Shown here: piece after piece, positions 1-64,000 of the stretch
How the letters are laid out: the number at the start of each line of letters is the position of its first letter
Position numbering within the stretch: the first letter of the stretch is position 1
Assembly (NCBI RefSeq): GCF_000875775.1
Contig: NZ_CP010868.1
Coordinates: forward strand, 1,561,707 to 1,625,706
Length of the DNA: 64,000 nucleotides
DNA from: Nitrosopumilus piranensis
Lineage (GTDB): Archaea > Thermoproteota > Nitrososphaeria > Nitrososphaerales > Nitrosopumilaceae
Direction: 5' to 3'
The notes under the pieces: generated by a model
Told to the model about the DNA's origin: nothing
Seen by the model: the letters and a program-made list of their open reading frames with translations, nothing else
Databases searched by the model: none
Made by a program: the position numbers and the translations under genes

Positions 1-1
1 A

Positions 2-1048
2 AATGTAATATTTGAAGATGAGAAGGAATTAGAAGATTTTACAAGAAAGCTTGCATATGTTTCTGGAAAAAACATTTCAGTTGCTCAACCCATAGTAGAT
101 GCATCACTACCAGATGGAAGCAGAGTTAATCTTACATTTGGACGTGAAATAACAAAAAAAGGTTCCACGTTCACCATTAGAAAGTTTAGATCAGATCCAA
201 TTACAATTATAGATTTGATCAAATTCAATACATTGTCTTCAGATATTGCAGCATACCTTTGGTATTTTGTAGAAAAGAAGTTAACGATGATTGTGGCAGG
301 CGGTACTGCAAGCGGTAAAACAACCACCCTGAACACCTTGGCTTCATTTATCACTCCAGGACAAAAGATAATCAGTATAGAAGATACTCAGGAACTTAAC
401 CTTACACATACAAACTGGGTACCGTCGGTTTCACGAGAAACTTTTTCTGGTACACAAATTGCTGAAATTTCACAATTTGATTTGTTGCGTGCATCGCTCA
501 GGCAGAGACCAGATATAATTATTGTAGGCGAAACAAGAGGTAAGGAGGCCTATACCCTATTTCAGGCCATGGCAACTGGGCACGGGGGTTTTTCATCAAT
601 CCATGCAGACTCTATTCCATCTACAGTTACAAGACTTGTTTCGGAACCCATGAATGTTCCAAAAACGCTCATAGTAAATACGCTTGACGCAATACTATTG
701 CAGCTTAAAATGAAGGTACACGGAAAAACCGTAAGAAGAGTGATACAAGTATCTGAACTTGCAGGACTGGATGAAAAGACTGGCGAAGTTTTGCTAAATG
801 ATGTATTTCGTTGGAATCCATCTACGGATCAACATTCATTTACGGGGCGCAGTGTAGCACTTGAAAAAATAGAAAACGAGTTTGGAGAATCTCAAGAGGA
901 TATAAAATATGAGCTAAATAAGAGAAAGACAACACTAGACTGGATGGTAAAAAATAACATTGTAAGATACAATGAAGTTTCTTCAAACATAATAGAATTT
1001 TACAAGGATCCTGACAAATTTTATGAGCGAAAACGAATCCTGTTGTGA
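2..1048 (+). CDS. Type II/IV secretion system ATPase (TadA/VirB11-like), 5' truncated
   Basis: This is the hexameric motor ATPase that powers pilus assembly at the inner face of the membrane. The reading frame is open from base 2, so the N-terminus lies outside the window. Visible motifs are Walker A GGTASGKTTT, the Asp box around SIEDTQEL, Walker B RPDIIIVGETRG and the His box ATGHGGFSSIHAD. All belong to the GspE/TadA/ArlI family. The next two genes encode T2SSF-type membrane platforms, and pilin-like genes and a prepilin peptidase follow within 15 kb, so a pilus rather than DNA uptake or an archaellum is inferred. ArlF and ArlG are not seen. The gene overlaps the next one by 26 nt if that gene starts at 1023. 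The family is certain; the exact appendage is inferred. Confidence 0.95.
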   Translation, partial: NVIFEDEKELEDFTRKLAYVSGKNISVAQPIVDASLPDGSRVNLTFGREITKKGSTFTIRKFRSDPITIIDLIKFNTLSSDIAAYLWYFVEKKLTMIVAGGTASGKTTTLNTLASFITPGQKIISIEDTQELNLTHTNWVPSVSRETFSGTQIAEISQFDLLRASLRQRPDIIIVGETRGKEAYTLFQAMATGHGGFSSIHADSIPSTVTRLVSEPMNVPKTLIVNTLDAILLQLKMKVHGKTVRRVIQVSELAGLDEKTGEVLLNDVFRWNPSTDQHSFTGRSVALEKIENEFGESQEDIKYELNKRKTTLDWMVKNNIVRYNEVSSNIIEFYKDPDKFYERKRILL

Positions 1049-1994
1049 TCTACATATGGAAAAATCTACACAACCCAAAAAATTGACAAAATCTAAAGTC
1101 ATTGAAAAAAAACATAGAAGTACAATATTCACAATAAGTTATGTTTTGCTCAATGAGGTTATTGGAATTCTTTATACTCGTTTTCCCAACTTGAAAAAAA
1201 CATTGAGACAAACACACATTCCTGTGATGTTTGAAGCCTTTGTTTGCACCATGGTTTTTGTCAGCATTATCGCAACCATTGCAGGAGTAATTACAGGATT
1301 GACTATATCTTATCTGCTTCAAAACAACGAGTTTGTTACATCTTATTCTGCTATTCCTATTGCTCTTGGAGCAGTATTTGGTATTGTAGCTTTTGTGATG
1401 ACATATCAATATCCACAAAATGAGAAGTTGAAACGAAAATCAAAAATTGCCGAAGAAATGGCTTATTTCTCTGGATATATGGGAACCCTTGCTTCTAGCG
1501 GTCTTACGCTTGAAGGCATTTTTAGAACCATAGCAATCGAACAAACTAATGAGGAAATTGTCAAAGACGCACAACATCTTACAAGAGATTTAGAATTACT
1601 TGGCATGGACATTGAAAATGCACTAAAGGATCTTTCAGATAGATCTCCTTTAGATACATACACTGAATTTCTTGAGGGAATAATATCGAATTTAGAAGTA
1701 GGTGGCAATCTTAAAGATTATTTTGTTGCTTCTGGTGAAGTGCAACTAGAACAACGAAAAAACAGGATTAGAGAAGCTAATCAATCATTAGGAATTGTGA
1801 CAGAAATTTACACAATACTGCTTATTGTATTTCCACTTCTTGGTGCAATCATGTTATCCATTATGGGAATGATGTCGGTGAATCTTTATAATTTCAGCAT
1901 AATATCTCTAATGAATATTCTTACCTATGTTTTTGTTCCTGCATTTGGAATCATAATGATACTCATGATTGATTCATTAATACCAAAGAGATGA
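1023..1994 (+). CDS. T2SSF/TadC-like pilus platform membrane protein 1
   Basis: This is a polytopic protein of the type II secretion F / ArlJ / TadB-TadC group, expected to be the membrane anchor on which the ATPase acts. About 323 residues. Hydrophobic segments lie near residues 70-100, 105-130, 250-280 and 290-320. A cytoplasmic helical T2SSF-like region occupies about 140-245 (AEEMAYFSGYMGTLASSG near its start). The start at 1023 overlaps the ATPase by 26 nt. An in-frame ATG at 1056, 8 nt after the ATPase stop, is an equally credible start. The next gene encodes a second protein of the same kind; a TadB+TadC pair is typical of Tad-like pili, whereas archaella have one long ArlJ. Confidence 0.88.
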   Translation: MSENESCCDLHMEKSTQPKKLTKSKVIEKKHRSTIFTISYVLLNEVIGILYTRFPNLKKTLRQTHIPVMFEAFVCTMVFVSIIATIAGVITGLTISYLLQNNEFVTSYSAIPIALGAVFGIVAFVMTYQYPQNEKLKRKSKIAEEMAYFSGYMGTLASSGLTLEGIFRTIAIEQTNEEIVKDAQHLTRDLELLGMDIENALKDLSDRSPLDTYTEFLEGIISNLEVGGNLKDYFVASGEVQLEQRKNRIREANQSLGIVTEIYTILLIVFPLLGAIMLSIMGMMSVNLYNFSIISLMNILTYVFVPAFGIIMILMIDSLIPKR

Positions 1995-1998
1995 TAAA

Positions 1999-2928
1999 TT
2001 GAGTTCACAAAAAATAAATTCTAAAAAACCTGAGTACAACTTACCATTCATCAAGACAACCAAGGGAAAGATAACCATACTTTCTGCCAGCACTGGATTT
2101 GCAATCATGGTTCTTTTCTTCATGATTTCTAACCAAACACAAGAGATTCTGTATGCAAATGTAGGAGTTGTCTTGGGATTACTAACTGGACTACTTCCAT
2201 ATACCGTCTTGGAGGTAAAAGAGAATTCTGTAAAAAATAAGATTGATGAAAACATTCCATTATTTCTTTTATCATTGGTAAGTGCTGTGGAAAGTGGCTC
2301 TAGTCTTTTGTTAGCAATTGAAGAGGCAGCCAACAGAAATTATGGTCCGTTAACACCCCACTTGAAAAACTTTAGAGCTAATATAAGTTGGGGAACCCCA
2401 CTTGATAAGGCATTTGAAAACTTTTCAAAAAGAATAGGAACTAAGCTTGCTGCACGTGTATCGATTTTACTTGAGACATCCATTAACATGGGTGGTGATG
2501 TAATAGAAACGCTAGGTATGATACAACATCATGTTACAAACCTGCAAAATCTTGAAAAAGAAAGGATCAGCACGCTAAAACCATACATCATAACCATATA
2601 CATGTCATTTGTCACATTTCTTGGATTAACAATTATGTTGATTGTTAGTTTCTTTTCTGAACTGGAAATAGTACAAGAACAGCTAATTTCAGAGAGCACA
2701 AAAGGAACTGCACTGCCCTTGGGAATTTTTGAATCCATGATGGGCCTTGAGGTTGAGGTGATCAAATCAATTCTATTCCATATGGCGATCATTGAAGCCG
2801 TTTTAGGAGGGATTGTAGGTGGTAAAATTTCCGGAGGCACATATGCATCTGGAGTAAAACATGCAATCATCATGGTGATTTTGACAGTTATTGCTTTTTC
2901 AGTTCTGCGCGTAGCAGAAATAATCTAA
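1999..2928 (+). CDS. T2SSF/TadB-like pilus platform membrane protein 2
   Basis: This is the second T2SSF-type membrane protein, 309 residues, beginning with TTG 4 nt after the preceding stop. No in-frame ATG occurs until well into the first membrane helix, which supports the TTG start. Membrane helices are near residues 28-48, 52-72, 195-220, 255-275 and 288-308. The cytoplasmic helical bundle (about 85-190) includes LLSLVSAVESGSSLLLAIEEA, the usual start of the T2SSF domain. It probably pairs with the neighbouring platform protein to form the assembly platform. Its tight coupling to the ATPase indicates one operon. Confidence 0.88.
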   Translation: MSSQKINSKKPEYNLPFIKTTKGKITILSASTGFAIMVLFFMISNQTQEILYANVGVVLGLLTGLLPYTVLEVKENSVKNKIDENIPLFLLSLVSAVESGSSLLLAIEEAANRNYGPLTPHLKNFRANISWGTPLDKAFENFSKRIGTKLAARVSILLETSINMGGDVIETLGMIQHHVTNLQNLEKERISTLKPYIITIYMSFVTFLGLTIMLIVSFFSELEIVQEQLISESTKGTALPLGIFESMMGLEVEVIKSILFHMAIIEAVLGGIVGGKISGGTYASGVKHAIIMVILTVIAFSVLRVAEII

Positions 2929-2958
2929 AAACGTGCTCGATCCCAGATATTTTCATTT

Positions 2959-2998
2959 CCAAATTTGGGAGGATTCATTTTTAATCTAAAATAGATTA
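2959..2998. promoter_or_regulatory. Two palindromes in the 5' region of the TackOD1-like gene
   Basis: The gap after the platform gene holds a perfect 10-bp palindrome (CCAAATTTGG, 2959-2968) and a perfect 7-bp inverted repeat with a 3-nt spacer (TAATCTA-AAA-TAGATTA, 2982-2998). They sit about 20-60 nt ahead of the preferred ATG at 3022. This suggests an operator or an AT-rich promoter with dyad symmetry. The function is inferred from symmetry alone. Confidence 0.35.
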
Positions 2999-3021
2999 TT
3001 TTGTATCAGGTGACCGAAGAT

Positions 3022-4080
3022 ATGGAACAGAATGTTATATCAATTGAGGATCAAAAAAATTTGCAAGGTGGTTTAAAATTGACTGATATAGAGGACAATG
3101 AGAGGAACGTTTCAGAGGATTTTGAAATATCAGTAGGTCAAAAATTAATAGAATATCTCAAATCCACCAACACAACAATCATTTTGCCACAAATTAACTT
3201 TGAAGAAAATCGTATAATATTTCCAATCCTTAAGGAAATAGGTGAAGACCCATCAAATATTTCCGTTTTAGATAAACTTACGACTCCTGCAGTTAGTATT
3301 CTTCAAAAAGAGACATATGAAGTACTTCCTGTTTGTCCAGAACATCCAGAGAACCTCTTAACTACAACACGAATTTGTTGTTCTGAATGTAGTTCTATCA
3401 ATGTAAAAAAACTGTATCTTGTCGAACACAAAGTTTGCGGTTTTATTGCAGATACTGAAATCTTTGGTCAAAAAACCATAAAAGAAATAGTAGCATGTCC
3501 AAAATGTGAAAAAAACATTACTAATCCAAAAAGAGAATTGAGATCATTAGGGTCTTGGTTTTTGTGTAGTGACTGCGGAGAAAAGTTTGATAACATATCT
3601 AACAAGTTATTTTGTCGAAAATTCAATCATGATTTTGACATAAATTCTGCAGAGTATCTTAGTGTGCCATATTATTCAGTGAATAATTCATCATCGGCAG
3701 ATGTTGATACGATTACGCTACTTACTAAACTTAGTAAAGCCATAGAATCTTTTGGATTTTCCAGTCAAAAATTTGTAAAAGTAATTGGACGAAGTGGAGT
3801 ACCTCACTCTGTAAGTATTCACGGCAAAAAAGAAGACAAACAAGTATCTGTTTTCTTCCGCTCCTCAGATAAACAATTACCAGATGTGGATGTAAATTCA
3901 ATTATTGCAGAATGTGCTGACTTGCCAGAATCATTCAATATTTTAATTTGTATTCCAAGTATATCTAGTGAAGCAAAAGCTATGGCAAGATATACAGGCA
4001 CATCGATAATTACTGGCAAAGAATATGACGAAGTTTTCTCTCAACTAGAAAAACTAGTAGATGAACATATCAATAAATAA
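3022..4080 (+). CDS. Zinc-ribbon protein with TackOD1-like domain
   Basis: A cytoplasmic protein of about 352 residues with no membrane segment. It has three Cys/His clusters in the middle third (HPENLLTTTRICCSECSS; VCGF...ACPKCEKN; FLCSDCGEKF). The spacing resembles TackOD1, a thaumarchaeal zinc-binding output domain found in signalling proteins. The C-terminal third (about 235-350) looks like a separate alpha/beta domain, perhaps a restriction-endonuclease or Rossmann-like fold; this is uncertain. ATG 3022 is preferred because AGGTGA lies 8 nt before it; an upstream in-frame TTG at 3001 would add 7 residues. Its place between the platform and pilin genes suggests a regulator or accessory of pilus assembly. 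Confidence 0.7.
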   Translation: MEQNVISIEDQKNLQGGLKLTDIEDNERNVSEDFEISVGQKLIEYLKSTNTTIILPQINFEENRIIFPILKEIGEDPSNISVLDKLTTPAVSILQKETYEVLPVCPEHPENLLTTTRICCSECSSINVKKLYLVEHKVCGFIADTEIFGQKTIKEIVACPKCEKNITNPKRELRSLGSWFLCSDCGEKFDNISNKLFCRKFNHDFDINSAEYLSVPYYSVNNSSSADVDTITLLTKLSKAIESFGFSSQKFVKVIGRSGVPHSVSIHGKKEDKQVSVFFRSSDKQLPDVDVNSIIAECADLPESFNILICIPSISSEAKAMARYTGTSIITGKEYDEVFSQLEKLVDEHINK

Positions 4081-4102
4081 TAAACTGTAACATCCAAACT
4101 AA

Positions 4103-4597
4103 TTGGCAAATACAATGACAAGGAGAGGTATCAGCGAAGTAATCACCAGTATGTTTATGCTAGCCATTGTAGTTGGTGTGGGTTCAGTAATTTTGTTTAG
4201 TGGTTATTCAAACATAATGGATTTTACTACAATGGTTTCATTTTTTGTGTCAGACATAGAAGAAACCCATCTTGAAAACTTGACACTTGAGCATATCCGA
4301 TATTATCCTCTAGGAAATAATGTTACGTTATGGTTAAGAAACACAGGCGATTCTCAAGTTACAATTGATTCCATTGCAATTGTAAAAATTGATACGCAAG
4401 ATCTTATTTTAGATGATGATGACATGAGTCAGGTCATATTTATTGGAGATATTATCTCAGTTGAAAAGGCTACACCACTCACACAAGGTACAGGTCAATT
4501 CAATGATGATTATTACAAAAATAGCAAGTATCGAATCACCATAACTACATCAAAAGGAAATGTGTTTGAAACTATCGCAAAACCATTTAATACTTAG
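4103..4597 (+). CDS. Type IV pilin-like protein (minor pilin candidate A)
   Basis: A small surface protein of about 164 residues with a class III signal peptide. A short charged N-terminus (TRRG) is followed by ISEVITSMFMLAIVVGVGSV, a hydrophobic helix used for both membrane insertion and filament packing. Prepilin peptidase would cut after the RRG. The remainder is a beta-rich domain (LWLRNTGDSQVTIDSIAIV), as in archaeal pilins. The start is TTG 4103 or ATG 4115, both ahead of the cleavage site. It is probably a minor pilin because the more pilin-like abundant candidates are at 11.3 and 12.5 kb. Confidence 0.82.
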   Translation: MANTMTRRGISEVITSMFMLAIVVGVGSVILFSGYSNIMDFTTMVSFFVSDIEETHLENLTLEHIRYYPLGNNVTLWLRNTGDSQVTIDSIAIVKIDTQDLILDDDDMSQVIFIGDIISVEKATPLTQGTGQFNDDYYKNSKYRITITTSKGNVFETIAKPFNT

Positions 4598-4674
4598 GTT
4601 ATGGTGGAGTCGAGTTGTTGAACATATTATTCAATAATGGAAGAGATGGGGGATTGATTCACCTTTCACATTGC

Positions 4675-5343
4675 ATGTCATGCAAAAAAAGAGGGGTTTC
4701 TGAAATCATAGCAACTCTCATGTTAATGTCTATTTCACTTATAGGTACAGTTTTGGTGCTTAGTTTTTTCCAAAATGCAGATATTGCAAACATTGTGGGG
4801 TCTTCTGAAGTGGAGTCTTCTTTAAAGTCCATACAACTTGTCGGTTATGATACAAGAGATTCACTAGGTCTATCCGGAATATCTTCGTTAAGTAACATTC
4901 TTGATGCCAAAGGTCTTTGTACTACTTCATGTAGTTCCAATCCAGACTTGATACCGATAAATTCTGGAACAGAGTTTGTTGTACTTGATTTAAGAAATAA
5001 TGGTGGGGAATCTATTTTTCTTTCATCATTAGTGATTAATGATATCAAACACACTTTTGACAGTGCGACATCAGGAGCTGTTTTGGATGCATCAGTTAAT
5101 GCAGCTACATGCACATTATCTTGCCCATATCCAAAGGCAGGTAAATTTAGCATTGTTCCCATTTCAGATAACACCCAAAAGTCTACAAATGAGATAGTTG
5201 TAGGACAGGAAGTCAGACTAGTAATTAAACTGAGTTCAGATATCAGCTCAGACATAAAATTAACAAAGCCACTTGTAGTCCAAATTGATACCAACAGACT
5301 TGATCAAGAAGTGTTTATAGTACCTACAGGGGGGGCTAGCTAA
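4675..5343 (+). CDS. Type IV pilin-like protein (minor pilin candidate B)
   Basis: A pilin-like protein of about 222 residues from ATG 4675. The frame is open further upstream to TTG 4615, but ATG 4675 places the basic KKRG cleavage motif immediately at the N-terminus, as expected. After KKRG comes VSEIIATLMLMSISLIGTVL. The C-terminal domain is beta-rich and contains four cysteines in two short pairs (LCTTSCSS and ATCTLSCP), which could form extracytoplasmic disulfides; cysteines are rare in archaeal pilins. The stop codon TAA abuts the ATG of the next gene, indicating translational coupling. Confidence 0.8.
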   Translation: MSCKKRGVSEIIATLMLMSISLIGTVLVLSFFQNADIANIVGSSEVESSLKSIQLVGYDTRDSLGLSGISSLSNILDAKGLCTTSCSSNPDLIPINSGTEFVVLDLRNNGGESIFLSSLVINDIKHTFDSATSGAVLDASVNAATCTLSCPYPKAGKFSIVPISDNTQKSTNEIVVGQEVRLVIKLSSDISSDIKLTKPLVVQIDTNRLDQEVFIVPTGGAS

Positions 5344-7530
5344 ATGAAGATATGTTTTCGTAAACGGCGCAGTATATCTACTGTAGTTGGCACGTTTTTT
5401 TTCCTTATATTGTTAATTGCGGCATTTTCAGCACTATTTGCAGCTTTCTCGCTGCAGAAAAATCTAGTGGATACTCATCAAGATGTTGCACAATTAACTC
5501 TTCAAAAAATACAAGATGATTTTGATATTGATTTCTGCATAGATGATTTTGACAATCGCCTACATCTAGATGTTACAAATACAGGTGCATCCCCACTTGA
5601 ATTCAGGTCCATATGGATTGTAAATCAATCAGACACAAACTTTCCTGTAACTTTTTACGAAATTGATTACAAGGATATGCACGCGCCTATAGGTGGAACC
5701 ATTGACATTTTAGATAACAACAAACTTTTGTTTGCACAGAATTCATATGATCTTAAAATTGTAACCAGTACTGGCAAAATAAAATCATTCTCTCAAAAAG
5801 TTGGACCTATAATTGAACCAGGAACATTCAAAGGAATATTTGCGAGTGCAGGAGGACTTACAAATCCACAAGGAATTGTATTTGGACCAGACGGAGGCCT
5901 ATATGTGGCAAGTAAAAATACGGATAACGTATTGCGATATGATACAATTACGGGGGACTTTGATATTGACATATTCGAGGGATTTATCAGTGGGGATCTT
6001 GACAAACCCTCAGCCATTGTAAAAGATTTGACGGGGAATTTTTACATTGCTGGAGAAAATTCTGATGCCATCAGAAAATTTGACATAGCAGGTGATCTTG
6101 TAGGGGATTTTGTTGCAGCAGGTAGTGGTGGATTAGATTCTCCAGTTGATATGGTAATAGGTACTGATGGTAATCTATATGTGGCAAGTAGGCTCACAGA
6201 TGAAATTTTGCGCTACAACGGTATAACTGGAACATTTTTGAGTGCTTTTGTTACCTCCCAAAGTGGCGGACTAACAAATCCTTCAGGTATTGCATTTGGT
6301 CCAGATGGCAACCTCTATGTTGCAAGTGACAACAAAGATGCTATATATCGTTACAACGGCATAACTGGTGCGTTTATAGATATTTTTGTAACTGGGGGTA
6401 GTGGGGGATTGAATAAACCCAGGGGAATCACATTTGGTCCAGACAGTAATCTCTATGTTACTTCTGAAATAACAGACTCTGTATTGCGTTACAATGGTGT
6501 AACTGGTGCATTCATCAATACTTTTGTAACTGACAGTAGTGGGGGATTGAACAGCCCCAGCGATTTAGCGTTTGGTCCAGACAGTAACCTCTATGTTACT
6601 TCTGAAATAACAGACTCTGTATTGCGTTACAATGGCATAACTGGTGCGTTTATAGATATTTTTGTAACTGGGGGTAGTGGGGGATTGGATAATCCACATG
6701 GATTATTATTTTCATCAGGAAATCTATATGTTGCCAGTCTAAATACTGATGAGGTCATTCAATATGATAGCACCACTGGTCTGCTCGATTTTGTATTTAT
6801 GAAAGCAGGTCTTGGACTGAATGTTCCAAGCGATGTGACATTTAGTTCTGCAGGAGACATGTACGTAGTTGGTGAAACATCAGAGAATGTTCTCAAGTAT
6901 ACTGGTGGAGAAGTAGCTCTTTCCCCGGCAGCATTTATCAGTGTTTTTGTCAGTACAGACTCTGGTTCTATGAATGATCCTCATTCTATCACATTTGGAC
7001 CAGATGGAAATCTCTACCTATCTAGCAGACTTACAGATCAAGTTCTCCGCTACAACGGTGTAACTGGTGCGTTTATGGGTATTTTTGTAACGGATGGTAG
7101 CGGCGGACTGAACAACCCTACGGGTTTAACATTTGGTCCCGATGATAATCTCTATGTAGCAGGAGAAATCAATGATGCCATATTTAGATACAACGGTTCT
7201 ACTGGGGCGTTCATAGACGTGTTTGTAACCAGTGGCAGTGGTTCACTGGATAATCCACAAGGAATTGTATTTGGTCCAGACAATAATCTCTATGTAGCAA
7301 GCCATAATACAGATAGTATAATGAGATACAACGGTTCTACTGGGGCGTTTATGGAAGAGTTTGTTACTCCAGGTGCAGGGGGATTGAACAACCCAATAGA
7401 TGTGGCATTTGGCCCCAACGGGCGTTTGTTTGTATCAAATGAGGCTCCAAATAATATTTTACGATTTCAAGGACCTGGAGATTCAGCAGGCGGGTCAGAT
7501 AATGATTTCAACTGTAAATGGGAGCCATAA
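5344..7530 (+). CDS. Pilin-like N-terminus fused to NHL/YncE-type beta-propeller
   Basis: A 728-residue protein. The first 45 residues look like a class III pilin signal (KRRSISTVVGTFFFLILLIA), and residues about 50-155 resemble the beta domain of small pilins. From about 160 to 720 there are roughly twelve repeats of 40-50 residues with the pattern GL-NP-GI-FGPDG-NLYVAS...D-I-RYNG-TGAF, typical of NHL or streptogramin-lyase-like beta-propellers. This suggests a tip adhesin or ligand-binding minor pilin displayed outside the cell. It starts directly after the stop of the preceding pilin-like gene. Some repeats are nearly identical at the DNA level (about 6450-6530 against 6580-6660), implying recent repeat expansion. 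The biochemical role of the propeller is unknown. Confidence 0.85.
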   Translation: MKICFRKRRSISTVVGTFFFLILLIAAFSALFAAFSLQKNLVDTHQDVAQLTLQKIQDDFDIDFCIDDFDNRLHLDVTNTGASPLEFRSIWIVNQSDTNFPVTFYEIDYKDMHAPIGGTIDILDNNKLLFAQNSYDLKIVTSTGKIKSFSQKVGPIIEPGTFKGIFASAGGLTNPQGIVFGPDGGLYVASKNTDNVLRYDTITGDFDIDIFEGFISGDLDKPSAIVKDLTGNFYIAGENSDAIRKFDIAGDLVGDFVAAGSGGLDSPVDMVIGTDGNLYVASRLTDEILRYNGITGTFLSAFVTSQSGGLTNPSGIAFGPDGNLYVASDNKDAIYRYNGITGAFIDIFVTGGSGGLNKPRGITFGPDSNLYVTSEITDSVLRYNGVTGAFINTFVTDSSGGLNSPSDLAFGPDSNLYVTSEITDSVLRYNGITGAFIDIFVTGGSGGLDNPHGLLFSSGNLYVASLNTDEVIQYDSTTGLLDFVFMKAGLGLNVPSDVTFSSAGDMYVVGETSENVLKYTGGEVALSPAAFISVFVSTDSGSMNDPHSITFGPDGNLYLSSRLTDQVLRYNGVTGAFMGIFVTDGSGGLNNPTGLTFGPDDNLYVAGEINDAIFRYNGSTGAFIDVFVTSGSGSLDNPQGIVFGPDNNLYVASHNTDSIMRYNGSTGAFMEEFVTPGAGGLNNPIDVAFGPNGRLFVSNEAPNNILRFQGPGDSAGGSDNDFNCKWEP

Positions 7531-7665
7531 ATCAAATATTTTGAGCCATCATTACACTCAACAGGTATGTTTTATTTGGCACCAATGCCAACTTAGTCAA
7601 AAATTATTTACCGATCATTGTTTATAACCTTCTTTGGTTCTATTGATCCTTAAAGGTGAATGAAA

Positions 7666-8457
7666 ATGGCATCAGTGTTTGGTTCTGAAGGACGAAAAGA
7701 AGAATATACCCAAGAGTTTGCAGTAGAGCAAAAGCAGACAATACAAACAGGAATTGCGGGATTTGATGATGCATTAGGACAGGGACTTCCTGTAGGAAAC
7801 CTATATCTTGTTTCAGGTCAATTGGGAAGTAGTGCAAGTTTATTTGTACAACAGATTCTTTACAATAATATTATTTCAAAACAAAAGGTTGCCTACTATA
7901 CATCTACGGTTCCTAGTCAGGACATAATTCAGGACATGAAGTTTAGCAATATGGACATACAAAAATTTGTCGATGATGGAACTTGGGTATTTGGACGTGC
8001 TGTACCTTCAGACAAAGTAGAGATAGTAAACGCTATGCCAGAAAACCCACTAGAGCAAAAAATCGATCTAGGCGATACTCTTGCAAATTTGATGAATCAC
8101 CTAAATGAAACTATTTCTGATGGACGAAACACTGTAATTCACTTAGGAGATTTGATCAGATCATATCCCATCTCAGAGATACAAAATACTATCCTTTACA
8201 TTGAAAGCTTTGCAAGAAAATATGGAGGTGTTCATTTTATTATACTAACAGAAGATGTACATGAAAAAGTTGACATCATGGGAATCAAAGATTCAGCAGA
8301 CTCTGTCTTTGAATTTACAGCAAACATAAGGGAAGAAACAATTGAGAACATACTTACAATACAAAAAGTACGAGACATGGCTCCAAGAAAGAGAATAATT
8401 CGACTTTCACAAAGAAAGAGTGGCTTGTCAACTGAGACGATAAGAAGAATTTCTTAA
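7666..8457 (+). CDS. KaiC/ArlH-like RecA-fold protein with degenerate P-loop
   Basis: A soluble protein of 263 residues matching the KaiC/ArlH family: GIAGFDDALGQGLPVGNLYL leads into the P-loop position. There, however, the sequence reads GQLGSSASLF in place of G-x4-GK[ST]. Walker A lacks lysine, so ATP hydrolysis is unlikely. ArlH, the archaellum relative, is a regulatory nucleotide sensor bound to the motor; this protein may be a structural or regulatory counterpart for the pilus motor. ATG 7666 is preferred because AGGTGA ends 6 nt before it, whereas ATG 7660 has almost no spacing. It lies about 130 nt after the propeller gene on the same strand. Confidence 0.75.
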   Translation: MASVFGSEGRKEEYTQEFAVEQKQTIQTGIAGFDDALGQGLPVGNLYLVSGQLGSSASLFVQQILYNNIISKQKVAYYTSTVPSQDIIQDMKFSNMDIQKFVDDGTWVFGRAVPSDKVEIVNAMPENPLEQKIDLGDTLANLMNHLNETISDGRNTVIHLGDLIRSYPISEIQNTILYIESFARKYGGVHFIILTEDVHEKVDIMGIKDSADSVFEFTANIREETIENILTIQKVRDMAPRKRIIRLSQRKSGLSTETIRRIS

Positions 8458-8539
8458 AGTTTTTTGAGTTTGTGCAACTAACAAGTAATTTCTAAATTTT
8501 CAATGTAGTGAACAGTAATTTTTATCACGCTTGAAAGAT

Positions 8540-11167
8540 TTAGATTTCTTCTTCGTATTCCTCATATTCTTCTTCTGGTTGCCTTTTTTTACGCATAATA
8601 ATAATCGCAATTATTACCACTACCACAATTATGATGGAAACCCCCAACATAAACACCAACGACAAATCTTCTCCCTCCATGGAACCATCGCTGATTGTTG
8701 AAAACTCTGCTACATCCTCGTCATCTAAGTAACCGTCCTTTGTAGCTTGAATTGTCAAAGTGCTCTTGGGGGAAGTTCCAGGTGTGAACAAAACAGATAC
8801 CTTTCCATCCTCATCTGTTCTAACACTGGTGGGAAAAACTGCAGAGCCTTCCTGTGGAATTAATCTAACTCTTGCACTGTCTACTGCATTCAAGTCCTCA
8901 TCATCTATGTTGATTGTTATTTCTGATGGAAGATTAATCATTAGAGGCTCCAGCGGATAGTCTACAAAGATACTCAGTCTTTTCTCAAATGCATCATCTT
9001 CTCCAACAATTATGGCAGTACTTGCGGATTCAAAGACATTTGAATTTATGATAATCTCAGTCTCTCCCATATTTCCAACAACGGTAAACAATGCCTCTAC
9101 AAATGATTCACCGGCAGTCAGTGTGACTTGGTTTGGAGTTTCTACAATGTTATTGCCAGAAGATTCTACAGAAATTTCAATATTCTCCGAAAGGGTTATT
9201 GGATTTCCAAATGAGTCTGTAAGACTAATGACTAAAGGAATTTGTTGTTTATCTGCCGAGATTTTTTCAAAAGGCATCGATATGTTTAGTTTCGAAGATG
9301 AAGATATCATATCAAAACTTGACGTACTTTCTAGATTAGAGTCAGATCCTACTCCAATTGGAGTAACAGTAATTTCAGTTTGATTAGATTTTGCTAAATC
9401 CTTACTTAACAAAGTTATGTTTGCAAAATTTTTTTGTGGGGCAACTGTTACTATTTCATTTATTGGTAAAAGAATGTATTTTAACCCAGTTTCAGAGTTA
9501 GTGGGCCTGTCACGTGGGTCAATAGGCAAAACAAATAGTTCCACCTTTCCAGTTCTATCAAAAACAAGAGTTTGCCCAGTAGGCGAGAATATTTTTGTGT
9601 CAATTGGCTCTACGGGATTTACAACCTTTACTGTAGTCGATCCTACTGCAAGCCCCTTTAATGATGTTGATATAGTTACCTCACCTGTTTGCTGTCCTGT
9701 GGAAATAACTGCCTTGCCATACGATGAATGTGGTAAAATATAATTATCCACAATTTCTCCAGAATCTTCAATTTTTACAATTTTGGTGTTGCTGCTTGTC
9801 ACTCTCAAGTTGTCAGAAGAGGTTTCAAGTGCACTTTTCATAATAGAATAGTTAGTGTCTGCTTGAACTGGGAATAAATTATCAGGACCGAGTTGTTCAT
9901 CATCTTCATCAAGCTCGCTCAAATCATCTATAGTCCTTACAGTTATTTCTTCATCATCTTCATCTTCATCATCATTTAGATCTCTTTGTCCAGGTGGATC
10001 GTCATCATCATCTTCAATGGCAGTAATTTGATAGGCCATTATTGATTTTGCTCCTCGTGGTAATTCCGGCGGAATAAAAAGTCTCAATATTTTGTCTTCT
10101 GCTTTTGGATCATCAGCGCTTAAGGGTATTACGATATCAAAAATCTGGGAATCAAGACCGTAATCACTTGAGCTTACAGAAATGGTATAATTATGCGGTT
10201 TGTTTGGAAAGATGTATTCTGGAGTAAGATGATATCCGAATTCACCTTTCTTGATCATAGGCCTGTTGTTTTTCATTGCCTCATCTATTGCAATTGATAG
10301 AGCAGTATTATCTGAAATAATATCTAACGGAACATTTTCAGTGGCAATTGCTGGAAATCCCTCAGAATCTCTCAGAGTTACAAAGATCTCAATATTTCTT
10401 TCAGTCTCTTGAGCAATTCTATCTGGGTATACGTATGTCTTTATGGATGATGGGTTAACAGATGAAACCTTAACGTTATTTACGACATCAAATTTTTTGT
10501 CTTGTGCACTTGCTCTGATAAATGCAGTTCCAGTTTCTTCTAGTGCAGTGATTGTATTAATTCCATAAACGGTTCCCTTTTCTATGGTAATTTTCTTTTG
10601 TTGTAATTTTAATAATTCATTTTCATATTCAAATGAGATGGGTATGTCTTTTGGAACTTCCAGTGGTATTTCATCCTTGGTAAAAAACACAGATAAAGGC
10701 ATCTCTCCATTTACATGGATTTGATCAGTTGGCAACAATATGTGAAGCTTCGAATCACTTGGAATGTTTCCGACAGTTTCCCCTACTCTAAAATCCTTGC
10801 TTACCATCTGATCATTTAATTTGGCTGTAATTTTTGCAATTCCTGTCTTTCCTGTATCAATTTGAAATTTTTGATAACTTGTATTTTCGGATAAAGTTAT
10901 AGATTCTGGTACAGAGGCAACAAGTGGGTTATCTGATTCAAGATTTATTTTAACTTGATCTGATGGTTTTGCAAGTATTCCATTCTTGTCAATTACTCCC
11001 ACATATCCTACCACTTGTTGAGTTGTTCCTGATTCTACTGTGGATGGGATCAGTTTTAGTTGTATGCTAAAATCATCAGGAGTTTGTGCAGTAGTGTTAT
11101 CAATAGTTGCTACTATAAATACAGAAAAAATGATCAATGTTAAACCAAACTGATGACTTTGTAGCAA
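8540..11167 (-). CDS. Large membrane-anchored surface protein with Ig-like repeats
   Basis: An 875-residue secreted protein. It has a signal peptide (FGLTLIIFSVFIVATIDNTTAQ) after a TTG start, then a long beta-sandwich region with recurring Ig/Big-like motifs (for example FGNPITLSENIEISVES). A very acidic stretch follows at about residues 385-430 (runs of D and E). A C-terminal membrane helix (LVFMLGVSIIIVVVVIIAII) is followed by RKKRQ and an E/Y-rich cytoplasmic tail. The topology puts the repeats outside the cell. The acidic patch may bind calcium or other cations (inference). It is transcribed against the flanking pilin genes, so it has its own promoter. Possible roles are an S-layer-associated stalk or adhesin. 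Confidence 0.82.
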   Translation of the reverse strand: MLQSHQFGLTLIIFSVFIVATIDNTTAQTPDDFSIQLKLIPSTVESGTTQQVVGYVGVIDKNGILAKPSDQVKINLESDNPLVASVPESITLSENTSYQKFQIDTGKTGIAKITAKLNDQMVSKDFRVGETVGNIPSDSKLHILLPTDQIHVNGEMPLSVFFTKDEIPLEVPKDIPISFEYENELLKLQQKKITIEKGTVYGINTITALEETGTAFIRASAQDKKFDVVNNVKVSSVNPSSIKTYVYPDRIAQETERNIEIFVTLRDSEGFPAIATENVPLDIISDNTALSIAIDEAMKNNRPMIKKGEFGYHLTPEYIFPNKPHNYTISVSSSDYGLDSQIFDIVIPLSADDPKAEDKILRLFIPPELPRGAKSIMAYQITAIEDDDDDPPGQRDLNDDEDEDDEEITVRTIDDLSELDEDDEQLGPDNLFPVQADTNYSIMKSALETSSDNLRVTSSNTKIVKIEDSGEIVDNYILPHSSYGKAVISTGQQTGEVTISTSLKGLAVGSTTVKVVNPVEPIDTKIFSPTGQTLVFDRTGKVELFVLPIDPRDRPTNSETGLKYILLPINEIVTVAPQKNFANITLLSKDLAKSNQTEITVTPIGVGSDSNLESTSSFDMISSSSKLNISMPFEKISADKQQIPLVISLTDSFGNPITLSENIEISVESSGNNIVETPNQVTLTAGESFVEALFTVVGNMGETEIIINSNVFESASTAIIVGEDDAFEKRLSIFVDYPLEPLMINLPSEITINIDDEDLNAVDSARVRLIPQEGSAVFPTSVRTDEDGKVSVLFTPGTSPKSTLTIQATKDGYLDDEDVAEFSTISDGSMEGEDLSLVFMLGVSIIIVVVVIIAIIIMRKKRQPEEEYEEYEEEI

Positions 11168-11289
11168 ATGTTATTCGATTAAATTCAGGTCAGTTCGTTT
11201 AAAAGGATTTGGAGATATTTTCAGGGATAGTGAGTAAAATGATTTTTACTATTTACTTGTGTTTTGGTAAAGATAGACAGATAGTTATC

Positions 11290-11297
11290 TTTAAATA
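11290..11297 (+). promoter_or_regulatory. TATA box of pilin gene copy 1
   Basis: TTTAAATA lies with its centre about 26 nt before ATG 11320, the distance expected between an archaeal TATA box and the transcription start. This predicts a leaderless mRNA. The same element at the same distance precedes the second pilin copy (12434-12441), because the duplicated block includes the promoter. Confidence 0.6.
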
Positions 11298-11319
11298 GAT
11301 TTTTAGATATAACAAAACA

Positions 11320-11880
11320 ATGAATCACACTACATCTCGTAGGGCAGTAGCACCGGTTATAGCGACAATACTTTTAGTAGCAATCGCAGTAGTCGGCGGC
11401 ACACTAGTCTTTACATTCTCTTCAGGTGTCTTTAATGAACAGCAACTAAACACTCCAGCTGCAATAGAATCATTAATCATTACTGGATACGATGCCAGAG
11501 ATACTGCAGCTAGATTAGCTCACAATGGAACATCTGTATCAGGTGTAACTGGAGTAGCAACACCAGGTGCAGGTCTTCTTGCAGCTAATGATGAAGTTTG
11601 GATTTTTGTTCAAAATGCAGGAACAAATCCAATTGACATTGTTACAGTAACCTTTGCAGGAACCACATATCCATTTAGTGCCACAGCCGCATCATCAACA
11701 TACAATATTGCAGACAATTCAGGACTAACATCTGATCAAGTATTGGAAGCTGGTGAAGAAGCCACCATAATTGTGGATTTGGCAAACCCAATCAAAATTG
11801 GCAGAAGCGGCCTAGTGCAGATAAGTACTGGCAGTGGAGAATTCTCAGAAAAAATCCAGATTGGCAGACAGCTTGGTTAA
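11320..11880 (+). CDS. Type IV pilin (major pilin candidate, copy 1)
   Basis: A 186-residue archaeal pilin with a textbook class III signal: SRRAVAPVIATILLVAIAVV, a short basic leader then a hydrophobic helix. Cleavage is expected near the RRA. The beta-rich body carries conserved pilin phrases such as WIFVQNAGTNPIDIVTV and ends with IKIGRSGLVQISTGSGEFSE. The gene and its promoter are duplicated 1,144 bp downstream. The first 67 or so codons are identical in DNA in both copies while parts of the C-terminal region differ, so the assembly surface is kept and the exposed surface varies. A strong TATA box and monocistronic layout suggest high expression. Confidence 0.9.
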   Translation: MNHTTSRRAVAPVIATILLVAIAVVGGTLVFTFSSGVFNEQQLNTPAAIESLIITGYDARDTAARLAHNGTSVSGVTGVATPGAGLLAANDEVWIFVQNAGTNPIDIVTVTFAGTTYPFSATAASSTYNIADNSGLTSDQVLEAGEEATIIVDLANPIKIGRSGLVQISTGSGEFSEKIQIGRQLG

Positions 11881-11973
11881 GACACCATCTGCCAATTAAC
11901 CTTATTTTTGTTAAATTATTTTTTTAAAATAGGAAAACCAAGCATATTTCATTTCTAATCCCAGAAAGATTGA

Positions 11974-12103
11974 ATATTACAATTCTTGTTAACGTAATAT
12001 CAAAAAAGTTTTTGAAGTGTTGAAAAATTCCATAATTGAAATGAGCTATAAAACAATTACAGTAGAAGAGCCGTTTTACATGGAAGTACAACGTGGCAAG
12101 TGA
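11974..12103 (+). pseudogene. Truncated copy of the 130-residue gene found intact at 13158
   Basis: About 100 nt here are identical to codons 15-47 of the intact gene downstream. The 5' part has lost the ATG and carries small deletions that bring a TAA into frame. Homology stops near 12103, where the frame also ends. This is a remnant left by the cassette duplication rather than a working gene. Confidence 0.75.
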
Positions 12104-12416
12104 GGATTCAATGAATAATTTCGTGACTGCAAAAAGTGATTAGAGGCATAAAAAAGGAAGATTCAGTATGTTTGATGACCATCAAATTTTTCATAATTAT
12201 ATCATCTTACACATGCTTAGAAGTACTAAAAAATGTGGAAATGATGTTTATAGTAAATAACAAGTTTATGAGACCATACAAAATACGAGTCAAGAAGGAA
12301 TATAATGGATTTCCAGATCTTTATTCTGCTACTAACAAAACCTATGTCAATCACATCCCAACCTTTGGCAGGTACAAAAGGTAGACTAAACGCCAGGTAA
12401 GATGGCATAACTAAAC
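12104..12416. other. Intergenic stretch between gene remnant and second pilin
   Basis: No convincing gene is visible. An 82-codon open frame (12136-12384) has no family signature, a GTG start without a ribosome-binding site and lysine/isoleucine-rich noise-like composition. The segment sits at the junction of the duplication and may be decayed coding DNA. Confidence 0.4.
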
Positions 12417-12433
12417 ATAGACAGATAGTTATC

Positions 12434-12441
12434 TTTAAATA
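12434..12441 (+). promoter_or_regulatory. TATA box of pilin gene copy 2
   Basis: TTTAAATA centred about 26 nt before ATG 12464. It is identical to the promoter of copy 1 and lies within the duplicated block, so both pilins should be controlled alike unless upstream operators differ; sequence identity stops just upstream, at 12417. Confidence 0.6.
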
Positions 12442-12463
12442 GATTTTTAGATATAACAAAACA

Positions 12464-13027
12464 ATGAATCACACTACATCTCGTAGGGCAGTAGCACCGG
12501 TTATAGCGACAATACTTTTAGTAGCAATCGCAGTAGTCGGCGGCACACTAGTCTTTACATTCTCTTCAGGTGTCTTTAATGAACAGCAACTAAACACTCC
12601 AGCTGCAATAGAATCATTAATCATTACTGGATACGATGCCAGAGATACTGCAGCTAGATTATTTCATAATGGAACATCTATGTCAAGTTTTTCTGGAATA
12701 ACACCTGGTGCAGGTCTTCTTGCAGTTAATGACATAGTTAATGTACATGTTCAAAATGCAGGAACAAATCCAATTGACATTGTTACAGTAACCTTTGCAG
12801 GAACCGAATATACTTTTAGTGGATCCGCAAAAGCTGATAGTGGCGAATATAGCATTGCAGACAATACAGGATATGCCAGTGATCAAGTCTTAGAAGCTGG
12901 TGAAGAAGCTACCGTGATATTTAATATGACGGATCAAATCAAAATCGGTAGAAACGGTCTAATGCAGATAAGTACTGGCAACGGAGAAGTCTCAGAAAAA
13001 ATTCAGATTGGCAGAGAGCTTGGTTAA
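12464..13027 (+). CDS. Type IV pilin (major pilin candidate, copy 2)
   Basis: A 187-residue paralogue of the pilin at 11320. The signal and N-terminal helix are identical (SRRAVAPVIATILLVAIAVV). Differences cluster after residue 66: FHNGTSMSSF for AHNGTSVSGV, an altered EYTFSGSAKADSGEY loop, and several substitutions near the C-terminus. The TGNGEVSEKIQIG ending matches its sister closely. A filament could be built from either or both. The 3' flank is also duplicated but carries an expanded 14-bp repeat. Confidence 0.9.
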   Translation: MNHTTSRRAVAPVIATILLVAIAVVGGTLVFTFSSGVFNEQQLNTPAAIESLIITGYDARDTAARLFHNGTSMSSFSGITPGAGLLAVNDIVNVHVQNAGTNPIDIVTVTFAGTEYTFSGSAKADSGEYSIADNTGYASDQVLEAGEEATVIFNMTDQIKIGRNGLMQISTGNGEVSEKIQIGRELG

Positions 13028-13055
13028 GACACCATCTGCCAACAACCTTATTTTT

Positions 13056-13111
13056 GTTGAATTATTTTTGTTGAATTATTTTTGTTGAATTATTTTTGTT
13101 GAATTATTTTT
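13056..13111 (+). repeat. 14-bp tandem repeat, four copies, 3' of pilin copy 2
   Basis: The unit GTTGAATTATTTTT is repeated four times in the 3' flank. The equivalent place after pilin copy 1 (near 11910) has one related unit, so the array expanded after the duplication. The T-rich runs could serve as archaeal transcription termination signals. Confidence 0.8.
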
Positions 13112-13157
13112 TTCAAAATAGCAAAACTAAATATGTTTCATTGCCGATAATAATAAT

Positions 13158-13550
13158 ATGGTTGAATATACACTTTACAATTCAATTCTTGTCAATGGTG
13201 ATATCAAAAAAGTTTTTGAAGTGTTGAAAAATTCCATAATTGAAATGAGCTATAAAACAATTACAGTAGAAGAGCCGTTTTACATGGAAGTACAACGTGG
13301 TAAAGGAGGACTACTTACAACTAAGATTAAAGACTCTAAAACCAATCTCAAAATCTCATTAAAAGAGGCACCAAAAGGTGATGTCATCAGTATTCTCTTT
13401 GATTACAAATTTAACCTAAAGGGCTTGTTTACAGAAAAAGACAAAGATTTTATCCAAAGTGAGTTAGTCAAAATAAATCATGATCTCTTTGATATTGGTT
13501 CTTCAGGCAAACCCAAGTTCTTACGGGATTATAGCAAATTAAATAAATAA
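13158..13550 (+). CDS. Hypothetical 130-residue protein linked to the pilin cassette
   Basis: I do not recognise a family. The protein is small, soluble and lysine-rich, with alternating beta/helix character, no signal peptide, no membrane segment and no cysteine. A central segment (VEEPFYMEVQRGKGGLL) and FDYKFNLKGLFTEKDK are possible landmarks. It could be a small START/SRPBCC-like fold, but this is weak. A broken second copy sits in the preceding cassette unit, which ties it to the pilin gene and suggests an accessory of pilus biology or a passenger of the duplication. Confidence 0.65.
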   Translation: MVEYTLYNSILVNGDIKKVFEVLKNSIIEMSYKTITVEEPFYMEVQRGKGGLLTTKIKDSKTNLKISLKEAPKGDVISILFDYKFNLKGLFTEKDKDFIQSELVKINHDLFDIGSSGKPKFLRDYSKLNK

Positions 13551-13603
13551 TTTTTTCCCAGAATACAATACAAACATGTTTGTAGGTAGCAGGGTTTGAT
13601 TTT

Positions 13604-14326
13604 TTAGGTAAATTGCATGTTATTTGATATTACTAGCATGTCATCTTTTTGCAATGCCGGCTTTAGTTTTATTCCATTGCTCCCTATCTCAAACTCCCAA
13701 ATGTCCATGCTGTGATGAGTATTTCGCATCTTTAAAACTGCCAAGCATCTTCTTATTTTCTCTCTAATTTGAGCATACTTCATAATTATTATGCCATCTG
13801 CAATAAATTCCTCTACCCCTAATCCCATCTTTTTAGAATTTAGTGGAAGTTCTGAGATTAAAATAACTGTGATATTTTTTGATTTTGTTATGGAATGTAT
13901 CATTTTTAAAAAGATCCTCATCTCCTGAATATTTTTTAAATCTCCTGCAAGTGTTGATATTGAGTCTATTACCAATAGTGAGGGTTGAACCTTTTCAATT
14001 TCTGCTTCTATTTCTGAGATAATTGTAGTGATTCCCTCCTCAAGAATTGGAAAAAATTCAGATATTACTAATTTTTCCTCATCGATAAATTTTGAAAAAT
14101 TAAATCCAAAGTTATTTGCATTCTTTATTATGTCTTCCTTACTTTCAAAAAAACCACAGTAAAGGCTCTTTGAATTTTCTGAGTTTGAGTTTATCATGTG
14201 TGATGAAAACAAAGTCTTTCCAGCACCCGTATTTCCTGCAAGTAAAATCAAACTACCTATTGGAATACCACCATCAACTAATTCATCAAATCCTGGAATT
14301 AATGTAGGAATTCTTAATTCCGCCAC
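13604..14326 (-). CDS. KaiC-like RecA-superfamily ATPase
   Basis: A 240-residue single-domain KaiC/GvpD-type ATPase. Residues 8-30 carry the family lead-in LIPGFDELVDGGIPIGSL. Walker A is GNTGAGKT at about 31-38, Walker B is LLVIDSISTLAG at about 117-128, and ISELPL follows. Unlike the relative at 7666 its P-loop is intact, so it should bind and hydrolyse ATP. It starts with GTG and is transcribed in the same direction as the prepilin peptidase behind it. A regulatory role in pilus assembly or signalling is inferred; the substrate is unknown. Confidence 0.82.
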   Translation of the reverse strand: MAELRIPTLIPGFDELVDGGIPIGSLILLAGNTGAGKTLFSSHMINSNSENSKSLYCGFFESKEDIIKNANNFGFNFSKFIDEEKLVISEFFPILEEGITTIISEIEAEIEKVQPSLLVIDSISTLAGDLKNIQEMRIFLKMIHSITKSKNITVILISELPLNSKKMGLGVEEFIADGIIIMKYAQIREKIRRCLAVLKMRNTHHSMDIWEFEIGSNGIKLKPALQKDDMLVISNNMQFT

Positions 14327-14418
14327 AGCTAGAACTAGTTACTAGTCCTTTATTAAGAGTGTAGTGCGCATTCAAGTAAAAAAGAAATTGGAATTTTTAC
14401 TTGTTCAGGTTCTTGAAA

Positions 14419-15111
14419 TTAAATCCATGAACCAAAACTGTTTAGGATTATGTCGCCCAAAAATATCTGAGCAATGAATCCAATTGTTATGAAGACAATA
14501 AATGGAATGCCAGTAGATACCCATGTATCTTTCTTGGTGCAATACTCTGTCTTTTCTGCGTGATGAAGTGAAAAGCTAAACATTTTTGCTCCCATGTGTT
14601 CATCCTCTATTGAAAAACTAAATTTTGGATTTTTTGCCCTATGACCAAAAAGCATAGCTAGGATCTTTCTGCTTTTTGTTTCATTAAAACCATCAAAAAT
14701 GTTATGATTCCTTGATAATGCAATTAGGTTTCTTGCTAGGTTTACTACAAAGATGCTTGAGCTAAATAATGCAGCATTTGATAGAACTGTGAAGGGAGTT
14801 ACTATGTTGTCTGAAAAAATGGAAAAAGGAACTAGTGTTTGCAATACTGCTATTCCAATAAAATCAGCACCTCCCAAAAATCCTATCCTCCACATGGCAA
14901 ACAATATTGGAACTACGATTAGGGATATACCCACAGCAACCAGATTATTTAGCGGATCATCAATGAACACAAAAACTACAGCAGCAATACCAAAAGGAAT
15001 CCAAAAAATATCGTGAATCTCTCGTTTCCATAAATCCAACGTTGATGCCAAAACTAGCATAACTAGCGCAACTAAAATCCTGACAATCTCAATTTCAATC
15101 GAGGAATACAT
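14419..15111 (-). CDS. Prepilin peptidase, A24 family (archaeal PibD/FlaK type)
   Basis: A 230-residue polytopic membrane aspartic protease that cleaves class III signal peptides of pilins on the cytoplasmic side. The two expected catalytic aspartates are visible: Asp26 in LDLWKREI and Asp83 in GGAD, a form of the GxGD motif. About six hydrophobic segments are present, with a longer hydrophilic loop near 130-185 than in minimal PibD. It presumably processes the five pilin-like proteins of this island, and its presence supports calling the island a pilus locus. Confidence 0.88.
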   Translation of the reverse strand: MYSSIEIEIVRILVALVMLVLASTLDLWKREIHDIFWIPFGIAAVVFVFIDDPLNNLVAVGISLIVVPILFAMWRIGFLGGADFIGIAVLQTLVPFSIFSDNIVTPFTVLSNAALFSSSIFVVNLARNLIALSRNHNIFDGFNETKSRKILAMLFGHRAKNPKFSFSIEDEHMGAKMFSFSLHHAEKTEYCTKKDTWVSTGIPFIVFITIGFIAQIFLGDIILNSFGSWI

Positions 15112-15418
15112 GTAACATACTGGATAATTTTAGTTAAAAACATATATCTTGATTTCATCTTGAATCCAGTTTTTAGATACTAGTTTCCAGTACATAGAAA
15201 AAATCATCACTTTGATATTTTATAAAAAATAATTTTGCGTTAAATCATTGAAATTTTTTATAAATTATTTTGTTCATCAAGTTTTGCATAAAAAATTACA
15301 GGTGATATGAGATACGGTGAAAATCAAAAAGAGGATTTAATGAGAATATTCTAGTTAAAAAGTAAAAAGATGTCGTCAATGATAGTATTAATGTATTCTT
15401 TGAATAATCTAAATTGTT
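15112..15418. other. Intergenic region with no recognised gene
   Basis: AT-rich DNA between the convergent/tandem ends of the prepilin peptidase and regulator genes. It contains T-tracts on both strands suitable for termination and promoter-like A/T stretches for the peptidase gene. I see no open frame or RNA gene. Confidence 0.5.
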
Positions 15419-16021
15419 TTAATATGAAATTACATTTAGAATAGGATTGTTTTTTTCTGTCACATTTAGTTTGGCTTTAACAGTCATACTCCTTGATTTG
15501 ACATCCATCTTGATATCAAGATCAGAAAAGACAGTACAATAACAATTGATCTTTTTGCTTCTGTGGTTTATAGTGCCTTTTTTTATCAATAGCCCTTCAT
15601 CCATTAGTTCATTAATTTTTCTGTATCCAGAAGTTTGCGGTAGATGACACTCACTTATTATTTGACTGACAATCTTAGGTTCAAATGCAGATTCCAAAAT
15701 AGACTTTTTTTCAGGATCTCCAAAGGCATTTAGAATTATACTGCAAACATTTTGATCATTAATTGTAACCCATGATTGGTTGCTATTTGTTTTTTCTTTA
15801 TCGTGTTGTTTGAGGATCTTTTCTTTTATTCCGTCTGCACCCTTGCCAAAAAACTCTCTAAACACAAAATCGAGTTTTTCATATTCTTCTATTCCTTGAC
15901 TTAGACTGATCCCGAATTTCTCAAAAAGTCTGTCTTCTACCTTTTTGGTGATTGACTTTCCAAAAATGCTCGAAATTCTTTCCTTAACTGTACCGTCCAT
16001 TACAGATGTGGTTTCAGACAT
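15419..16021 (-). CDS. NitrOD5-like domain winged-helix transcription regulator
   Basis: A 200-residue cytoplasmic regulator. Residues about 10-70 (TVKERISSIFGKSITKKVED onward, with KFGISLSQGIEEYEKLDFVF) fit the NitrOD5 type, a small domain common in Nitrosopumilus-group proteins. Residues about 95-165 form a winged helix: SIILNAFGDPEKKSILESAF and SGYRKINELMDEGLLIKKGT, with the recognition helix near SGYRKI. The C-terminus is a beta strand pair. At the end of the pilus island it is a candidate controller of that locus, but this is inferred from position alone. Confidence 0.72.
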   Translation of the reverse strand: MSETTSVMDGTVKERISSIFGKSITKKVEDRLFEKFGISLSQGIEEYEKLDFVFREFFGKGADGIKEKILKQHDKEKTNSNQSWVTINDQNVCSIILNAFGDPEKKSILESAFEPKIVSQIISECHLPQTSGYRKINELMDEGLLIKKGTINHRSKKINCYCTVFSDLDIKMDVKSRSMTVKAKLNVTEKNNPILNVISY

Positions 16022-16378
16022 ATTTTTTAAGATAAGTTCATACTATAATAACTGATCATTCTAAAAATCACATAGTAATTTATCAAAAATAGTTAAAACC
16101 AGTATAAAATCTATTTTCTAATAAAATTTTTGGGCATATCTATTAATTTTTTGCAATATTAAGCAGATTTTTGCAAGATTTATAGATCTTGTGCTCAATT
16201 AGCCACATAATTGACTTGAAGAAACTGTGTAATTGAAAAACGATATTGTTGAGAGCGGATAGATATCCAATACAAGGACTTGCTCAGGAATTGAGGGTTT
16301 TATCTATGGTTTTTATTTTCAGGGGGTTATCAATATCCGCTAAACGATTTTAAGTAGGCTTTCTCGAATTTGTTCGTA
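16022..16378. other. Intergenic/leader region before uL1
   Basis: 357 nt without a gene. An AGCGGATA arm near 16255 is complementary to TATCCGCT near 16335, so a long-range hairpin could form in a leader transcript. A TATA-like ATTTATAG near 16180 would give a leader of about 170 nt. uL1 proteins often repress their own mRNA through leader structures; whether that happens here is untested. Confidence 0.35.
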
Positions 16379-17041
16379 ATGATTACAGAGCCCCAGCTAG
16401 TCGATATGATAAAGGAGGCAAAGGCTGCAACAAAGGCAAAAAAGTTCAAGCAGTCAATAGAGTTGATTGTCAATTTCAAAGACATTGACGTCAAGAAGGG
16501 ATTTGCACTCAACGAAGTAGTTCAGCTTCCAAAGACTAGTTCACCTGCAACAGTATGTGTTATTGCAACAGGAGACATGGGAACCAAGGCAAAAGCTGCC
16601 AAGGCAGACTCTGTTATCGGAAATGAAGAACTAGACAAATTTGGAGCAAACAAAAGAGAGTCTAGAAAATTTATCAACAAATATGATTTCTTTTTGGCAG
16701 ACACACAAATTATGCCAACAGTTGGTAAGACTTTGGGTCAACTATTAGGTCCTAGAGGAAAAATGCCAACACCAGTTCCATTTAATGCACCTATCGAATC
16801 ATTTTTGGCAAGATTTAGATCATCAATTAAAGTTAGAACAAGAGCATCACTTTCAGTCTCATGTAAAATCGGAGACGAATCAATGGATGATGCAGACTTG
16901 GCAATTAATGCACATGCAGTACTAAGTGCAATTGAAAAGAAACTACCAAACGGTGAGAAGAACATGAAAAGAGTAATGATCAAGACAACAATGGGAAAAC
17001 CAATCAAACAGATTCAAGAGGTCAAGAAGAAGTATGCATGA
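16379..17041 (+). CDS. rpl1: Large-subunit ribosomal protein uL1
   Basis: A 220-residue uL1 that binds 23S rRNA at the L1 stalk and helps release deacylated tRNA. Recognisable phrases are QSIELIVNFKDIDVKKG near residue 27 and TVGKTLGQLLGPRGKMPTPV near 112, the family signature. ATG 16379 is chosen over an upstream TTG at 16370 as it matches the usual MITEPQL-type start. It is followed by uL10 with an 8-nt overlap. The usual archaeal partner uL11 is not next to it here. Confidence 0.95.
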   Translation: MITEPQLVDMIKEAKAATKAKKFKQSIELIVNFKDIDVKKGFALNEVVQLPKTSSPATVCVIATGDMGTKAKAAKADSVIGNEELDKFGANKRESRKFINKYDFFLADTQIMPTVGKTLGQLLGPRGKMPTPVPFNAPIESFLARFRSSIKVRTRASLSVSCKIGDESMDDADLAINAHAVLSAIEKKLPNGEKNMKRVMIKTTMGKPIKQIQEVKKKYA

Positions 17042-17900
17042 AAATAGAACCAGTTATCCTAAAAGAAAAACTCAGATTTATCAGCAATTACAAGAGTTGC
17101 CAAAAAAATACAAAGTGATGGCAGTCATCAAGATGAGCAAGGTACGTTCTACCCAAATACTACCTTTAAGAAAAACTCTCAAAGAGGATGTAGAGTTTTT
17201 CAGCATCAAAGACAAGGTTGCACAAAAAGCATTAGAGAATTCAGATATTCCAGGAATGAAAGACATGATTGGAGAATTCAAGGGACAAATCATGCTCATG
17301 TTTACAAACATGTCACCATTCAAGCTTAACGTACTTTTGGCAAAGAACAAAATCATGATGATGGCAAGAGGCGGAGACATTGCAAGTATCGATATCGTGG
17401 TTCCAGCAAAGAACACAGGAATTGCACCAGGACCAATGCTTACAGAATTCAAGGAAGCAGGAATTCCAACAAAGATTGACCAAGGTACAATCTGGATTGC
17501 AAAAGACTCTACACCAGTAAAGAAGGGAGAGGCAATCAATGAGAAACTTGCAGCAATTTTAGGTAAATTAGATATCAAACCAGTAGAAGCTGGAATTTCA
17601 CTATACACCGCACTAGAAGACGGACTCAAGTATTCTGAAGAAGAGATGATAATTGATGTCGAGAAGATAAGAAACGAGTTTGCTCAAGCACACCAAGAAG
17701 CAATCTCACTATCTATCGAGGCAGCATATGTCACTCCAGAAAACATCGAACAAATCTTGGCAAAGGCAGCACAATCTGCACGTTCTGTATCTGTTGAATC
17801 AGGATACATGACTGATGAGACCAAAGAGCAAATCTTGCAAAAGGCAGATGCCCAAGCAAGAGCAGTTGCTGGACAAGCAAAAGATTACACTCCAGCATAA
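17034..17900 (+). CDS. rplP0: Large-subunit ribosomal protein uL10 (P0)
   Basis: A 288-residue stalk base protein. The N-terminal rRNA-binding domain (KYKVMAVIKMSKVRSTQILP) and a central GPMLTEFKEAGIPTKIDQGT insert match archaeal P0. The C-terminal third is a long amphipathic helix region (about 205-285), where P1 dimers dock. The acidic eukaryote-type C-terminal peptide seen in many archaeal P0 proteins is missing; the protein ends in AKDYTPA. The start overlaps the uL1 stop by 8 nt. P1 is encoded 4.2 kb away on the other strand. Confidence 0.93.
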   Translation: MHENRTSYPKRKTQIYQQLQELPKKYKVMAVIKMSKVRSTQILPLRKTLKEDVEFFSIKDKVAQKALENSDIPGMKDMIGEFKGQIMLMFTNMSPFKLNVLLAKNKIMMMARGGDIASIDIVVPAKNTGIAPGPMLTEFKEAGIPTKIDQGTIWIAKDSTPVKKGEAINEKLAAILGKLDIKPVEAGISLYTALEDGLKYSEEEMIIDVEKIRNEFAQAHQEAISLSIEAAYVTPENIEQILAKAAQSARSVSVESGYMTDETKEQILQKADAQARAVAGQAKDYTPA

Positions 17901-17964
17901 CTGACCAGTTTTTTAGTCATCAAAATTTTCCCAAGTGGCAATTTACAAAAAAGCAGAATCATTT

Positions 17965-19062
17965 ATGAACACAAAAGAATTTTTGAGAACATTGACATCT
18001 GAGAGTTTACAAAAATCTGCAATCAGATTCCCATCAGCTGTGTTTCTAGTAGCACTAGTTGGAACAACTCTTGCAATGTGGGGGGCAAGCTGGGATATTA
18101 CATCTCATCTGCTTAGAGCTCCTGAGACATTCTTTACACCATCACATGGGATTTTGTATCTAGGTGTTGGAATTAGCGTAATTAGCGCAATCATGAGTTC
18201 TGTGGCATACCTTAGAAGAAAAGAACTCAGGACAGAGTCATTTGCAGCAGGACTCAAACTCGTAGTAATTGGAGCGCTAATCCAAATTGCTGCAGGACCT
18301 GCAGATTTTTACTGGCATGAATTGTTTGGATTAGATGGACTACTTAGTCCAACCCACATCACACTTGCACTTGGAATTCTAACCACACTTGTTGGTTCTG
18401 TTATAGGATTCTCAAGGATTAATTTTCACTTGCAAGAAAAGAACTTGTTCTTTAGAGTAATCTTGCCAATAACTTATGGAATATTTTGGTTTAGTATAAT
18501 GTGGTTAATCTTCTTTTTTGTATTACCAATTTCAGAAGGAGAATCCCATAATTTCAACCCGGATCCTAATGTTGCAATTGTACTAAGTTTTATTTTTATT
18601 CCATTTGCATATTCACTAGTATTTTGGACATCATCAAAGACACAAAATAGATTTGGTGCAACTAGTGGTGCAGCATTTGTATTCATTATGATGAACATAA
18701 CATCAAACATCTTTACATCTGAAGGAATTATGTTTTATCTCCCATTGTTTGCAGTGCCAATGATTAGTGCAATTGCTGCAGATTTTATTTTTAACAAAAA
18801 ATGGAAGTCAAAAATTATGCAAAGACATTCAACAAAGATTGCAGGTGCAATATTAGGTTCTATGTTTTTTGCATTTAGTTTTCCAATGCTTTCGATGACA
18901 TTTTTGGAGGTATACTTGTACAATGACACATTCCCATATGACGTACTTCCAACTGCATCAGACATGGTTTTCAACCACTGGATGATGAGCATTCCAGGTG
19001 GAATTGTTTCAGGAATTGCAGGGATGATTGTTGCACCAAAGATACTCAGATTCTCAGATTAG
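17965..19062 (+). CDS. Polytopic membrane protein with conserved histidines, unknown function
   Basis: About 365 residues with roughly nine membrane helices and no assigned family. Histidines sit at helix ends in WDITSH, FTPSHG, FYWHELFG, LSPTHI and FNHWMM, reminiscent of metal- or haem-binding membrane proteins. ATG 17965 is used; an in-frame GTG at 17935 would add ten residues. It lies 64 nt after uL10 on the same strand but has its own T-rich upstream region. Possible roles are a permease or a membrane metalloprotein; I cannot choose. Confidence 0.75.
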   Translation: MNTKEFLRTLTSESLQKSAIRFPSAVFLVALVGTTLAMWGASWDITSHLLRAPETFFTPSHGILYLGVGISVISAIMSSVAYLRRKELRTESFAAGLKLVVIGALIQIAAGPADFYWHELFGLDGLLSPTHITLALGILTTLVGSVIGFSRINFHLQEKNLFFRVILPITYGIFWFSIMWLIFFFVLPISEGESHNFNPDPNVAIVLSFIFIPFAYSLVFWTSSKTQNRFGATSGAAFVFIMMNITSNIFTSEGIMFYLPLFAVPMISAIAADFIFNKKWKSKIMQRHSTKIAGAILGSMFFAFSFPMLSMTFLEVYLYNDTFPYDVLPTASDMVFNHWMMSIPGGIVSGIAGMIVAPKILRFSD

Positions 19063-19144
19063 GCACAAACTTGATTTTTGATAGATAACTGTTACTATAC
19101 ATTACATATCTCCCTTTAAATGCGGAAATTTTGGTCTAAAGTTA

Positions 19145-20113
19145 ATGCAAAAGACACTTCCAATACTTGGATTATTTACCATCTTGATTGTAGGAATGAC
19201 TACTCCTGCAATGGGACAATATGACGAGTGGGATGAAAAATACAAGCAACTTCATGAAGAATTTGAAGAAAAGAGACATCAAATCGAGAAACACTTCCAA
19301 GAAGAGTTTGAAGAACTAGACAGAGACTATGAACAACAAAAGATGGAAATCTATGAAAAAATAGAGAACAATCCAGATCTTAGCGATTCAGAAATCAATG
19401 CAATGTTTGATGGATTATTCGCAGAATTTGATGAGAAGAGACAATCTCTTGAATCAGACATGATGAGACAATTCCAAGAACTTGAGGAAATGTTTGAAGA
19501 AAAATTCCGTTATCTTGATGAACAAGCAAGAGAGGAGTACGCTAATTCTGATGAAACATACAGAGACGCAACTGAGTACAATGATTATGAAGATGACAGA
19601 GATAAAGGAGAATTTTATGAAAATGATCCTGAATGGCAATCAATAGAGTCAATGGCAATGAGAATCATGGAGATGATTCCTCCAGAAAAAATCCAAAGAC
19701 TTTGGGAAGCTGGAGAGATTGAGCAACTAGTAGAGTTGATTGTTTCTGAAACTGACTTGTCATATGAGCAAGCAAAGCGAGTTGTTGCATTCTTTGAAAA
19801 ATATGACAACAGAGGCGATGGAAGCTATGACAATTCTGAATACGAATATCAAGAACATGATTACAACAAGTATGATTATCCAGAACACGACTATCCAGAA
19901 TCTGATTATCTTAAACCATATCCAGAGCCATATCCTGTACCAACAGTAGATAATGAGCAAGTTCTAAGATTGGAGCAAAGAATATCAGAACTTGAAGAAG
20001 AAAACCAAATGCTCCGAGAAACAATCAAAGAATTAGAAGAGAAGATTTCTCAAATCAATGCAGTTCTAATGGAGCAAGTCAAATTCATCTACGAATGGGT
20101 TTCAACCCAGTAA
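19145..20113 (+). CDS. Secreted, highly charged coiled-coil protein
   Basis: A 322-residue protein with a clear signal peptide (LPILGLFTILIVGMTTPAMG). Residues 28-150 form a long E/K/R-rich helix with heptad character (HEEFEEKRHQIEKHFQEEFE). A tyrosine- and aspartate-rich linker with repeated YPEHDYPESDY-type units follows at about 220-260, and a second coiled coil lies at 270-310. There is no enzyme motif and no C-terminal anchor. A TATA-like CTTTAAAT lies about 30 nt upstream of ATG. Secreted coiled-coil proteins of this style are common in thaumarchaea; function unknown. Confidence 0.75.
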   Translation: MQKTLPILGLFTILIVGMTTPAMGQYDEWDEKYKQLHEEFEEKRHQIEKHFQEEFEELDRDYEQQKMEIYEKIENNPDLSDSEINAMFDGLFAEFDEKRQSLESDMMRQFQELEEMFEEKFRYLDEQAREEYANSDETYRDATEYNDYEDDRDKGEFYENDPEWQSIESMAMRIMEMIPPEKIQRLWEAGEIEQLVELIVSETDLSYEQAKRVVAFFEKYDNRGDGSYDNSEYEYQEHDYNKYDYPEHDYPESDYLKPYPEPYPVPTVDNEQVLRLEQRISELEEENQMLRETIKELEEKISQINAVLMEQVKFIYEWVSTQ

Positions 20114-20196
20114 TTTCTTTTTTATTTTATTTTTAGAAATTAGCACCAGATCAAAATTTTTTGGTTCCTTAAATACGATTTTTCAATAGTTTCCTC

Positions 20197-20397
20197 ATGA
20201 ACAAAAGATACAGTTTTGATACTATTCAACAAACAGAGACAGAAAACGAGCCTGCAGTTAAGGTGTATTTGAACAATTACACAATTAAGAGAATTTGCAA
20301 GAATTGTGGAAATAGATTTGAATATAATGAAAGCGAGTATTGCTCTTCTGAATGTGTTTTTGAGGACGTAGAGAAAATCATAGTTGAGGTAAACTAA
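20197..20397 (+). CDS. Small zinc-finger protein (66 aa)
   Basis: A 66-residue protein with one Cys4 cluster: ICKNCGNRFEYNESEYCSSEC, a CxxC followed by CxxxC after about 15 residues, resembling small TRASH/FCS-like zinc fingers. It may bind metal, RNA or a protein partner. The frame starts with ATG 20197 and ends just before the convergent exchanger gene. Confidence 0.7.
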   Translation: MNKRYSFDTIQQTETENEPAVKVYLNNYTIKRICKNCGNRFEYNESEYCSSECVFEDVEKIIVEVN

Positions 20398-20408
20398 AAC
20401 TAGTTTCT

Positions 20409-21353
20409 CTATTGCCTGTAGAGCAAAAATACTACATACCCAACATATCCTGCAATCAGTATCAGTCCTTCCTTTCTAGAAATGCTAAAGCCCTGACGCA
20501 TAATTGGTAAAAGCACCAAACTAAATGCCAGCATCATTCCAACATCAACTAAAACTTGATCACTTACTGTAATGCCTGAAATCACAGAAGATATTCCAAG
20601 TATTGCTAAAATGTTGAAGATGTTACTTCCAACAATATTTCCTACACTAAGTTCAGCATGTCCCTTTTTGGCAGCGACTATGGATGTAATTAGTTCTGGA
20701 AGAGAAGTTCCTGCTGCAATTATAGTCAACCCCATAAATAATTCAGATATTCCAAAACTGTTTCCAATTATTACTGCATTATCTACAGTAAGAAAGGACC
20801 CAAAGGTTAGAAGACCAAGCCCTGCTGCAATAAATAGAATTGATTTGGGAATAATGTTTTTTTGCAATATTTGAGATGGAGTTTTTTCAGTGTCAGTGTA
20901 TTTTTTCGAGCTACGATAACTAAATCCAGTAAAGACTATGATTCCTGTAACTAGTAATGCACCATCAATCAAATCTATTTTCCCATCAATAATTACTGCA
21001 AGCAAAAGAAATGAAACTCCAATCATGATTGGTATCTCTTTTCTTATCACAGACTTTGAAACAGCAATGGGACTAACTATGGCAGTAACTCCAAGTATCA
21101 GTCCAATGTTTACAATATTGCTGCCAACAACATTTCCCAAAGCCACATCTGAAAGACCTTGCATTGCAGAAGATATACTTACTACAAATTCCGGGGCGGA
21201 TGTCCCAAACGCTACAACAGTCAAACCTATCACAAGTGGACTAATCCCAAACTTGCGGGATAGTGAAGTTGAACCTGAAATTAGCCTGTCGGCCCCAAAG
21301 TAAAGCATGGTTAGACCAATTCCAACAAGTAAAAAATTAAAAATTAATTCCAT
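20409..21353 (-). CDS. Sodium/calcium exchanger family membrane protein
   Basis: A 314-residue CaCA-family antiporter of the YrbG type, expected to exchange Ca2+ (or another cation) for Na+ or H+ across the cytoplasmic membrane. It has two inverted alpha repeats: GLTVVAFGTSAPEFVVS with ALGNVVGSNIVNIG at about 43-85, and GLTIIAAGTSLPELITS with SVGNIVGSNIFNIL at about 205-250. Ten membrane helices and the total length fit the family. It starts with ATG. Confidence 0.92.
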   Translation of the reverse strand: MELIFNFLLVGIGLTMLYFGADRLISGSTSLSRKFGISPLVIGLTVVAFGTSAPEFVVSISSAMQGLSDVALGNVVGSNIVNIGLILGVTAIVSPIAVSKSVIRKEIPIMIGVSFLLLAVIIDGKIDLIDGALLVTGIIVFTGFSYRSSKKYTDTEKTPSQILQKNIIPKSILFIAAGLGLLTFGSFLTVDNAVIIGNSFGISELFMGLTIIAAGTSLPELITSIVAAKKGHAELSVGNIVGSNIFNILAILGISSVISGITVSDQVLVDVGMMLAFSLVLLPIMRQGFSISRKEGLILIAGYVGYVVFLLYRQ

Positions 21354-21388
21354 TATGTTTGTAGTTTATTGTAATAATTAAACCAGGT

Positions 21389-22021
21389 TCAGGATTCTTG
21401 AACCTTTGGTAGATTCCAGTTATACTTCATTGCAAGCAGCCTGATTCCAGTTGCAACTACAATTCCAATTATTGAAGATACCTGAATGTCTACTCCAGAA
21501 GAAAGTATTGCATAAAATACCACAATGCCAGCTACACTAGCAACAGCATAGACTTCTTTTACAAAGACGATAGGAATCTCCCTTACAAAGACATCTCGAA
21601 GTATTCCGCCACCTATTGCAGTGATTACTCCTGCAAAAAGCATTGGAAGAAACTCCAAGCCAACTACCTGGTGCGCAATAGATGCACCAATTATAGAAAA
21701 CACTCCCAACCCTACTGCATCAAAGACCAGCCAAGTTGCCATCTGGCGTTTTAGTTTTGAATACAAAAAGAACATTACAACTCCTGACGCTGCTGTCAGA
21801 CTGATGTAGATTGGATCAGAGAAGGCAGTTGGGAATCTGCCAAATATCATATCACGAGTTATTCCGCCAGCTACACCAACTACACTTGCCAATACAATAA
21901 TTCCAAAGATGTCAGCGTTATGTGCAATTGCTTTGGAAGCTCCAGTTACTGCAAATGCAATAGTTCCCAAGTAATCTAAAATAGAGATAAACGATCCAAG
22001 TTCAAATGAAAAATCTACCAT
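21389..22021 (-). CDS. UPF0126/TRIC-like membrane protein
   Basis: A 210-residue polytopic protein made of two tandem UPF0126 (glycine-transporter/TRIC-like) units. The first repeat contains LDYLGTIAFAVTGASKAIAH and GVAGGITRDMIFGRFP; the second contains GVITAIGGGILRDVFVREIP. About seven helices. Prokaryotic TRIC homologues conduct monovalent cations. It is followed 35 nt later by the exchanger gene on the same strand, so both ion-transport genes may share a transcript. Confidence 0.88.
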   Translation of the reverse strand: MVDFSFELGSFISILDYLGTIAFAVTGASKAIAHNADIFGIIVLASVVGVAGGITRDMIFGRFPTAFSDPIYISLTAASGVVMFFLYSKLKRQMATWLVFDAVGLGVFSIIGASIAHQVVGLEFLPMLFAGVITAIGGGILRDVFVREIPIVFVKEVYAVASVAGIVVFYAILSSGVDIQVSSIIGIVVATGIRLLAMKYNWNLPKVQES

Positions 22022-22102
22022 TCAATTCAAACATCGTAGCGTTGCTAATTAAGAATTGATAAAAATGGAGATCAAAAATAGATTTGAGAAAAGTAAACTC
22101 GT

Positions 22103-22417
22103 TTAGCCAAATAATGAAGATAATCCTTCCATGGCTGCTTCTTCGGTTTTACCTTCGTCTTTAGGTTTTTCCTCTTTCTTTGCTTCACCACCGGCTGCAT
22201 CTCCGCCCTCTGCTGCTGGTGCGGCTGCTGCTGCAACGGCTACAGGTGCGGCTTTAACTGCCTCATCGATGTTGACATCGGCTAAGGCTGCAACTAGTGC
22301 TTTAACTTGGGCTTCATTAACTTCAGCGCCAGATGCTTTGACAACTGAGCTGACGTTTGCCTCGTTAACTTCTTTGTCTAGCTTGTGAAGAAGTAAAGCA
22401 GCGTAAACATATTCCAT
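22103..22417 (-). CDS. rpl12: Large-subunit ribosomal protein P1 (L12e, stalk)
   Basis: A 104-residue acidic stalk protein that recruits translation factors. It has the helical dimerisation domain ([20 protein letters not shown]), an alanine-rich hinge, a charged E/K segment and a C-terminus ending EGLSSLFG, a variant of the usual factor-binding tail. In most archaea it follows uL10 directly; here it is 4.2 kb from uL10 and on the opposite strand, behind a 169-residue unknown gene. Confidence 0.95.
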
Positions 22418-22474
22418 TGTATCGGGATTTTCTTACTCGATAATATAAAACTACTGTGAACTTGTGCCTAAATC

Positions 22475-22984
22475 CTAGTTTAGAATTTTAAGACTGCGAC
22501 ATACAGAGTAGAGTGTTCTCTTTAGATTCTTGTCAATTAGAGTATCCATTCTGTTTTTGAGGACACGTTTTGCCTCATCGCGTTCTGCTCCCGGTGGCAA
22601 AGACAGCACTGTATTGATAAATTCTGGCAGTGATTCGCGAATCCAACCATCAAGCATTGCATAGACTTTGGGCGGGATCAGATCACACTTGTCTTTGTCA
22701 AGATCTAGTACAGTTGCAAAGTTTTCATGTTCTACTCTATACACTAGGGCAAGTACTACATTGTCAGGAGTTGGATTCTCTAGAATTTCTCTTGAGCGTT
22801 CTCCAGTCTTTCCTTGTTCTAGTTTGTTTTTCAGGCCAACTGGATTTACAATAACTCCGCTGACCCCAACTTTTCTTCCCTCAATTCCAGTAACTGTTGC
22901 AAAGATAAAGTCATTATAATCACCATTCTTTTTTACAGAAAATACGTGGACTCCTTCTTTGAGTTGGGGTTTCTTACCAAACAT
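22475..22984 (-). CDS. Conserved hypothetical protein (169 aa) upstream of P1
   Basis: A soluble protein without signal or membrane segment. The first 60 residues look beta-rich (GVHVFSVKKNGDYNDFIFAT) and may form a small barrel; the rest is helical (MLDGWIRESLPEFINTVLSL). I do not recognise the family. The gene ends 57 nt before P1 on the same strand, suggesting co-transcription with a ribosomal gene and perhaps a translation-related role. Confidence 0.65.
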   Translation of the reverse strand: MFGKKPQLKEGVHVFSVKKNGDYNDFIFATVTGIEGRKVGVSGVIVNPVGLKNKLEQGKTGERSREILENPTPDNVVLALVYRVEHENFATVLDLDKDKCDLIPPKVYAMLDGWIRESLPEFINTVLSLPPGAERDEAKRVLKNRMDTLIDKNLKRTLYSVCRSLKILN

Positions 22985-23040
22985 GGTTTCACTGAATATG
23001 ATAGTGTATTTAATGTATTATTAATTATTCAAAGTAAACC

Positions 23041-24246
23041 ATGAAAGTTACAGTCATTGTTTGCATGCTAGTTGTTTTTGGAATCATTCCAGCTGCATTT
23101 GCTCAAAGTTATCCCGAACTGGGAGTCAAAGTAGATGTAATTGCAGAAGATCTCAAAATTCCATGGAGCATTGATTTTGCTCAAGACGGCAGAGTGTTCT
23201 TTACTGAAAGAGTTGGGACTCTGAATGTAATTGATGATGGAAAGATAATTGAACTTTTGAATCTGAGTGTAGGTGGTGGAGAAGGAGGAATGCTAGGTGT
23301 TTCACTTGATCCTAGTTTTGATGAAAATCACTATGTCTATGTCTATTACACTTACAATGAGTTTCTTGGGATAAAGAACAAACTGGTAAGATATGTAGAG
23401 GCAAACAATGTTTTGTCTGAAGACAAGGTATTACTGGAAGGAATTCCAGGTGCTCCATATCATGACGGCGGCAGAATAAAGTTTGGGCCAGACGGAATGG
23501 TGTATGTTACAACAGGAGATGCAACAAGTCCTGAACTTGCACAAGACTTGAATTCAGTTGCAGGAAAAATTTTGAGAATCAATTCAGATGGAACAATTCC
23601 TGATGACAATCCATTTGGTTCAGCAGTATACTCATATGGACACCGCAATCCGCAAGGAATTGCATGGGATGAATCAGGAAATCTAGTTGCAACAGAGCAT
23701 GGGCCTTCTGGATGGCGCGGAGTTGCACATGATGAAATCAATTTGATAACTCCTGGTTCCAACTATGGATGGCCTGATGTAATTGGGGATGAGACCAAAG
23801 AAGGATTGACAAATCCAATACTGCATTCAGGAGATGATACTTGGGCCCCATCAGGTTCTACATTTTACTATGGAGACATTCCTCAGTGGAGCGGGAAATA
23901 TTTTCTAGCAGCACTAAAGGGTGAACACCTGCGAGCAGTAGAATTTGATTCAGAGTATAACGTAGTATCAGAACAAGAATTATTCTCAGGTGAATTTGGC
24001 AGGCTGCGTGATGCAGTTGCAGGCCCGGATGGACTGTACATTTTGACTAGCAATCAGGACGGACGTGGCAATCCTCAATTAGGTGATGATAAGATTCTCA
24101 GAATCTCATTTCTTTATGATATGAGTAGTTCCCCTCTATGGACTAGTAACATTACCATGTGGCACTCAGAGGGATTAATCTCAGACCAAGAACTAGTTGA
24201 TGCATTATCATATCTTGATGGAAGAAATATAATTTCTAAAAACTAG
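23041..24246 (+). CDS. Secreted PQQ-type sugar dehydrogenase (GSDH/YliI family)
   Basis: A 401-residue secreted beta-propeller oxidoreductase. After a signal peptide (VIVCMLVVFGIIPAAFAQ) comes DLKIPWSIDFAQDGRVFFTE, the family entry motif, followed by GGGEGGMLGVSLDP, a His-containing YHDGGRIKFGPDGMVYV, and SYGHRNPQGIAWDESGNL. The histidines and calcium-site residues of soluble aldose sugar dehydrogenases are present, so PQQ-dependent oxidation of aldoses outside the membrane is likely. Residues about 365-400 form a short C-terminal helical extension (SEGLISDQELVDALSYL) common in thaumarchaeal secreted proteins. Its stop overlaps the convergent gene by 4 nt. Confidence 0.88.
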   Translation: MKVTVIVCMLVVFGIIPAAFAQSYPELGVKVDVIAEDLKIPWSIDFAQDGRVFFTERVGTLNVIDDGKIIELLNLSVGGGEGGMLGVSLDPSFDENHYVYVYYTYNEFLGIKNKLVRYVEANNVLSEDKVLLEGIPGAPYHDGGRIKFGPDGMVYVTTGDATSPELAQDLNSVAGKILRINSDGTIPDDNPFGSAVYSYGHRNPQGIAWDESGNLVATEHGPSGWRGVAHDEINLITPGSNYGWPDVIGDETKEGLTNPILHSGDDTWAPSGSTFYYGDIPQWSGKYFLAALKGEHLRAVEFDSEYNVVSEQELFSGEFGRLRDAVAGPDGLYILTSNQDGRGNPQLGDDKILRISFLYDMSSSPLWTSNITMWHSEGLISDQELVDALSYLDGRNIISKN

Positions 24247-24635
24247 AGACCGCCAAACTCAGACCACTGTCGTCCTAGCTTGTTGAGTATGTCCCACGCA
24301 ATTCTATCAATGTTTACGCGAGGAGTTGCAATAACTAGTACAACATAGGTTCCAAAAGGAAAACTCATCATCACTGCATTTTCTCTTCTTGAAGACGAGT
24401 ACTTTACACGTCCAAGGTCTGCATCAAAGCCTTGTCTGTTTGCGACTCTGTGAGCTAGCTCCTGATAGAGCAGTCTTCTTTGTTTGTCATTTAGCATTGG
24501 TACAGACTTGCTATCAAAGCCACATGCAAGCAATTCTCCATTACCATCAATTAGTCCGCAGAATCGAATCTCAGGGTCTATCATGATGTCATCTATTCTT
24601 TCTTTGATGTCTTTGATTGGGAACTGTTCAGCCAT
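24243..24635 (-). CDS. DUF6659-like small sensor-fold protein
   Basis: A 130-residue cytoplasmic protein. IRFCGLIDGNGELLACGF near residue 23, LGRVKYSSSRRENAVMMSFP near 74 and the preceding helix follow the pattern of the archaeal DUF6659 family, which looks like a roadblock/PAS-type alpha/beta sensor fold. Such proteins are multicopy in Nitrosopumilus-like genomes. The function is unknown. It starts with ATG and runs convergently into the sugar dehydrogenase. Confidence 0.7.
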   Translation of the reverse strand: MAEQFPIKDIKERIDDIMIDPEIRFCGLIDGNGELLACGFDSKSVPMLNDKQRRLLYQELAHRVANRQGFDADLGRVKYSSSRRENAVMMSFPFGTYVVLVIATPRVNIDRIAWDILNKLGRQWSEFGGL

Positions 24636-24683
24636 GACACGGATAATACATTTCTTCCATATTTAATGGAGCTCCAAAATCAA

Positions 24684-25634
24684 TTATGGTTTTAGAAAGA
24701 CTTTGAGTGTTTCAGGTTTTTTTGCATGCTCAATTGCTTGAGAGAACTGCTCTAGTGGAAAAATAGAGTCAATCATGGAATCAACTGATACAATACCTGA
24801 TGCAAGTGCATCAATTGCCGGCTTGAACAATCCACAACGAGAGCCAATCAGTGTAATCTCATTTACAACAGTTGGAGTCAAGTCAAGGTTTTCTCGTGAT
24901 GCAATAGTAGATTTTAAAACTACAGTTCCGCGTGGCTTTACCAGCTTCATGGTGTCAGAGAATCCAGAGTTGCTTCCAGTAGCTTCGACTACCAAGTCAT
25001 AGGACTGCTGGTCAGCTGACTCTATTCCAATTCTAGTTGGAATCTCAAATTTTTCTAGCAATGCAAGCTTGTGCTGATGTCTTCCAAAGCAAGTAACATC
25101 AGGGCATGACAACTTTAGAACCTGGCAAATCATCTGTGCTAGCCTGCCATCTCCTACAACTGCTACCTTCCAGTCAGGATTTAGTGAGACTTGTTCTTTG
25201 ATTTCAAATGCTGCAGCAAGTGGTTCGACAAATACTGCCTGCTCATCAGAAATTGAATCAGGAATCACATGCAAGTTTTGCTCAGGTAGTGATAGGAATT
25301 CAGCAAATGCTCCGTCTCTTTTCAAAATACCAAGAACTGTTCTGTTAGGACAGTGTCGTTGCAATCCTTTTTTGCAAGAGTCGCAGTTGTTGCATCCAGC
25401 ATTAATCTCACCTACAACTCTTTTTCCAACCAATTTAGGATTTTCAGATTTTTCTACTACTCCAACAAACTCATGGCCCAACACTCCATTGTATGCCATG
25501 TATCCATCCAAGATTTCAAGATCAGTTCCACAAATTCCAGCAAGACTCACTCTAACTAGAGATTCTCCAGGTTTTGGATCTGGATAGTTTTCATCATACT
25601 TTATTTTCTCTCCATCAAAGCAAGTTGCCTTCAT
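24684..25634 (-). CDS. Zinc-dependent alcohol dehydrogenase (MDR superfamily)
   Basis: A 316-residue medium-chain dehydrogenase. The catalytic zinc site is visible as AGICGTDLEI (Cys) and GHEFVGVVEK (His-Glu). The structural zinc lobe is CNNCDSCKKGLQRHC. The NAD(P) Rossmann fold begins near 150 with WKVAVVGDGRLAQMICQVLK; a GDGRLA loop replaces the usual GxGxxG. It probably oxidises or reduces a polyol or alcohol; substrate unclear. It is shorter than most relatives (about 340-350). Confidence 0.88.
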   Translation of the reverse strand: MKATCFDGEKIKYDENYPDPKPGESLVRVSLAGICGTDLEILDGYMAYNGVLGHEFVGVVEKSENPKLVGKRVVGEINAGCNNCDSCKKGLQRHCPNRTVLGILKRDGAFAEFLSLPEQNLHVIPDSISDEQAVFVEPLAAAFEIKEQVSLNPDWKVAVVGDGRLAQMICQVLKLSCPDVTCFGRHQHKLALLEKFEIPTRIGIESADQQSYDLVVEATGSNSGFSDTMKLVKPRGTVVLKSTIASRENLDLTPTVVNEITLIGSRCGLFKPAIDALASGIVSVDSMIDSIFPLEQFSQAIEHAKKPETLKVFLKP

Positions 25635-25673
25635 CAGGAATGCTTGAAAATCTATTCCATTTTAAAATATAGA

Positions 25674-26089
25674 TTATTTTTGATAAATTTGCAGCAATGC
25701 ATACAAGTCAAACATTGAGATCAAGCTGTGCTGCTTGCCAATTACAGAATACACCATATCAAAGGGATTTGTTGTGGGTCCCAGTCCCAGTGCATGGCCT
25801 AGTTCATGTCTTGCAACCATCTCTATCTCATTGTATGACATGTCATCAACATCATACAAAATAACAAAGACTAGTTCTATTTTATCATCATTAATTTTGT
25901 ATTTTGTAAAGCCATCTGTGTATTGTGGTCCTTGATTTTGTTCTCATCTACATCAAAGTCAGATTCTATTACTACATTGATTTGAGACGCATCATTCCAT
26001 GGCATCAGGTAGTTCCACTCTGCTGGATTTGCAAATGAGATTGGAAACAACATCAGACCAAAAATTGCTCCCATGATCAGTGCTTTCAT
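25674..26089 (-). pseudogene. Frameshifted secreted metzincin (matrixin-like) protease
   Basis: Two frames read one protein. From ATG 26089 a signal peptide (MKALIMGAIFGLMLFPISFA) leads to WNYLMPWNDASQINVVIESD. A single shift near the AAAA run at about 25940-25950 then passes to the frame encoding QYTDGFTKYKINDDKIELVF and MVARHELGHALGLG. The zinc motif HExxHxxGxxH is present except that the third ligand is proline (codon CCC where CAC would give His). A Met-turn-like FDMVYS follows. Frameshift plus the lost ligand suggest decay; a sequencing error could explain the shift but would have to coincide with the ligand change. Confidence 0.75.
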
Positions 26090-26215
26090 AAAAAAATTGC
26101 AGAGAAATTTGATTAAAACGAGGAATATGTAATTGAGGTTACAGACAGCGATTCTAGCCTCAAAAAGCAAGCCATATCGCTAATTCTTAATATCGGCAAA
26201 TGGCAGGTTTTTTCA

Positions 26216-28885
26216 TTGGATAAAAAAGAGATTCTAAAAGAATTTTCATCAGATCCTGACAAGTACTATAACGTCAAGCTGTTTTCAGAGAAGGGATTTG
26301 TAAGAAAATCATGTGCCAAGTGTGGCAGATTCTTTTGGACTCTGAATGCAGACAGGGACTTGTGCCCTGATGACGGACTAGACACGTACTCATTCATTGG
26401 AGATCCGCCAACTTCAAAGAGATTTGACTATACCCAATCATGGAAGCAGGTCGAAGAGTTTTTTGTAAAAAACAATCACACTTCAGTTAGCCGCTATCCT
26501 GTAGTGTGTCGCTGGCGTGATGACTTGTACTTTACAATAGCATCAGTTGTAGACTTTCAAAGAGTGATGGGAAGCAAGGTAGTATTTGAGTTTCCTGCAA
26601 ATCCTTTGGTTGTTCCGCAAACTTGTTTGCGATTCAAGGACTTGGAAAACGTCGGAGTTACCGGACGCCACTTTTCATCATTTTGCATGATAGGGCAGCA
26701 CAGCGTTCCAGATTTGGGAGGATATTGGAAAGACGAATGCGTTGATTTGGATTATAGATTACTAACTGAGCAATTTGGAATAAACAAAGACGAAGTAGTC
26801 TTTGTTGAAGATGTGTGGGCAGGCGGAGGCTCGTTTGGTCCATCACTAGAATACTTTGTGCGTGGACTGGAGCTTGGAAACGCAGTCTTTACTGAATTTC
26901 AGGGGGAGCTTGGACAACATACAACACTAGACCAGCGAGTAATTGACATGGGTGCAGGTCTTGAGAGATTTGCATGGATTACGATGGGAACGCCAACTGC
27001 GTATGACTGCTGCTTTGGCCCAATCAATCAGAAATTATTCAACACTATTGGAATTGATTCTGATTCAGAAATTTTGCGCAAGTACTTTACTGAAGTTGCA
27101 AAAGTAATTGATCACTATGATGACTTGAATGAGGTAAGACGAATTGCAATAAAGAATGCAGGAATTACAGATGAGCAGATGCAAAAGATGATCACGCCGC
27201 TGGAGGGAATGTATCTGATTGCAGATCACTTGCGTACTTTGATATTTGCAATTACTGATGGTGCGCTTCCATCAAATGTTGGCGGCGGATACAACTTGAG
27301 AATGATGTTGCGTCGAATCAATGCAACCATTTCAAAACTAAATGTAAAACTGGACATTGATGACTTGATTGATGCTCATGTAGACTATCTCAAGGACACG
27401 TATCCCGAACTTGATGAGAAGAGAGATGATGTAAAATCAATACTAAAACTCGAATCTGCAAGATACGAGGAATCCAAAGTTCACATGAAGAAAAAAGCAG
27501 ACAAGATAAAGGAAAAAGGAACTCCATCAGTTGATGAACTAATTACATACTACGAATCAGACGGAATCACTCCTGAATATCTTAAAGAAGTCGATGCAAT
27601 TTCAGAGATTCCATCATCATTTTATTCCAAGTTATCTGATTTGCACCAGTCTGACAAGAAAAAGGCAATTGCAGAACTTCCACTAGAAGGACTGCCAGAA
27701 ACTGAAACTCTATTTTACCAAGACGACCCAATGGAGTTTTCAGCCAAGGTACTCAAGGTAATTAAGGATATGGTAATTTTAGATAGGACATCATTTTACG
27801 CACGGGGTGGAGGCCAAGAGCCAGACCACGGAACAATAGCAGGATTTTCAGTAACAGATGTAGACAAGCATGCAAACATTATCGTTCACAAGCTAGAGGA
27901 CGGCACTCCAAAAGAAGGTGAGACCGTTTCATGCAAGGTTGATGAGACACGCCGCTCCAACATTACAAAAAACCATACCAGTACCCACATCCTTAATGCA
28001 TCATCACGCAAAGTTTTGGGTTCATGGATTTGGCAGCATTCAGCTTTCAAAGAAGATGATCATGCCAGACTAGACATTACTCATCACTCTTCTCTATCTA
28101 ATGACGAGATCAAAAAAATAGAAGATGCAGCTAACAACATGGTAAAACAAAATCTTAATGTCAACATTGACTATTACGATAGAGGAACTGCAGAGCAGAC
28201 ATATGGATTTAGAATTTACCAGGGAGGAGTTGTTCCAGTAAAAGCTGTTAGAATTGTTTCAATTGAAGACCAAGATGTTGAAGCATGTGGTGGAACACAT
28301 GTCAAAAAAACTGGCGACATTGAGCTAATCAAGATTACAAAGACTAAACGCATTCAAGACGGAGTGGTTCGTCTAGAGTTTGTATCAGGTCCTGGCGCAT
28401 TTGAATATGAGAAGCTGCAAGCTCAAGAATTAAAGAGAAAAGAAGAAGAAGCAAAGCAAAAAGAAGAGCTAGAAAAGAAACGTGAAGAAAACAAGCAAAA
28501 GACAAGAGAAAAGATTCCAGTACTACTAGAAAAGATTCTAGCTGGAGAATCAGTAGAAGAAGACGGAATATTCACCAAAGGAAAGTTGTGCTTTACTGCA
28601 AATCCTGATTATGATGATTATTTCCACCAGAACTTTGGCAAGAAAATAGTTGGAAAAGATGCAACAGCTGCATTTTGTGGAATCTTTGAAGCTGACCCAA
28701 CAGTTCGTGTAATAGTGTTCTCAGGTGAGCAATCAGGGGTTAATGCAGGCGAGATTGCCCGAGAAATAGCCTCAATTTTGGGCGGTTCTGGTGGTGGAGA
28801 TGCCAAATTTGCCCAAGGCGGTGGAAAAGACACATCTAAAAAAGACGAGGCAATAGCCAAAGCGAAATCGATGATTTTAGGATGA
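26216..28885 (+). CDS. alaS: Alanyl-tRNA synthetase, archaeal type
   Basis: An 889-residue enzyme attaching alanine to tRNA-Ala. It has the archaeal N-terminal zinc-like extension (SCAKCGRFFWTL), class II motif phrases (FQRVMGSKVVFEFPANPL; AGGGSFGPSLEYFVRGLELG) and the editing domain zinc ligands HTSTH near 590 and CGGTH near 695. The C-terminal oligomerisation domain ends in a glycine-rich GGSGGGDAKFAQGGGKDTS motif. It starts with TTG 26216 and lies 4 nt before leuS, so the two synthetases are probably co-transcribed. Confidence 0.96.
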   Translation: MDKKEILKEFSSDPDKYYNVKLFSEKGFVRKSCAKCGRFFWTLNADRDLCPDDGLDTYSFIGDPPTSKRFDYTQSWKQVEEFFVKNNHTSVSRYPVVCRWRDDLYFTIASVVDFQRVMGSKVVFEFPANPLVVPQTCLRFKDLENVGVTGRHFSSFCMIGQHSVPDLGGYWKDECVDLDYRLLTEQFGINKDEVVFVEDVWAGGGSFGPSLEYFVRGLELGNAVFTEFQGELGQHTTLDQRVIDMGAGLERFAWITMGTPTAYDCCFGPINQKLFNTIGIDSDSEILRKYFTEVAKVIDHYDDLNEVRRIAIKNAGITDEQMQKMITPLEGMYLIADHLRTLIFAITDGALPSNVGGGYNLRMMLRRINATISKLNVKLDIDDLIDAHVDYLKDTYPELDEKRDDVKSILKLESARYEESKVHMKKKADKIKEKGTPSVDELITYYESDGITPEYLKEVDAISEIPSSFYSKLSDLHQSDKKKAIAELPLEGLPETETLFYQDDPMEFSAKVLKVIKDMVILDRTSFYARGGGQEPDHGTIAGFSVTDVDKHANIIVHKLEDGTPKEGETVSCKVDETRRSNITKNHTSTHILNASSRKVLGSWIWQHSAFKEDDHARLDITHHSSLSNDEIKKIEDAANNMVKQNLNVNIDYYDRGTAEQTYGFRIYQGGVVPVKAVRIVSIEDQDVEACGGTHVKKTGDIELIKITKTKRIQDGVVRLEFVSGPGAFEYEKLQAQELKRKEEEAKQKEELEKKREENKQKTREKIPVLLEKILAGESVEEDGIFTKGKLCFTANPDYDDYFHQNFGKKIVGKDATAAFCGIFEADPTVRVIVFSGEQSGVNAGEIAREIASILGGSGGGDAKFAQGGGKDTSKKDEAIAKAKSMILG

Positions 28886-28889
28886 GACA

Positions 28890-31757
28890 ATGACAATTAA
28901 CTGGACTGAGATTGAAAAAAAGTGGCGAGACAAATGGGCCAAATCAAAAGACTTTGAGACAAACCCAAATGACAAACCAAAAAAATTCATTACAGTTGCA
29001 TATCCATATCCAAACTCTCCGCAACATATCGGACATGGAAGAACATACACACTAGCTGATGTTCATGCAAGATTTTATCGAATGAAAGGATACAATGTAC
29101 TATTCCCAATGGGATTCCATTATACGGGAACACCTGTACTTGGCATGGCAAAAAGAATCGAGTCTGGAGAAAAAGAGATACTTGATGGGTTAAGAAACAT
29201 CTACCATGTTCCTGAAGATGCAATAAAGTCATTTGTTAAACCAATAAAGATTGCAGATTACTTTCATGAAGAGATAAAATCTGGAATGATTGAGATGGGG
29301 TATTCCATTGATTGGCGTCGTGAATTTACAACTATAGTTCCAGGTTATCAGAAATTTATTGAATGGCAAATCACCACACTAAAAGAAAAGGGTAGAATCA
29401 TTCAGGGTAGTCATCCAGTTGGATGGTGTCCTGTTGATCAAAACCCAGTATCACAGCACGATACAATGGGCGATGTAGAACCAAAGATTGATGATAAGAA
29501 TTTCTTGATAAAGTTCAAGCTAGATGAATTTGTATTTCCAATTACGACTCTTCGACCTGAAACTATATTTGGTATTACAAATCTCTGGGTCAATCCAAAT
29601 ACTGTTTACAAAAAGGTGTCAGTTGATAATGAAACTTGGATAGTCTCAGAACAATGTGCAAAGAAACTAGAATTCTTTGAGAAAAAAGTATCAGTAATTG
29701 GCGAGATTCCAGGTAGTGAGATAATTGGCAAGAATGCCACTAATCATGACGGACGAGAGATTCCAATACTGCCAGCTGACTTTGTAGAGCCCAGCATGGG
29801 AACAGGATTAGTAATGTCTGTGCCTGCACATGCTCCAAAAGACTATCAGGCATTGATGGATTTGAAGGCAAAAGGACACGAACTGGCCTCAAAATTAGAG
29901 CCTATTCCAATTATTGGTACAGAAGGATATGGCGCCATTCCAGCAAAAGACATTGTAGAGAAAATGGGAATCTCAGACCAGTCTGATGACAAGTTAGAAG
30001 AGGCTACCAAGGAACTATATCTCAAAGAATTTACTGATGGAAAGCTAAATGACAAATGTGCACAGTTTGAAAATGAGAAGGTACAGTTTGGTCGAGACAA
30101 AATTAGAGTTTGGTTGCAAGAAAATAATTTTCTAGAAAAATTCCCAGTGTTAGAGAATGCACCGGTGAAATGTCGCTGCGGAGCTGAATGTGTTGTAAAA
30201 ATATTGAACAACCAGTGGTTCTTGAACTATGGCGATGAAGAATGGAAGGGATTAGCTCGCAAATGTTTAGATGAGATGAACATTCTACCTAACAATATCA
30301 AGACAGAGTTTGTTGAAGTAATTGATTGGTTGCATGAGCGAGCTTGTGCAAGACAACAGGGACTTGGAACTAAACTACCATGGGACAAGGACTGGATTGT
30401 AGAGTCATTATCAGACAGTGTAATTTACATGGCATACTATACTATATCGAGATTTGTAAATGATGGAACAGTACAACCTGAGAATCTTAGCAAAGAATTC
30501 TTTGATTATGTTTTGTTAGATAAAGGCGATGTGACACAAGCTGCCAATTCATCAAATCTTTCTGAAGATGTAATTAATACAATGAAAAAAGAATTCCAAT
30601 ACTTTTATCCAGTTGATTCAAGGCATTCGGGTCGTGATTTGGTACAGAACCACTTGTCATTTTTTGTACTAAACCACGTTGCAATCTTTGATAAAAAATT
30701 GTGGCCACAAGAAATTGTTGTTAACGGTAGTGTGATGATGGATGGAGCTAAAATGTCAAAGAGTATGGGAAACATCATTCCATTGCGAGCTGCAATAAAA
30801 GATCATGGTGCAGACCCAATTAGATTGGCAATCATATCGTCTGCTGAATTACTCCAAGATGCTGATTTTAACATGGAGTCAGTTTCAGGCATTCAAAGCA
30901 AGCTAGAGTCGCTTTTAGAGGAGTGCTCTAGGCTCAAAAAAGGTCAGATTGGCAATTTGCAAGCAGAAGACAGGTGGATTCTCTCCAAAACCCAGAGCAA
31001 AATAGCTGAAGTCACAGAAGCAGTAGAAAAAATGAGATTGCGCGAGGCACTACATGATATCTTGTTTACATTTGAGACTGACTTGAGCTGGTATCAAAAA
31101 CGAGTTCAAGCAAAAGAACGAGGAGATGTTTCAGGAATTTTACACCAGATAAATTCTGCTCGAGTTGCAATGCTGTCTCCATTTGCACCACATGTTAGTG
31201 AGGAGATGTGGGAAAAATTAGGAAATTCAGAACTAGTATCAAAGGCACAATGGCCAGAATATTCTAAAGATGATGTAGATGCTGTATCAATTCAAGCTGA
31301 AGAGTTGTTAAAATCAACTATAGATGATATTGCAAGTATTCTCAAGGTTACAAAAATCACTCCAAAAAAAATTGTAATCTATGTAAACTCAGATGAAATA
31401 AAATCCAAAATCTATCGCAAGATACTTAGTATCATGGTAGGCGGTCAAAACAACATGGGAGTTGTGATGAAGGAGTTAATTGCAGATCCTAATACTGCTG
31501 ATGCCAAAAAGATGCCAGACTATGTACAAAAAGTAATCAAGGATTTGCATTCTGAATCTGAGAGTATCAAAAGAATGAAGCTTGAAGCTGAATCCTTTGA
31601 TGAAAAAGAGTTCCTAAAATCAGAACTATCAAGCATTGGTAAGAAAGAGTTTGGAGTAGATATTACAGTGTATTCTAAATCAGATGATGATATCTATGAT
31701 CCAAAGGGAAAAGCTAGACATGCAAGGCCATTCAAACCTGCAATACTGATTGAGTGA
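28890..31757 (+). CDS. leuS: Leucyl-tRNA synthetase, archaeal type
   Basis: A 955-residue class I synthetase. The HIGH motif appears as PNSPQHIGHGRTYTLAD near residue 42 and KMSKS as DGAKMSKSMGN near 620. The CP1 editing domain (about 180-470) has the TTLRPETIFG threonine-rich motif, and zinc-type cysteines occur in CRCGAECVVKIL. The length and domain order match archaeal LeuRS. A ribosome-binding AGGATGA lies at the end of alaS, a few nt before its ATG. Confidence 0.96.
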   Translation: MTINWTEIEKKWRDKWAKSKDFETNPNDKPKKFITVAYPYPNSPQHIGHGRTYTLADVHARFYRMKGYNVLFPMGFHYTGTPVLGMAKRIESGEKEILDGLRNIYHVPEDAIKSFVKPIKIADYFHEEIKSGMIEMGYSIDWRREFTTIVPGYQKFIEWQITTLKEKGRIIQGSHPVGWCPVDQNPVSQHDTMGDVEPKIDDKNFLIKFKLDEFVFPITTLRPETIFGITNLWVNPNTVYKKVSVDNETWIVSEQCAKKLEFFEKKVSVIGEIPGSEIIGKNATNHDGREIPILPADFVEPSMGTGLVMSVPAHAPKDYQALMDLKAKGHELASKLEPIPIIGTEGYGAIPAKDIVEKMGISDQSDDKLEEATKELYLKEFTDGKLNDKCAQFENEKVQFGRDKIRVWLQENNFLEKFPVLENAPVKCRCGAECVVKILNNQWFLNYGDEEWKGLARKCLDEMNILPNNIKTEFVEVIDWLHERACARQQGLGTKLPWDKDWIVESLSDSVIYMAYYTISRFVNDGTVQPENLSKEFFDYVLLDKGDVTQAANSSNLSEDVINTMKKEFQYFYPVDSRHSGRDLVQNHLSFFVLNHVAIFDKKLWPQEIVVNGSVMMDGAKMSKSMGNIIPLRAAIKDHGADPIRLAIISSAELLQDADFNMESVSGIQSKLESLLEECSRLKKGQIGNLQAEDRWILSKTQSKIAEVTEAVEKMRLREALHDILFTFETDLSWYQKRVQAKERGDVSGILHQINSARVAMLSPFAPHVSEEMWEKLGNSELVSKAQWPEYSKDDVDAVSIQAEELLKSTIDDIASILKVTKITPKKIVIYVNSDEIKSKIYRKILSIMVGGQNNMGVVMKELIADPNTADAKKMPDYVQKVIKDLHSESESIKRMKLEAESFDEKEFLKSELSSIGKKEFGVDITVYSKSDDDIYDPKGKARHARPFKPAILIE

Positions 31758-32189
31758 TTTAGTCGTTCTAAGAGAATTATAATTTTAGATGTAATTCTAG
31801 GCTTTAGCTAATTTACATTGAATTGCAGGAGAACTAAATATTTTATGGTGAATTTATCGTAAGTGAAAATTGATCAGCAAAGACAGATGGCACTACAACT
31901 GCAGGATAGTCTAAACCTGAAACATCAGATTAACTGCGCTTACATTCCACAAATAATCATCGTCATTTAATGGAATATGAGTGTATGATTGCAATGATAG
32001 ATGTACAATCTCAACGGATCCTCCAATTTTTTCTACTTGCGCCATACTATTACTACATCATACTAGCATGAGAACAATTCCAAAAGCGAAATGTCAGATA
32101 TGAATAATTGTTCTTTTATACTAGATTGCAAAAAATCAAAAAAGTTGCATAGTTATAGATTGAAATTTCAGTAAAAACAGGAGCAGACA
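31758..32189. other. 432-nt intergenic region
   Basis: Apart from a possible 44-codon frame on the minus strand (31911-32045) nothing is recognised. AT-rich promoter-like runs near 32110-32160 precede the uracil-DNA glycosylase gene. Confidence 0.4.
31911..32045 (-). CDS. Possible micro-protein (44 aa), uncertain
   Basis: ATG 32045 to TAG encodes a peptide starting MAQVEKIGGSVEIVHLSL and containing a run of aspartates. Coding character is plausible (hydrophobic/charged alternation, standard codons) but no family or ribosome-binding site is evident. It may be the remnant of a longer gene. Confidence 0.3.
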   Translation of the reverse strand: MAQVEKIGGSVEIVHLSLQSYTHIPLNDDDYLWNVSAVNLMFQV

Positions 32190-32852
32190 GTGAGAAAACA
32201 AACAATCACAACTCTAAACAAAAAGATCAAAGATTGTCAAAAATGCCCAAGACTATCTACATACATCAGAGATGTTGCCAAAACCAAAGTCAGGCGATTC
32301 AAAGAAGAATCATACTACGGCAGACCACTATCAGGATTTGGAGACATTAAGGCAAAACTGCTCATAATAGGATTGGCACCTGCAGCGCACGGCGGAAACA
32401 GAACAGGCAGAATGTTTACAGGTGATTCATCAGGTGACTGGGTAGCAAAAGTAATGCACAAGACAGGGTTTGCAAATATACCAATTTCTCAGACCACCAA
32501 TGACGGACTGGTACTAAATAACGCATACATTACAGCTGCAGTAAGATGCGCACCTCCACAAAACAAGCCAACAAAAGAGGAGATGCAAAACTGCCACCCA
32601 TATCTTGAGCAAGAACTCCAGATACTAGGTAACGTCACAACCATACTATGTCTTGGAAAAATAGCATATGATCCCACATGCAAGTTACTCCAAGTAAAGC
32701 CAGAAAAGTTTGGACACAACAAGACATTTCATTACAACACCATAACAGTAATCACGTCTTATCATCCATCAAAGCAAAACACACAGACAGGCAGACTGTC
32801 TTGGAGTGACTGGTATGCAGTATTCAAAAAGGCAAAAAAACTAGCTAGATAG
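32190..32852 (+). CDS. Uracil-DNA glycosylase, family 5 (UDGb-like)
   Basis: A 220-residue DNA repair enzyme that removes uracil, and in this family also hypoxanthine, from DNA. Motif 1 GLAPAAHGGNRTGRMFTGD (about 71-89) is the UDGb form, lacking the catalytic Asp/Asn of other families. The second motif is YHPSKQNTQTGRL near 191. Iron-sulfur ligands are visible as CQKCPR near 17, VRCAPP near 114 and NCHPY near 129. The GTG start is supported by AGGA about 8 nt upstream. Relevance: cytosine deamination repair. Confidence 0.9.
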   Translation: MRKQTITTLNKKIKDCQKCPRLSTYIRDVAKTKVRRFKEESYYGRPLSGFGDIKAKLLIIGLAPAAHGGNRTGRMFTGDSSGDWVAKVMHKTGFANIPISQTTNDGLVLNNAYITAAVRCAPPQNKPTKEEMQNCHPYLEQELQILGNVTTILCLGKIAYDPTCKLLQVKPEKFGHNKTFHYNTITVITSYHPSKQNTQTGRLSWSDWYAVFKKAKKLAR

Positions 32853-32925
32853 TCACGCAAATTTCAAATTTAAATTAATGCTACAATTCTCAAATTAAAA
32901 AAAGAGTCATTCCACTCTAATTTGT

Positions 32926-33246
32926 ATGGCGCATAAACAATACATGTCAGCAATCCCAAATAAAAAAATGAAAAAATCAAATTCCAAATCAATTATAACA
33001 ATTGCAGCAGTACTTGCAGGTATCGGATTGGCACTTTTGGCATATCTGATGTTTTATGTCGCACCAGATGAGAATATAGAGCTAGTCAAGATAATAGCAA
33101 TTACAGATAACGGTTGTATTGCAGAGACACTTGATGGATATGCAGTAAACATTGGAAATTGCCAAGGAAAGTCTGGAGACTATGTCAATGCACTAGTTGA
33201 TCAAAAGCTCAAAGAAAGAGCTGCACTGATGAATCCGACAAGCTAG
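32926..33246 (+). CDS. Small single-span membrane protein
   Basis: 106 residues: a basic N-terminus, one membrane helix (IITIAAVLAGIGLALLAYLM, about 25-46) and an outward soluble domain of about 60 residues with two cysteines (NGCIAET and GNCQGK) that could pair. No family is recognised. It ends 4 nt before the convergent gene's stop. Confidence 0.65.
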   Translation: MAHKQYMSAIPNKKMKKSNSKSIITIAAVLAGIGLALLAYLMFYVAPDENIELVKIIAITDNGCIAETLDGYAVNIGNCQGKSGDYVNALVDQKLKERAALMNPTS

Positions 33247-33250
33247 TTTT

Positions 33251-33562
33251 TTACAATTCGTTTATTGCGTCTTGGATGCCATCAACCCATCCACCAACGT
33301 TGAACACCCCAAACTTGTAGACTTTCTCTCCGCTACTGGTACGAACACTGATGCATGCCTTTTTCATGATCAGCCCCTCCCTCCAGGTCCTCACTATATC
33401 AGATAAGGGAATATCAAGCAGTGTCTCTCCCATGCTTTTTGAGAAATCCATTACACGAGACTTTGTCTTGTCAAATGCAATTCTCGTGGTAGTTAGAGTC
33501 AGTATCCCAGGACCAAGATTGTCTTCGTTGCAGTCTTCTTGCTGTAGTTTTTTCTCACTCAT
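33251..33562 (-). CDS. Small PH/GRAM-like domain protein
   Basis: About 103 residues from ATG 33562, which overlaps the stop region of the upstream gene by 8 nt. The beta-rich pattern (PGILTLTTTRIAFDKTKSRV; IPLSDIVRTWREGLIMKKAC; GEKVYKFGVFNVGGWVDGIQ) with a final helix resembles PH/GRAM-like folds used in lipid or protein binding. The assignment is by pattern only. Coupled translation with the preceding gene is likely. Confidence 0.65.
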   Translation of the reverse strand: MSEKKLQQEDCNEDNLGPGILTLTTTRIAFDKTKSRVMDFSKSMGETLLDIPLSDIVRTWREGLIMKKACISVRTSSGEKVYKFGVFNVGGWVDGIQDAINEL

Positions 33563-33746
33563 GTCTTGCTTTGAGTAGTCTGGCAACTTCTGCAACTAGT
33601 TTTTCGTCTTTGTTTACCAAATCAATTAGTGCCTTTTTGTATTCTTGGTCGCCCCACTTGTCTTGTGCAAACATCTGCTTTACCAAATTTACAATATCAG
33701 ACTTGTTTTTCTGGTGATCATGTCGTGCATTATCTAGATTATCCAA
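33555..33746 (-). CDS. Small helical charged protein (63 aa)
   Basis: An all-helical, charged 63-residue protein (KSDIVNLVKQMFAQDKWGDQ; LIDLVNKDEKLVAEVARLLK). Its 3' end overlaps the start of the PH-like gene by 8 nt, so the pair forms an operon. No known family is recognised. Confidence 0.6.
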   Translation of the reverse strand: MDNLDNARHDHQKNKSDIVNLVKQMFAQDKWGDQEYKKALIDLVNKDEKLVAEVARLLKARHE

Positions 33747-33883
33747 TGGTTTGGATTAGTTACAATACAAAATTAATCTTTAGTAATTCATTTTTCGATA
33801 TCAAAATAATTAAAATAAAAAAAAGTTAGCACTATTAAATATATTATCACCATGTTAAATATGATAAACGAAAAATCCCACTA

Positions 33884-34393
33884 ATGGCACAAATAAATGA
33901 AACAGCAGTAGAACAAAATCTCAATATCGGTATTGCTGATCAAGACAGAGAAGGGGTAGTCAGTATACTTACTTCCTTGCTCTCTGATGAGTATGTCCTG
34001 TATACAAAAACAAGAAACTATCACTGGAATGTGGTTAGTCCGCATTTTAATGACTATCACAAATTCTTTGAAGGTCAATATGGAGAAATCGAAGTCATAA
34101 TTGATGATATCGCAGAGAGAATTCGACAACTTGGAGGAAAAGCAATTGCTACACTTGATGAATTAAAGTCACATGCAAGGCTACCAGAGCATCCTGGTCA
34201 ATACCCTACAGATAGAGAGATGTTTGCCAATCTTGTCTCAGACCAGGAATCAATTATCAGAAATCTGAGAGAGGATCTTGAAAAATCTGACAAGAGTTTC
34301 CACGATATGGGAACAAGCGATTTTTTGACAGGATTAATGGAGCAACACGAAAAAATGCTTTGGATGCTACGTGCAACAGCTCCTACATCCTAA
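33884..34393 (+). CDS. dps: Dps-family ferritin-like protein
   Basis: A 169-residue four-helix ferritin-like protein of the Dps group, which oxidises ferrous iron with peroxide, stores iron in a dodecamer and protects DNA. The inter-subunit ferroxidase site is visible in TRNYHWNVVSPHFNDYHKFF and QYGEIEVIIDDIAERIR; the length is typical. It is preceded by AT-rich promoter DNA with TATTAAATATATTA near 33833. Confidence 0.93.
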   Translation: MAQINETAVEQNLNIGIADQDREGVVSILTSLLSDEYVLYTKTRNYHWNVVSPHFNDYHKFFEGQYGEIEVIIDDIAERIRQLGGKAIATLDELKSHARLPEHPGQYPTDREMFANLVSDQESIIRNLREDLEKSDKSFHDMGTSDFLTGLMEQHEKMLWMLRATAPTS

Positions 34394-34742
34394 TCTTTTT
34401 TTATTTTTATAAATAATTTAATTACTTTGGATTCATATCTCTAAAGTGAATTCAAGTGAAGGCAGATCTGTATAGCATTAGAAGATAATACATCTTTCTT
34501 ATCACGAATTCACTACTGGTCTATAGTGTTTGTAATAATTAAGATAGGTTCCAGTTGATTTCATTTAGTATCAAATCAATTCATGCAGATCTTAATTGCT
34601 TGTTTTGCTAAAGTGGTTTTGGAGGAAACAGAAAAAAATCCATCTAGAAACAATTGAGAATAGTCTAAACAGTGATTTATTACAATCTATGTTTTGCTCT
34701 TTAGTTGTTTCTTTATGGAATTACTCTAGAAGGTGAATCGAT
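34394..34742. other. Intergenic region with a 9-bp inverted repeat
   Basis: 349 nt without a gene. AGTGAATTC (34445-34453) and GAATTCACT (34506-34514) are perfect complements, able to form a stem with a loop of about 52 nt. T-rich DNA right after dps (34396-34425) fits termination. Whether the inverted repeat marks a small RNA or a regulator site is unknown. Confidence 0.35.
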
Positions 34743-35183
34743 ATGATTTATGATATTTTACATGGTTTTGAAAAACATGTACCACACAACACTGATGAAG
34801 TCCGTTACAAAGTTTTGACGCCTGCTTACAGGTTTGTCACATCAACTGACTTTGTCATAGGTGTTATTGTAGTAGCATTGGTTCTAGCATTAATGCTGCT
34901 TCCAACAGCCTTTGCAATGACACAAGTAAACATTGAACGTGCATCCATAAAGGAACTCTATGTAGAGTTTAATGGGACATATCACTTGTATGCATTTAAG
35001 TTGTGTGCAGGAGACAAGCCATTACGCTATGCCAAAATCATAGTAACTTCTGACTCGAGTATGGTGACTGTAGACGTTAACAAGACCATAAAGGAAAACA
35101 AGTGCAGAAACTTTGGTGTAAACATCACTGCCGATAATGTCGACAGCATACATGCAAAACTAGTAAAACAAATTAGAGCATAA
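34743..35183 (+). CDS. Membrane-anchored secreted-domain protein (146 aa)
   Basis: An N-terminal cytoplasmic part of about 36 residues precedes one membrane helix (FVIGVIVVALVLALMLLPTAFA). An outside beta-rich domain of about 85 residues follows, with two cysteines (KLCAGDK; NKCRNFG). No family is recognised. AGGTGA lies about 6 nt before ATG, a strong ribosome-binding site. Confidence 0.68.
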   Translation: MIYDILHGFEKHVPHNTDEVRYKVLTPAYRFVTSTDFVIGVIVVALVLALMLLPTAFAMTQVNIERASIKELYVEFNGTYHLYAFKLCAGDKPLRYAKIIVTSDSSMVTVDVNKTIKENKCRNFGVNITADNVDSIHAKLVKQIRA

Positions 35184-35296
35184 CTCTAATAGTTGGATCA
35201 ATGGCATGATCCAATTTTTCTTTTTAACCAGATTAGTTTTCTTGTGATTTTTTCATGAATTTTGTTAATAATATAAACAAATTCCTTTCTCAGATT

Positions 35297-35464
35297 TCAA
35301 ACTCCAACACTTCTCATGGCAGCACATGCCTTGTTTCCCTTGCTCCAGCACTTGCAAGAACATGACACTGCCTTTCCGCTCTTGATATCTTTGACTACTT
35401 TATGAAATACTCCCTCTCTAACCTTTGATGGAATGGTTAGTGTTTCGTATTTCTCAGAGTCCAT
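35297..35464 (-). CDS. Micro-protein with CxCxCW cluster (55 aa)
   Basis: ATG 35464 to TGA gives a 55-residue basic protein with four cysteines in its C-terminal half: VSCSCKCWSKGNKACAAM. The pattern suggests a metal-binding knuckle. The reading frame is free of rare-codon stretches and ends cleanly, and it lies in a run of similar small cysteine proteins. Family not recognised. Confidence 0.6.
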   Translation of the reverse strand: MDSEKYETLTIPSKVREGVFHKVVKDIKSGKAVSCSCKCWSKGNKACAAMRSVGV

Positions 35465-35496
35465 AAAATTATTAGAAAAATTCTCAATTTAAAAAT

Positions 35497-35637
35497 TTAG
35501 AATCCTTCCTCATTGGTGTCAGGTTGTGCATTAACGCTCTCAAAAGTCATCTCTTGTTTCTGACAAGATTCACATTTTTCCCACATGCCAAACTCGTTTC
35601 TGATTTTTCCCTTGCCATCGCATCTCAAACATGGCAT
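35497..35637 (-). CDS. DnaJ-type zinc-knuckle micro-protein (46 aa)
   Basis: ATG 35637 to TAA. It starts MPCLRCDGKGKI and continues to KCESCQ, so two CxxC pairs about 15 residues apart, the first in the CxxCxGxG form used by DnaJ zinc domains. The C-terminus is acidic. A likely zinc-binding protein; partner unknown. It lies 32 nt upstream of the 55-aa micro-gene on the same strand. Confidence 0.65.
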   Translation of the reverse strand: MPCLRCDGKGKIRNEFGMWEKCESCQKQEMTFESVNAQPDTNEEGF

Positions 35638-35679
35638 AAAATTTCTACAAGGCACAAAAACTTAAGATTTTTGATAGTC

Positions 35680-35814
35680 TTACTTTTTTGCCTTTTGTGG
35701 TTTGGAATGAGCCTTTACCATGTGCCTCATTGTTCTTTGAGGATCATTAAACTCCATCTTGCATATCTTGCAGACAAGACCAGGCTCTTCCTGCTTCTTT
35801 TTGAAGAGATTCAT
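35680..35814 (-). CDS. C2H2 zinc-finger micro-protein (44 aa)
   Basis: ATG 35814 to TAA encodes 44 residues with one C2H2 finger: CKICKMEFNDPQRTMRHMVK followed by AH, that is C-x2-C-x12-H-x4-H, flanked by lysine-rich ends. Single C2H2 fingers of this sort occur in thaumarchaea and are thought to bind nucleic acid. It forms a same-strand series with the next two micro-genes. Confidence 0.7.
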   Translation of the reverse strand: MNLFKKKQEEPGLVCKICKMEFNDPQRTMRHMVKAHSKPQKAKK

Positions 35815-35939
35815 GGAAATGACGCAGGTTGGTTTCAATATTAATTGTGAAAAGGCAAAGAGTGTAGATTTTAGTTAAAAAAAATCAATACAGGAAATTT
35901 GGAGTATGGATAAATATGCGAAATGGTAATTTGTACTAT

Positions 35940-35978
35940 TCAAGAATCCTGCAAAGCCTACTACCTTTGCAGGCTTGA
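35940..35978. ncRNA. Strong hairpin, candidate structured RNA or terminator
   Basis: CCTGCAAAG (35948-35956) and CTTTGCAGG (35965-35973) pair perfectly around an 8-nt loop. The flanks TCAAG (35940-35944) and CTTGA (35974-35978) extend the stem by 5 bp with a 3-nt bulge. No U-run follows on the plus strand. It could be part of a small RNA or an mRNA end element. Function inferred from pairing only. Confidence 0.4.
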
Positions 35979-36057
35979 ATCCTGATTGTACAGTATGTTT
36001 TTGCTTGGTAAATTAGACCAATGCCCCAAGCAACGACATACTTGCAGTCAAAAATTA

Positions 36058-36165
36058 TTACTTGTGGCAATCACACATGCAACTATTAGGAAAACACCTA
36101 TGACTAAGGCAGTCCCTGCAGCCCTTGCTTCTGCCACTTTTTACACGTAGTCTCTCTTTGTCCAT
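36058..36165 (-). CDS. Possible Cys-rich micro-protein (35 aa)
   Basis: ATG 36165 to TAA. The last 20 residues contain six cysteines and two histidines (KGCRDCLSHRCF, then NSCMCDCHK). Such density is hard to get by chance in AT-rich DNA and suggests metal binding. No ribosome-binding site is evident. Moderate doubt remains because of its size. Confidence 0.4.
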   Translation of the reverse strand: MDKERLRVKSGRSKGCRDCLSHRCFPNSCMCDCHK

Positions 36166-36297
36166 AAATGGGCCTCATCATTACAAGATTGTTTATCAGA
36201 TAGTTTTGCCATAAATCGCATAAGAAAATACAAACTTAAGCGTATTGGCGCCCAAGATGTTTGTCCTGCTTAAATGCAATGAACTGTCAATTAATAC

Positions 36298-36441
36298 ATG
36301 ATAACAAAGAAAGAAAGAACAGAAATTTTTGAAGATACGATTTCAGGTCTTAGAAAAAAATTCATTCCATCTGAGAGAAAAGTGGATGTAAAGATACTAG
36401 ACAGATTGGCTGAAAAATTTCGCAGACTACCCCTGGATTAG
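36298..36441 (+). CDS. Small charged helical protein (47 aa)
   Basis: ATG 36298 to TAG. A basic/acidic amphipathic helical peptide (ERTEIFEDTISGLRKKFIPS). No known family. It is convergent with the zinc-ribbon micro-gene that follows. Coding potential is reasonable but unproven. Confidence 0.5.
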   Translation: MITKKERTEIFEDTISGLRKKFIPSERKVDVKILDRLAEKFRRLPLD

Positions 36442-36465
36442 AATTTTAGTTAAAGATACAATAAA

Positions 36466-36645
36466 TCAAACTTTTTCCCAGCAGCTTGAAGCGCCGCACT
36501 GGCCACACTTTGCCTTTTCGTTCCATTTCTCAAATGGCTTGTCAGATGGAATCTTTACTACTGTAATTCTCTGGCACCCAGTACACTTTACCTTGATTGG
36601 AATGTTTCCAGCATTTCCTCCAACAAACAAGTCCTTGAATCCCAT
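36466..36645 (-). CDS. Zinc-ribbon micro-protein (59 aa)
   Basis: ATG 36645 to TGA. Two CxxC pairs, KCTGCQRI near residue 20 and KCGQCGAS near 47, form a classical zinc ribbon, with one additional cysteine. The protein may contact RNA, the ribosome or RNA polymerase. It belongs to the local cluster of tiny zinc proteins. Confidence 0.7.
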   Translation of the reverse strand: MGFKDLFVGGNAGNIPIKVKCTGCQRITVVKIPSDKPFEKWNEKAKCGQCGASSCWEKV

Positions 36646-36844
36646 GATACTATATTTGGTGTAGGAGTCTATTGTATGTTTTTTGGATAGATTTGAATTT
36701 TTTGTATGAATTGATTAACAACTACCTATCATTCGAGACAAATTACAACAACTCCAAACCAGAATATAGTTTGTCAAAATAGATTGTGCGATCAAAAATT
36801 AATTTTTACTCTTTTGGCTAAATCCCAACTGCTAGAAACCATTC

Positions 36845-37033
36845 ATGACAAAAACACAAGAAGAACCAATTTCAGAAAAATCAATTCAAGACAGACTACG
36901 ACAAGCAAGCTGCATTACAGTAGAGTCTGCACTCAGAAACAAAGTAAATCTCAACGTTGAATGGTATGATGTTCACGGGGAACAGCAAAATCAAAAGTTC
37001 ACAATTGCTGCAGGTTCAGTAATAGAGTTTTAG
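36845..37033 (+). CDS. Small hypothetical protein (62 aa)
   Basis: 62 residues: a helix (SIQDRLRQASCITVESALRN) followed by two or three beta strands (NLNVEWYDVHGEQQNQKFTI). No signal peptide or family match. A TATA-like AAAAATTAAT near 36795 lies about 40 nt upstream of its ATG. Confidence 0.55.
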   Translation: MTKTQEEPISEKSIQDRLRQASCITVESALRNKVNLNVEWYDVHGEQQNQKFTIAAGSVIEF

Positions 37034-37055
37034 GATTTTCTCCTATTTCTTTTTT

Positions 37056-37289
37056 TTAATTTACGCCCTTTCTTCTAGATAGTTTTTCTGCTGGAAAGTT
37101 TGATGTCTTTTCAAATTCGTCTGCCTTTGCCTTGACATTTGTCCGTTCTTGCTCTGTCTGCTCGCGAATAATCACGTCTTCACTATCTGTGTAATTTTGA
37201 CACTTGTTGCAAAGCCACAGCGTACCCTTGTCGGATTCCTTGTATATTGGGTATCTTCTACCCTCGCATTGTTTGCAAAAAAGAGGCAT
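37056..37289 (-). CDS. Zinc-ribbon protein (77 aa), TFIIS/RPB9 N-ribbon-like
   Basis: From ATG 37289: MPLFCKQCEGRRYPIY then LWLCNKCQNYTDS, two CxxC pairs about 25 residues apart, followed by a charged helix. The spacing is like the N-terminal ribbon of RPB9 or small TFIIS-like proteins. A longer frame to 37376 exists, but its extra residues look unlike a protein start and overlap the divergent gene. Role in transcription is possible but not shown. Confidence 0.65.
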   Translation of the reverse strand: MPLFCKQCEGRRYPIYKESDKGTLWLCNKCQNYTDSEDVIIREQTEQERTNVKAKADEFEKTSNFPAEKLSRRKGVN

Positions 37290-37354
37290 GATTCCAATGG
37301 AATAATTCTCAAATAAAGTCTTATCACTTGTGATATTTTCATCTAGTTTCTTAA

Positions 37355-37855
37355 ATGAGAAAGACCAAATATACACAATTGAAACAAAATGACAAAATTT
37401 TGATCATTGCAGGACTGGTTGCAGGAATGATAGGATTGGCAGTAATGATTGGGTTTATCGGACAAGGAAATGTCAGACATGTGTCGATTTTTTGGACTGA
37501 AAAAGTAGAGCAGACAGTAGTATTCCAAGAGGTAGGTGGTGAAACCCAAATCAAAGCAATAAAGGGAGTCAAAGGAGATGACAACCCAACGCTAATTTCT
37601 CGTACAGCATTTGCTTATGTCTTGACTGTAATTAACAATGGAACCACACATCACAGATTATACATTGACGGTTTTAACGTTCAAACTGACTTGTTAGAGC
37701 CAGGAGAGCAAGACACCATTACAATTTATCCAGACAAGGAAGGCGAATTTACCTACTATGACAAGAGGCAGTATCTAGAACCACTAGGCAAAATCAAAAT
37801 TTTCTCAGTTGTACCAAGTGATGAGTTCACAGGAATCTGGAAAGACCTGATTTAG
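37355..37855 (+). CDS. Membrane-anchored cupredoxin-like protein lacking copper ligands
   Basis: A 166-residue protein with one N-terminal membrane helix (ILIIAGLVAGMIGLAVMIGF) and an outside domain. Segments AYVLTVINNGTTHHRLYIDG, LLEPGEQDTITIYPDKEGEF and TYYDKRQYLEPLGKIKIF follow the strand order of plastocyanin-like cupredoxins. At the place where the Cys-x-His ligands would stand (YYCxxxxH) it reads YYDKRQY, so a type 1 copper site is absent. Such paralogues may serve as a structural or docking domain near copper proteins. The stop overlaps the convergent methyltransferase by 4 nt. Confidence 0.72.
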   Translation: MRKTKYTQLKQNDKILIIAGLVAGMIGLAVMIGFIGQGNVRHVSIFWTEKVEQTVVFQEVGGETQIKAIKGVKGDDNPTLISRTAFAYVLTVINNGTTHHRLYIDGFNVQTDLLEPGEQDTITIYPDKEGEFTYYDKRQYLEPLGKIKIFSVVPSDEFTGIWKDLI

Positions 37856-38718
37856 GATTTTTGTGCTATTACGAAATCTACTTTGTAGTTTAGAGTAGCT
37901 CGTGGATTGAGTTTCAGATTCCAGGGGATAAAGGATGGTTTTTTTGTAGAACTCAAAACATTAAATCCCAAATCTGTCAAATTTATGCGCAAAAGAGATT
38001 CATTAATGGGATTTTTCACAGAATTTGGACCTCTATCAAAGTCGTATGGATCAGAGATTACAAAATGGCCTTTAGTGATCTGTTTTGATATTGATTTTAG
38101 CAAGACTCTTGGTTCAATTATTTCTAAAACGTTTAGAGCCAAAACTAAATCAAACTGTAATTTTCCAAACACAGGACAAAGTGAATCAGCTACAAAGTAA
38201 TCCAAGTTTTCTTTGAAATGTTTTTTTGCAATGTCTAATGCACTAAAGGAACGATCCAAACCAAATACCATCTCATTGGAATCAGCCAAATGATTAGTAG
38301 TTATTCCAATAGAGCAACCATGCTCCAAGACAAGTTTTGATGAAGGTAAAGCATCTAGATTTTTCTTTACTTCAAAATAAAATTTGGAGTTTTTGCTGTT
38401 TTGGTAAATTTTAGACCATTTCTCTTCAAGGTTGCTCCTGTCATTTTCTTTTTTACTCAAAGAAGATTTTACAAAACTCTTGAGTTTTGGGGAGCAAACA
38501 AGATTGTACAGTTTTCCTCCCAAGATTCGTCGTGAAGAAAGATAATTGGCAAAGTCATCCCACAAAATTGGAATTTTGTGTATTATAGGAAATTTCAATT
38601 TACATTTTTTGCATTCTAGCATTCCCTCAACAATTTCTTTTTCAGACAAAAAAACATCAAGTTCAAGCTTTGCTCCACATCGCACACATCTCAAAAATTC
38701 AAGACTTGATTGAAGCAT
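37852..38718 (-). CDS. SAM-dependent methyltransferase with Trm112-like zinc domain
   Basis: About 288 residues from ATG 38718 (TTG 38730 would add four). The N-terminal zinc module (LRCVRCGAKLELDVFLSEKE; ECKKCKLKFPI) resembles Trm112, an activator of methyltransferases. A class I methyltransferase fold follows (LVLEHGCSIGITTNHLADSN; MVFGLDRSFSALDIAKKHF; FDLVLALNVLEII). The substrate is unknown; fusion of activator and enzyme is common for lipid or small-molecule methylation. It converges on the cupredoxin-like gene. Confidence 0.82.
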   Translation of the reverse strand: MLQSSLEFLRCVRCGAKLELDVFLSEKEIVEGMLECKKCKLKFPIIHKIPILWDDFANYLSSRRILGGKLYNLVCSPKLKSFVKSSLSKKENDRSNLEEKWSKIYQNSKNSKFYFEVKKNLDALPSSKLVLEHGCSIGITTNHLADSNEMVFGLDRSFSALDIAKKHFKENLDYFVADSLCPVFGKLQFDLVLALNVLEIIEPRVLLKSISKQITKGHFVISDPYDFDRGPNSVKNPINESLLRINLTDLGFNVLSSTKKPSFIPWNLKLNPRATLNYKVDFVIAQKS

Positions 38719-38804
38719 ATGAGAAATCAATTATTACAAACTATATTTCTTTGATCTAAAACCAAGATAATGTTAAATGTAGTAATCGACGATTTGATTT
38801 GAAA

Positions 38805-40001
38805 ATGGGAGAGTTTGAAGAATTTGCAGAGGCACTTTTTGGGCAGTTATCAGTAGAGATTGATGAGGAAAAAGAGATTTCTGGGCTCGCAGTAAAGGCC
38901 AAAGAAGACTTGGCAGGCAAGGTGGAGTTTGAAGATATTGAGGAAATTGCAAATAGAGTAATTCCAGAATTTAAGACAAAGATCAAAGAGTTTCTTGGAG
39001 TAGATGTATCTGATAACATCAAACTAGAATTTCCAGAGCTTGAAGACCTAAAGAGACTCAAAGGAGAAAAAGTCTTTGCAGATAACGAATCAAAAGAGTT
39101 TGTAAGGGAATTATTTAATGCAGTAGCAAAAGAAGATCAAAAAAAGATTGCAGAACTAATGAAGCAAGACACGGCAAAATATTTAGTATATTCAACATAT
39201 GCAATTCAATACATTTCTAAAATCACTACAACATATGGAGACTATCTTAATGACGTGATTTATCTCAATAAATTCATTCTATCAAGATATCCACAAATTA
39301 TTTTACACAAACAAGGAGAGCCATACGAATCAAGATTTGAGAATGTAAACTCTGGGTACATGGGTGCAATAAAGATGGCAGTATTAGAAGAACTAATCCA
39401 CTCCACACAAGAAAAGTTACATCAAATCAACAAAGAAGCTGCAATGCAGGTAAATAAGATTAATGAAGAGTTGGCAGGAATTATCCTAAAGATTGATACT
39501 CAAACTGTCAATATGCTTGCAGAATATTGCCAACTTCAAACAGTACCAGATGATTTCCCGTTTGCAAAAAGGGCAAACCTGTTTTTCTTTTTGAATCCAG
39601 ACCATTTCCTAATTGAGCAGATTGGCCCTGACGTTATGACATTTACACATGTAGAGATGGATCCAAAAATAAAAGAAGCGATTCCACAGCTCTTAGATAT
39701 TTACAAGAGATGGCTTGCACCAATCCAGCATCACCATGCAGTATTTACTGCAATGGAAGGCATGGCAGGATTTGCAATTGAAAATATCCTAAAAGATGAC
39801 CAAGATTTCCAAAATTATCTTACAACATTCATGGGAACGGACATTTCATCATATCAGGTTAGAAAGAGCATGGGCAAGGACTTTACAAAGACAGTATATG
39901 AAAAATTAGGCTCAGATACGTTCAAAAAAATCATTGAAATTCCCCCAAACACCAGAGAACTCAAGGATCCCCAACTATACCTTGACAAGTTGAGCCAGTA
40001 A
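38805..40001 (+). CDS. Conserved hypothetical protein (398 aa), unrecognised
   Basis: A soluble, mainly helical protein of about 398 residues from ATG 38805 (TTG 38799 would add two residues). No nucleotide-binding motif is visible. The region near 305-325 (APIQHHHAVFTAMEGMAGFA) has three successive histidines and a nearby glutamate, and LIHSTQEKLHQIN occurs near 206. This leaves a metal site possible. The gene is followed 3 nt later by the SirB1-like gene, so they are probably co-transcribed. Confidence 0.65.
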   Translation: MGEFEEFAEALFGQLSVEIDEEKEISGLAVKAKEDLAGKVEFEDIEEIANRVIPEFKTKIKEFLGVDVSDNIKLEFPELEDLKRLKGEKVFADNESKEFVRELFNAVAKEDQKKIAELMKQDTAKYLVYSTYAIQYISKITTTYGDYLNDVIYLNKFILSRYPQIILHKQGEPYESRFENVNSGYMGAIKMAVLEELIHSTQEKLHQINKEAAMQVNKINEELAGIILKIDTQTVNMLAEYCQLQTVPDDFPFAKRANLFFFLNPDHFLIEQIGPDVMTFTHVEMDPKIKEAIPQLLDIYKRWLAPIQHHHAVFTAMEGMAGFAIENILKDDQDFQNYLTTFMGTDISSYQVRKSMGKDFTKTVYEKLGSDTFKKIIEIPPNTRELKDPQLYLDKLSQ

Positions 40002-40004
40002 CAA

Positions 40005-40823
40005 TTGCAAGAAGACTTTGATCCATTTGTTGCAGAATGGTATGCATTTGTAAAAAATCCAAACTTTAACCTAGTTGAAAAGTGCCTCAAATTTGCACAG
40101 ATTCTAGAATATCCAGATTTAGAGATTGAAAAGTATATTGAAAAGATCAACAAGATGGGAATGTCTCTAAAAGAGTCAGTAAGTGATGTAAAAAATCCAA
40201 CATATCTGATTTCTATGTTAAATGAGCATCTCTTTGAGAATCTAGGATATAGTGGAGATGATGATGATTACTATAATCCAAAGAATAATTTTCTAAACGA
40301 AGTACTAGATAAAAAGACAGGTCTTCCAATCACTATTTCCATTCTTTATGCAGAAGTTGCAAAGTTTATTGGATTGGATCTAAAAATTGTAGGATTTCCC
40401 AGCCATATCTTGGTAAAATATAATGAAGAGATGATACTAGATCCATTTTATGATGGTCGATTACTAGACATTGATGACTTGCAAGAGATTCTTGACACAA
40501 ATTTTGGAGGAGAGGTAGAATTTAAACCAGAATTCCTAGATGAGATTAGGCCTGAACAAATTCTAGTAAGACTAACACGAAATTTGAAGAACTCCTATGT
40601 TCAGTCTTTTGTTTATGACAAAGCACTACGTTGTGTTAACATGGTCTTGGCAATAGAACCAGAATCTCCTGAAGATATTAGAGATAAGGGAATATTAGAA
40701 GAACGACTACTAAATTATGAAAGCGCATTAAAATATTTGAATAAATATTTGGAGATTAATCCAAATGCCGAAGATGTAGATTTTATTTTAGAATTGATTA
40801 GAGGTATAAAGACAAAAAATTAA
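40005..40823 (+). CDS. SirB1-like transglutaminase-fold protein with TPR-like C-terminus
   Basis: A 272-residue protein. The region around 80-180 (NNFLNEVLDKKTGLPITISI; VGFPSHILVKYNEEMILDPF) matches the SirB1/transglutaminase-core-2 family; the His-Asp pair is present while the catalytic cysteine is not at the usual place. Two helical repeats at 205-265 look TPR-like (NMVLAIEPESPEDIRDKGIL; ALKYLNKYLEINPNAEDVDF). The start is TTG 40005. It ends over the stop of a convergent small gene. Confidence 0.82.
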   Translation: MQEDFDPFVAEWYAFVKNPNFNLVEKCLKFAQILEYPDLEIEKYIEKINKMGMSLKESVSDVKNPTYLISMLNEHLFENLGYSGDDDDYYNPKNNFLNEVLDKKTGLPITISILYAEVAKFIGLDLKIVGFPSHILVKYNEEMILDPFYDGRLLDIDDLQEILDTNFGGEVEFKPEFLDEIRPEQILVRLTRNLKNSYVQSFVYDKALRCVNMVLAIEPESPEDIRDKGILEERLLNYESALKYLNKYLEINPNAEDVDFILELIRGIKTKN

Positions 40824-40990
40824 TCAATAATAGAATCTATGTCTTGTCCTCTCTTAATCATTGAGATTTCATGACGAGCAATTTTATTTCTCAATGCTCT
40901 TTTGAGGATATCGACTTCACTTCTGAGTAATGCAATTTCATCTTCAAGTTTTGCAACTCTTTCATAGATGGTTTCAGCTTCTGAACTCAT
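40820..40990 (-). CDS. Small coiled-coil protein (56 aa)
   Basis: ATG 40990 to TAA gives 56 residues with a leucine/isoleucine heptad helix (IYERVAKLEDEIALLRSEVD). It is probably an oligomer-forming peptide. Convergent to, and overlapping by 4 nt, the SirB1-like gene. No family recognised. Confidence 0.65.
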   Translation of the reverse strand: MSSEAETIYERVAKLEDEIALLRSEVDILKRALRNKIARHEISMIKRGQDIDSIID

Positions 40991-41063
40991 GATTATGTAT
41001 CAAGAAAAAATTGTCTTAAAAAGTTATGGGTAAATATTTTGATGGGCAGGTAAGCTTTTTGCA

Positions 41064-41225
41064 CTATAATTCAAATTCTTGGCGACATTTTTCACACTTT
41101 GCGCGCTCTTCACCAGGAGAACCAAGGATGAAAATCTTACCAATTGTTTTACAAACGGGACACATTCCAGTTGTTGCATTCTTAGGACCTGTGCGTATAA
41201 TTTTTTGAGTTTTTCTTCGTCCCAT
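41064..41225 (-). CDS. Zinc-ribbon micro-protein (53 aa)
   Basis: ATG 41225 to TAG. A basic N-terminus (MGRRKTQKIIRTG) precedes two CxxC pairs (MCPVCKTIGK and KCEKCRQEF) about 21 residues apart, forming a zinc ribbon. The design, a basic tail plus a ribbon, suits ribosome or RNA binding. Frame and start are clear. Confidence 0.72.
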   Translation of the reverse strand: MGRRKTQKIIRTGPKNATTGMCPVCKTIGKIFILGSPGEERAKCEKCRQEFEL

Positions 41226-41337
41226 AAGTAAACATCTTGAATCGGTCTATTAAGTTTTAACGGCGGATATGAGAGTACGCCTTGAATTTTTCACTATTAG
41301 AGGGCGATATTATGAATTAGGAATTAACAGGAAAGAA

Positions 41338-42153
41338 TCAAGTTCCTTTTCCATCCCATACGACTCTTTGAGGGAATGGGATCTCTATGCCTTCAGCATC
41401 AAGGGCATTTTTGATTACTTTGAGTAAAGTGGGCATTACTTCTAGCAAATCATCACGTGGATGCCATACGCGAACTAAAATGTTGACACTATTATCTGCA
41501 AGTTCAGATACTGAGAAATGAGGGGCAGGTTCCATTAATGAATAAACAACATTTTTTTCAATTGCATTTTTGATAGTTTTGATTGCCTTGTCTATATCTT
41601 CACCATATCCAATTCCTACAGTTACCTCACTTCTACGAACTTCAGAAAGATCAAATGTTCTAAGATTAGATGTAAACATCTTTTCATTTGGAATACGTAC
41701 AACTGTTCCATCAAATTGCTGAATTTTTGAAGAAAATGTGTTAATGTCAATTAACTTACCTGTAACATTATCTCCTACTACCTCAACAGTGTCTCCTTGT
41801 TTGACAGGTTTTTCAATTAGCAAGAATACCCCAGAAATCATATTGGAAACAACTGTTTGAGCTGCAAATCCAATTACAATTCCCATAAATCCTGCGCCAA
41901 CTACCAATCCACCAATATCAAATCCTTGACTTGCAGTTGCAGCAAAAAGAAAGATTACAATTATTCCATAATAGATCAGTTTATTGAGGGTCTTTACAGA
42001 ATGTGTGGACATGGTTGGTGCAAATTTCTTGTTGAAGATCATTCGAGCAATTCTTGCAACAATTACACCTGCAAATACTATGATTCCAATTACCAGCAGA
42101 CTCCAAATGGTTAGTCCGTCAGTTAGTTGAGTGTCAAGAATTTCTAATACCAT
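41338..42153 (-). CDS. Small-conductance mechanosensitive channel (MscS family)
   Basis: A 271-residue channel that releases solutes on osmotic down-shock. Three N-terminal helices are present; TM3 with glycine/alanine packing reads GLVVGAGFMGIVIGFAAQTV. The beta domain follows (EKPVKQGDTVEVVGDNVTGK; FDGTVVRIPNEKMFTSNLRT), then the alpha/beta C-domain. The start abuts the end of the DUF432 gene with no gap, a known archaeal pairing. Confidence 0.92.
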   Translation of the reverse strand: MVLEILDTQLTDGLTIWSLLVIGIIVFAGVIVARIARMIFNKKFAPTMSTHSVKTLNKLIYYGIIVIFLFAATASQGFDIGGLVVGAGFMGIVIGFAAQTVVSNMISGVFLLIEKPVKQGDTVEVVGDNVTGKLIDINTFSSKIQQFDGTVVRIPNEKMFTSNLRTFDLSEVRRSEVTVGIGYGEDIDKAIKTIKNAIEKNVVYSLMEPAPHFSVSELADNSVNILVRVWHPRDDLLEVMPTLLKVIKNALDAEGIEIPFPQRVVWDGKGT

Positions 42154-42918
42154 CTAAGAAAACCCCTTGTCCATTACAAATGTGCCAATATCTTGATTTT
42201 CAGAATATATCACATGTTGCAGATCTTTATCTTTTTTATCATAATCAACTTTTTTAATTTTAATTATCTCTTTGTTTGTGTCTTCTCGTATAGTTCCTTT
42301 GATGTCATCAATGTGAACCTCGGAATTATCTGAATAGTATATTGTATGTGAGGTAATTGGAAATACTAGCTTTCCAACAGAGACGCCATGGGAGAGATTA
42401 TTTTTTAGCTCAACTCTCATTTTAGCATAAATATATGGAAAAGATTCATCCCCTTCTAACAATTTTACCTTAGAATACATACAGAGACTACCATTTTCGG
42501 GGGTACCATACAGTGCATATCTAGAATGCATAGGCTCACATGTAAAGCAGTCAAAAAGTTCCTTAGATTTATCCTCAGAATTTAGAATAAAAATCCCAAT
42601 CTCAATTGGAAACTGAATCAAAAAGTTAGCAGTTGAATTCTTTTCTACAAATATTGATTCTTCTAATCTAAGAAAGATAAGATCATGTGTTTTCTTTGCT
42701 GGAAGATGTAGTGGTAATACTGGACATAGTTCTATTTCAGTTGAATCTGAAGGTGAAAGGGATTTTTTAATTTCATTATTTGTAGAGTCTATTCTATGAT
42801 ATGAGAGTCTTCCATCTTGTTTTCGTGAAAAGTGTATCTGTGTTTTTGGAAGTTCCAAGTCAAGCTTCTCTGAGATTACATATTTCCCATAATCTGAAAA
42901 CTTGTCAGTCATATCCAT
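42154..42918 (-). CDS. DUF432-family protein coupled to MscS
   Basis: A 254-residue soluble, beta-rich protein matching the archaeal DUF432 type by context and by phrases such as IFLRLEESIFVEKNSTANFL and FPIEIGIFIL. DUF432 genes are found next to MscS genes, and here the stop precedes the channel ATG directly. A role in channel control is inferred from that pairing. No enzyme motif is visible. Confidence 0.75.
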   Translation of the reverse strand: MDMTDKFSDYGKYVISEKLDLELPKTQIHFSRKQDGRLSYHRIDSTNNEIKKSLSPSDSTEIELCPVLPLHLPAKKTHDLIFLRLEESIFVEKNSTANFLIQFPIEIGIFILNSEDKSKELFDCFTCEPMHSRYALYGTPENGSLCMYSKVKLLEGDESFPYIYAKMRVELKNNLSHGVSVGKLVFPITSHTIYYSDNSEVHIDDIKGTIREDTNKEIIKIKKVDYDKKDKDLQHVIYSENQDIGTFVMDKGFS

Positions 42919-43025
42919 GCAAAGTGAATGAAACCACTAATAAGGTATTCACAATGTGATTTTTATTTTATAATTTAGAAAATTTTCAAAGTACAGAATT
43001 CTTGACATCAACTCACAGATGTTAA

Positions 43026-43112
43026 TGGCGCGGGGAGGGGGATTTGAACCCCCGTGTCCTTGCGGACATGGGATTAGCAATCCCACGCCCTACCAGGCTA
43101 GGCGATCCCCGC
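43026..43112 (-). tRNA. tRNA-Ser (anticodon GCU), CCA encoded
   Basis: A class II tRNA read on the minus strand. The acceptor stem GCGGGGA pairs with TCCCCGC, followed by discriminator G and an encoded CCA (43026-43028). The anticodon stem TGGGA/TCCCA holds the loop TTGCTAA, giving GCU for AGC/AGU codons. A long variable arm (GTCCGCAAGGAC) and T-loop TTCAAAT confirm serine. No intron. Confidence 0.95.
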
Positions 43113-43171
43113 ACAAAGATGGCTAGAATTAATCTGTAAATAAGTCAAACTTTGTATGAATTTTTTAAAAC

Positions 43172-43930
43172 TCAAGTATTGTCTAGTTCGTCATGAAATT
43201 GGCTGTAATTGTTCACAATTTCATCAATTGGAACACGTTTTCCACCTACAATTTTTAGATCAACTTGGACCTTTTTGTCGGAAATTGTTAAAATGTTGTA
43301 TGTGTTTTCAAATAATCCACGAACTCTCTCAGAGGTAGCAGTACCCGCATTTACAACAGTTAGTGTTCTAAAGTTCCAAGCCCATGGTCTGTGTTTATGG
43401 CCACATAATACAACATCAACTTTGGAATCAAGTACTGTTCTTAGTACATCACCGGCATCAACTACAGTAAGTTGATCAGAACCAGTATCAGGAATTGCAA
43501 TTAGATGATGATGCATTGCAACAATCTTTATCTTATCTTTGTATTTTTTCATAGTTCTCTCAAGCCAAAGATTTTGTCTATATCCAACTTCCCCTTCGTT
43601 TCTGTCAGGTCTGGCAGTACCAACAGTTACCAAAACTACATCTTCACTTAATTCATTAACAGTTTGAAACGGAAAGAACTTTTTGAATAGCAGATAACCA
43701 GTGTTTCTGTAATCATGATTCCCACTAATTGCGATAATTTTTTTTGTGTTGAATTTATCTAATAGAGATTTACATTTTTCATATTCTTTCATCAATCCCT
43801 CGTTTGTCAAATCTCCAGTGATTACAATTACATCTGGATTGAGTTCATTAACTTCTTTGACTAGTATGTTGAATTTTTCTTCTAGGAATTGAGATCCCAC
43901 ATGCAGATCAGAGATTTGAACTATTATCAT
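43172..43930 (-). CDS. Calcineurin-like metallophosphoesterase
   Basis: A 252-residue phosphoesterase of the Icc/3',5'-cAMP phosphodiesterase group. The dinuclear metal motifs are in order: ISDLHVGS (D, H), ITGDLTNEG (GD), SGNHDYRN (GNHD), AMHHHLIAI and CGHKHRPW (GHxH). It could hydrolyse a cyclic nucleotide or another phosphoester; the substrate is not evident. It is monocistronic and starts with ATG. Confidence 0.9.
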   Translation of the reverse strand: MIIVQISDLHVGSQFLEEKFNILVKEVNELNPDVIVITGDLTNEGLMKEYEKCKSLLDKFNTKKIIAISGNHDYRNTGYLLFKKFFPFQTVNELSEDVVLVTVGTARPDRNEGEVGYRQNLWLERTMKKYKDKIKIVAMHHHLIAIPDTGSDQLTVVDAGDVLRTVLDSKVDVVLCGHKHRPWAWNFRTLTVVNAGTATSERVRGLFENTYNILTISDKKVQVDLKIVGGKRVPIDEIVNNYSQFHDELDNT

Positions 43931-44040
43931 TAAAGACTGTTTTACAAAAATAGCTATTAAATCATCTCTATAGATAACATGTAGAAATCATTTTCAATCA
44001 AGGTAGAATTAAATAATAAACTCCTCAAAAACTTGCAGTT

Positions 44041-45072
44041 TTGAGTAAAAAAGCTGCAGTAATGAAAGGAGATGGTATTGGACCTGAAGTTGTAGATTCA
44101 ATGCTAAGAGTTCTCAAGGAATGTAACTTTCAGTCAGAACTAGTTCTCTGTGAGGCAGGCTCAGAACAATGGGACAAAAACGGTAGAAAAGATGCATCAT
44201 ACATTCCAGATGCAACAATGAAGATTTTAGAAGAGTCAAACTGTTGTTTTAAGGGTCCTACTACTACAATTCCAGTTCCAGGTGCACCTAGAAGTGTTGC
44301 AGTTACATTAAGACAGAAATTTGATCTTTATGCAAACATCAGACCAACTAAAACTTATGATAGATTAACTCCAGATAGAAAGCTTAATTGCGTATGTTTT
44401 AGAGAAGCAACTGAAGGTCTCTATACAGGGGTAGAAGCAAAAATTACAGATGATGCAGCAATTGCAATTAGAAAAATTACAAGACATGGGAGTAGACGAT
44501 TAATTGATTCAGCAGTAGATTGGGCAAACAAATTCAACATGAAAAAGATGGTTGCAATTACAAAAAGAAATATCCTAAAACAAACTGATGGGATTTTTTG
44601 GGATGAGGCACAAAAGGCAGTTGAGGGAACAGATATTGAATTGTCTGAAATTTACATTGATAATATGGCACAACAAATGGTAATTGCAACTGAGCAATTT
44701 GATGGTTCAGTACTGGTTAGTACCAATTTATTCATGGATATCATTTCAGAACTTGCATCAGCACTTGTAGGTTCAATTGGATTGATTTATTCTGCAAACA
44801 TTGGAGATAATTATGCAATGTTTGAGGCAGCACATGGAAGTGCACCACAATTTGCAGGACAAAACAAAGTAAATCCAACTGCAACAGTTCTATCAGGAGC
44901 TTGGATGGCAGATTATCTAGGAGAGCGAGAAGTTAGAGACGCAATATTTGCTGCAACAGAACAAGTGATTAATGAAGGAAAGGCAGTAACATGGGATATT
45001 GGCGGTAATGCATCCACAACACAAATGACTGATGCAATTATCACATATGCAAAAGAAAAATTAAGAAAATAA
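44041..45072 (+). CDS. icd: Isocitrate/isopropylmalate dehydrogenase family, probably isocitrate dehydrogenase
   Basis: A 343-residue decarboxylating dehydrogenase. KGDGIGPEVVDSMLRVL marks the N-terminus. The substrate loop CFREATEGLYTGVE, with Arg and E-T-E rather than the isopropylmalate form, favours isocitrate. DNMAQQMVIATEQFDGSVLV carries metal-site residues, and AAHGSAPQFAGQNKVNPTA is the coenzyme region. It supplies 2-oxoglutarate and reducing power in the citrate cycle; NAD or NADP use is uncertain. The start is TTG 44041 with no closer alternative. Confidence 0.87.
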   Translation: MSKKAAVMKGDGIGPEVVDSMLRVLKECNFQSELVLCEAGSEQWDKNGRKDASYIPDATMKILEESNCCFKGPTTTIPVPGAPRSVAVTLRQKFDLYANIRPTKTYDRLTPDRKLNCVCFREATEGLYTGVEAKITDDAAIAIRKITRHGSRRLIDSAVDWANKFNMKKMVAITKRNILKQTDGIFWDEAQKAVEGTDIELSEIYIDNMAQQMVIATEQFDGSVLVSTNLFMDIISELASALVGSIGLIYSANIGDNYAMFEAAHGSAPQFAGQNKVNPTATVLSGAWMADYLGEREVRDAIFAATEQVINEGKAVTWDIGGNASTTQMTDAIITYAKEKLRK

Positions 45073-45606
45073 TTAGTTAATTGCTTCTACAAGAATTAGT
45101 TCCTCAAAGAAAAGTTTCTTTTTTGCTATAATTCGTGTCTTCAAACCTAGTTTTTGTGCGTAATCTATGAGTTTTTGATAGTTTGAAAGAGATGACGTAA
45201 CAAAGACAAACTTGCCACCTTCTTTAAGATTTTTCAAGGCAGAATTAAAGATCTTTTTTGGAATCTCAAATCCTTCTGCGCCACCATCAGTAGCAACATC
45301 TAAAATTTCATCAGTTGCCAAATAAGGAAGATTACACACAATAAAATCAAATTTTATTTTTAATGCATCTGAGGCATTGCAGCAAATTAGATTATGTGTT
45401 TTGTATGAGCTTTGATGTTGTAATACATTACAATTAATATCAGTTCCAACAACTAAAGAAAAATTTTCAGTCAACAATTTTGTAAGATATCCCGAACCAC
45501 TTCCAATGTCTAGCGCATATTCTCCTTTTTCATTTTCAATATTGTTTGCAATGAAAAAGGTATCCTCAGATGGAGGATATTCATCATTTGAGGATTTGTT
45601 TTGCAA
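45073..45606 (-). CDS. HemK2/Mtq2-type N5-glutamine methyltransferase
   Basis: A 177-residue class I methyltransferase. GSGSGYLTKLLTENFSLVVG is the SAM motif, and FIVCNLPYLATDE is the NPPY-type catalytic motif with Leu at the second position. Archaeal and eukaryotic relatives methylate the glutamine of release factor aRF1. The TTG start overlaps the ksgA stop by about 23 nt, as in the conserved archaeal cluster. Confidence 0.87.
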   Translation of the reverse strand: MQNKSSNDEYPPSEDTFFIANNIENEKGEYALDIGSGSGYLTKLLTENFSLVVGTDINCNVLQHQSSYKTHNLICCNASDALKIKFDFIVCNLPYLATDEILDVATDGGAEGFEIPKKIFNSALKNLKEGGKFVFVTSSLSNYQKLIDYAQKLGLKTRIIAKKKLFFEELILVEAIN

Positions 45607-46285
45607 GGTTTACTATTTCATCTCCTGTCAAGTCATCAACACGTTTCTCTATTACAGTTTCTTTGTTGAATTGCTTTAGAATATTTTTTACAGTCTTTCT
45701 TCGGTATGAAAAGATCTCATTAATTGTAGAAATTAGTTTCTTGTCCATATTATCTTTCTTTGTTATTTTTAGAATTACAGAATCAACTTTTGGAGGCGGT
45801 GAAAAATTATTCTTTCTGACATTAGATATTTTTTCAATATCAAATGCATAAGTTGCAATAATGCTTATTGCCCTTCTATTTTTTGACTTTGCAACAAGTT
45901 TTTCTGCAAATTCCTTTTGGACCATTATTATTCCATGAGAAAATGAGCATTGAGCCAACCACTCTATAGCATCCTTGCTCTTAGAGTATGGCAAATTTGA
46001 GACAAAAATAGAAAAAGAGTCCTTTGTCTTAAATCCATCTCCTGATTTTAACACAAGATTCTCAAAATCTGAAAATTCTATTCGTGCTTTTTTGATAAGA
46101 TTTTGATCAGCATCAACTGAAATTATCTTTTTTGCTTTTTTGCACAATAATGGAGTAAGTATGCCCAATCCAGTTCCAATTTCTAAAACAATGTCATTTT
46201 TTGTAATTTTAGCCTCAGATACAATAGATTCTGCAATTTCCTTTGAGTTGAGAAAGTGTTGTCCGAGTAATTTTCTCTTTATCAT
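45584..46285 (-). CDS. ksgA: 16S rRNA adenine dimethyltransferase KsgA/Dim1
   Basis: A 233-residue enzyme that dimethylates two adjacent adenines near the 3' end of 16S rRNA. LLGQHFLNSKEIAESIV, VLEIGTGLGILTPLLCKKA and FVSNLPYSKSKDAIEWL (the NLPY catalytic motif) are all present. It is a little shorter than most (about 260). ATG 46285 overlaps the DUF655 stop by 4 nt. Confidence 0.94.
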   Translation of the reverse strand: MIKRKLLGQHFLNSKEIAESIVSEAKITKNDIVLEIGTGLGILTPLLCKKAKKIISVDADQNLIKKARIEFSDFENLVLKSGDGFKTKDSFSIFVSNLPYSKSKDAIEWLAQCSFSHGIIMVQKEFAEKLVAKSKNRRAISIIATYAFDIEKISNVRKNNFSPPPKVDSVILKITKKDNMDKKLISTINEIFSYRRKTVKNILKQFNKETVIEKRVDDLTGDEIVNLAKQILK

Positions 46286-46848
46286 CTCTTAACAAAGAGA
46301 TTCATTCTACTTTCACCAGTTATTTCATCCATTATTCGCTCTGTGATGTGTTTAATTGGTTCTTTGAATCCAACTCGCTCTTGCAAATCTTCATAGCTCT
46401 CAAATTGTTTCTTTTCTCGTTCTTCTAACATTGTTTTCATGTATGTTTTGCCAATACCTGGAATCAATTCTAATGCATGTATTCTAGGAGTTAGAGGTTG
46501 TGCTTTGTTTAGGTATTCTACAAATTTTGATTCATTCTCAGTTACAATATTTTCCACAACATTTTGTAATTCACTTTGAGCAGATGAAGATATTTTATCA
46601 TATTCCATTTTACCTAAAACAGATTGAACTTTGGTTCGCCCTTCTTTTCCGATATAGATTTTCTCACCAACTTCAAATGTAGAATTTGCTACTCCAAGAA
46701 TTTCCAATATTGTTAGTCTATCCTCACCAATTCCAGTAATGATTATTCCTTCTCTTCCTCTTACAGTAGATGATTTTCCACGGGGGTTAAAATCTAGAAC
46801 GTATGCATATTCCTCATACTTTCTAGGTGGGGATTGTGCCCTATACAA
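46282..46848 (-). CDS. DUF655 RNA-binding protein
   Basis: A 188-residue archaeal protein of the DUF655 family: KYEEYAYVLDFNPRGKSSTV near the start, KIYIGKEGRTKVQSVLGKM in the OB-like part and HALELIPGIGKTYMKTMLEE, a helix-hairpin-helix that can bind nucleic acid. It is always found between Rpo4 and KsgA in archaea, implying a role in rRNA maturation or translation. The start is TTG 46848. Confidence 0.9.
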   Translation of the reverse strand: MYRAQSPPRKYEEYAYVLDFNPRGKSSTVRGREGIIITGIGEDRLTILEILGVANSTFEVGEKIYIGKEGRTKVQSVLGKMEYDKISSSAQSELQNVVENIVTENESKFVEYLNKAQPLTPRIHALELIPGIGKTYMKTMLEEREKKQFESYEDLQERVGFKEPIKHITERIMDEITGESRMNLFVKR

Positions 46849-46868
46849 AATAAAATACTCCTAAGAAA

Positions 46869-47195
46869 TTAAGAGTGCTCCTTGATTATATTGAGCATTT
46901 TTTCTAGAGTTTCAGCAAGAATTAATTTTTTCCAACCAAACGTGAAAGAACGTAATTCTGCCATACTTGTTGGTCTAATGTTGACAATTTCAACAGCTTC
47001 ATCTTCTGTTAATTCACATTCCTTGATGAGTTTTTTCTTCATCTCTTTTGCATTTTTAGGATCAATTGATACAAATTTTGAAACATAATCATAGGTCCAA
47101 CGTTGGATTTGATCCATATCTTCAGGATCGACTTTACCTAAGATTTCTTTAACTTCTGAAAGAGAAATAGCTTGTTTCTTTTGTACTTCTTCCAT
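46869..47195 (-). CDS. rpoF: RNA polymerase subunit Rpo4 (RpoF)
   Basis: A 108-residue subunit that pairs with Rpo7 to form the polymerase stalk. The helical HRDC-like domain is visible (KKLIKECELTEDEAVEIVNI; RPTSMAELRSF). It lies 2 nt after eL21 on the same strand and upstream of DUF655, the standard archaeal order. Confidence 0.93.
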   Translation of the reverse strand: MEEVQKKQAISLSEVKEILGKVDPEDMDQIQRWTYDYVSKFVSIDPKNAKEMKKKLIKECELTEDEAVEIVNIRPTSMAELRSFTFGWKKLILAETLEKMLNIIKEHS

Positions 47196-47197
47196 AA

Positions 47198-47497
47198 TTA
47201 TACACCGAATGGTTTTATGTGATCCAATCTAGTGATTAAGGTTTTCGATTTTTCTCCTAATTTTACATCTAGAGTGATAGCACGTCTACCTACATTTGTA
47301 ATCATACCAACTTTTCCATGATATCGTCTGTGAGGTAATCCCTTGTGCTGTCTAGGATCAATAATGACAAGTGCTTGCTGACCTTCTTTGTATTCACGTA
47401 ACAGGAATGAAACGCCTCTAGGAGACTTTTTCTTCATAACTGATCTAGATTTGTGTTTAAATCCATGTGAACGACCAGAAGATTTCTTAGTTGCCAT
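47198..47497 (-). CDS. rpl21e: Large-subunit ribosomal protein eL21
   Basis: A 99-residue basic ribosomal protein. SGRSHGFKHKSRSVMKKKSP at the N-terminus and ALVIIDPRQHKGLPHRRYHG with GKVGMITNVGRRAITLDVKL are signatures. It heads the eL21-rpoF-DUF655-ksgA-hemK operon. Confidence 0.95.
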   Translation of the reverse strand: MATKKSSGRSHGFKHKSRSVMKKKSPRGVSFLLREYKEGQQALVIIDPRQHKGLPHRRYHGKVGMITNVGRRAITLDVKLGEKSKTLITRLDHIKPFGV

Positions 47498-47554
47498 GTA
47501 GTGTAAAACCTTCGAAAGCCCTATTTTAAGACTTAGAAAGGATTCCAGCCAAAT

Positions 47555-48610
47555 TTAGCCAATAATATCAGTTCTGAGCTGTCCACAAGCAGCAGATATC
47601 TCAGTTCCTTTCTCAACACGGACAGTACAATTTACACCAGATTTTTGTAAAATTCGCTCAAATTCCAATACTCTATTATCTGAAGGACGTTTAAAATCAC
47701 CTGCTGTAGGATTGATAGGAATAATGTTTACGTGAGATCCATTTCCATACAATAGTCGTGCTAATTCTGTCGCAATTTCTGGAGAGTCATTAATCCCTTC
47801 CATCAAGGCATACTCAAAAGTGACACGGCGTCCAGTTTTTTTAAAATAATTTTTTCCTGATTCTATGATGTCTTCAACTGAGTTTGGTCCAGCAGTTGGA
47901 ACAAGTTTCTGTCGTAACTCATTGTTTGGTGCATGAAGAGAAATAGCAAGGCCAATTTGTAAATTCTCTTCAGCTAGTTTTTCAATTCCAGATGTAATTC
48001 CAATAGTAGAAATTGTGATATGTCTTTGTCCCAATCCAAAGCCTCTATCATGTGTTAAAATTTTTACAGCACGTATCATCTCATCATAATTTGCCATTGG
48101 CTCACCCATTCCCATAAAGACTAAATTTGTAACATGTTCTCCTCGTTGTTCTAAAATTTCAGCAAAATGAATTACTTGAGATACAATATGTTCAGCTTTG
48201 AGATTTGTTTCAAATCCCATTTGCCCAGTTGCACAAAACACACACCCCATTGCACATCCAATTTGTGTTGAAACACAGATTGTGGATCTTGGATGACCAC
48301 CAATTTTTGTTGGCTCATACTGCATCAAAACAGTTTCAACTGAAGAGCAATTAGATAATTCTAACAATAACTTTGTAGTATCACCATCTTCACTTACAAC
48401 ACGATGAATTTCTTTTGCTGAACCAATTGTATATCCAGCCTCTGTAAGTTCTTCTCTTAATTTTTTTGGAAGTTGTGGAATATCATTGATACTTTTTGGA
48501 AATTTATAATATAGTGGAAGCAGAATTTGATCTGCTCTGTATCTTGGATATCCCATATCAATCACAAGTTTTTCCATTTCTTCAGGTAGTAATCGATAAA
48601 GATCTGTCAT
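47555..48610 (-). CDS. rlmN: Radical SAM rRNA/tRNA adenine-C2 methyltransferase RlmN
   Basis: A 351-residue RlmN-type enzyme that methylates C2 of an adenine (A2503 of 23S rRNA and A37 of some tRNAs in bacteria). The iron-sulfur motif CAMGCVFC is near residue 118, preceded by TICVSTQIG. NLVFMGMGEPMANYDEM and the mobile catalytic cysteine near the C-terminus (EISAACGQLR) are conserved. All essential residues are present. Family members are chiefly bacterial, so lateral acquisition into archaea is likely. Confidence 0.93.
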   Translation of the reverse strand: MTDLYRLLPEEMEKLVIDMGYPRYRADQILLPLYYKFPKSINDIPQLPKKLREELTEAGYTIGSAKEIHRVVSEDGDTTKLLLELSNCSSVETVLMQYEPTKIGGHPRSTICVSTQIGCAMGCVFCATGQMGFETNLKAEHIVSQVIHFAEILEQRGEHVTNLVFMGMGEPMANYDEMIRAVKILTHDRGFGLGQRHITISTIGITSGIEKLAEENLQIGLAISLHAPNNELRQKLVPTAGPNSVEDIIESGKNYFKKTGRRVTFEYALMEGINDSPEIATELARLLYGNGSHVNIIPINPTAGDFKRPSDNRVLEFERILQKSGVNCTVRVEKGTEISAACGQLRTDIIG

Positions 48611-48671
48611 GATTAACTTCGTTAATCAAATGATATTATAATTTAATTAGTATGTAGAGTTGAAATTGAGG

Positions 48672-49286
48672 CTAAATTCTAACTTCTAATTGATTCAAAG
48701 CAGATTGTAAATCATCTAAATTTCTAAAATGAATAGATGACATACCACAGTTTTCTGCAGATTCAACATTAGATGGTTTATCATCAATAAATAATATTTC
48801 ATCTACAGAATAAGGTAACCTTTGAATTACATGTTCATAAATTCTAGGGTCAGGTTTTGATAAGCCAATTTGATATGACATGAATTGGTATTCAAAATGA
48901 GATATTATGTTCCAATCATTTACAATGTTATGAGTTACTTTTTCAATGTTAGAGATTATTCCAATAGTAAATCCATTTTGCTTCAAATCAACGCTGAATT
49001 TTTTTACTTCAGTTTTTGGTACAGCATTTTTTCGAAAGTAGGTATCCCAAAGTGATTCTTTAGTGTTTTTCAATGAATCAGATTTAGTTTCAATTGCAAT
49101 TTTACGCCAAAAATTTGATTCATTAATTTTTCCAGAATCTAATTCAGGTAGATGTTTATCAAATGCAGAAATGATCAAATCTTCTTTGATATCAAATCGT
49201 GTTGAAACTTCAGAAGTTATCCATGACATGTGCCAATCAACTAAGACACCTCCAATATCAAACAAAATACATTTGATCTTAGTCAC
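48672..49286 (-). CDS. HAD-superfamily hydrolase (YihX/HAD-IA type)
   Basis: A 204-residue phosphatase-like protein. Motif I is ILFDIGGVLVDWH; note that the second Asp of DxD is replaced by glycine (FDIGGV), as in YihX-like members. Motif II is IGIISNIE, and motif III with motif IV is LSKPDPRIY then ILFIDDKPSNVESA. The substrate is probably a small phosphorylated metabolite. It begins with GTG. Confidence 0.87.
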   Translation of the reverse strand: MTKIKCILFDIGGVLVDWHMSWITSEVSTRFDIKEDLIISAFDKHLPELDSGKINESNFWRKIAIETKSDSLKNTKESLWDTYFRKNAVPKTEVKKFSVDLKQNGFTIGIISNIEKVTHNIVNDWNIISHFEYQFMSYQIGLSKPDPRIYEHVIQRLPYSVDEILFIDDKPSNVESAENCGMSSIHFRNLDDLQSALNQLEVRI

Positions 49287-49345
49287 AACAAAATTATCAT
49301 TAAAGGAATATTCATAGATTTCAAAAGAAAGGAAGGTAGAGAGTT

Positions 49346-50530
49346 CTACTCTTCTACAGGTTCTGAATCATCTGTTTCAGCATCTACTGGAGGTGCTTTT
49401 ACAGTTTCAACTTCTGGCGTAGTCTCAACTTCTGGTGTTTCATCAGTTGTTTCTACTTCAGGAATTTCTGTAGATTCTTCTGGAGTTTCTACTGTTGATT
49501 CCACCTCAGGCTCTTTTGCCTTCTTAGTGGTTGTCTTTTTGGTAGTCTTTTTGGTCTTTTTCTCAGCATCTTCAGGATCTATAACACCTGCTTCGCCTAG
49601 AGCAAAGATTACCTCTTCTTCCGGATGATGAGGGCTATCCACCATTCGGGCAATTCGTTTCTTGCCAGATTTCTTAAAGTAGATTCTGTAGGTACTAGTA
49701 TGAGCAACTACATTTCCGCCAATTGGACGAGTTGGATCTCCAAAGAAGACATCAGGAGATGCCATAACTTGGTTTGTTGCAATTGCAGCACAGTTGTAAG
49801 TTTCTGCAATTCTAGATAACAGATGAACAAAGTGATTTAGTTTTTGTTGTCTGTTAGATAGTGTTCCTCTTCCAAGATATTCAGAGCGGAACAATCCAAC
49901 TGCAGAGTCTGCTACAATTAGTTTAATGTTGTTTTCTTCAATAATTGGTCCAGCTTCTTCTAGAATCAATGTTTGATGTGCGCTGTTATATGCACGTGCA
50001 ACAATGATGTTGTCTAGAACTTTTTCTGGATCCATCTCATGAGCTTGAGCAATAGATACGATTCTTTCAGGTCTGAAAGTGTTTTCAGTATCAATATACA
50101 AAACACTGCCTTCAAGACCACCCTCTTCTTTGGTTTTTTGAACCATAACAGACATTGTATGAGCAAATTGTGTTTTACCACAACCAAATTCACCATAAAC
50201 TTCTGTTAGTGCTTGGGTCTCAATACCACCATCAAATAGTGTATCAAGACAGTTTGTACCAGTTGTAATTTTACCAATACTTTGACGGTGCTTGTAAATC
50301 TCACTTGCACTTGTAAAGTGTTTTGCAATTAATCCTCCATCAACTAAATGCTGACGGGCTTTATTGACAATTTTTTCAGCGGTGTCCTTTTCCATTCCAG
50401 TTATTTCTGCAATTTCGACTGGACCCCTAACGATGAGATCCATGACGTTGTGGACACCTGCATCGGATAATTTTCTTGTAGTTACAGGACCTACGCCCTC
50501 TAAACTATCTAATCTTAAATCTTCTACCAT
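49346..50530 (-). CDS. radA: RadA recombinase with long charged C-terminal tail
   Basis: A 394-residue strand-exchange protein. A helix-hairpin-helix region is at 10-65 (LEGVGPVTTRKLSDAGVHNV). Walker A is GEFGCGKTQ at about 113-121 and Walker B is IKLIVADSAVGLFRSEY. The L2-region NHFVHLLSRIAETYN and ATNQVMASPD are present. The usual core ends at GEAGVIDPED near 321. Beyond it are about 71 extra residues: first lysine/threonine-rich, then a P-E-V-E-T-T repeat region that is strongly acidic. The core is catalytic; the tail may regulate filament formation or partners (inference). Confidence 0.95.
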   Translation of the reverse strand: MVEDLRLDSLEGVGPVTTRKLSDAGVHNVMDLIVRGPVEIAEITGMEKDTAEKIVNKARQHLVDGGLIAKHFTSASEIYKHRQSIGKITTGTNCLDTLFDGGIETQALTEVYGEFGCGKTQFAHTMSVMVQKTKEEGGLEGSVLYIDTENTFRPERIVSIAQAHEMDPEKVLDNIIVARAYNSAHQTLILEEAGPIIEENNIKLIVADSAVGLFRSEYLGRGTLSNRQQKLNHFVHLLSRIAETYNCAAIATNQVMASPDVFFGDPTRPIGGNVVAHTSTYRIYFKKSGKKRIARMVDSPHHPEEEVIFALGEAGVIDPEDAEKKTKKTTKKTTTKKAKEPEVESTVETPEESTEIPEVETTDETPEVETTPEVETVKAPPVDAETDDSEPVEE

Positions 50531-50612
50531 ACCGTATGGTACGGTACCAGTACTTTATAAGAGTATTGTTTTAGAAAATGATCGTAAAGTGACAAAATTT
50601 TAGAAAAATTGA

Positions 50613-50795
50613 CTATCGTCTCTTTCTTCTTTGTCCAGGTTTGTTTTGACCAGGAAATCTACCCAAGACAAATCTCTTTTTGAAATTACTCTTATTCCTA
50701 AGACTAGAATTTGTACCTACAATTTTACGTCCTTCTACCTTTGGAGTTTGTCCTCTTACTTTGCCTGCTTTTGTAAGTGAACCGTGAGTTGCCAT
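50613..50795 (-). CDS. rps30e: Small-subunit ribosomal protein eS30
   Basis: A 60-residue very basic protein: THGSLTKAGKVRGQTPKVEG and a C-terminus NKPGQRRKRR match archaeal/eukaryotic eS30. It is often missed by gene finders because of its size. It is followed downstream by radA on the same strand. Confidence 0.93.
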   Translation of the reverse strand: MATHGSLTKAGKVRGQTPKVEGRKIVGTNSSLRNKSNFKKRFVLGRFPGQNKPGQRRKRR

Positions 50796-50834
50796 GATCT
50801 ACATTACAAATTAACGAATTTATGTATTTGGAAT

Positions 50835-52568
50835 CTACCAGTACTTGTTCTTGACAGTCTCGATGACTTGTTCATGTTCTTTGCTCTTTCTGCGTGCATA
50901 TCTTTCCATAGCACCCAATGGGACACCACCAAGAGATCTTGCTATGGCATTAAAGAAGTATCTTTGTGGCCCTTTTGAGCCAGTCTTAGTCATGAATTTT
51001 TGAATACCATACTTGAAATTGTGTTGCCATGTCTTGTATAAAACACCCAATTGTGCAGGAGTCATTTCATTTCCAATGTTAAAGAAATCAGATTTTTCAA
51101 GTAAACCAATTGGGACAAATGTCAGGGCAGTAGCAGTAAACATAGATTCAGGTTGCTCTCGTTCCAATTCACTGATTAAACGAATTGTTTCCCATGAATC
51201 CTCTGGTTGTTCATCATTGTCAAGTCCCATAATCAAAGTAAATGCAGGAATCCAGTAATCTTGGTTTAAGGTCTTTACACCTTCTTTTACAACCCAATGC
51301 CACTCATCAGGAGAGTACGGTGCAAGTTTTCTATCAGCATATTTTCCAATTAGTCTCAAACTTCCAGTTTCAAATCCAGCTTGAACACCAATCATGTTGT
51401 CAGGCCCTGCTTTCATAATTTTAGATAGATTTGGAATTAGTTTTTCATCAGCAATTGCTCCTGCCAATGTACCATGAGTAGGATTTGTGTGCTCAACACC
51501 AGTAGACATGATTGCAGTAAATAGTTCTTCTAATGCTTCTCTGTTTGGTTCCATTCCTTTTGCAGTTCGGGGATCCATTCCATAAACGAAAATATCATCA
51601 CTATGAACCCATGCAGATTTAGAACCACCTTTCTTAATGTTAACTTCAATTTCTCTTTTGACTTTTTCAGGAGAATAGTATCGTAGTGATCTTAGTGTTA
51701 CATCACAAAACTTACATCCTCTTCCACAACCACGCATAACTTCAATCATTCCATGCATACTTGGCTCTATAATGTCTGGAATCTCTTCCAAGTCAGGTCT
51801 ATCCCAGAAATTAACAAATCTTCCATGAAGTTTTTTGCCGTTTCTTTCAAATTCTTTAATGTTAACTTTAAAGTCACTTCTCTTTCTGAAAGGATCCATG
51901 TTTTCAAAGTCACCGTTAATCAAATAGTTGAAGAACCTACCAGCATGTCCATCAATTTCAGGTGCAATACCACCAAGTTCGCCTTCCAAGATTGCATAAA
52001 TTCCAAATTCTTCAATTTTTTCTGGATCATAATTATATTGCCAAGTTCCAGATGCACCAGAAATTACTTTGGCCTTACTTCCAGTTTTAGCTTTGGCAGC
52101 TTTGATTCTATGATGTAGTTCAGTATTGTAATACTCATCATAAGACATTTGCTTTCTACCATAAGTAAAAGTCATAGTTACAGGACCCATTCCAAGTGGA
52201 TCCATCTCATATGTTCCAACAACTTGTGTTTCAGGCCCAATGAATTTTTCAATATGGTCCGGATGGGCAACAACAACATCTTGTCTACTAAATCCATCTC
52301 GTAGCAAACCGGCCTCTAATTTTCTTAGTCCATATGGAGCATAATTTGCAACTCCGTTTGTATGTGGAATATAATTACAGATAAAATCAAACAGAATTTT
52401 TGGAGTTACTTGTTTTCCAAGAATTTTATACCAAATACTCTTTGGGTCTCTATTAGGGTCTAAAGCAGGGGCACATCCAAAAAATGTAGCAAGAGACAAT
52501 CCCCTATATGGCGACATTAGTGTACGATCAGCAGTTAAAACGATCTTTGGAGTTACCATTCCCTTCAC
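50835..52568 (-). CDS. Radical SAM protein of unknown substrate
   Basis: A 577-residue radical SAM enzyme. The [4Fe-4S] motif CGRGCKFC is near residue 285 inside MIEVMRGCGRGCKFCDVTLR. Other SAM-barrel segments are VHSDDIFVYG and NMIGVQAGFETGS. The N-terminal 270 residues could include a cobalamin-binding-like Rossmann fold (KIVLTADRTLMSPYRGLSLA), but the DxHxxG signature is absent. Candidate reactions include lipid ring or C-C bond formation, or methylthiolation; none is demonstrated. GTG start at 52568 or ATG at 52559. Confidence 0.85.
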   Translation of the reverse strand: MKGMVTPKIVLTADRTLMSPYRGLSLATFFGCAPALDPNRDPKSIWYKILGKQVTPKILFDFICNYIPHTNGVANYAPYGLRKLEAGLLRDGFSRQDVVVAHPDHIEKFIGPETQVVGTYEMDPLGMGPVTMTFTYGRKQMSYDEYYNTELHHRIKAAKAKTGSKAKVISGASGTWQYNYDPEKIEEFGIYAILEGELGGIAPEIDGHAGRFFNYLINGDFENMDPFRKRSDFKVNIKEFERNGKKLHGRFVNFWDRPDLEEIPDIIEPSMHGMIEVMRGCGRGCKFCDVTLRSLRYYSPEKVKREIEVNIKKGGSKSAWVHSDDIFVYGMDPRTAKGMEPNREALEELFTAIMSTGVEHTNPTHGTLAGAIADEKLIPNLSKIMKAGPDNMIGVQAGFETGSLRLIGKYADRKLAPYSPDEWHWVVKEGVKTLNQDYWIPAFTLIMGLDNDEQPEDSWETIRLISELEREQPESMFTATALTFVPIGLLEKSDFFNIGNEMTPAQLGVLYKTWQHNFKYGIQKFMTKTGSKGPQRYFFNAIARSLGGVPLGAMERYARRKSKEHEQVIETVKNKYW

Positions 52569-52610
52569 GAAATTAATTTTATGATTTATTTTAAACCTTG
52601 CTGGTCAAAT

Positions 52611-53423
52611 CTAATAATTTTCTAAAATTCCAGCCTTATTCCTATGAAAATTGCCAAATTCCTTATTTTTGGACAGGTGTTCTCCATCAAAAACGGTCCC
52701 ATCCTTGCAAACAAGATCTTCCCCAATGCAACAACTGCCACATATTCCAACACCACACTTCATCATTCGCTCAAGACTGGCCTGAACAAAGATACCTCTA
52801 GAATGAGCAGATTGAACAGTTTTGTACATCATTATTTCAGGCCCACAAACATAAACAGCATCGTATTTTGCTTGACTCAGATGTTTTTCAACTAAATCAG
52901 TGACAAAGCCCTTTTCACCATAACTTCCATCATCAGTTGAGACAATTACTTTGTGGACATTATTTTCCAAAAGTCTATTTGCCAAATCTTCAAAAAATAC
53001 TTCATCTTTTGATTTTGCACCAATCAAGACAGTAACATCATCTGTAGGTTTGACATGTATTAATAATCTCATCATTGGGACTAGACCAGTTCCACCACCA
53101 ACTAGCAAAAGTTTTCCTTCTTTAAGATCAAAAGAATTTCCATAAGGTCCACGAATTCCAATTTGTTGTCCTACCTGTACATTAAACAAACCAGTTGAAG
53201 CGGCTCCATGTTTTCTAACAGTAAATGCTGCTTTACCAGATTCATTTGAAATCATCACACTCATTGGTAATTCATTGATTCCAGGAATCCAAACCATTGC
53301 AAATTGTCCAGGAAGAACATTTGACATGACTTCATCAGAAAAAATCAAAGTTCTAACAGTTGGAGTTTCATCAATTACCTTTTCAACAGTTACAATTGTT
53401 GTGTGATTATGATTTCTTTGCAA
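52611..53423 (-). CDS. pyrK: Dihydroorotate dehydrogenase electron-transfer subunit PyrK
   Basis: About 270 residues. PyrK passes electrons from dihydroorotate oxidation to NAD through FAD and a [2Fe-2S] cluster. The FAD-binding part has ISNESGKAAFTVRKHG and GIRGPYGNSFDLKEGKLLLV. The NAD part is VGGGTGLVPMMRLLIH. The cluster ligands lie in CGVGICGSCCIGEDLVC. TTG 53423 is favoured since GGTGG lies just before it inside pyrD; the longer TTG 53441 start gives an odd N-terminus. It overlaps pyrD by 17 nt, a coupled pair. Confidence 0.9.
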   Translation of the reverse strand: MQRNHNHTTIVTVEKVIDETPTVRTLIFSDEVMSNVLPGQFAMVWIPGINELPMSVMISNESGKAAFTVRKHGAASTGLFNVQVGQQIGIRGPYGNSFDLKEGKLLLVGGGTGLVPMMRLLIHVKPTDDVTVLIGAKSKDEVFFEDLANRLLENNVHKVIVSTDDGSYGEKGFVTDLVEKHLSQAKYDAVYVCGPEIMMYKTVQSAHSRGIFVQASLERMMKCGVGICGSCCIGEDLVCKDGTVFDGEHLSKNKEFGNFHRNKAGILENY

Positions 53424-54318
53424 GTCCCACCATATCCTCAATTTTAGAATAGTTCTTTTTCTTCATGTATTGTAAAATCCCTGTATTAATTTCATCAAAC
53501 ACATCTATCCAATTATCACCAATTGCACTTCCAAGTTGTATGGCAGAAGCTCCTGCCAAGAAAAATTCTATTGCGTCCTCCCAAGTAGAAATTCCACCGC
53601 ATCCAATAATTGGAATATCATATTTAGAAGAAATTTCATAAACACATCTTAATGCAATTGGTTTTATGGGAGTTCCAGACAGACCTCCAAATTTATTGCT
53701 AAGAATTGGACGTTGTGTTTCAACATCAATTGCCATTGCTCTAACTGTGTTGATAGCAGTAATTGCATCAATTCCAGATTCAATGGCGGTTCCCACAGTA
53801 TTGAGATAGTGAGTAGTTCCTAACCCAACTTTAGCAATTACGGGTACATTTGTTGAGTTTTTGACAGTAGTGACAATTTTTTTGACTAGTTCAGGATCAT
53901 CTCCCACCTCTAATCCAACTTTGGCAACATGTGGACAGGACAGATTCAATTCATAGGCAGTCACTTTACATTTTTCAAATTGTTTTATCATATTTTCAAA
54001 GTCTTCAGGGATTGAACCTACAAGACTAACAATAATTGGCACGTCTTTGTTTGGTTCAATCATTTTTGCAAAATTTTCAGCTCCAGGATTGGAAAGGCCT
54101 ACAGCGTTAATCCATCCACCACCCTTAACACTAAAGATTGTGGGGTTGGGATATCCCTCCCAAGGTTCAGTACTAAGAGACTTTGTAACAACAGCCCCTG
54201 CACCTGAACGATAAAGGCGATTAAAAACATCTAGTGAAATCCCCAATATCCCAGAGGCTAGCATTACAGGCCTATCTAATCGAATAGGACCTATGGAAGT
54301 TACAAGATTGGGCTCCAC
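53407..54318 (-). CDS. pyrD: Dihydroorotate dehydrogenase, catalytic subunit (class 1B)
   Basis: A 303-residue FMN enzyme of pyrimidine synthesis. ELNLSCPHVAKVG holds the class 1 cysteine loop, and GWINAVGLSNPGAENFAK and PIIGCGGISTWEDAIEFFLA are FMN-phosphate/substrate motifs. The partner PyrK overlaps downstream, confirming class 1B. It starts with GTG. Confidence 0.94.
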   Translation of the reverse strand: MEPNLVTSIGPIRLDRPVMLASGILGISLDVFNRLYRSGAGAVVTKSLSTEPWEGYPNPTIFSVKGGGWINAVGLSNPGAENFAKMIEPNKDVPIIVSLVGSIPEDFENMIKQFEKCKVTAYELNLSCPHVAKVGLEVGDDPELVKKIVTTVKNSTNVPVIAKVGLGTTHYLNTVGTAIESGIDAITAINTVRAMAIDVETQRPILSNKFGGLSGTPIKPIALRCVYEISSKYDIPIIGCGGISTWEDAIEFFLAGASAIQLGSAIGDNWIDVFDEINTGILQYMKKKNYSKIEDMVGLAKKS

Positions 54319-54403
54319 TTTGATTAATGAGGGGAGTTTCGAATATAACAGTTGATTTGCGATTCTAATACCTTTTTTAAAGGTGGTTTAGATTGAACTA
54401 GAC

Positions 54404-55900
54404 ATGTATTCTGTGATTTTAACAGAATTGGGAATCTCAGTTTTTGATGATGAAAAACTAGAAAAATCATTTCCATTTTCAAATCCTGTTAAGGAATATC
54501 TACTAGTAAAAAACAAGGAATCAAAACTAAATGAACTCATAAACTATTTAGCTTCAATTCAAAGAGGAGTGTCAGTAAGTGATGATGCATTACTTGCAAT
54601 TTTGAAAAAAAATAACATAGATTCTCAAATAATGGAGGATTCAGAATTAGAGAGAATTCAAGCATCAAAACCACAGATTATTGTGGATTCAGGTTTTGCA
54701 TCTAATCCACAAGACGCACTAGGAAAACTAAGAGAGTTTGCTTTAGGATTATCATCTTCAAAAGTTACAGAAGTATCTGAGAGTCCAGATCTTCACATCA
54801 TTCAAGCAATTAATTCATTAGATGAAATCGATAAAATTGCAAATGCTCTAAGTTCTAGATTAAGAGAATGGTATGGATTACATTTTCCTGAGCTAGATAA
54901 TGTGATTGATAGTATTAACGGATATGCACAAATTGTTATGGCAGGAAAACGTGAATCATTAACAAAACAAGTTTTTGAAGATGCAGGATTTCCAGAATCA
55001 AAAGTTGAGATGTTGTCTTTAATTTCTACAAAAAGTAGGGGAGGAGACATATCAGATGTTAATCTTGCAATCGTTCAATCAATTGCAAAACAAATTTTAG
55101 ATTTTCATGATCTACGTAAAAAACTAGAAGAACATGTTGAATCTGAAATGCAAACGATTGCACCAAATCTTTCTGCAATACTTGGTACTGCAGTAGGTGC
55201 CAGAATTTTAGGAAGAGCAGGCAGTCTTAAGAGATTAGCATCACTTCCAGCAAGTACAATTCAAGTTCTTGGAGCTGAAAAAGCATTGTTTAGATCATTG
55301 AAGACAGGTTCCCAACCACCAAAACATGGATTACTATTCCAACATGCAATGGTTCATGCTGCACCTAGATGGCAAAGAGGAAAAATTGCACGTGCAATTG
55401 CGGCAAAAGCAGTCATTGCTGCAAGAGTTGACGTCTATGGTGACGGGTTAAACAAAACATTACTTGAAAAACTCAATGTAAGAGTGGATGAAATTGGCAA
55501 AAAATATGAAAATCCAACAGAAAAAGACATCAGAAGACCAGAATCATTTAGACGAGATGGAGGTAACTTTAGAGATAATTCCAGACGTAGAGATGACAGA
55601 GGTGGACGTAGAGATGACAGAGGTGGACGTAGAGATGACAGAGGTGGACGTAGAGATGACAGAGGTGGACGTAGAGATGACAGAGGTGGACGTAGAGATG
55701 ACAGAGGTGGACGTAGAGATGACAGAGGTGGACGTAGAGATGACAGAGGTGGACGTAGAGATGACAGAGGTGGACGTAGAGATGACAGAGGTGGACGTAG
55801 AGATGATAGAGGTGGACGTAGAGATGACAGAGGTGGACGTAGAGATGACAGACCAAGTTCAAATAAAAACAAAAAGAGAAAACAGTTTGGAAGAAGATAA
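54404..55900 (+). CDS. nop5: Nop5/Nop56-58 C/D RNP core protein with RGG-array tail
   Basis: A 498-residue protein. The core (1-390) is the archaeal Nop5 scaffold joining fibrillarin and L7Ae on C/D box guide RNAs: LREWYGLHFPELDNVIDSIN is the coiled-coil entry, ILGTAVGARILGRAGSLKRL the RNA-binding Nop domain signature and HAAPRWQRGKIARAIAAKAV the C-terminal helix. From about 394 to 484 there is an array of thirteen RRDD units, twelve of them RRDDRGG, then PSSNKNKKRKQFGRR. Most archaeal Nop5 tails are short and lysine-rich. RGG boxes bind RNA and drive condensation in eukaryotic nucleolar proteins. The stop overlaps the fibrillarin gene start. Confidence 0.95.
   Translation: MYSVILTELGISVFDDEKLEKSFPFSNPVKEYLLVKNKESKLNELINYLASIQRGVSVSDDALLAILKKNNIDSQIMEDSELERIQASKPQIIVDSGFASNPQDALGKLREFALGLSSSKVTEVSESPDLHIIQAINSLDEIDKIANALSSRLREWYGLHFPELDNVIDSINGYAQIVMAGKRESLTKQVFEDAGFPESKVEMLSLISTKSRGGDISDVNLAIVQSIAKQILDFHDLRKKLEEHVESEMQTIAPNLSAILGTAVGARILGRAGSLKRLASLPASTIQVLGAEKALFRSLKTGSQPPKHGLLFQHAMVHAAPRWQRGKIARAIAAKAVIAARVDVYGDGLNKTLLEKLNVRVDEIGKKYENPTEKDIRRPESFRRDGGNFRDNSRRRDDRGGRRDDRGGRRDDRGGRRDDRGGRRDDRGGRRDDRGGRRDDRGGRRDDRGGRRDDRGGRRDDRGGRRDDRGGRRDDRGGRRDDRPSSNKNKKRKQFGRR
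55586..55852 (+). repeat. 21-bp tandem repeat within nop5 (about 12.7 copies)
   Basis: The unit CGTAGAGATGACAGAGGTGGA recurs every 21 bp without gaps, encoding RRDDRGG. The copies are identical except for a silent GAC-to-GAT near 55806. As the unit length is a multiple of three, other frames and the reverse strand are open too, giving spurious long frames. Near-perfect identity shows recent expansion by slippage or recombination. Confidence 0.95.
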
Positions 55901-56561
55901 TCCAGCATTTTTCTGGATAAAATCTGAAGGCCAGCAAAAATTAGCTACTGAAAATTTAGTTCCAGGTAATCAAGTATACAAAGAAAAACTAATTGTCAAA
56001 AAGGGAATAGAATACAGACTATGGGATCCATTTAGAAGTAAACTAGCAGCTGCAATAATGAATGAATTAGAAAACTTTCCTTTTGAAAACAAAACCAAAG
56101 TGTTGTATTTAGGAGCATCAACTGGAACCACTGTAAGTCATATTTCAGATATTGTTGGACCAAGTGGAATTGTATTTGCAGTAGAACATGCAAGTAGAGT
56201 TGCAAGGGATTTTTTAGATAGAGTTGCAGCATATAGAAAAAATATTATGCCAATTTTACAAGATGCACGAAGACCAAAAGAATATTTTTCAGTATTTGGC
56301 AAAGTGGACGTAGTTTATGTGGATATTGCACAACCTGATCAGACAGAAATTGCAATAGATAACTGTGAAATGTTCCTAAAGAAAGGCGGTTATTTCTTTT
56401 TGGTAATTAAAACAAGAAGTATTGACGTAACAAAATCACCAAAAAAAATCATAGAAGAAGAAACTCAAAAATTACAACCAAAATTTGAAGTATTACAATC
56501 AATTGATCTGCATCCATATGATAAAGACCATGCAATAGTTATTGCAAAATCTAGAGGTTAA
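55887..56561 (+). CDS. flpA: Fibrillarin-like rRNA/tRNA 2'-O-methyltransferase
   Basis: A 224-residue catalytic subunit of the C/D RNP. KTKVLYLGASTGTTVSHISD is the SAM motif, GIVFAVEHASRVARDFLDRV and VDVVYVDIAQPDQTEIAIDN hold catalytic and Nop5-contact residues, and FFLVIKTRSIDVTKSP carries the catalytic lysine. The frame is open far upstream through the nop5 repeats, but the sensible start is TTG 55887, which overlaps the end of nop5 by 14 nt and yields EEDNPAFFWIKSEG near the N-terminus. Coupling with nop5 ensures balanced subunits. Confidence 0.93.
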   Translation: MEEDNPAFFWIKSEGQQKLATENLVPGNQVYKEKLIVKKGIEYRLWDPFRSKLAAAIMNELENFPFENKTKVLYLGASTGTTVSHISDIVGPSGIVFAVEHASRVARDFLDRVAAYRKNIMPILQDARRPKEYFSVFGKVDVVYVDIAQPDQTEIAIDNCEMFLKKGGYFFLVIKTRSIDVTKSPKKIIEEETQKLQPKFEVLQSIDLHPYDKDHAIVIAKSRG

Positions 56562-57175
56562 TCATTCAATATTTTCTGTACAGGTTTCCAGCTTTTTCGC
56601 ACGAATGTAGGCAGGGTATGATTAGATTTGTAATATTTAGTCACAAATTTCACAGTTTTTGAATCAGATGGATACCCACTTCCCAAATCATGATTTTTTC
56701 TCAGTATTTCAATTGCTCGATCACGGGTAACCTTGGCAAGAATAGAGGCTGCAGATACTATAACAAATCTACTATCTGCATGATGAAAAGACTTGATTTT
56801 ATGATTATCAGATAATTTTGATATTTCTTTTCCAAATCTTTTAGGATTTACATCACATGAATCAACATATGATGTGTCAGGATTTAATTTTGAGACAACC
56901 CTTGCCATATATTTTGCCTCTAATTGATTCAAGCCATGTTTTTTTACACTTGCATCAATAGATCTTGGAGGAATCTTTGCAATGTAATAACTATCGGCTA
57001 GTTGAATAATTTTTTTGTAAAGAAGATTCCGGTTTTTTGGAGAAAGTTTCTTTGAATCTTTAACACCCAATGAAGAGAGTTTTCTTAATTTTCTTTTGTC
57101 AATAGAGATTCCAGAAATCACTAGTGGACCTAACATAGAACCACGTCCAGCATCATCAACTCCACAGATTTGCAC
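56558..57175 (-). CDS. rnhB: Ribonuclease HII
   Basis: A 205-residue enzyme cutting RNA in RNA-DNA hybrids. GTG 57175 is chosen because AAGGA lies about 8 nt before it; a TTG at 57196 is also open. The first motif reads GVDDAGRGS in place of the usual DEAGRG, so the catalytic glutamate is an aspartate. SYVDSCDVNPKRFGKEIS and HHADSRFVIVSAASILAKVT supply the remaining acidic residues. Its 3' end overlaps fibrillarin by 4 nt. Confidence 0.92.
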   Translation of the reverse strand: MQICGVDDAGRGSMLGPLVISGISIDKRKLRKLSSLGVKDSKKLSPKNRNLLYKKIIQLADSYYIAKIPPRSIDASVKKHGLNQLEAKYMARVVSKLNPDTSYVDSCDVNPKRFGKEISKLSDNHKIKSFHHADSRFVIVSAASILAKVTRDRAIEILRKNHDLGSGYPSDSKTVKFVTKYYKSNHTLPTFVRKSWKPVQKILND

Positions 57176-57232
57176 GAATTTTGTCCTTAAACACAAGTAT
57201 TAAACCATTATAGGCTTTGAAAAAATAGAAGA

Positions 57233-58390
57233 ATGTTGGACATACCAAGTGAATCTTTTCAAGAAATTATTGAGGGGAAAACAAAGTTGTTGGTTCCAAA
57301 AGGATCTATTACAGAAAAGGTTCCACCAAAAGAACCAGCATTTTTTAATCCAAAAGCAAAACTAAACAGAGACTTTTCAATAATTGCATATGCAGCATTT
57401 ATAGAAAAATTTCAAGGTCCAAAGATTTTCTTAGAAGGACTAGCAGGAATTGGGGCTAGAGGATTACGAGTTGCAAATGAATTAAAAATTGACAATTTGG
57501 TAATCAATGATCTAAATCCAACTGCATTAAAGATGGCAGAGTATTCAGCTAATCTTAATGGAATTAAAAACGTAGAATTTACTGAAAAAGAAGTATGCAG
57601 ATTTTTTAGCAGTTATTCAAAAAAAGGACAAAGAGGTTCTATTGTAGATATAGATCCGTTTGGTTCTCCGGCAGCATTTTTTGACTGTGGAATACGTGCA
57701 ACCATGCATGGAGGAATATTATCAACTGCAGCCACAGATTTACAGGTGTTAAATGGGCTTTTTCAGAGTGCCTGCAAGAGGAAGTATGGTGGAATTCCAA
57801 TTAGAGTAGAATATGGAAATGAGATGGCAATTAGATTGGTGCTTGGGTGCTTACGAGTAGTAGCAGCAAGATTAGGAGTTGAAGTTAAACCAATGTTTGT
57901 TGAAAGTGATATGCATTACTATAGAACATATGTCAAAGTTCTAAACAGACCAGATCAGGAAGAAAACATTGGATATATTTTACATTGTAAAAATTGCGGA
58001 TATCGAAAAATTTCATTCGAACAAAAACAAGAATGTGAATTATGCAAATTAAAAATTGGAATTGCAGGTCCACTATGGATTGGAAAAATTTTTGATAAAG
58101 ATTTTCTGAAAGATATGTTAATTCAAATTTCAAATTTACAAGTTGACAAAGTTTGTGAAAAAACCCTAAACAAATGTCTATTAGAAGCAGAAATGCCTCC
58201 AACATATTATACACTAGATGAAATTGCAAAGAAAATGAAGACATCACCACCAAAATTAGAAGATGTAATAGAAAATTTACAAAAAAATGGTTTTGTTGCT
58301 AGTGTCACATCATTTAATCCAACAGGGTTTAGAACAAATGCAAAAATAAATAAGATAATTGAAATTTTTCAACTATCCAGTAAAGCCTAA
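57233..58390 (+). CDS. trm1: tRNA (guanine26-N2)-dimethyltransferase Trm1
   Basis: A 385-residue enzyme that modifies G26 of tRNA. EGKTKLLVPKG and PAFFNPKAKLNRDFSIIAYA at the N-terminus, LEGLAGIGARGLRVANELK (SAM motif) and SIVDIDPFGSPAAFFDCGIR (catalytic motif) are clear. Zinc-type cysteines occur in HCKNCGYRK and ECELCKLK. Its 3' end overlaps the convergent rlmE by 18 nt. Confidence 0.94.
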   Translation: MLDIPSESFQEIIEGKTKLLVPKGSITEKVPPKEPAFFNPKAKLNRDFSIIAYAAFIEKFQGPKIFLEGLAGIGARGLRVANELKIDNLVINDLNPTALKMAEYSANLNGIKNVEFTEKEVCRFFSSYSKKGQRGSIVDIDPFGSPAAFFDCGIRATMHGGILSTAATDLQVLNGLFQSACKRKYGGIPIRVEYGNEMAIRLVLGCLRVVAARLGVEVKPMFVESDMHYYRTYVKVLNRPDQEENIGYILHCKNCGYRKISFEQKQECELCKLKIGIAGPLWIGKIFDKDFLKDMLIQISNLQVDKVCEKTLNKCLLEAEMPPTYYTLDEIAKKMKTSPPKLEDVIENLQKNGFVASVTSFNPTGFRTNAKINKIIEIFQLSSKA

Positions 58391-58966
58391 ACATACATAG
58401 TATAACTCACTACTTTGTTTTCTACTTGCCTTCGGTTTTGTAAGGTTGATGCGTGCAAATTTTTTCTTTATGTAATCTCTAAATTCCATAGAATATTCCC
58501 CATCAAAAACTTTGAAAACAGCATTGCCTTTATGTGCCAATACTTTATCCATAATTTTTGTGCAATCATAATTCAAAGATATTTGCTTGGCATGATCCAC
58601 TGACCAATTTCCACTCACTTTTGGAGAAAGATCACAAATTACAGCGTTAACTTTACGTCCAAAATAAGACATTATCTCATCAACCATATTCTCATCTTCA
58701 ATATCACCTCTAAGAATATGAGCACCAGGAATTTCTTCAACATATGACAAATCAATACCCATGACTTTACCCTGATTTCCTGCTAATTTGACAGCCATTT
58801 GTGTCCAACCACCAGGAGCACAACCAAGATCAAGAACATAGAATCCAGGACCAATAAGCCGGTAAGATTGATTTAGTTCTTTGAGTTTGTATGCAGCTCT
58901 ACTTCGAAAACCTTGCTCATGTGCTAATTTTCGATAGTGATCTTTTCTAGCATCTAATAACTTCAT
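58373..58966 (-). CDS. rlmE: 23S rRNA uridine 2'-O-methyltransferase RlmE (FtsJ)
   Basis: A 197-residue methyltransferase. SRAAYKLKELNQSYRLIGPG provides the first catalytic lysine, VLDLGCAPGGWTQMAVKLAG the SAM site, VNAVICDLSPKVSGNWSVDH the catalytic Asp, and GNAVFKVFDGEY the second Lys. The K-D-K-E tetrad is complete. Its ATG overlaps the stop of the upstream TFE-beta-like gene by 4 nt. Confidence 0.94.
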   Translation of the reverse strand: MKLLDARKDHYRKLAHEQGFRSRAAYKLKELNQSYRLIGPGFYVLDLGCAPGGWTQMAVKLAGNQGKVMGIDLSYVEEIPGAHILRGDIEDENMVDEIMSYFGRKVNAVICDLSPKVSGNWSVDHAKQISLNYDCTKIMDKVLAHKGNAVFKVFDGEYSMEFRDYIKKKFARINLTKPKASRKQSSELYYVCLGFTG

Positions 58967-59814
58967 TTGGCCTTCGCAGGTTTTTTCATTTCAGCAATTA
59001 CCCAATCTTCAATGAACTGACAATTTCTAGGACTGATTTCACCTTCAAGAGAACATTTCTGCTCAACGGGACAAACCAAACAGGGAGCATTTTCAATAGA
59101 TTGAGTACTAATTGGTGTCTTTTTTAGAATTAATTTGTAAGTCCATCGATTTTTTTCAAGAATCTTTTCTCTAGTAATTGTACCCATTCTTTCAAGTTTT
59201 AATGCTAAACGAGAGCCATCACGACTTGTAAGTTTAAGCTTCTTCCACAATTCACTTTGAAACATCCCTTCTGATTCACGTTCAGCTAAAATATCACAAA
59301 CTTTGTTTGTGAGTCTTTCCATGTCAACTTTTTCAATTTGGAAATTTTCAATTTCTTCATCAGATAATTGTTCTTCTAGTTCTTCTTCAAGTGTTTTTTC
59401 AGCTTCTTTTTTTGCTTCTTCAATTTCTTTTTTAGTTAATTTTTTTTCTTTTGGAGGTTTTGCATCGGCTTTCTTTGTCTTTGCAGGTTTTGCATCGGCT
59501 TTCTTTGTCTTTGCAGGTTTTGCATCGGCTTTCTTTGTCTTTGCAGGTTTTGCATCGGCTTTCTTTGTCTTTGCAGGTTTTGCATCGGCTTTCTTTGTCT
59601 TTGCAGGTTTTGCATCGGCTTTCTTTGTCTTTGCAGGTTTTGCATCGGCTTTCTTTGTCTTTGCAGGTTTTGCATCGGCTTTCTTTGTCTTTGCAGGTTT
59701 TGATTTAGTCTTTTTTAAAGTAGAATCTAGAACATCTTTTTTCTTTTTAAGAGCATCAATCTCAGCTTTGATTTTCTTTGCTTCATCAACTAGTTCATCT
59801 TTTTTCTTTGCCAT
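58963..59814 (-). CDS. TFE-beta (RPC39/RPC34-like) transcription factor with Lys/Ala repeat linker
   Basis: A 283-residue protein from ATG 59814, with AAGGTGA about 5 nt upstream. Residues 1-38 are a charged coiled coil. Residues about 39-118 are eight identical KPAKTKKADA repeats. About 165-235 is a winged helix (FQSELWKKLKLTSRDGSRLA; RMGTITREKILEKNRWTYKL). The C-terminal CLVCPVEQKCSLEGEISPRNC pattern matches the [4Fe-4S] ligands of human RPC39 and archaeal TFE-beta. TFE-beta partners TFE-alpha to open promoters. The repeat linker is unusual: standard TFE-beta consists of little more than the winged helix and the cluster. Confidence 0.82.
   Translation of the reverse strand: MAKKKDELVDEAKKIKAEIDALKKKKDVLDSTLKKTKSKPAKTKKADAKPAKTKKADAKPAKTKKADAKPAKTKKADAKPAKTKKADAKPAKTKKADAKPAKTKKADAKPAKTKKADAKPPKEKKLTKKEIEEAKKEAEKTLEEELEEQLSDEEIENFQIEKVDMERLTNKVCDILAERESEGMFQSELWKKLKLTSRDGSRLALKLERMGTITREKILEKNRWTYKLILKKTPISTQSIENAPCLVCPVEQKCSLEGEISPRNCQFIEDWVIAEMKKPAKAK
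59456..59695 (-). repeat. 30-bp tandem repeat, eight perfect copies, in the TFE-beta-like gene
   Basis: Eight contiguous 30-bp units with no mismatch encode KPAKTKKADA on the minus strand. Exact identity, including at third codon positions, indicates very recent expansion or ongoing homogenisation. The antisense frame (plus strand) is also open but is an artefact of the repeat. Confidence 0.97.
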
Positions 59815-59865
59815 CAAATCACCTTATTTTTTAAATTTAATTTCATATTTTCCATAAAGTCATTC

Positions 59866-60327
59866 CTATTTAACAGTAAATTCTCCAGAAATAGAGATGT
59901 TTTTTAGATCTTTTGATATCATTTCAGCTACGATTTTGTAAGAGCCCGGAGTATCAATTACTTTTGAAAATTTATCCCCAATTGGAATTAATTCGTTTCT
60001 TTCACCAAAACATTGTTCAAAAAACCCACCTTGAGTAATTACATCTTTTCCAGAGTAAATTGTTACATAAAGATCTCCACAGTCAAAAGTGGCATCGTTT
60101 ATTTCAATTGAGATTTCTACAGGTTCAGAAGTAGAATATGATTTTGATAGTCCAATTATTTCAATTTCAGTACCATGTGAAGATAATCCTCCAGAAAAAG
60201 ACATGGATGGTATCATGTTTAGCTCCCTATCAGGTTCTTGAAGAATATCACCCATAACGGCTGAACCAAAAGCTACTGAAAAAATTACTGGTAAGACAAA
60301 TACAATAAAAATTCTCTTTGATGCCAT
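59866..60327 (-). CDS. Secreted beta-domain protein (153 aa)
   Basis: A 153-residue secreted protein with a signal peptide (IFIVFVLPVIFSVAFGSAVM) and one Ig-like beta domain (SEPVEISIEINDATFDCGDL; GSYKIVAEMISKDLKNISIS). Two cysteines (DCGDL and QCFGE) may pair. No C-terminal anchor. It resembles single-domain secreted proteins common in thaumarchaea; the function is unknown. Confidence 0.75.
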   Translation of the reverse strand: MASKRIFIVFVLPVIFSVAFGSAVMGDILQEPDRELNMIPSMSFSGGLSSHGTEIEIIGLSKSYSTSEPVEISIEINDATFDCGDLYVTIYSGKDVITQGGFFEQCFGERNELIPIGDKFSKVIDTPGSYKIVAEMISKDLKNISISGEFTVK

Positions 60328-60430
60328 TTTGTTTTAAAATTACTGTTTCCCCTATATCTATTTAGCAAAACTATTGACTTCAGATCAATTTGACGAATGA
60401 GTTAAATCGTAGCCGGCTAAATATCGCTAG

Positions 60431-62524
60431 ATGCGACTTAGAAAATTCAGAGTTAGGGCATATCGTTGCATTCATGATTCTGGTGAAATAACAGTTGGCG
60501 ATTTAGCAGCATTTGTGGGAAGAAATGAAAGTGGAAAAACGACCATACTTCAAGCACTAACTCTTTTGAATAGAGATGAAGAGATTTCAGAACTAGATCT
60601 TTGTGACGAAATGAGTGAAGAACTCAAAGACGAGATTAGACTAGCTGAAGGGGAATTTGAATTAAATCAGCATGAAATTGAAATGCTAAAAGAAAAATTT
60701 CCAGGCCTGCCAGAAATAAAAAAGCTTAGATTATTTAGGACAAACAGAAGCCCCAAAGTCCAATATGAGTTTGATGACATTGAACTTGGAGAAGAAGAAA
60801 GTAAGGGACTTAATTCCTGGGAGAATTTCTCAAAACAAATAATAGAATTCTTAGATACAATTCCAAATCACCTTAGAATTCAAATTGACACATCATTTTT
60901 TGAGGGAGGTGTTCCAAATAATCAAGAATCATTTGACAGAGGAATGGCAGAATTTAGCAATCAATTTCATGTCATTGCAATTCAAGAACCTAAAGTAATT
61001 GAAGAGTGGGAAAAAATTTATGAGAGTCCAGAAAATCAGTTTTCAAATTTACTAAGTGGAAAAAGTGAGAAAACAGCTCTACAAAACTTTATTGAATCAG
61101 AACTGCATCCAAGGTTTGTTTATTTTTCAGATTATAAAAAAATCTATGGCAACATAAATCTCAACGAATATCTTAGAGAAGAGAAAGGGGAGAGAGCAGA
61201 TTCTATTGAATATGTAGAAGAATTTGACAAGGCAGAGACGGTAAGAAATCTCTTCTACCTAGCAGAACTAGACATGAATGAATTAGAAGAGGTCAAAGAG
61301 AGTCCATCAAAGTGTATCAAACTACTCAATACTGCAAGTAATAGATTAACAAGTAAACTAAATCCTGCATGGAAAGGAGACCCAATCCATGTAGACTTGA
61401 GATACAACCCAGGAAACATCATGAGTGTTGTAATCTCAGATGTTCACAGGGATGGGACAGTAACTAACACAGGATTACTAAATAGACGAGCTGAAGGTTT
61501 CAAATGGACATTTTCTTTTATTGTAAACTTTGCAGCTGAAACACAACGAGCAGAATTAAAAGAAGCAATTTTACTTTTAGATGAACCCGCAAGAAACCTT
61601 CATCCAACTCAACAAATGGGAATTTCAGATTTGTTAAAAAATTTGGCAGGTTCCAACCAAGTTTTGTATGCAACACATTCACCATTTATGATCTTTGATT
61701 ACACACCAGGAAATTTACTTGTAGTAGAGTTAGATAAACGAAAGCATCTAAGTAGAATATTTTATGATTATTGGAATGCAGATGACAAAACGCTGACTCC
61801 TATTTTGTATGGGTTATCAAGAGGACAAGTAGAATCTATCGTAGATAGAGAAATAGGAACAAATTCCAGACCAGTCATCATTGTAGAGACGATATCAGAT
61901 TCAATGTATCTAAATGCATTTGACAAATTCTTACAAGATCCAAATATCTCAATGAATCCACTCAATGTAGTTGCAGCATACAACAAAAACTCGGTTCTAC
62001 CTCTAGCAATTTTTTATAGAAACCATGGATACAGGACCTTTATTCTATTAGATAACACTGAAGAATCAAAACAAATTTCAGCCCAACTAGTTTCAAATGA
62101 ATTTTCACCTATTCAGACTATTTTCTTTGAATTGGAAGGCAAAAAGCTTGAATCAATTGAAGACTATATTGTACTTGAAGATTATTTGCATCCAGTTAAT
62201 CAGACATACGAGATTAAATTGAGACGAGAGGGATTCTCAAATCTTACCCCGGATGATGTTCTATCAAAAGATGGTAAAGGTAATTTGGAAAAATTAAGAA
62301 AGATTTGGCAGGAACATAATGATGATGATTGGGGCAAATTTAACAATGAAGAGATTACCAGATACATTTGTGAAAAAATTGCACTGGAGGAAACAAGTTT
62401 TCTCTCAGATAAAACAAAAGATCAATTTAGATCATTGTATAGACTAATTGCAGAACGAATTAGACAATACCAGAATGTCAATACAAAGTCAGATTTAGAT
62501 AAGTTTCAAAAGGCCAAAGCTTAA
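60431..62524 (+). CDS. OLD-like AAA ATPase with C-terminal TOPRIM-like domain
   Basis: A 697-residue protein. Walker A is GRNESGKTT at residues 30-38; the signature-like region is NRRAEGFKWTFSFIVNFAAE near 355; Walker B/D-loop is LLLDEPARNLHPTQQMG near 380; the switch His is in ATHSPFMI. The C-terminal third begins RPVIIVETISDSMYLNAF and TFILLDNTEESK, which match the E and first D of a TOPRIM nuclease; the second Asp of DxD appears replaced. OLD-family proteins act in phage exclusion or DNA repair. No UvrD-like helicase follows, so it is not a Gabija pair. Confidence 0.83.
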   Translation: MRLRKFRVRAYRCIHDSGEITVGDLAAFVGRNESGKTTILQALTLLNRDEEISELDLCDEMSEELKDEIRLAEGEFELNQHEIEMLKEKFPGLPEIKKLRLFRTNRSPKVQYEFDDIELGEEESKGLNSWENFSKQIIEFLDTIPNHLRIQIDTSFFEGGVPNNQESFDRGMAEFSNQFHVIAIQEPKVIEEWEKIYESPENQFSNLLSGKSEKTALQNFIESELHPRFVYFSDYKKIYGNINLNEYLREEKGERADSIEYVEEFDKAETVRNLFYLAELDMNELEEVKESPSKCIKLLNTASNRLTSKLNPAWKGDPIHVDLRYNPGNIMSVVISDVHRDGTVTNTGLLNRRAEGFKWTFSFIVNFAAETQRAELKEAILLLDEPARNLHPTQQMGISDLLKNLAGSNQVLYATHSPFMIFDYTPGNLLVVELDKRKHLSRIFYDYWNADDKTLTPILYGLSRGQVESIVDREIGTNSRPVIIVETISDSMYLNAFDKFLQDPNISMNPLNVVAAYNKNSVLPLAIFYRNHGYRTFILLDNTEESKQISAQLVSNEFSPIQTIFFELEGKKLESIEDYIVLEDYLHPVNQTYEIKLRREGFSNLTPDDVLSKDGKGNLEKLRKIWQEHNDDDWGKFNNEEITRYICEKIALEETSFLSDKTKDQFRSLYRLIAERIRQYQNVNTKSDLDKFQKAKA

Positions 62525-62597
62525 GAAGTTTGCTCATGAAAAATACTGAATTTAAAAATAGAAAGATAGGGAAAAGCCTTTAAGGTTTAAGTTAGAG

Positions 62598-64000
62598 ATG
62601 AATGGTTTGAAATTAATGAATACATCCTCTATGAGAGGAATTCTCCTTTCAGTTATACTATTATTTTCAATAACACTAATTTTAGTTCCATCAAATACAT
62701 TCGCTGAAGAGATTAATGCAAAGAGTATTGGACTAGAGGAAACAGTAATCATAGAATTTACAAATGATTCAGATACAGAAATCAATACTTTTAGAATTTG
62801 GCTTGGTGCAGATTTTAATTTTAAATCTTTTAAAACAGAAAAAGGATGGATAGGTGAAAAAACGCCTCAAGGAGTAATTATTTTTACATCTCCTGAATCA
62901 ATTAAAAAAGGAGAATCAGTAAAGTTTGGTGTAAAGACAGATAACAAAAATCCTGGAATTAATTGGAAGGCAATCGACATTAAAAGTAAAGAACAGGGCA
63001 TGGGAAAAGTATTACCAAAAGAATTGCCCGAAGTTATAAAGAATACAGAAATTAAACCAGATAAAAAATCTGTAGATATAGGAATTCTTTCTGATTCTAT
63101 TTTTAGAATAGTTCCAGAAAAACCCAACATGGGTTCAACTATAAGAGTAACTGGAGATAATTTTGGGGCATCACAAGAATTTGATTTTTACATAGATAAT
63201 TCAAAAATCGGTAGTTTTGAAACTGATGAAAACGGTCACTTTATGACAACAATGAAAATTCCTGATAATCAGAATGCAGACAGAGTAGATTTTAAAATAA
63301 AAGATAGTAAAGGAGAAGAGAAGAAAATTAGTCTAAGAATTGGAGAAATTGAAAACCGAATTCCAGAGACAGAAAATGTTAAACTCACAATCAAAGGAAT
63401 TCCAAATATAATACATAGAGGGGACTTGTTAGATATTTCAGGTACAGGGGCACCAAAGAGTGCAATCACTGCAGAGATTAAAACAGAAGATGGAGATATT
63501 ATCAACTCAAGAACAGCAGAAGTAGATGCTAAAGGAAATTGGAAATTAGCAGAACCAATAGCTATTCCACTAGACACACCATTTGGTAAATATAATGCAG
63601 TTATTACTGATGGAAGAGAAAGTATTCTAAAATCTTGGACAGTTGAATCAAATAAAAAAATAATAATTACTCCTTATAACTTGAAATTTCAACCGGGGGA
63701 GTTACTAAAGTTTAATGGAACTGCAGTACCCAACAAACCAATTGAAATTATTTTGGAGGATCCTCAAGGAAAAGAATTATTTTCAGACATCATTCAGTTA
63801 GATGAATCAGGTTTTGTTGAATTTGAATATCAAACAGAACAATCATCTATTAAAGGCACTTATACTCTAATTGCCACTCAGGATAAAGATATAGAATTTA
63901 TTTTTGCAGGATTAGGTCAACTGCCCGCAATTCCAGTTAATTTAGAATTTGATAGACTAAATTATAGTGCTGGAGATACTGCAGTAATTTCACTTACGGG
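62598..64000 (+). CDS. Secreted multi-domain Ig/TIG-like surface protein, 3' truncated
   Basis: Open from ATG 62598 to the window end, so at least 467 residues. There is a signal peptide (SVILLFSITLILVPSNTFAE). Beta-sandwich units follow: one near 175-250 resembles IPT/TIG (SIFRIVPEKPNMGSTIRVTG; DNFGASQEFDFYIDNSKIG) and others have Ig-like lead-ins (FQPGELLKFNGTAVPNKPIE; LEFDRLNYSAGDTAVISL). It may be an S-layer-associated or adhesion protein. The C-terminus, which would show an anchor, is outside the window. An in-frame ATG at 62616 is a possible alternative start. Confidence 0.82.
   Translation, partial: MNGLKLMNTSSMRGILLSVILLFSITLILVPSNTFAEEINAKSIGLEETVIIEFTNDSDTEINTFRIWLGADFNFKSFKTEKGWIGEKTPQGVIIFTSPESIKKGESVKFGVKTDNKNPGINWKAIDIKSKEQGMGKVLPKELPEVIKNTEIKPDKKSVDIGILSDSIFRIVPEKPNMGSTIRVTGDNFGASQEFDFYIDNSKIGSFETDENGHFMTTMKIPDNQNADRVDFKIKDSKGEEKKISLRIGEIENRIPETENVKLTIKGIPNIIHRGDLLDISGTGAPKSAITAEIKTEDGDIINSRTAEVDAKGNWKLAEPIAIPLDTPFGKYNAVITDGRESILKSWTVESNKKIIITPYNLKFQPGELLKFNGTAVPNKPIEIILEDPQGKELFSDIIQLDESGFVEFEYQTEQSSIKGTYTLIATQDKDIEFIFAGLGQLPAIPVNLEFDRLNYSAGDTAVISLT

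Follow-up and report, generated by a model that had tools for sequence, protein, structure and literature searches.

A type IV pilin with an NHL-repeat, probably double-propeller head in Nitrosopumilus piranensis

The window, the whole stretch of 64,000 nucleotides analysed here, opens with a pilus operon in the order ATPase, two TadB/TadC-like proteins, TackOD1, pilA, pilB and large pilin. Further pilin genes and a prepilin peptidase gene lie downstream. The features are as follows.

1..1048, plus strand: pilus assembly ATPase (T2SSE; Pfam), beginning about 529 bases before the window
1023..1994, plus strand: TadB-like pilus membrane protein (T2SSF; Pfam)
1999..2928, plus strand: TadC-like pilus membrane protein (T2SSF; Pfam)
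3001..4080, plus strand: TackOD1-domain protein, a conserved neighbour (Pfam; relatives' loci)
4115..4597, plus strand: pilA, the operon's first small pilin (likely start 4115; class III motif RRGIS; conserved neighbour)
4675..5343, plus strand: pilB, the operon's second small pilin (likely start 4675; class III motif KRGVS; conserved neighbour)
5344..7530, plus strand: large modular pilin with a probable NHL double-propeller head, 728 aa (ORF, Pfam, repeat HMM)
5344..5373, plus strand: class III leader, residues 1-10, predicted cleavage between S10 and I11 (literature rule, PMC4371748)
5371..5799, plus strand: pilin domain, N-terminal helix (10-55) and beta domain (60-152) (AlphaFold2; profile match to 8fk7; alignment)
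5827..6651, plus strand: NHL repeats 1-6, residues 162-436, predicted six-bladed propeller 1 (repeat period, structure model, Foldseek)
6652..7491, plus strand: NHL repeats 7-12, residues 437-716, inferred six-bladed propeller 2 (51% identical to repeats 1-6)
11320..11880, plus strand: pilin, inferred candidate major pilin (weak Arch_flagellin/Pilin_N matches in Pfam)
12464..13027, plus strand: tandem copy of the candidate major pilin (sequence comparison)
14419..15111, minus strand: prepilin peptidase (Peptidase_A24, Arc_PepC_II)

Genes for an assembly ATPase, TadC and prepilin peptidase were all present. The genome itself contained one match to the pilin part of the large pilin and one pilus ATPase, and the operon appears to be the only type IV pilus detected in this genome. 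The two tandem pilin genes (11320-11880 and 12464-13027), both candidate major pilins, are identical in their first ~60 residues. The large pilin is followed after 129 bases by a KaiC-like ATPase gene (7660-8457), which is absent at that place in the relatives' loci. Farther along the window, the end of ORF 54404-55900 comprises a long run of near-identical RRDDRGG repeats (55435-55908), of which the open frames on both strands are a by-product. A minus-strand ORF at 58963-59817 has tandem KTKKADAKPA-type repeats.

The large pilin is encoded by an intact plus-strand ORF of 728 aa (5344-7530), in which no frameshift was found. Its ATG at 5344 abuts the pilB stop (gap 0), and its own stop ends at 7530. 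The initial annotation had described a class III signal, a pilin-like domain and roughly twelve propeller repeats in one frame; the coordinates proved exact and the frame single. The protein begins with MKICFRKRRS, followed by ISTVVGTFFFLILLIAAF, giving the motif KRRS/ISTVVG (the slash marks the predicted cleavage). The class III rule places G, A or S at -1, with a charged residue at -2 in archaea (PMC4371748). Here, R9 is at -2, S10 at -1 and I11 at +1, with a hydrophobic stretch after them, so the proposed signal agrees with the rule.

AlphaFold2 modelled a helix at residues 10-55, as a structural check of the pilin helix had called for, and strands at residues 60-152, with pLDDT in this block mostly 70-90. 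The full-length model (pTM 0.36) was of low quality outside the pilin part and could not be used to judge the propellers. The Pfam scan gave no Pilin_N match in the large pilin. A profile of relatives of the pilin part (A1, an alignment of 14 sequences) matched PDB 8fk7 over profile positions 8-146 (E = 3.3e-4), and Foldseek with the pilin model matched 8fk7 and archaellum filaments. The structure 8fk7 is the archaeal type IV pilus of Pyrobaculum calidifontis (PMC12954529). The protein thus has the long N-terminal helix and beta pilin domain of an archaeal type IV pilin, and the supposed pilin-like domain turned out, from the 8fk7 profile and the structure matches, to be a complete archaeal pilin domain (residues ~10-152). 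Because the modelled helix and strands, the 8fk7 profile match and the Foldseek matches agree, we take the N-terminal part to be a true pilin domain, more than a hydrophobic membrane anchor.

The head contains twelve NHL repeats (residues 162-716). An HMM built from the repeats placed twelve between residues 165 and 714, which turns the earlier approximate count into an exact one. In Pfam, the head matched NHL (76.8 bits, cut-off 20), Vgb_lyase (90.5 bits, cut-off 50) and the other propeller models SBBP, Lactonase and SGL; several models exceeded their own cut-offs. Chance or low complexity was rejected as the source of the repeat signal, as these scores are far beyond chance. Repeats resembled each other most at a lag of six (permutation p = 0.015), and an alignment of repeats 1-6 with repeats 7-12 gave 51% identity. 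Modelled alone, with an alignment of the protein's own two repeat halves as input, repeats 1-6 formed a closed six-bladed propeller (pLDDT 83.9, pTM 0.86). Foldseek grouped this model with the NHL domains of TRIM71 and TRIM2 and with the designed Pizza6. An NHL score above the cut-off, a closed six-bladed model and NHL structure matches together mark an NHL-repeat propeller. Because of the six-repeat period and the confident closed model, the head is most likely composed of two tandem six-bladed propellers, the second predicted from its likeness to repeats 1-6. Thus, of the blade count proposed for structure prediction, the six blades of propeller 1 came from the model and those of propeller 2 from likeness. 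One 12-bladed propeller, or 7+5 blades, seemed less likely in view of the lag of six and of repeats 1-6 closing alone.

The head is acidic (pI 4.05; 58 kDa) and has no cysteine, no tryptophan, three histidines and no ExH. Its GC is higher (0.41 vs 0.34) but its GC3 is ordinary (0.28). Residue composition is therefore a likelier cause of the raised GC than recent foreign DNA.

The order pilA-pilB-large pilin was common to 17 compared loci from eight Nitrosopumilaceae genera, preceded by TackOD1 in all except L050. In the relatives, the ATPase and TadB/TadC genes adjoin the locus on the opposite strand, whereas the window operon runs all in one direction. The usual large pilin in this slot has 570-615 aa, with variants from 333 aa (L050) to ~650 aa (L048, L091). 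It shares the pilin domain (33-40% identical), the gene order and the slot with the window protein but differs in its head, which lacks the propeller signature. Among the relatives' heads scanned with Pfam, there were no propeller matches and only weak matches of other kinds, some of them Ig-like.

With the pilin part as query, matches were found in 24 of the 95 genomes of the genus and in 115 of the 400 sampled genomes of the order. Among 141 pilin-positive ORFs in the loci retrieved, some of them the same gene counted more than once, NHL repeats and a pilin domain were combined only in copies of the window gene. When the whole protein was searched against 200 family and 398 phylum genomes, the window ORF alone matched both parts among the matches listed; weaker instances may fall outside these lists. 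Similarly, no propeller-bearing pilin was among the matches listed in the family, order and phylum searches. A whole-protein search of genome contigs found no relative. The pilin profile picked up 24 loci, in which no pilin ORF contained NHL repeats. Among viral contigs, three propeller matches turned up, all of them weak. In G020, G021, G060 and G077, the ATPase occurred without a large-pilin match, on contigs that are short or end there; their ORFs were screened in bulk only. The suggested search for the pilin-NHL architecture in other archaea thus found it absent elsewhere in the genomes searched. The pilin part is one member of a conserved family whose operon slot is fixed; what stands out from the sequence comparison is therefore that a large pilin already in place seems to have had its head swapped.

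In a second pilus system of the family, the large pilins (L046:9429-12089 and L049:7253-9700) carry a Laminin_G_3 lectin-like domain. These LamG-headed proteins likewise join a related pilin part to a recognised domain as head, but the head is lectin-like and the ATPase is a different one (~40% identical).

The nearest repeats, up to 62% identical among the matches listed, were found in the Nitrosopumilaceae proteins L110, L108 and L109, which are secreted or membrane-anchored NHL proteins but lack a pilin domain. L110 has a signal-peptide-like N-terminus, and the inspected close repeat relatives are, by their N-termini, secreted or membrane-anchored surface proteins. Since no second transmembrane segment was found in the large pilin and these relatives have signal-peptide-like or membrane-anchor N-termini, the propeller head should be extracellular. 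L108 (452-6331) and L109 (2099-8005) are giant proteins of ~1960 aa, with many extracellular-type NHL repeats and then transmembrane segments. The last domain of L108 is a family 2 glycosyltransferase (Pfam), which makes the protein a propeller fused to a probable polysaccharide synthase. The genome's other NHL protein (G000:C1:1430594-1431085; L115:2647-4224), of ~525 aa, has NHL and RTX-type calcium-binding repeats.

The window ATPase was 60% identical to the ATPases of its own genus, compared with 88% within the genus, and the 348-aa query was at most 70% identical to any ATPase in 250 family genomes. Because the ATPase is so unusually divergent, the operon would come from an unsampled lineage or have evolved fast. 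Trees of the window operon and of the pilin did not resolve their placement. With the operon so divergent from its genus, the head swap may have taken place in a different lineage, or that lineage may have had the propeller form first.

According to PMC8179133, which has a supplementary list of 264 modular architectures, such pilins are widespread in bacteria. The large pilin has the combination by which that source recognises them, i.e. a pilin module plus an extra domain not specific to pili. The bacterial set was defined there by the N-terminal IPR012902 motif (PMC8179133); the large pilin had no such Pfam match and carries an archaeal signal in its place. The closest functional parallel that we found was PilA/PilB/PilC of Streptococcus sanguinis, likewise three minor pilins. 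PilB (vWA) and PilC (lectin) likewise consist of a small pilin module and a bulky C-terminal functional module, and PMC8179133 and PMC9934059 propose them as tip adhesins. The window pilin differs from them in its archaeal pilin and machinery, its propeller module and a ligand that is only predicted. PilC/PilY1 of bacterial type IVa pili, likewise a beta-propeller protein with minor pilins at the pilus tip (PMC8179133), is a looser parallel, being itself no pilin. Neisseria_PilC (IPR008707) was absent among the large pilin's Pfam matches up to E = 0.1.

The initial annotation knew of no archaeal pilin with such a head. Similarly, in the literature searched, of partial coverage, we found no archaeal case of NHL or another beta-propeller with a pilin, and the main text of a census of archaeal type IV pili mentions no propellers (PMC4858521). 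The principle of modular pilins and PilY1 are already known. What appears to be new is this combination, absent from the other genomes searched.

We consider it reasonably probable that the large pilin is a modular minor pilin with a swapped, ligand-binding double-propeller head, probably located at the pilus tip. In the mechanism that we infer, which covers processing, pilus incorporation, tip position and ligand as well as the direction and time of the swap, the prepilin peptidase (14419-15111) would remove the ten-residue leader, and the helix and pilin domain would let the protein join the pilus. PilA, PilB and the large pilin would form a minor-pilin complex, probably a tip or initiation complex, which the motor would extend on a shaft of the tandem pilins 11320 and 12464. 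The two acidic six-bladed NHL propellers would be displayed outside as a binding head. Its ligand would most likely be a glycan or a surface protein; the glycan is a guess, prompted by the relative that is linked to a glycosyltransferase and by the LamG heads in the second pilus system. A propeller unit akin to the secreted NHL surface proteins would have replaced the usual head of the slot's large pilin.

It is conceivable, but unlikely, that the protein stays outside the pilus and that its class III helix only anchors the propellers at the membrane, as in archaeal binding proteins with class III signals. Non-pilus proteins, e.g. bindosome subunits, also use such signals (PMC4371748). However, the helix here leads into a complete pilin beta domain, and the gene occupies the conserved slot beside pilA, pilB and the assembly genes. 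Even within the filament, many copies might decorate the shaft instead of one standing at the tip, and PMC8179133 leaves room for modular pilins on the shaft if the linker is flexible. We regard such decoration as rather improbable, because pilins 11320 and 12464 resemble major subunits, the gene is grouped with two other apparent minor pilins, and a 58-kDa head is bulky.

Repeat propellers match many lyase- and lactonase-type models. The Vgb_lyase score of 90.5 bits, over its cut-off, and the Lactonase and SGL matches would fit a displayed lyase or lactonase. However, the best Vgb_lyase stretch spans only positions 12-169 of the 290 in the profile, the propeller has six blades, and the head has three histidines and no ExH. 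An enzymatic head seems very improbable for these reasons, and a binding head on a minor pilin is the reading that we prefer.

We found little literature on the pili of ammonia-oxidizing archaea. The head could be made alone, which would give a direct handle for ligand tests. Tentatively, the large pilins of this slot could serve archaea in general as a platform on which tip heads are exchanged. The protein described here could be a one-chain equivalent of the minor pilin-PilY1 tip of bacteria, its adhesive head being the two propellers. If the slot is fixed while the head changes, from a non-propeller beta head in most to propellers here and a LamG lectin in the related system, the idea of modular pilins would extend from bacteria to archaea.
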